Shown: positions 1 through 17,769 of the stretch, in pieces
Position numbering within the stretch: position 1 is the first letter of the stretch
How the letters are laid out: each line of letters starts with the position of its first letter
DNA from: Rhodobacteraceae bacterium UBA6273
GTDB taxonomy: Bacteria; Pseudomonadota; Alphaproteobacteria; Rhodobacterales; Rhodobacteraceae
DNA: 17,769 bases
Direction: 5' to 3'
Assembly: GCA_002440625.1 (NCBI GenBank)
Contig: DJUV01000087.1
Location: 1 to 17,769, forward strand
Notes under the pieces: generated by a model
Database searches by the model: none
The model's input: the letters and a program-made list of their open reading frames with translations, nothing else
Told to the model about the DNA's origin: nothing
Position numbers and translations under genes: made by a program

Positions 1-69
1 CTCGATGGCGGGGGTCACGATCTCGGCCAGGCGCCGGTCGATGGCGGTCTTTGCGATGAGGTCGGTCAT
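1..69 (-). CDS. rimP: Ribosome maturation factor RimP, N-terminal fragment
   Basis: Only the first 23 codons are in the window; the gene runs off the left edge. The translation starts MTDLIAKTAIDRRLAEI, which I recognise as the beginning of RimP from Rhodobacterales. RimP helps assemble the 30S ribosomal subunit in the cytoplasm. It is normally the first gene of a rimP-nusA-infB operon, though the following genes are not visible here. The ATG at 69 is preceded by a purine-rich stretch (AGGGA) and by an intrinsic terminator inside the leader, which suggests attenuation. The identification rests on a short stretch, so it is likely but not certain. Confidence 0.8.
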   Translation of the reverse strand, partial: MTDLIAKTAIDRRLAEIVTPAIE

Positions 70-84
70 CGGTCCCTGAGGCAA

Positions 85-109
85 CAAAAAACGGGCCAGA
101 GCGGCCCGT
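85..109 (-). terminator. Intrinsic terminator in the rimP leader (attenuator candidate)
   Basis: Read on the minus strand, a 7-bp stem (103-109 with 91-97, loop 98-102) is followed directly by a run of T residues (85-91). It lies about 15 bases upstream of the rimP start codon and downstream of the predicted rimP promoter, so it would end transcription before the gene. A second stem (GCTGCG 143-148 with CGCAGC 126-131 on the minus strand) precedes it in the leader. Confidence 0.75.
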
Positions 110-163
110 CGATCTTTCCCGGTGGGCTGCGAGTTTGGACCCCGCAGCGCCGCTGTTGAGGTG

Positions 164-192
164 CATATAGGGGAACGCCCCCGAGTCTGCAA
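164..192 (-). promoter_or_regulatory. Predicted rimP promoter
   Basis: On the minus strand, TTGCAG (187-192) and TATATG (164-169) are separated by 17 bases, a good sigma-70 arrangement. Transcription would begin near 157 and give a leader of roughly 88 bases that contains two stem-loops before the rimP start at 69. Predicted from pattern only. Confidence 0.5.
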
Positions 193-236
193 GAAGGTAA
201 TGCAGTGGTGGACCGGACGGGGTGCCTATCATAGTC

Positions 237-271
237 TTGCATTCTTGGGGCGCCGAGTCTAAATGGCGCCC
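237..271 (+). promoter_or_regulatory. Possible tRNA-His promoter with inverted repeat
   Basis: TTGCAT (237-242) is followed 17 bases later by a weak TAAATG (260-265). A 7-bp inverted repeat (GGGCGCC 248-254, GGCGCCC 265-271) overlaps this area directly upstream of the tRNA. The -10 match is poor, so the promoter is tentative; the inverted repeat is plain in the sequence. Confidence 0.3.
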
Positions 272-275
272 GAGT

Positions 276-352
276 GCCGCCTTAGCTCAGCTGGTTAGAG
301 CACCAGATTGTGGATCTGGGGGTCTCCCGTTCGAACCGGGAAGGCGGTACCA
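276..352 (+). tRNA. tRNA-His (anticodon GTG)
   Basis: A full cloverleaf can be drawn. The acceptor stem is 276-282 with 342-348. The anticodon stem CCAGA/TCTGG encloses the loop TTGTGGA, giving anticodon GTG. The T arm is 325-329 with 337-341 around TTCGAAC. A73 is followed by an encoded CCA (350-352). The usual extra G at position -1 is absent (the base before is T), the first pair is G1:U72, and the discriminator is A73. This is the unusual tRNA-His form described for a clade of alphaproteobacteria. Integrative elements often insert at tRNA 3' ends, but I found no second copy of this 3' end in the window. Confidence 0.97.
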
Positions 353-671
353 CTCAAGCCATTGAAATTGCTTCGTTCTACTGTCTGCGACCGCATCCTT
401 TGTGGCCGAGTTCGCAGTTTGGTTCGCAATTTGCCGCACAAACCGACCCCGCCGGAATCGCCCGACCATCTGCGATCATTGCGCCGTTGCGGAACATTTC
501 TGCATCGATCCGTTTCCGCTCTCCGGCCAACGGTATGACGTTCTGGCCGGGCCGGAAGATGTCGGCCCGCGAACGGAGCGGCAAAGCGATGGCGAGCAAA
601 ACAGAGCGGTTCTTGGCCCTGCCCGGCTGGCCTCTGATGCTGTCCGACAGGCAGGCTGCCGACTAGAGGCT
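353..671. other. Non-coding gap between tRNA-His and histidine kinase
   Basis: No supported gene. Open frames exist on both strands, but they begin inside or run through the tRNA or lack a convincing ribosome-binding site, and none of the translations is one I recognise. There are two near-identical short stretches, TTCGCAGTTTGG and TTCGCAATTTG, around 409-433. This is the place to look for a remnant integrase or an attachment-site scar next to the tRNA, but I see neither. Confidence 0.5.
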
Positions 672-2039
672 TCAGCACGAGTCAAAGGTCAACGTTACGA
701 CCAGCCCGGGCGCATTGTCGGAAAGCACAAGCGCGGCGTCATGCAGATCGGCTATGGCGGCGACCAGTGCGAGGCCAAGGCCATTGCCCGGCGACGTTCG
801 GCTCCGCTCAAGACGGTAGAGCCTGCGAAGAACGAACTCGCGTTCCGCCTCGGGCACGCCGGGGCCGTTGTCGGCAACCGAAAAGATCACGAGCTGACCG
901 TCGTCCTCAAGAGACAGCCGGATCGTCGCGCCGACCGGCGTGTGACGCAGGCCGTTTTCGATCAGGTTGGCCACGACCTGCCCCAGGAGGTCCTTGTCGC
1001 CGCGAACGAAGATCGGACCGCTTCCCTGCCGATCGAAAGTCAGGATGTGACCACTGTCTTCGGCAGCCGGGCCGTAAATATCGGCGAAGGTCGCCACCAC
1101 GGCGGACAAGTCGACTTTCCGGAAGCGGCCCTTCGGACTTCCGCCCTCGATCTGCGCAATCTGCAAAAGCGACTGGAACACGCCGACGGCGCGGTCGGCT
1201 TCGCTTACTGCCTGTTCGACAAGATCGCTTTCAGGGGAACCCTCGGCAACGCGGCCCCGCAGGCCCTCCATCAGCACTGCAATGCGTTGAACCGGCGTCT
1301 TGAGATCGTGGGCGATGTCCGCCGATACCTGCTTCAGGGCCGCCACCGACTGCTCCTGGGCCAGCGCCATGCGATCAAGCTTGTTGCCGATACGTGCGAG
1401 GTCGTCGCGACGTCGAGGATTCTCATTAACTCTTGCGTGCATATCACCCTTCGTCAGCCGCACGAGCGTCTCTTCGATCCGCACCACTCGCTTGCCGCTG
1501 CGCATGGCGATGATGAGGGCCGCCGCGAGCGAAAGAATCACGGTCGGCACCAGACTCGAGGTGATGAGGCCAAAAAACACTTCGCCCAACTCGTCGATGC
1601 CATCGCGGCTTTGTCCGAGGATCAGCGTGCCCCGCGCATCTACTATGACCCGGAGGTCGTAGTCATGGTCCGACAGATTGTGGTCTTCGGTCATGGCGCG
1701 CAACTCAGGTGATCCATCCACCATGCGGGCGGTTGCGTTCCCGACTGCCTGTCCGTTGACCGGGAGAAAGGCGACGATGCGCTTCTCGGCATCGGCGACG
1801 AGCGCAGCAGCCCGGACTTGCTGTTCTAGCTCAGCGGTCGTCCGGGCAGTTGCGAAGCCCGCTGCGGCCTGGTCGAGCGACACCTGAAGCGCGTCTTCGA
1901 GGCCCTGGCGGATGCGAAGGTAAGCGACGCCGGTGGTGCTGACAGTCACGACGGTCATCAGAACCACGATGCCGAGAGCTTGCCGCACAGGGGTAGAGCG
2001 GAGCAAATCGAGAGCATGGGCCGCCATGGTGTCAGCCAT
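672..2039 (-). CDS. Sensor histidine kinase (HAMP, HisKA, HATPase)
   Basis: A 455-residue inner-membrane sensor kinase that would phosphorylate the response regulator encoded just upstream. TM helix 1 is at about 18-41, followed by a periplasmic sensor stretch of about 115 residues, TM helix 2 at about 157-179, and a HAMP linker (VRIEETLVRLTKGDMHARV). The HisKA box SADIAHDLKTP carries the phospho-acceptor His244. The ATPase domain shows the N box (LIENGLRHTP, Asn362), the G1 box (DNGPG, about 390) and the G2 box (GNGLGL, about 418). The ATG at 2039 overlaps the end of the regulator gene by 8 bases (ATGGCTGA), so translation is probably coupled. A TTG one codon earlier and an ATG at 2027 are alternatives. 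The signal is unknown. A scrap of mprF nearby hints at envelope or cationic-peptide sensing, which is inference. Confidence 0.93.
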   Translation of the reverse strand: MADTMAAHALDLLRSTPVRQALGIVVLMTVVTVSTTGVAYLRIRQGLEDALQVSLDQAAAGFATARTTAELEQQVRAAALVADAEKRIVAFLPVNGQAVGNATARMVDGSPELRAMTEDHNLSDHDYDLRVIVDARGTLILGQSRDGIDELGEVFFGLITSSLVPTVILSLAAALIIAMRSGKRVVRIEETLVRLTKGDMHARVNENPRRRDDLARIGNKLDRMALAQEQSVAALKQVSADIAHDLKTPVQRIAVLMEGLRGRVAEGSPESDLVEQAVSEADRAVGVFQSLLQIAQIEGGSPKGRFRKVDLSAVVATFADIYGPAAEDSGHILTFDRQGSGPIFVRGDKDLLGQVVANLIENGLRHTPVGATIRLSLEDDGQLVIFSVADNGPGVPEAEREFVLRRLYRLERSRTSPGNGLGLALVAAIADLHDAALVLSDNAPGLVVTLTFDSC

Positions 2040-2703
2040 CAATTTTGTATCCGGCGCCGCGCACGGTGCGGATCAGCTCTCGGTCAAAAGGCCGGTCGAC
2101 CTTGGCCCGCAATCGCGAGACATGGGTTTCTACGACGTTCGTCTGCGGGTCGAAGCTGATGTCCCAGACCGACTCCAGCAGCATGGTGCGTGTCTGAACA
2201 CGGCCCTTGCGCCGCAAGAGATGCTCCAGCAAGGCAAACTCGCGCGGCAAGAGGTCGATCTCGACCCCGCTGCGCGTCACGGTCCGGCGGATCAGATCCA
2301 TCCGCAAGTCGCCCGCCGACAGCACGGTTTCCGTCGCCTGCTGGACGGGGCGGCGGGCCAAAGCACCGATGCGGGCCAAGAGTTCGCCGAACGCGAAGGG
2401 CTTGACGAGATAGTCGTCGCCCCCCGCTTGCAGCCCCTCGATGCGGTCGTCGACGCCGCCGAGGGCCGTCAGGAAAATCGCCGGTGTCATCACCTTGGCC
2501 GCGCGCAGGGCGCGCACCAGCGAAAGTCCATCGAGCCCGGGCAGCATGCGGTCCACGATCAACACATCGTAGCTGCCAGAGATGGCCTGCGACAGGGCAT
2601 CCCGTCCATCCGCAACATGATCGACGACATGCCCTTCCTGCCGCAGCCCGCCAAGCAAGTAGTCAGCGATGGTCGCATCGTCTTCGATGAGCAGGAGTTT
2701 CAT
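2032..2703 (-). CDS. OmpR-family response regulator
   Basis: A 223-residue cytoplasmic DNA-binding regulator, full length for the OmpR/PhoB class. The receiver domain (about 1-115) has the acidic pair Glu7-Asp8-Asp9, the phospho-acceptor Asp51 (VLIVDRMLP), Thr79 and Lys101 (VKPF). The C-terminal winged-helix domain (about 128-222) ends with TVRGAGYKIDG, typical of the wing. It is the partner of the kinase gene that overlaps its 3' end. It lies downstream of a small membrane protein gene, separated by about 100 bases that hold a strong hairpin, so it may have its own promoter or be attenuated. The sequence type resembles the QseB/PmrA-like group, but I do not assign a gene name. Confidence 0.95.
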   Translation of the reverse strand: MKLLLIEDDATIADYLLGGLRQEGHVVDHVADGRDALSQAISGSYDVLIVDRMLPGLDGLSLVRALRAAKVMTPAIFLTALGGVDDRIEGLQAGGDDYLVKPFAFGELLARIGALARRPVQQATETVLSAGDLRMDLIRRTVTRSGVEIDLLPREFALLEHLLRRKGRVQTRTMLLESVWDISFDPQTNVVETHVSRLRAKVDRPFDRELIRTVRGAGYKIDG

Positions 2704-2771
2704 GGTGTTGAGCCGGTCGGATTGCGGAAACGTGACATTTTTCCGGCATAGGCGAAATGCTGTGCCGGCGA

Positions 2772-2801
2772 AACCTGCATCGCCTCAGCGCGATGCAGGT
2801 T
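2772..2801 (-). terminator. Hairpin between small membrane gene and response regulator
   Basis: A perfect 11-bp inverted repeat (2772-2782 with 2791-2801) begins 3 bases past the stop codon of the small membrane protein gene. On the minus strand it is followed by a short TTTCG stretch only, so termination would be partial. It could uncouple the small gene from the regulator-kinase pair. Confidence 0.55.
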
Positions 2802-2804
2802 CCT

Positions 2805-3035
2805 TCAGGCAGGCTCGCCGGCCGGACCCGATCCCGAGGTGCGGACCGGCACATGGTCCGTGGGCGCACCACGCACCTGCCGCTCCGCGCCGATCATCGC
2901 GATGCGGAAGGCGATGACCATCAGCAACCCTAGGATCGCGGCAACGCCAGCGATCAGAAGGCCGAAGCCGAGGCCAATGGCGACGACGAGGAAGAAGGTG
3001 CCGCGGGCCGCGAACAGGCGTATCTTGTCGAACAT
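2805..3035 (-). CDS. Small membrane protein of unknown function
   Basis: A 76-residue protein starting MFDKIRLFAARGTFFL. The ATG at 3035 is preceded by AAGGAG at a suitable distance, which decides the start over longer upstream possibilities. Residues about 14-48 are strongly hydrophobic and glycine-rich (LVVAIGLGFGLLIAGVAAILGLLMVIAF) and would form one long or two short membrane helices. The tail is polar, with Pro, Gly and Thr. It is encoded first in a row with the regulator and kinase and may be an accessory or target of that system. I do not recognise a family. Confidence 0.7.
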   Translation of the reverse strand: MFDKIRLFAARGTFFLVVAIGLGFGLLIAGVAAILGLLMVIAFRIAMIGAERQVRGAPTDHVPVRTSGSGPAGEPA

Positions 3036-3133
3036 TTCAAGGTCTCCTTTTCGTCCTGTAGGACAAATCTGGTGGCTGAAACCGACAGCGCGCTCTCCAA
3101 CAGAATACAAACCTGTAACATTTGGCGGGATCG

Positions 3134-3538
3134 GGCTAACCGCAGGCGGCGTTGCGACGCGGACGCCCAGACGAGCGGCAAGACCGCGGCCAACATCAAA
3201 AGAAGCGCGGCCACTCGGACGGTAGCTGCCGGAAATGGCAAGATGGTGCCAAGTGCGGCGGGATGGATTGCCAGGGCGCCGAGGCCCACGACCGTTGCCG
3301 CAATCCCGAACGAGACTGCCGCAAAAGCCGAGACCGTGGCGATGTTGTAGCCGTCAAGGCCAAGCCCCGAATAGACACGCCACCGCACCGCTCCGCCGGA
3401 CACCGCCGAAAGGCCGATCGTGTTTCCGAACGCATAGGCCATGAACCCGCCGGTCAGCACGACCGGGATCGGAAGCGGTTTGCCGATGTAGCGCAGCGCC
3501 GACCAGTCGTAGCCCGCAAGGGACAGATAGCCGCAAAG
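3134..3538 (-). pseudogene. mprF: mprF internal fragment (lysyl-phosphatidylglycerol synthase/flippase)
   Basis: About 134 residues in one minus-strand frame match the membrane domain of MprF in character: LAGYDWSALRYIGKPLP, then GNTIGLSAVSGGAVRWR and VYSGLGLDGYNIATVSAFAAVSF, with several hydrophobic helices. MprF adds lysine (or alanine) to phosphatidylglycerol and flips it, reducing killing by cationic peptides. A complete MprF has over 800 residues including a cytosolic synthase domain, so this piece lacks both its start and most of its length. On the upstream side (near 3535-3550) it is joined to the relaxase gene in another frame. On the downstream side (near 3134) it runs into the leader of the small membrane gene. 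It is non-functional as it stands. Confidence 0.8.
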
Positions 3539-4661
3539 CCGACGCCCAGGCCTTCGCTTTGAGCCCCGTCCAGACCCTCGCAAGGGCGCCGAGCGCCTTG
3601 GCCTTGCCGACCGGAGACTGGTTGGCGCGCCGCAACACTTGCCTGACCCGATCAGGGTCGGCGTCAGCGGCGGTCGTCAGCTTCGGCCTGTTGCCGTCGG
3701 CGATCTCGATCTGGCCGTCGACCACCGCCCCGACGAGGGCGAGAACGGCGTCGGCCTCGGCGCTCCGTTCGCCGGCATCCCGAATAGCCGCCTCGACGGC
3801 TGCTTCGCGCCGAATGACCTCTCTTTCGCGCGCCTCGACTGCGGTCGCGCGCACCTCAATCTCAGCCTCCCGCGCGGCGATCTTGCGCTCCTGATCCCGG
3901 CGCCACTGCTTCGGTCGGACATGGCGTGGGTTCGCAGGCGGAGCCTCGCCGCGCGCCAATGCCTCGCGGATCGCCCGCTTGCGCCGTTCGCCGCGCTTGA
4001 GGCCGAGGCTCGCGAAGGCTGCGCCGACACTGTCCTGGAGCTTCTCGTAGTCCTGGATCACTTCGAACTTCGACGGCTGCAGGAGTTTGCGCGGCGCGCC
4101 GTTCACCATGGTCTCGACGCGGGGCAGGATGACCGCATGGATGTGATATGCACTCTCGTCGCGGTCAGCGCGGGCGTGGACGACATCACCGCCGAACGTA
4201 TCCGTCAGCCACGTCACGGCCGTCTCCTCGAACTGCCGCTCGAGATCCGACGGGTCATCCCCGTTCGCGTCCGACGCCGCTGCGAACCAGTCCTGATGGG
4301 CGGTCAGGATGATCTCGCGCATCGGCCCATGCCGGCTGGGGCGGAACGGATCCTTCGGCCCTTCCGTGAACCGCTTGACGAGTTCCCGCTTGCGCTTGCG
4401 CCGCTTCAGCCCCTCGATCTCGCAAAGGAAGTTCTCCTCGCGCATCGCCGCAATCTCGGCTGCCGCCTTCGTAGCCCAATCGGCGTCGCCGATGAGCCGC
4501 CGGTTGAGGTGACTCCGGCGGCCATCGACATGGCCGAGATCGCCGCCCTTGCGGGCGCGGTGCGCCTCGTAGCCGCCGACATCTTCGGGGCGCATGCCCT
4601 CGGCGCGGGCGACGACGGGCCGCGCCTGTGGTGCTGCGGAAAGCGGGGTGTGGATCGACAT
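3354..4661 (-). pseudogene. mob: MobV/Mob_Pre-family relaxase, copy 1, C-terminus replaced
   Basis: A plasmid mobilisation relaxase that would nick an origin of transfer. Features shared with copy 2: GYEAHRARKGGD with His34, likely equivalent to the catalytic His of MobM of pMV158; GHVDGRRSHLNRRLIG; and the metal-binding motif ADRDESAYHIHAVILP (Asp168-Glu169, His173, His175). A coiled-coil region follows at about 255-300. The ATG at 4661 is chosen because GGAGGT lies just upstream (4667-4672); an in-frame ATG 13 codons earlier lacks this. Similarity to copy 2 stops near residue 370. The last 60 or so residues are read through the mprF fragment out of its frame, so the natural C-terminus is lost. 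The N-terminal nuclease domain is intact, so residual nicking activity is possible. Confidence 0.85.
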
Positions 4662-4662
4662 G

Positions 4663-4700
4663 TTGGACCTCCGGAACCGATGATCCGGAACTGGGTCCAA
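4663..4700. repeat. Inverted repeat over the start of mob copy 1
   Basis: TTGGACC plus TCCGGA (4663-4675) faces TCCGGA plus GGTCCAA (4684-4700). The repeat covers the ribosome-binding site of the relaxase gene, so it could be an operator or an RNA structure that masks translation. The same structure occurs at 17711-17746 in front of copy 2 with only small changes. Confidence 0.6.
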
Positions 4701-4769
4701 CGCCCCCGGCCGAGAAACGCGCGGGCGACGCCTCCCCGGGACCCGCGCAGAAGGGGGGTGCCAGGGGGA

Positions 4770-4822
4770 TTACTCACTAAACACTGCGCGCTCGCCGCCG
4801 TTCCGGCGCCTTCGCTCGCAGT
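4770..4822 (-). other. oriT: Candidate MobV-type origin of transfer (nic region)
   Basis: On the minus strand, about 110 bases upstream of the relaxase start, TAGTGAGTAA (4770-4779) resembles the pMV158 nic sequence TAGTGTG/TTA. Directly 5' of it lies an imperfect inverted repeat: ACTGCG (4783-4788) with CGCAGT (4817-4822), enclosing a small stem GCCG/CGGC (4797-4800 with 4804-4807). A stem next to nic, close to the relaxase gene, is the usual layout for this family. Based on motif likeness only. Confidence 0.45.
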
Positions 4823-4923
4823 ATCGTTCGCCGGGGGCGCTGCCCCCGGACCCCGCGCCGCCGCGGGCCGCCTTCCGCGGGACCGGGAGGGGCGCACCAT
4901 CCCCTCCGGACACCCCCGGGGCA

Positions 4924-5060
4924 GGGTCGTCGTTCGCCACTCCCCCTGCCGACCCCCTGGCGTCTTCCGACGGACCCGGGTCATCGTTCCGCACTCCCTC
5001 GGGACCCCCTGCTCTCGGGGGAGGTCGTTCCGCACTCCTCCCCCGAACCCCCGCCTGCTC
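4924..5060. repeat. Three iteron-like direct repeats
   Basis: Core TCGTTCCGCACTCC occurs exactly at 4984-4997 and 5025-5038, with a two-base-changed copy TCGTTCGCCACTCC at 4930-4943. Each is preceded by GGGTC- or GGAGG-like bases and followed by a C-rich stretch ending in CCCCC. Spacings between cores are 54 and 41 bases. They could be binding sites for a mobilisation or replication protein. Confidence 0.55.
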
Positions 5061-5133
5061 GCGTTCCCGCGCGGGGTCGAAAGGGGCGGCCCCTCTCGAC
5101 GCTCTCCCCGGATGCGCTCGAGGCGCGGGGGCG

Positions 5134-5180
5134 TCCGGTTCCGGGCTGCGCAGCGTCGGTGACGCGCAGCCGGAACCGGA
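5134..5180. repeat. Long hairpin upstream of the PemK-like gene
   Basis: TCCGGTTCCGGGCTGCGC (5134-5151) pairs with GCGCAGCCGGAACCGGA (5164-5180), a 17-bp stem with one bulged G and a 12-base loop. There is no T run on either side, so it is more likely a regulatory or recombination structure than a classic terminator. It ends 59 bases before the start codon of the next gene. Confidence 0.6.
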
Positions 5181-5239
5181 GCCCTGACGAGGGTGAAGGA
5201 AGGGGCTGCGGCGTCGGTCTGAAACCAACGGAGTCCTTC

Positions 5240-5794
5240 ATGCTCGATACCCAAGTCACTCACCCCGCCACCCGACCGGAGGCCTGGCAGGATCGTCTGT
5301 CGCATGGCGATGTCGTGGCGTTCCGCTTCCCCGTCGCCGATGAAGACGGCGCGCCGCCGAAATCGCGGCCCTGCCTCGTCCTCGACGTGGTGACGATTGC
5401 CGGCACGACCCTCGTCACGCTGGCCTACGGCACCACGGCCCAAAGCGACGCGAACCGCGGCTGCGAGATCCATGTCACGCGCCCCGAGGCGATGCGCGCG
5501 GCCGGCGTCCACCGTCCGACGCGCTTCGTTGGCGCGCGGCGGATCACCGTCTCCGTCGATCATTCCGGCTTCGCAGCGAACCGCGCCGGAACGCCGGTCA
5601 TCGGGCGTCTCGGCGCGCCGGAGTTCGAACGGCTGAACGCCGTCCGCGCCCGCATCCATGCCGAAGCCGACATGGCCGCCGAGCGCCATGCCACGCGCCG
5701 GCGCGAACGGAGGCGGTCGCCAGAGCATCCCATCATCGAACACCGTCGCCCGAAAAAGCACACGCTGCCCGCCAGCCCCCGGCTTGCCGGCTGA
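5240..5794 (+). CDS. PemK/MazF-fold-like protein in mobilisation cassette
   Basis: A 184-residue protein. Residues about 20-110 read like a PemK/MazF SH3-like barrel: HGDVVAFRFPVADEDG (about 22-37), then KSRPCLVLDVVTIAG with the family's RP-x-LVL signature (about 41-55), and a later GARRITVSVDH strand. PemK/MazF toxins are small ribonucleases of about 110 residues. This one has an extra, very basic tail (ATRRRERRRSPEH), so it may be a DNA- or RNA-binding derivative rather than a toxin, and no antitoxin gene precedes it. The ATG at 5240 is preceded by CGGAG, which favours it over the in-frame codon at 5159. It lies divergent from the relaxase gene. Function is inferred from fold only. Confidence 0.65.
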   Translation: MLDTQVTHPATRPEAWQDRLSHGDVVAFRFPVADEDGAPPKSRPCLVLDVVTIAGTTLVTLAYGTTAQSDANRGCEIHVTRPEAMRAAGVHRPTRFVGARRITVSVDHSGFAANRAGTPVIGRLGAPEFERLNAVRARIHAEADMAAERHATRRRERRRSPEHPIIEHRRPKKHTLPASPRLAG

Positions 5795-5800
5795 TACCCC

Positions 5801-5826
5801 GGCGGGCGCGTTCACGCGCGCCCGCC
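5801..5826 (+). terminator. Intercistronic hairpin
   Basis: GGCGGGCGCG (5801-5810) pairs with CGCGCCCGCC (5817-5826), a perfect 10-bp GC stem, 7 bases after the PemK-like stop codon. No T run follows, so it may slow or protect rather than fully end transcription before the next gene. Confidence 0.5.
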
Positions 5827-5854
5827 AAACCCATCCGTCACTCAGGAGATCCCG

Positions 5855-6271
5855 ATGAGGCCCACAAGCTTTCCCACCCAGAACACCCACCGTGTCGTGC
5901 TCTTCCAGCCCGACGCGATCCGCCCCGATTTCGAGCGCCTCGAAGACATCTGCGCCGATGCTGTCGCGGCAGCCCGCACCGCGTTCGAAGCAACCGATCG
6001 GCTGCCGCATCCCCTCTTCAAGCTGATCGAACGCCCGCTCGCTACCCTTGCCGAAGCCGTGAGCCGCCGGCGCGTCCTCAGCGATGACTACCGCTTCGCC
6101 CTCGGCGACATGCTCCGCGCCCTCGCTGCGGCCGAGATCGGGGATGCCGAGGCCGATCTCCACTACCTGCTCTGCACCGCGCTTCGCGATGCGCTCAACC
6201 TCTCGAACCGGGTCTCGGACCTCCTCGCGGCGGAAAAGGACATCGGCTGGCAGCGTGGCATGCGCGGCTGA
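5855..6271 (+). CDS. Hypothetical helical protein of mobilisation cassette
   Basis: A 138-residue protein, start supported by CAGGAG 9 bases upstream of the ATG. It is mostly alpha-helical by composition, with a central ERPLATLAEAVSRRRVLSDDYRFALGDMLRALAAAEIGDAEADLHYLL stretch and no transmembrane segment or recognised motif. It is probably in one transcription unit with the PemK-like gene. I do not recognise a family. The placement beside a relaxase gene suggests a plasmid or island housekeeping role, which is inference. Confidence 0.7.
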   Translation: MRPTSFPTQNTHRVVLFQPDAIRPDFERLEDICADAVAAARTAFEATDRLPHPLFKLIERPLATLAEAVSRRRVLSDDYRFALGDMLRALAAAEIGDAEADLHYLLCTALRDALNLSNRVSDLLAAEKDIGWQRGMRG

Positions 6272-6342
6272 CGAGGTCGCGGGCATGCGCGCTAAACGCT
6301 ACGCGGTTCCGTTTTGCGTTCAGGCAATTGAGCAAACACAAA

Positions 6343-6368
6343 GTGCCCGCACCAATAGGTGCGGGCAC
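6343..6368 (-). terminator. Perfect hairpin, probable terminator
   Basis: GTGCCCGCACC (6343-6353) pairs perfectly with GGTGCGGGCAC (6358-6368), an 11-bp stem with a 4-base loop. On the minus strand the stem is followed by TTTGTGTTTG, a weak T tract; on the plus strand there is no T run. It separates the 5855-6271 gene from the small gene at 6454. Confidence 0.5.
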
Positions 6369-6453
6369 ATCTGCGTAAGTCAATTCCTTGTCGGGCCACT
6401 CGGATCTCTCCGGTTTCGGGTTTTTCAGTGGCCCAACTGGAATGGAGACACCG

Positions 6454-6594
6454 ATGAACCTCGACAATCTGATCGACCTGATCGCGGAACTCGCCGCCAA
6501 GCGTATCGCCCAAGAGGGCAAGGGAAGGACGGAAGCACCGGGTGCAGTAGGGCACATCTTGCGGTTGATTCTGGCAAAGTTTTGGCGCCTTTGA
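6454..6594 (+). CDS. Small protein, possibly a truncated gene before the recombinase
   Basis: 46 residues, MNLDNLIDLIAELAAKRIAQEG followed by a less regular tail. TGGAG lies 8 bases before the ATG at 6454. The first 20 residues form a neat amphipathic helix, and I have an impression of similar short N-termini next to mobile recombinases in Rhodobacterales. The tail after about residue 24 may be foreign sequence created when the recombinase-bearing element inserted. No function can be assigned. Confidence 0.5.
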   Translation: MNLDNLIDLIAELAAKRIAQEGKGRTEAPGAVGHILRLILAKFWRL

Positions 6595-6735
6595 TTTTTT
6601 CGATGTTTTTGCTTGAGGTTACTCCATTCGAACGAACAGATGTCTCATGGCATTTGCCATGAGGCATGCCACTCGTCCAACTGCTACTGATAGCATCAAC
6701 GTTTAAGTTTTACCCCCAAGAGAACGGAATCCCAC

Positions 6736-8365
6736 TTGTCCACCAACCTCCGCGCCGTGATCTATGCTCGGTTTTCGACAGATCTTCAGAACGAAAATTC
6801 GACCCGCGATCAGATCACCAATTGCTCCGCGTTTGCCGCAAGGAAGGGATGGCAGGTGCTGCAGGTCTTCGAAGACGCGGGGATGTCTGGCGCAAAGCGG
6901 GAGCGTCCCGGCTATAAGAGAATGCTGGGGGCTGTGCGAAGCGGTCTCGTGGATGTTGTGCTGGCCGAAGGGCTGGATCGCCTAAACCGGAGCCAGGAAC
7001 TTTCAGCGCATCTCTTCGCCCTCTGCGATTTCAATGGCGTGGAGCTTCATACCTTAGCTGATGGCCGCATCGAAGAGCTTCATATTGCGATGAAGGGCAC
7101 GATGGATGCGTTGCAACTGAAGCACACCTCGCGAATGACCCATCGTGGGCTCCAAGGCCGCGTTGAGGACGGCCGGTCTGCCGGAGGGCTGAGCTTTGGC
7201 TACCGCATTCCAGTGGACCCTGCGACTGGTCTACGGTGCAAGGGCAAACTTGAGATCCACGAAGAGCGAGCCGCGATCGTAAGGAGGATTTTTCGGGAGT
7301 TTGCCGACGGAAGTAGCCCCCGTGCTATCGCCCATCAGTTGAATGTGGAGGAAGTTCCGTCGCCTCGAGGCCGAAAATGGAAGGTCAATGCAATCTATGG
7401 TAACGCAAAGCGTGGGACTGGCATCCTGAACAACGAGCTCTACGCCAGTGTTCGGGTCTGGAACCGGCTCCAGTATCGCAAGAATCCCGAGTCAGACCGG
7501 CGCGCCTCGCGCAGCCGTAACGAAGACGAGGTCATGCGGGTCGACACGCCGCAACTCCGGATCATCGATGAGGATCTTTGGGCAGCAGTGAAAGCGCGTC
7601 AAAACGGACAGCGGCGCGCCCTCGCCCATTCGGCGCCTGTCGCGCTAAGACGAAGGAAATACCTGCTGTCAGGTCTTGTTCGCTGTGGGAGGTGCGAGGG
7701 GAACATGACGGTTGCCGGCTCCGGGAAATAGCCGGGCCTACTATTGCGCGAATGCGAAGGAGAAGGGCCCCTCCGTCTGTTCCGGCATGCCAGGGCTCCG
7801 GCTGGATTGGTTACAGCCGCTTGTGTTGTCCAGCCTACGCAATGAGTTGATGACGCCGGAAGCCGTCGAGCGTTTTCGCAACCAGTTCATTGCCCAAGTT
7901 GGCGAAACGAGGAAGGTCCGCGACAGTGAGCGAGCAGCAATTCGCCGCGCCTTGGCCAAAGAAGAGAAAGCCATTGAAGGAGCGCTGCGCGCGGTCCGCG
8001 ACGATGCGGCGACGAAGAGCATTTATGAGATGTTGAGTGCTGCCGAGAAGAAAAAGGAGGAACTTGAGGCCGACCTGGAGTCGCTCGACGCCCCCGCCTT
8101 TGTCATCCCGGAAGATCTGGCCGCACTCTACCGAACTCAAGTCGATGCCCTGGCCGAAATGCTTTCGGACCCAGAAGTGGTCCACCGCGCTTCCGAGATA
8201 CTCGGCGAGCTTATCAACAGAATTGTCATCCGCCACGATGAACCTGGCGGGCACACGGCTCAAATAGACGGCAAGCTTCTGGGATTGCTCAGCCTTACAG
8301 ACAAGCAAAAGGCCGCGTCATATAGGGACGCGGCCTCTTCGCTAAAGCTGGTTGCGGGGGCATGA
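6736..8365 (+). pseudogene. Large serine recombinase, frameshifted
   Basis: A site-specific recombinase that would integrate or excise a mobile element through a Ser-DNA link. The N-terminal resolvase domain (about 1-140) begins AVIYARFSTDLQNENSTRDQ with catalytic Ser14. A Recombinase domain follows (about 150-260: HRGLQGRVEDGRSAGGLSFGY), then a zinc ribbon starting LVRCGRC. The frame is broken at the TAG at 7729-7731 and resumes one base later with SRAYYCANAKEKG, completing the zinc ribbon, then a coiled coil (about 400-460) and C-terminus to 8365. Removing T7729 restores GSGKSRAYYC and a 542-residue protein of normal size. The start is TTG at 6736, with AACGGA upstream. Catalytic and DNA-binding parts are separated, so it is probably inactive unless the base is a sequencing error. 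Confidence 0.9.
8311..8335. terminator. Hairpin in the 3' end of the recombinase gene
   Basis: GGCCGCGTC (8311-8319) pairs with GACGCGGCC (8327-8335), a perfect 9-bp stem flanked by AAAA on the left and TCTT on the right. It looks like a bidirectional terminator lying inside the last 18 codons of the recombinase. Confidence 0.5.
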
Positions 8366-8567
8366 CACCACCGAAGTCTTCTTTTGAGCTTTGTTAACCG
8401 TCGACGGCTGTTTGCATGCCTTCAAGGTTGAGTTCTGGTGTTGACCTGCCACCGGTCTTTCCCAACTCGCGCGCGTGGTCTCTTCGCTCTGCAAGCAGCA
8501 GCTGCGATGACACGCTATGGAAAACGTTACCTGGAACAGCTATGTTTGCCGACAGAAGGGAAGCCCT

Positions 8568-8771
8568 ATGAACATCCACATCGCGCAATACCCGCAGTTG
8601 CGGGACCTGTGCTGGAACCGCCCCGCCGACACGGTGTTGGACGGCGAGGATGCTTTGGCGCTTTACGAACGCAACTGGCGCTTCATCGACGCCGATCGGC
8701 TGACGCAGGAAGAGCAGGCTCTTCTGGACTTGCTTGTTGCCCGCTATGGCAACGGCGTCCTGAATGTTTGA
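8568..8771 (+). CDS. Small gene upstream of AbiEii-type toxin, probable antitoxin
   Basis: A 67-residue protein, MNIHIAQYPQLRDLCWNRP to YGNGVLNV. The ATG at 8568 has GAAGGGA 7 bases upstream; an in-frame ATG at 8517 has no such site. It overlaps the toxin gene by 8 bases (ATGTTTGA), a layout typical of toxin-antitoxin pairs. It is far shorter than the classic AbiEi antitoxin, which carries a winged helix, and I see no DNA-binding motif. The residues QEEQALLDLLVARYGNG form an acidic helix that could bind the partner. The antitoxin role is inferred from position only. Confidence 0.7.
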   Translation: MNIHIAQYPQLRDLCWNRPADTVLDGEDALALYERNWRFIDADRLTQEEQALLDLLVARYGNGVLNV

Positions 8772-9456
8772 GCGGCCCCATCACAACGCCATAGCCAAGA
8801 TTCTCGCCTCGATTGATGGGGACCTGTTGGCGGGCGCGGAATGCTACTTCGGCGGCGGAACCGCCATCGTTCTGGCTTTGGGAGAGTATCGCGAAAGTGT
8901 CGACATTGACTTCCTGTGCGCGTCGCAGGTCGGCTACCGGCAATTACGACAGGCAACATTTGGCGGAACACTCCACAACCTGCTGAAACCCGGTGCCGAG
9001 ATCCGGGTGCTGCGTGATGTGCGCACCGATCAGTATGGTATCCGCACCCAGATTGGCGCGGGTGACGCGCGGGTGAAGTTCGAGATCGTCCGCGAGGCAC
9101 GGATTGCACTTTCCGGCGCACCCGATGCAGCACTTGGGGTGCCGGTGCTGGCGCGCGAGGACATGTATTGCGAAAAGCTGCTGGCGAACGCGGATCGCTA
9201 TGCGGATCGGTCGGTTCTGAACCGCGACATCATAGACCTGTCCATGATGATGTCACGTTGGGGACCGGTCCCGGATGCGGCATGGGCGAAGGCGCGGGCT
9301 GCCTATGGTAATACCGTCGAATCCGCCTTTGGGAAGGCCGTGTTTGCGATACGCGATCCGGCATGGCTGAAAGCCTGCATGGACGGCCTGGCCATGGACA
9401 GTCATCTTGCCGACGAAGTCCTGCATCAACATGGCGGAACGCGGGTTTCCGAGTAA
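8764..9456 (+). CDS. Nucleotidyltransferase AbiEii/AbiGii-type toxin
   Basis: A 230-residue protein of the AbiEii/AbiGii (DUF1814) nucleotidyltransferase family. It shows the nucleotide-binding motif GGGTA at 30-34, the metal-binding pair Asp47 and Asp49 (ESVDIDFL), a KFEIV strand near 99-103 and the family's later helix motif LAREDMYCEKLLANADRYADRSVLNRDIIDL. Known AbiEii-type toxins modify tRNA or nucleotides, stop growth and act in phage abortive infection. The gene overlaps its small upstream partner and starts at ATG 8764. It sits between a broken recombinase and a defence operon, consistent with a defence island. The target cannot be read from the sequence. Confidence 0.9.
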   Translation: MFERPHHNAIAKILASIDGDLLAGAECYFGGGTAIVLALGEYRESVDIDFLCASQVGYRQLRQATFGGTLHNLLKPGAEIRVLRDVRTDQYGIRTQIGAGDARVKFEIVREARIALSGAPDAALGVPVLAREDMYCEKLLANADRYADRSVLNRDIIDLSMMMSRWGPVPDAAWAKARAAYGNTVESAFGKAVFAIRDPAWLKACMDGLAMDSHLADEVLHQHGGTRVSE

Positions 9457-9624
9457 ATTTCATAGCAATTCATCGCAAAGAGTAGAGCCGAATTGCTGGT
9501 GCGGCGGGTGAGACCGATACCCATGATTGCAGCCTTCGGCCCAGTGCTGCCGTTCGAGGGTGATCGGTCGCTGCGTGCAACCATCTCAAGAGCCGTCATT
9601 TGACCCTTTGCGCAGCATTGTCTC

Positions 9625-9654
9625 CGCTTGCTCTCTGAAAGTGCTCAGCAAGCG
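9625..9654. terminator. Hairpin between convergent genes
   Basis: CGCTTGCT (9625-9632) pairs with AGCAAGCG (9647-9654), an 8-bp stem with a 14-base loop, in the 261-base gap between the toxin gene and the convergent nuclease-like gene. There is no T run. It may serve both directions, but the support is only structural. Confidence 0.35.
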
Positions 9655-9717
9655 AACGTGAGCGGACCACGCGCAAGCGCCCGGTTACCCTCGCTTGCAA
9701 CGTGGCAAATCGCAGAG

Positions 9718-11184
9718 CTAGTTTTCGCCCGCCTCTTCGGGATCAATCTTCATGATGAGCGTCCTGGAACTCAACACAGGCTCGCCAAACGAATAGGACA
9801 CGTGCTGGCCATCCTCGATGAAATGTTGTGTGATGCCGGTGAAAGCGTTCTTCCGCAGCGGGTGCTTGGCATTTGGGTTGTGGAAAAGCTGCAACTCGTC
9901 CGCCCAACCTTCTGTGTAGCCTTCGGACGTTATCTCCTCCGAGAACGGGCGTCCGTGAGCCGCATTTGGATCAGGATCCAAGCGCAGACCCACCCGGAAG
10001 TACAAATGACCCGGGGCGTCGAAGCCAGCGGCAACACCCATCCGGTCGAACTTCGCGAGGGTCCCTGCGTTCGAAAACAGGACCGCCGAGACGTTTTCGG
10101 CACCAGGCAGGTCAAAGAAACCAGCAGGCACCACCTTGCCGTTGTAGGTGAAGCTTTCCACCGGCACAGCACGGACAACAAGTGTGCCGTCCAGGATTTC
10201 CCAGTCGACGCGGCTCCCGTAAAGGTATGGCCAGATCGCCGACTGCGTGTAGGGCATCGACCCACCCTCGCTGTCTCCAACACCGCCCGACTTGTGGAAG
10301 TCAGCGATGGCAAGGACGAATGGCTTTCCCGCCGTCGCGCCACGCTCCCAGTAGCTTTCACCGACCGCATTCTTCTTGTTGAGCTTGCTTGTGAGACTTG
10401 AGCCGAACTTCATGGGCATATAGTCGGCTAGGAAGGCACGCATCTCGTCGGGCGTCTTTGGGTCCGGGTGGTCGGCGAGGACACCGGAAGTGGATGCCGT
10501 GACCGTGGTTGCTTCGACCGTAAACTCAATCCCCGGCGCGCGGCATCGGAAATCAGGCGCTTCCGGCTGGGTGATGTCGAAGCCCATCTCCCGCAGCGCC
10601 GACCACAGGTATACCTCCCAGAGCCGCTGATCGAACTGCTGAAACTGGAACTCGCTGACGAAATGAGGGTCGCTCGGCGTCAGCCATGGGCCGATCTCCT
10701 TCAAGACAGCTCGGGCAGGTGCGCGGCTTGGATCATCAAGAAGCACTCGGAAATGCGGGTGAAGTTTATCGGGATTTGCACCGGTGGGTAGGTCAAGCAG
10801 GTTCGTCGCGTAGTTTGTCTCGTCGTCTTGATGGCCGAGGGCCTCAAAGTCGCCGTCCTCGACTGCCTTTGCGATGCGCCGCCTTAGACCAATAGTGGCG
10901 TACTCTCGAGAGCGTAGACTGACGGAAAGGTCGACGCTTCGGAAACGCCCGAGGCGGTCGCGGGCCAACAGAACCCAGCCATAGTCGTCATCCGTCGTGT
11001 CGCGGAAGATTAAACCCAGCACGCGTTCTTCTTGGTCGCTCCAGTAGGAGATTTCCTCAGACATGTAGCGAGTCGGCGACAATCTGGTGCCGATGGCGAA
11101 GACGTTGAACCGCGCCGGCGACAACAAACGGCTGAGCTTCCAGTGCTCTTCTCGCTGTCGCTGTTTATGTTTTCCTTGACCCAT
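9718..11184 (-). CDS. Large protein with possible PD-(D/E)xK nuclease centre, IetAS-linked
   Basis: A 488-residue protein I do not recognise as a named family. The middle part reads QFDQRLWEVYLWSALREMGFDI, then PEAPDFRCRAPGIEFTVEATTV. Helix Glu190, Asp211 (PDF) and Glu224 (VEATT) follow the order seen in PD-(D/E)xK restriction-type nucleases, although the expected lysine after the last acid is not obvious. Residues 1-120 and 300-480 have no motif I know. There is no signal peptide or membrane segment. The ATG at 11184 is chosen because GAGGACG precedes it; it begins 10 bases after the DUF3223 stop, so the two are surely cotranscribed. As the last gene of the ietAS operon it may be an effector, which is inference. 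Confidence 0.7.
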   Translation of the reverse strand: MGQGKHKQRQREEHWKLSRLLSPARFNVFAIGTRLSPTRYMSEEISYWSDQEERVLGLIFRDTTDDDYGWVLLARDRLGRFRSVDLSVSLRSREYATIGLRRRIAKAVEDGDFEALGHQDDETNYATNLLDLPTGANPDKLHPHFRVLLDDPSRAPARAVLKEIGPWLTPSDPHFVSEFQFQQFDQRLWEVYLWSALREMGFDITQPEAPDFRCRAPGIEFTVEATTVTASTSGVLADHPDPKTPDEMRAFLADYMPMKFGSSLTSKLNKKNAVGESYWERGATAGKPFVLAIADFHKSGGVGDSEGGSMPYTQSAIWPYLYGSRVDWEILDGTLVVRAVPVESFTYNGKVVPAGFFDLPGAENVSAVLFSNAGTLAKFDRMGVAAGFDAPGHLYFRVGLRLDPDPNAAHGRPFSEEITSEGYTEGWADELQLFHNPNAKHPLRKNAFTGITQHFIEDGQHVSYSFGEPVLSSRTLIMKIDPEEAGEN

Positions 11185-11194
11185 GGCATCGTCC

Positions 11195-11509
11195 TCATGC
11201 CGCAATGGCACTTAGCGCCTTATTCATCGAGAAGTTTCCTGTTGTGCCGTCTTCAAACGTCACACCGAAGCACCGTGTGGTGTAGCCAGGGCCGCGATCA
11301 TGGATGGGATAGAAGCATGCCGGAGGCGAGGCCAAGGACCAGTTGGTCTTTAAGCAGTAGTCGGCGTAGGCGGCGCGGATATCTACCAGATCTTCGCCGG
11401 AGAAGACCTCCTTAAGCTCTTGGCCTTTCAGAATTTTCGCGAAGTAATCCTTTGCGGCTTTTACGCTTGGAAACTCTCGTCCATTGCTGATGGCCACCGA
11501 TTTCGCCAT
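11195..11509 (-). CDS. DUF3223 (DCL-like) protein, IetAS-linked
   Basis: A 104-residue protein that reads like DUF3223, the domain found in plant DCL proteins and at the end of some plant RNA polymerase IV/V subunits. It has the N-terminal NGREFPSVKAAKDYFAKIL, a central ACFYPIHDRG, and the closing CFGVTFEDGTTGNFSMNKAL strand pattern. The domain is thought to act in nucleic-acid-related processes, but its bacterial role is unsettled. The ATG at 11509 is preceded by AGGAGA. The gene lies 51 bases after ietS and 10 bases before the nuclease-like gene, all on one strand, so it belongs to the same operon. Confidence 0.75.
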   Translation of the reverse strand: MAKSVAISNGREFPSVKAAKDYFAKILKGQELKEVFSGEDLVDIRAAYADYCLKTNWSLASPPACFYPIHDRGPGYTTRCFGVTFEDGTTGNFSMNKALSAIAA

Positions 11510-11560
11510 GACAGTCTCCTAAATGTCTCCATGATTGGGCAAGGCACCTTCTGCTGATCA

Positions 11561-14068
11561 CTACACCCTTGGCGTGATACGTGCAGCGGTCCGTATATCG
11601 GCGATCAGCGTACCAAGCGCTTGGAGGCTTTGACGCATATCGTTGAACACCGGCTGTTCGGCGTCGGGATCACTGATGGTCACGATCACCGTGAACGGCA
11701 CCCCTTCTTCGGGCATGATCTCGCCCGCCCTCGTCAGATATTCGACGAAGAGACGCCAGTTCGAGGAGGGGCCTACACCCTGCGGAAAGGTTTTCGCCAA
11801 GACCTTCACTGGGCTCCACTTGAGATCGTGCTCGATGCGTTCCGCCTCGATCGGAGGAGCTTCCCGTTGTGACGGGAGATAGAGCGGCTCAAGTCGGCCC
11901 TTCCACCCGCCGCTAGCCTGTTCTTGCTGCAAGACTGCGTTGATGTTGACGCGCACGAACTCCGATCCGAATCGGGCGTCGAGCGGGGGCGTGGAGACGA
12001 GCGTAATCTTTGCGCGACCGCGGCACTTGCCTCCGGGACCGACCAATGATGCCGGCCATTGGAAACGAAAGTTAATTTGTTGATCTCGCTGGATGCGCGA
12101 CGCGAAGACGAGAGTAATCGTGTGGTCGCCCGTTTCCAGGATGCGTTCGGCCGAAGGCGGCATTCCGAAGCCCACCATATACTTAGCGATCGGCGCAAGC
12201 GCCTCGACCTGCAGAGGGATCGGTATTCCGGCATGATGAACTAGCAGGCCGATCAGGGTTTCGCGCGAGACCTCACCCTCAATAGCGTGATCCAAGACAG
12301 CGGCGGTCTTCGCGGCGAGCGGCGCGGCATAGCTAGTTCCGCAGCCATCGACGATGGTGCCGTCGGGCAAGATCGAGAAAAGCCCGTGGCCGAGTTCAGG
12401 GTGGTGGGAACCCGCGCCTCCGATATGCGCTAGGTCTGGCTTGACGCCAGCGCGTAATCCGGGGCCACGTCGGCTGAAGCGCGTCGGCGCGAACGGTAGG
12501 CACCCGTCATGGCCCGGCGGATTCAAAGCAGCCACAGCGACATTGCGCGCGCTCTCGGCTGGCGTAAGAAGGCCATCGTTGCGGGCGGTGGCCAGGTTGG
12601 CAAGCGCGGCCGTGGCGTCGGCAGGCCATTCAGGGCGAAGGTCTTGCGGTTGTATGTTACCGGCTGAAATGAAAACGATCGCGTTGTTGCTCTCAGCGAT
12701 CTGATCGAGCCGCGCTGCGTGGGGGCTATAACGATCTGGCACCGCGGGCTGAAGAATATTCAGGCTCATGTTGAACACGCGCACCCCATGTCGAGCGCGG
12801 GCGTCCGAAATGGCTGTCTCCATTTCGTCGAAGAATTGCGGCAAGCCATCAGGATAATAAGACGCAAAAGCTCCGGCCCTGCGCTCGTTGGGGAAGACGG
12901 CGACGTCAACCAACTCTGCACCGTCGGGCTCGAGACAAATCTCGGCGCCGTTAAGTGCGCCGCCAAGGACGGCCAATCCCCCGATGAACGTGCCATGCGC
13001 AAGGTCGGTATCCTCATCCGCAAGAACGTCCCACCGATCAATGACCCAGTCGGACAGCGCTTCGCCGATTCCGCCGTCGATGATCCCGAGCCGGGGATGA
13101 CTGCGGCGGCTGTCGCGGACGGGAATAGTGACATCGGCAGGCCGTTCGCGCGCGACAGGCGTGCTGGTTCTTGCGGACCGCACAACGATGCCAGGTAGAT
13201 CGATCCGGCGCACAAGCGGATGGCTGTCGAGGAAAGTGAGCAGCCGAGAGTGGCGGCCGACGTCGGGATTGAATGCCGCCAGCTCGCGCCGACGTTCGCT
13301 GACGAGAGCGTCATTCAACCGCAGGACCGGCTGATCTCCAGACTGATCCAGTCGAATTGACAGGATCGGCTGCTTATGGCGACGGTTCGGCAAGCGCTCG
13401 ACTGCGAGGCCGCGATCCAGCGCCGCAAAGCCGGCAACGAAGCTCTCAACAAGGCGCCGATGGCTCGGGTCGAGGCGATCCCACTCCGAGCGCGGCGGCG
13501 GGCTGTCGAACAGTTCGACCTGATAGCTGCTGCCGGTCATTGGATTGGATAGCCACGCCACAGCTTCATCGACCGAAAAGCTGCGCCGATCGCTCGGCCC
13601 ATAGAGTTCGATCCGGTCGATGGCACCGGTCTCGCTCTTTCGCGCAGAAGGGTAAGGTTCATCCTTCTGCTTCTGCTCATTGAACCGCACTTCCGTATGG
13701 TTTTCAGCCTTAGAGATCTCCGCGGCCACCTGGCGCAGCGTGACGGGCCGGGCTTCGACGAGCATTACCCCGAGATCTCCGCCACCAACGACAGGAGTGC
13801 GATCATGCCGAAACAGACTGGAGATCGGGCGATGGCTCTTGGCCCAAGCTTCGCGACGAAGGACGACCTTAACGAAGCCGATATCGCTCTGTGCCTGCGC
13901 GCTGAGAACGCCAGCAATCGTGTCGATCTGGCCCATCAGCGCGGCGCGATGGGCGGCGAACGCGGCATCGCGGTGAGCAAAGAAGTCCTTGCGGCCGCCT
14001 CCGCCACCGACGTCGCGCGCTTCCTCATAGTTTTCGGGATTGAGGACGATCTGGATGGGGCTAGCCAT
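11561..14068 (-). CDS. ietS: Subtilisin-like serine protease IetS
   Basis: An 835-residue cytoplasmic protein with a subtilase (S8) domain at about 325-595. The catalytic triad is visible: Asp331 (GIIDGG), His358 (LAHGTFIGG) and Ser579 (GTSYAAPL), with the oxyanion Asn471 (ISAGN). There is no signal peptide. About 320 N-terminal residues and 240 C-terminal, beta-rich residues flank the protease. An AAA+ ATPase gene overlaps the start (ATGGCTAG), the arrangement of IetA/IetS. That pair was first described as a stability toxin (IetS) and antitoxin (IetA) on the Agrobacterium Ti plasmid pTiC58 and later shown to protect against phages. The protease is presumed to be held in check by the ATPase until infection. 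The size and pairing make the call strong. Confidence 0.9.
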   Translation of the reverse strand: MASPIQIVLNPENYEEARDVGGGGGRKDFFAHRDAAFAAHRAALMGQIDTIAGVLSAQAQSDIGFVKVVLRREAWAKSHRPISSLFRHDRTPVVGGGDLGVMLVEARPVTLRQVAAEISKAENHTEVRFNEQKQKDEPYPSARKSETGAIDRIELYGPSDRRSFSVDEAVAWLSNPMTGSSYQVELFDSPPPRSEWDRLDPSHRRLVESFVAGFAALDRGLAVERLPNRRHKQPILSIRLDQSGDQPVLRLNDALVSERRRELAAFNPDVGRHSRLLTFLDSHPLVRRIDLPGIVVRSARTSTPVARERPADVTIPVRDSRRSHPRLGIIDGGIGEALSDWVIDRWDVLADEDTDLAHGTFIGGLAVLGGALNGAEICLEPDGAELVDVAVFPNERRAGAFASYYPDGLPQFFDEMETAISDARARHGVRVFNMSLNILQPAVPDRYSPHAARLDQIAESNNAIVFISAGNIQPQDLRPEWPADATAALANLATARNDGLLTPAESARNVAVAALNPPGHDGCLPFAPTRFSRRGPGLRAGVKPDLAHIGGAGSHHPELGHGLFSILPDGTIVDGCGTSYAAPLAAKTAAVLDHAIEGEVSRETLIGLLVHHAGIPIPLQVEALAPIAKYMVGFGMPPSAERILETGDHTITLVFASRIQRDQQINFRFQWPASLVGPGGKCRGRAKITLVSTPPLDARFGSEFVRVNINAVLQQEQASGGWKGRLEPLYLPSQREAPPIEAERIEHDLKWSPVKVLAKTFPQGVGPSSNWRLFVEYLTRAGEIMPEEGVPFTVIVTISDPDAEQPVFNDMRQSLQALGTLIADIRTAARITPRV

Positions 14069-15266
14069 TTAGTGTCTCCCCATCGCCAGACTTGGCCGCT
14101 CGACCGAGCTGACGGCTGACCGTCGATTTATCTTTGCCGGCAATCTCGCCGATGTCGGCCATTGAGAAGGCGAGGATCGGATCATCCCGCATAGCCCGAA
14201 ACAGATTGCTGGAATCGTCAAACAGCAGGGCACGGCGTTCACTTTGGACCCGAGCCGCGTTAAGCGTGGCGAATTGGCGGAGCGTATCGAGTAGACCGCG
14301 CCTATCCTCCTCGCGAACGGTGGTGGCCTTCTTGTAGGTGCGCACGAGAGACTCGATCTCGGCGCCGGTCGAGCCTTCGGTGAACCATGCGATCAGGCGC
14401 AAATGGATATCCGGGGCCTTTACGGGCGGCATGAAGTGTGCGGCGATCGCCTTCCGCATTTCGAAATCCGGCTTGGGGATCTCAAGCTGAACCTCGAAAC
14501 GCCGCCAGACGGCCGTGTCCAAGAGCTTCGGGTGATTGGTGATGCCGATCGTGAAGCCGACATCGCGGCGCGTATCGAGGTTCTGCAGAAGCGCGTTCAC
14601 GACGCGCTTGATCTCGCCAACTTCCTGAGGATCATCCCGAACTTTCGCGATCGCGTCGAACTCGTCAAGCAGAAGGATGCAGCGGTGACGGTTCGCGAAA
14701 GCGAACAGGTTTCCGATATTGCGCGCGGTCGTGCCGAGGAACGACGATACGAGCCCGTCCAGCTTCACCAGCACAACGGGGAGATCGAGTTGTTGCGCAG
14801 TCCAAAGCGCCAACCTGGTCTTTCCCGTCCCCGGAGCGCCATAAACAAGACAGGTTTTGGAAGGGCGAATGTCGATTTCCGACAGCGCGTCGAAGTTGGC
14901 CCATTCCTCGATAATGGTATCGATGGCGTGACTGACGGTCGTGTTGAAGAGCGGCGCAGTCGGTTGAATGTCCGCGGGGAAGAGAATCTCGGCCAAAGGT
15001 GCGGCTGTCTCTCGGTCGACCGGAACAGGCGTGTTCCGTGTCAGCAACTCACCGAAGAACTGCGCTTTGGAGCGCTCGATCCGGCTCGGCGACAGCTCTT
15101 TGGTTCGATCCGCAATCGTGAGAATGCTGGTCAGAGCCGCAGCTTGCTTCGCGTCACCGTCCTTGGCCAGCGCGTCTCGGAGGCGCTCGATCTGTTTGCG
15201 CGAGGCCGGCGAAGGATCGGCCATCGCCGCGCGACAAAGGGCTTGGATGATTGGGAAGTGTTCCAT
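14061..15266 (-). CDS. ietA: AAA+ ATPase IetA
   Basis: A 401-residue AAA+ ATPase. The Walker A motif GAPGTGKT is at 143-150, Walker B ILLLDEFDAI has Asp201 and Glu202, the sensor 1 Asn244 is in GITNHP, and an arginine-finger-like WRRFE lies at 254-258. About 130 N-terminal residues are helical. The C-terminal SMADIGEIAGKDKSTVSRQLGRAAKSG (about 368-394) looks like a helix-turn-helix, so the protein may also bind DNA. In the IetAS system this partner is the antitoxin or regulator of the protease. The ATG at 15266 has AGGAT upstream. It is the first gene of a four-gene operon whose promoter overlaps a palindrome. Confidence 0.9.
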   Translation of the reverse strand: MEHFPIIQALCRAAMADPSPASRKQIERLRDALAKDGDAKQAAALTSILTIADRTKELSPSRIERSKAQFFGELLTRNTPVPVDRETAAPLAEILFPADIQPTAPLFNTTVSHAIDTIIEEWANFDALSEIDIRPSKTCLVYGAPGTGKTRLALWTAQQLDLPVVLVKLDGLVSSFLGTTARNIGNLFAFANRHRCILLLDEFDAIAKVRDDPQEVGEIKRVVNALLQNLDTRRDVGFTIGITNHPKLLDTAVWRRFEVQLEIPKPDFEMRKAIAAHFMPPVKAPDIHLRLIAWFTEGSTGAEIESLVRTYKKATTVREEDRRGLLDTLRQFATLNAARVQSERRALLFDDSSNLFRAMRDDPILAFSMADIGEIAGKDKSTVSRQLGRAAKSGDGETLNG

Positions 15267-15310
15267 TTGTAAATCCTGTGGCCGGTTGCGCCAGCGGGGC
15301 CGTAGGGTGC

Positions 15311-15341
15311 GTATAACTCAGCATTCGTTGCGGAGCAACGA
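15311..15341 (-). promoter_or_regulatory. Predicted ietA promoter overlapping a palindrome
   Basis: On the minus strand, TTGCTC (15333-15338) and TTATAC (15311-15316) are 16 bases apart. The -35 box lies inside the perfect inverted repeat TCGTTGC (15325-15331) and GCAACGA (15335-15341). A repressor bound to the palindrome would block the promoter, and the helix-turn-helix at the end of IetA is a candidate. The leader to the ATG at 15266 would be about 38 bases. Confidence 0.55.
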
Positions 15342-15893
15342 GTTTTGTTGCACATTTCTCAGACATTGGTGCGATCTTGTTTGTGATGGTTGCGGTTCGA
15401 ACGTGTCTGGCTGCACGCCGCCGCCGCTACCAGCAGCACTCTTAGCTCGCCGCGAAACGTCATCTCGACGAGAGGCCATTCGGGTCGAACCGCCCAGCTC
15501 TGCTGACCGTTTCCCGACTTCGCTGAAACTGCCACGCGGCACTGCCGTCAGGCCGTCCTGCTACCTTTGTAGATACGATCCCTTGGGGGGGTGCCTCGAA
15601 ATTTTCGATGGTCGCTTCTCCGGAAATGACCGGACGCAGAGCCGCAAGTCCGCTTTCCGCCCTCCCAGCAGATCAATTGTCCTTCTCGCCGCGGTCTGCT
15701 CGAACGGCTGCTCCGACAAGTTGCTGCGGCAGCCATGCTGCGTCGCTGTCAGACGGCTTCCCCTGGCTCGCTGCAGGTGCCATGCCACATCGCCGTCCGA
15801 CCGCTCTCCGCCCTTATCGCCCGGATTGCCCCGACCCCGCCGGCTGCATCAGGCCCGGCGCTGAACGCTGTGCCGGGCCTGATGGAGGGCGCG
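15342..15893. other. Gene-free region upstream of ietA
   Basis: About 550 bases with no gene I can support. Both strands have short open frames without ribosome-binding sites or recognisable products. It contains a run of seven G residues near 15590 and, at its right end, a long hairpin next to the following gene. It may hold remnants of an older insertion, but I cannot identify them. Confidence 0.5.
15847..15884 (-). terminator. Long hairpin downstream of the 118-residue gene
   Basis: CATCAGGCCCGGC (15847-15859) pairs perfectly with GCCGGGCCTGATG (15872-15884), a 13-bp stem with a 12-base loop. It begins 9 bases after the stop codon of the minus-strand gene ending at 15894. There is no T run, but the position fits a transcription end. 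Confidence 0.6.
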
Positions 15894-16250
15894 TCAGCCT
15901 TCGATGATCCTCGTCGCGGGTTTGTTGACGGGCTCCGCGTTTCCGGCTGCCGGCTTCGCGGCGATCAACCCAAAGCCTTCCAGCCTGAGGGGATGCGTCT
16001 CGATCTTTTTGCGCTGGCTCGCGCTGGCCTTGCCTTCGATGAACGCGAAGAATGCGGCGCGGGTGGGCGCGTCCTGGACTTCGAGCCAGTCATCGACGAG
16101 CGCGGCGACGGCGGCGCGGCGCTCGGCTGCGAGTTTGTCGGCCTTGCGCGCGTCCTTGCCGATCGCCTCGGCGAGGGTGCTGAACAGGCGCTGGCTTGCC
16201 GGGCTGAACCCCGTCTCGCCGCGCAGGTTGGAACTGGGAGTGGTGACCAT
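15894..16250 (-). CDS. Hypothetical protein downstream of mob copy 2
   Basis: A 118-residue, soluble, mostly helical protein with many Ala, Lys and Arg residues: FSTLAEAIGKDARKADKLAAERRAAVAALVDDWLEVQDAPTRAAFFAFIEGKASASQ. The ATG at 16250 follows AGAGGAG at 6 bases. It lies 156 bases after the relaxase gene on the same strand and is followed by a hairpin terminator, so it likely ends the mobilisation unit. It may be an accessory protein of the relaxosome, but no known family is recognised. The corresponding gene is missing after copy 1, where the cassette is cut. Confidence 0.7.
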   Translation of the reverse strand: MVTTPSSNLRGETGFSPASQRLFSTLAEAIGKDARKADKLAAERRAAVAALVDDWLEVQDAPTRAAFFAFIEGKASASQRKKIETHPLRLEGFGLIAAKPAAGNAEPVNKPATRIIEG

Positions 16251-16406
16251 GGGAAACTCCTCTGCGGTCGTTCTGTGCCGGACGTCCCGGAGATGGCTCC
16301 TGCCAATCCGTCGCCGACAACCAGAACCTTGATCTGTCGGTCTTCACTGCCTAACGCTTTCCCAAAGTTTTTTTCGGAAGCGTATCTGGTGCGGCGCGGC
16401 GACTGT

Positions 16407-17708
16407 TCACGACCGCTCATCGGCCCCTTTCTCTCGCGCGCGTCGGCGCATCCGGGCGCCGCCGCCGGCGAGCAGAGTGGCGATCTTCTGGTGCGGATCG
16501 GCCAGAGTGGCGTGGAGCGCTGCCGGCAGTGCGGACAGGATGCCGGACAGGTGCTTCGCCGCCTCCTGCACCTCCGCGAACTCCCGCGCGAGCGTCGCTT
16601 CCGCCGCTGCCTCGGCCTGCGGCTTCACGCGCAACCAGGCACGGTGCAGAGCCCGCAGGATATTGTCGCGCCCGGACGGGAAGCGATCTGCCTGGCTTCG
16701 CATCTCGGCGAGCTTCGTCCGGTTTGCCTCCGGCGTCGGCGAGAGAAATCTCTTGGGGTCTCCATCCGAGATCTCGAGCTGGCCCTCCGCAAGAGCGTCG
16801 ACAATGCCGAGGATGGCCGCCGCCTCGCCACTGCGCGCCTCGGCTTCCTTGATCGCCCGTTCCGCCATCGCCTCGCGCCGCCTGACTGCCACTTCACCAA
16901 GCGTCAATCGGTCCTCCCGCGCGGCAAGCTTGCGCTCCTGATCCTGGCGCCATTTCTTCGGGCGCACGTGGCGCGGGCTCTCCGGCGGCGTCTCACCCCG
17001 TGACAGCGCCTCGCGGACGGCCTGCTTGCGCCGTTCGCCGCGCACCAGACCGACACTCGCGAAGGCTGCGCCCACACTGTCCTGCAACATCTCGTAGTCT
17101 CGGATCACCGCGAACTTCGACGGCTGCAGGAGCCTGCGCGGCGCGCCGTTCACCACCTTATCAACGCGCGGCAGGATCACCGCGTGGACATGATAGGCGC
17201 TCTCGTCGCGGTCGGCGCGGGCATGAATGACATCATCGCCGAACGTATCCATCAGCCATTTCACGGCCGTCTCCTCAAACTGCCGCTCGAGATCCGACAG
17301 GTCTTCACGGTCCGCGCCTGATGCCGCTGCGAACCAGTCCTGATGGGCGGTCAGGATGATCTCGCGCATCGGGCCGTGCCGGCTCGGGCGAAACGGATCC
17401 TTTGGCCCTTCCGCGAAGCGCTTGACGAGTTCGCGCTTCCGCTTGCGCCGCTTCAGCCCCTCGATCTCGTGCAGGAAGTTCTCCTCCCGCATCGCCGCGA
17501 TCTCGGCTGCCGCCTTCTTAGCCCAGTCGGCCTCGCCGATAAGCAGGCGGTTGAGGTGGCTCCGGCGGCCATCGACATGACCGGTATCGCCCCCCTTGCG
17601 GGCGCGGTGCGCCTCATAGCCGGCGAGGTTCTCGGGACGCATGCCCTCCGCGCGGGCGACGATGGGCCGCGCCTGTGGCGCTGCGGAAAGCGTGGTGTGG
17701 ATCGACAT
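16407..17708 (-). CDS. mob: MobV/Mob_Pre-family relaxase, copy 2, full length
   Basis: A 433-residue relaxase that would nick the origin of transfer and lead a strand into a recipient using a conjugation machine supplied by another element. It has GYEAHRARKGGD with His34 as likely catalytic residue, GHVDGRRSHLNRLLIG, the metal-binding motif RADRDESAYHVHAVILP (Asp168-Glu169, His173, His175), then a coiled coil and a helical C-terminal part ending in REKGADERS. In the usual HxDExxPHxH motif of this family the first His is an Asp here. The ATG at 17708 follows GGAGGT (17714-17719). It is the intact counterpart of the truncated copy at 3354-4661, in the same orientation. Confidence 0.88.
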   Translation of the reverse strand: MSIHTTLSAAPQARPIVARAEGMRPENLAGYEAHRARKGGDTGHVDGRRSHLNRLLIGEADWAKKAAAEIAAMREENFLHEIEGLKRRKRKRELVKRFAEGPKDPFRPSRHGPMREIILTAHQDWFAAASGADREDLSDLERQFEETAVKWLMDTFGDDVIHARADRDESAYHVHAVILPRVDKVVNGAPRRLLQPSKFAVIRDYEMLQDSVGAAFASVGLVRGERRKQAVREALSRGETPPESPRHVRPKKWRQDQERKLAAREDRLTLGEVAVRRREAMAERAIKEAEARSGEAAAILGIVDALAEGQLEISDGDPKRFLSPTPEANRTKLAEMRSQADRFPSGRDNILRALHRAWLRVKPQAEAAAEATLAREFAEVQEAAKHLSGILSALPAALHATLADPHQKIATLLAGGGARMRRRAREKGADERS

Positions 17709-17710
17709 GC

Positions 17711-17746
17711 TGGACCTCCGGAACAGATGATCCGGAACTGGGTCCA
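17711..17746. repeat. Inverted repeat over the start of mob copy 2
   Basis: TGGACC plus TCCGGA (17711-17722) faces TCCGGA plus GGTCCA (17731-17746). The 60 or so bases to the window edge match the sequence upstream of mob copy 1 (4662-4720) with very few changes. A second copy of the candidate origin of transfer is therefore expected just beyond the window. Confidence 0.6.
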
Positions 17747-17769
17747 ACGCCCCCGGCCGAGAAACGCGC

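What the first reader, a model, noticed from the sequence alone, without database searches (positions are those of the whole stretch)
9718..15266. IetAS defence pair extended by DUF3223 and a possible nuclease
The AAA+ ATPase and subtilisin-like protease match the IetA/IetS pair, known as a plasmid toxin-antitoxin module and an antiphage system. Two more genes follow on the same strand with gaps of 51 and 10 bases: a DUF3223 protein and a 488-residue protein with a possible PD-(D/E)xK centre. Such spacing suggests one operon and one function. I know IetAS as a two-gene system, so a four-gene form with a putative nuclease effector, perhaps released by IetS cleavage, may be undescribed.
Basis: partly seen in the sequence, partly recalled or inferred. 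Interest (0 to 1): 0.85.

Follow-up and report, generated by a model that had tools for sequence, protein, structure and literature searches.

The report
IetAS with DUF3223, beside PD-T7-1
A stretch of bacterial DNA holds two known kinds of defence against viruses packed head to tail; the unusual part is a small third gene attached to one of them, of a type so far described with a different defence system.

Summary
The four genes are there, tightly spaced on one strand. The first two are a canonical IetA/IetS pair.

PD-T7-1 mostly occurs apart from IetAS. Of 43 loci found by homology, none has IetAS or DUF3223 beside it; one has an IetS about 6 kb away. On two plasmids PD-T7-1 does lie next to another IetAS, in other orders and orientations, as in a defence island.

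DUF3223 is different. It directly follows IetS in five loci from two divergent IetAS clades (two are broken by insertion sequences), and it lies behind HamAB in Hachiman type II, where it is called HamC. It is a minority third gene of IetAS (1 of 15 class-sample loci; 4 of 57 plasmid records) that my paper searches did not find described.

A four-gene protease-triggered nuclease system is not supported by comparison, but not excluded here, where co-transcription is likely.

The parts
14061..15266 (-). ietA: AAA+ ATPase, 401 aa, with a weak C-terminal helix-turn-helix match
   Evidence: PADLOC IetA 5.4e-155; Pfam AAA 1.1e-26, HTH_38 0.034 at residues 368-389; Walker A 143-150
11561..14068 (-). 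ietS: subtilisin-like serine protease, 835 aa
   Evidence: PADLOC IetS 2.6e-293; Pfam Peptidase_S8 1.5e-18; D331, H358, S579
11195..11509 (-). DUF3223 (HamC-like) gene, 104 aa; third gene of the IetAS variant
9718..11184 (-). PD-T7-1 gene, 488 aa, predicted PD-(D/E)xK-like nuclease; judged a separate module
   Evidence: PADLOC PD-T7-1 2.3e-142; E190, D211, E224, K267 invariant in 130 rows; mostly apart from IetAS elsewhere

Best explanation
This is a piece of a defence island made of neighbouring modules. Module one is IetAS in a three-gene form: AAA+ ATPase IetA, subtilisin-like protease IetS, and a DUF3223 protein of the kind called HamC in Hachiman type II. Module two is a PD-T7-1 gene lying directly behind it and probably read from the same transcript. 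Most likely mechanism: IetA holds IetS in check; on infection, ATP-driven remodelling frees IetS to cleave cell or phage proteins and stop growth; DUF3223 is an accessory that tunes sensing or release; PD-T7-1 independently cuts DNA with a PD-(D/E)xK-like centre (E190, D211, E224, with K267 as the likely stand-in for the missing motif lysine). Shown here: gene content, spacing, family matches, invariance of these residues, recurrence of IetA-IetS-DUF3223, and that PD-T7-1 mostly occurs elsewhere without IetAS. Inferred: co-transcription and everything biochemical.
For: Family matches. PD-T7-1 without adjacent IetAS or DUF3223 in 43 of 43 loci found by homology (5 class, 32 genome contigs, 6 viral), including three at 85-88% identity (L019, L043, L138); in the window's genus G618 has an 87% PD-T7-1 without IetAS on its 9.7-kb contig. 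IetA-IetS-DUF3223 in Rhizobium jaguaris, Agrobacterium tumefaciens pAtG3_79a, Komagataeibacter and Aureimonas, with IetS of the A. tumefaciens type only about 22% identical to the window's yet matching PADLOC IetA/IetS. DUF3223 behind HamAB in 5 of the 6 class-sample DUF3223 loci, the sixth being the window. Catalytic residues. IetS toxin and IetA antitoxin in homologues: PMC5006074, one passage.
Against: PD-T7-1 lies next to a different IetAS on two plasmids (Xanthomonas pXCV183, Microvirga) and about 6 kb from part of an IetS in L033, more than random placement would give. Only 60 of 84 PD-T7-1 plasmid records were listed and only 3 read. DUF3223 is absent from most IetAS loci, so its role in IetAS is not essential. 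No structure match supports the nuclease fold firmly.
Confidence: 0.74

Rival explanations
1. One four-gene system: IetS, controlled by IetA and DUF3223, cleaves PD-T7-1 or an inhibitor of it and so switches on a nuclease, as proteases do for pro-nucleases in Hachiman HamMAB, AVAST and canu.
For: Gaps of 51 and 10 bases on one strand. Protease-activated nucleases are known in defence (PMC12799240, abstract and passages). PD-T7-1 next to IetAS on two other plasmids. Aureimonas has a Swt1 HEPN gene behind IetA-IetS-DUF3223, a possible second effector form.
Against: PD-T7-1 stands without adjacent IetAS in 43 of 43 loci found by homology. The other four IetAS-DUF3223 loci have no PD-T7-1. Order and orientation differ on the two plasmids, and their IetAS belong to other clades and have no DUF3223 hit. 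PD-T7-1 defends in E. coli as a cloned locus (passage).
Confidence: 0.12
2. DUF3223 is a co-partner of PD-T7-1, not of IetAS: the last two genes are one module that landed behind IetAS.
For: The two genes are only 10 bases apart.
Against: No DUF3223 next to PD-T7-1 in 43 loci. DUF3223 follows IetS without PD-T7-1 in four loci and lies behind HamAB in five class-sample loci.
Confidence: 0.05
3. DUF3223 beside IetAS is only island hitchhiking, with no role in IetAS.
For: Most IetAS loci lack it, and it is interrupted or truncated by insertion sequences in 2 of 5 IetAS-DUF3223 loci.
Against: DUF3223 is rare (6 of 385 class genomes), yet it sits in the same place and strand behind IetS in two IetAS clades, with gaps of 12, 32 and 51 bases in the intact loci.
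Confidence: 0.09

Closest known systems
IetAS (IteAS), toxin-antitoxin and antiphage pair
   Same: AAA+ ATPase then subtilase, overlapping genes, strong PADLOC matches to both
   Different: A DUF3223 gene follows; most IetAS loci examined lack it
PD-T7-1 antiphage protein (Vassallo et al. 2022)
   Same: Whole-length match, 473 bits; invariant E190, D211, E224, K267
   Different: Belongs to an alphaproteobacterium-rich clade; all 120 listed relatives are 60-94% identical, while five other class-sample members are 32-38% identical
HamC of Hachiman type II (DUF3223)
   Same: Same small family, model like 2k0m, last gene of a defence operon; one Hachiman copy is 52% identical to the window's
   Different: Here behind IetAS, not HamAB
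Nuclease-protease pairs (Tuck et al. 2025)
   Same: A protease gene and a predicted nuclease gene side by side in a defence locus
   Different: There a trypsin-like or caspase protease and an MBL-fold nuclease that co-occur; here a subtilase and a PD-(D/E)xK-like protein that mostly occur apart

Membership tests
IetAS | IetA-type AAA+ ATPase followed directly by an IetS-type subtilase | tested here: met
   514 and 973 bits, 8-base overlap
IetAS | Walker motifs in IetA and D/H/S triad in IetS | tested here: met
IetAS | IetS toxic, IetA antitoxic; protects from phage | not testable with these tools
   Reported for homologues only (one passage)
PD-T7-1 | Full-length match to the family model | tested here: met
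   residues 30-488 of the 497-aa reading on positions 4-448 of 452
PD-T7-1 | Protects against phage without partner genes | not testable with these tools
   In print for the E. coli locus (passages); that it is a single gene is recalled, as the passage on single-protein DNase systems does not name it
PD-(D/E)xK nuclease | Conserved acidic residues D and E with a nearby E and K | tested here: met
   D211, E224, E190, K267 invariant in 130 rows; the motif lysine position is T, S or V
PD-(D/E)xK nuclease | PD-(D/E)xK fold | tested here: inconclusive
Hachiman type II | HamA and HamB beside the DUF3223 gene | tested here: not met
   the genes beside it are IetS and PD-T7-1
HamC / DUF3223 | Sequence family and fold | tested here: met
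Nuclease-protease pair (Tuck et al. 2025) | Nuclease and protease genes co-occur across loci | tested here: not met
   43 of 43 PD-T7-1 loci without adjacent IetAS, against two plasmids with it

The most novel reading that the evidence does not exclude
DUF3223 is a portable control part shared by unrelated defence systems (Hachiman and IetAS) that couples an ATPase-driven sensor to an effector gene placed behind it. In this window it would couple the IetAS protease to a PD-T7-1 nuclease, giving a four-gene protease-licensed nuclease system, with Aureimonas IetAS-DUF3223-HEPN as a second effector form.
Probability: 0.12. Interest if true: 0.8.

Novelty: new variant of a known kind. Interest (0 to 1): 0.42.

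Why it matters
The nuclease resolves to a described antiphage protein, which removes the main surprise. What is left is useful: a small protein of unknown function, described as HamC of Hachiman type II, is also the third gene of some IetAS systems. Two unrelated defence systems sharing one accessory gives a direct way to find out what it does: if it changes the activity of both HamAB and IetAS, it must act on something they have in common.

Tried and rejected
Four-gene system as a rule: not borne out by the PD-T7-1 survey. My first scans used a narrow IetA/IetS panel; a wider one showed part of an IetS about 6 kb from PD-T7-1 in L033, and the plasmid searches showed two real neighbours, so 'never together' would be wrong. 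Four short IetA matches (40-47 aa, 30.8-33.9 bits) in L017, L022, L047 and L050 were set aside: three match only the last 44 residues or fewer of IetA, where L022 and L047 have resolvase-like genes, and the L017 one is 47 aa and 9 kb away.

PD-T7-1 as an unknown nuclease: rejected. Pfam and NCBIfam have no model matching it. A paper mentions a low-scoring RmuC-like prediction for PD-T7-1 and PD-T7-5 (PMC10270631, one passage); I did not test it.

DUF3223 tied to PD-T7-1: no support beyond the window. The shared contig length of P0001 and P0122 (2554 bases) is weak because P0110 shares it too.

The 78-aa gene before SduA in A. vitis and the 83-aa gene behind IetS in Xanthomonas gave no DUF3223 match.

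Full report
What is in the window. The four genes lie at 15266-9718 on the minus strand as reported. IetA and IetS overlap by 8 bases, DUF3223 starts 51 bases after ietS, and the 488-residue gene starts 10 bases after DUF3223. PADLOC models name them: IetA 5.4e-155, IetS 2.6e-293, HamC/DUF3223 1.2e-9, and PD-T7-1 2.3e-142 for the last one, with PD-T7-5 second at 134.5 bits. Pfam and NCBIfam have nothing for the last protein. IetS carries D331, H358 and S579, and IetA carries Walker motifs. The window is the whole of contig C196 in a 354-contig genome. An AbiEi/AbiEii pair (8517-9456, plus strand) converges on PD-T7-1, and a recombinase and MobV-like genes lie near: this looks like a defence island on mobile DNA.

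What the last protein is. PD-T7-1 was found by functional selection in E. coli (PMC9519451, passages) and is listed among PD(D/E)XK systems in a review table (PMC10952713, one passage). The protein search gave 592 hits, of which the best 120 are listed, all 60-94% identical; five other class-sample members are 32-38% identical. Position 226, where the motif lysine would be, is T in 120 and S in 1 of the close rows and V or T in the distant ones, so Lys267 is the likely substitute (inference). AlphaFold2 gives mean pLDDT 82.9; fold searches give no clear match.

Does it travel with IetAS? For PD-T7-1 they do. In tblastn scans of flanks, 32 of 32 loci from genome contigs, 5 of 5 strong class-sample loci besides the window and 6 of 6 viral contigs have no IetAS or DUF3223 next to PD-T7-1. 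Six weaker class matches were scanned only with 1.5-kb flanks and a narrow panel, also without a hit. Three of the 43 are 85-88% identical to the window's protein over the best segment (L019, L043, L138). Flanks vary: the loci with least room show 420 (L017) and about 550 (L142) bases upstream, enough for a DUF3223 gene at the window's spacing but not for IetAS. One locus (L033, Hyphomicrobium) shows part of an IetS about 6 kb away at a contig end, 55% identical to the Microvirga IetS. In the window's genus, 2 of 21 genomes have PD-T7-1: the window's and G618, at 87% identity and with a stop inside the match, on a 9.7-kb contig without IetAS or DUF3223; that contig has the same length as L019's and is probably the same one.

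Results against that reading. On plasmids 84 records match PD-T7-1 (60 listed). I read the surroundings of three. Xanthomonas pXCV183 has PD-T7-1 385 bases upstream of an IetAS, with an opposite ORF annotated between. Microvirga has it divergent from another IetAS, about 400 bases away. PADLOC confirms IetA, IetS and PD-T7-1 in both. The third, Klebsiella, has none. These were not random picks: Xanthomonas was read because its records also appeared in an IetS search, Microvirga because it was the best hit. So PD-T7-1 is near IetAS more often than random placement would give, but without fixed order, orientation or clade; I had no control with other defence genes. Families that recur around PD-T7-1 in 36 loci are, judged by eye from their sequences, recombinases and integrases, prophage genes, and in four loci two large proteins that I take for a type I restriction system.

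How common it is in IetAS. It is a minority form. Of class-sample IetAS loci with visible downstream sequence, 1 of 15 (the window) has it, counting G211, where only the IetS tail is in view. Nine of the 24 genomes matched were left out: eight with no IetA found near the match and G137, cut off inside ietS. A profile scan of 20 IetAS loci (14 class, 6 plasmid) found none. The order sample gave 4 further loci, none with it. On plasmids 4 of 57 records with an IetS match have it (25, 41, 9 shared; some may be other subtilases, and the Microvirga IetS is in neither list). In viral contigs 0 of 62 IetA loci have DUF3223 or PD-T7-1; 43 of them show an IetS-like ORF and 37 have more than 1.3 kb behind it, with near-duplicates among them.

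The slot behind IetS. Other IetAS loci are followed by other defence genes: a 78-aa gene and SduA in A. vitis, the same arrangement in R. leguminosarum, AbiJ in Bradyrhizobium, an OLD-like/UvrD pair in G120, and DUF3223 with a Swt1 HEPN gene in Aureimonas. This is what a defence island gives; it could also hint at exchangeable effectors, which is the novel case.

Mechanism. IetS is called the toxin and IetA the antitoxin of the Agrobacterium pTiC58 pair (PMC5006074, one passage). The most likely picture is IetA-gated proteolysis by IetS, tuned by DUF3223, plus an independent DNA-cutting PD-T7-1. Protease-triggered nucleases exist in defence (PMC12799240, abstract and passages), so the four-gene idea is reasonable; but those pairs co-occur and this one mostly does not. 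In a Tetrahymena La protein the DUF3223 region supports tRNA-mediated suppression and is proposed to act in RNA chaperoning (PMC9705548, passages), a lead towards nucleic-acid binding and no more.

In print? Searches for DUF3223 (6 papers), HamC with Hachiman, IetA with IetS, pairs among IetAS, HamC, DUF3223 and synonyms and PD-T7-1 with IetAS listed no paper that joins IetAS with DUF3223 or with PD-T7-1. Only open-licence PubMed Central texts are held, and listings were not all read.

Noticed in passing
window 8517-9456 (+): An AbiEi/AbiEii-type pair (PADLOC 2.5e-29 and 9.9e-84) converges on the PD-T7-1 gene: a further defence module in the same island.
   Followed up: no
window 6736-8365 (+): A large serine recombinase lies in two overlapping ORFs; its zinc-ribbon domain is split between them, so it is either a broken gene or a sequence error.
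   Followed up: no
window 3354-4700 and 16407-17747 (-): Two related MobV-like relaxase genes flank the island; a 300-base direct repeat inside them is 83% identical at 13 kb spacing.
   Followed up: no
window 276-352 (+): A tRNA-His gene near the contig start; tRNA genes are common island integration sites (recalled).
   Followed up: no
window 14061-15266 (-), residues 368-389 of IetA: A weak helix-turn-helix match at the IetA C-terminus; the last residues of Xanthomonas IetA also match the ends of resolvase-like genes in three loci. IetA may bind DNA.
   Followed up: partly
L075 and L145: In 2 of the 5 IetAS-DUF3223 loci the DUF3223 gene is interrupted or cut short beside insertion-sequence genes while IetA and IetS stay open.
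   Followed up: partly
L077 3827-5223, L078 10550-11946: IetA-IetS is followed by a 78-aa gene without family match and a Shedu SduA gene in R. leguminosarum and A. vitis: another possible four-gene arrangement.
   Followed up: partly
L144 7992-13024, L148 2205-7467: PD-T7-1 beside IetAS of other clades on Xanthomonas and Microvirga plasmids, upstream in one and divergent in the other.
   Followed up: partly
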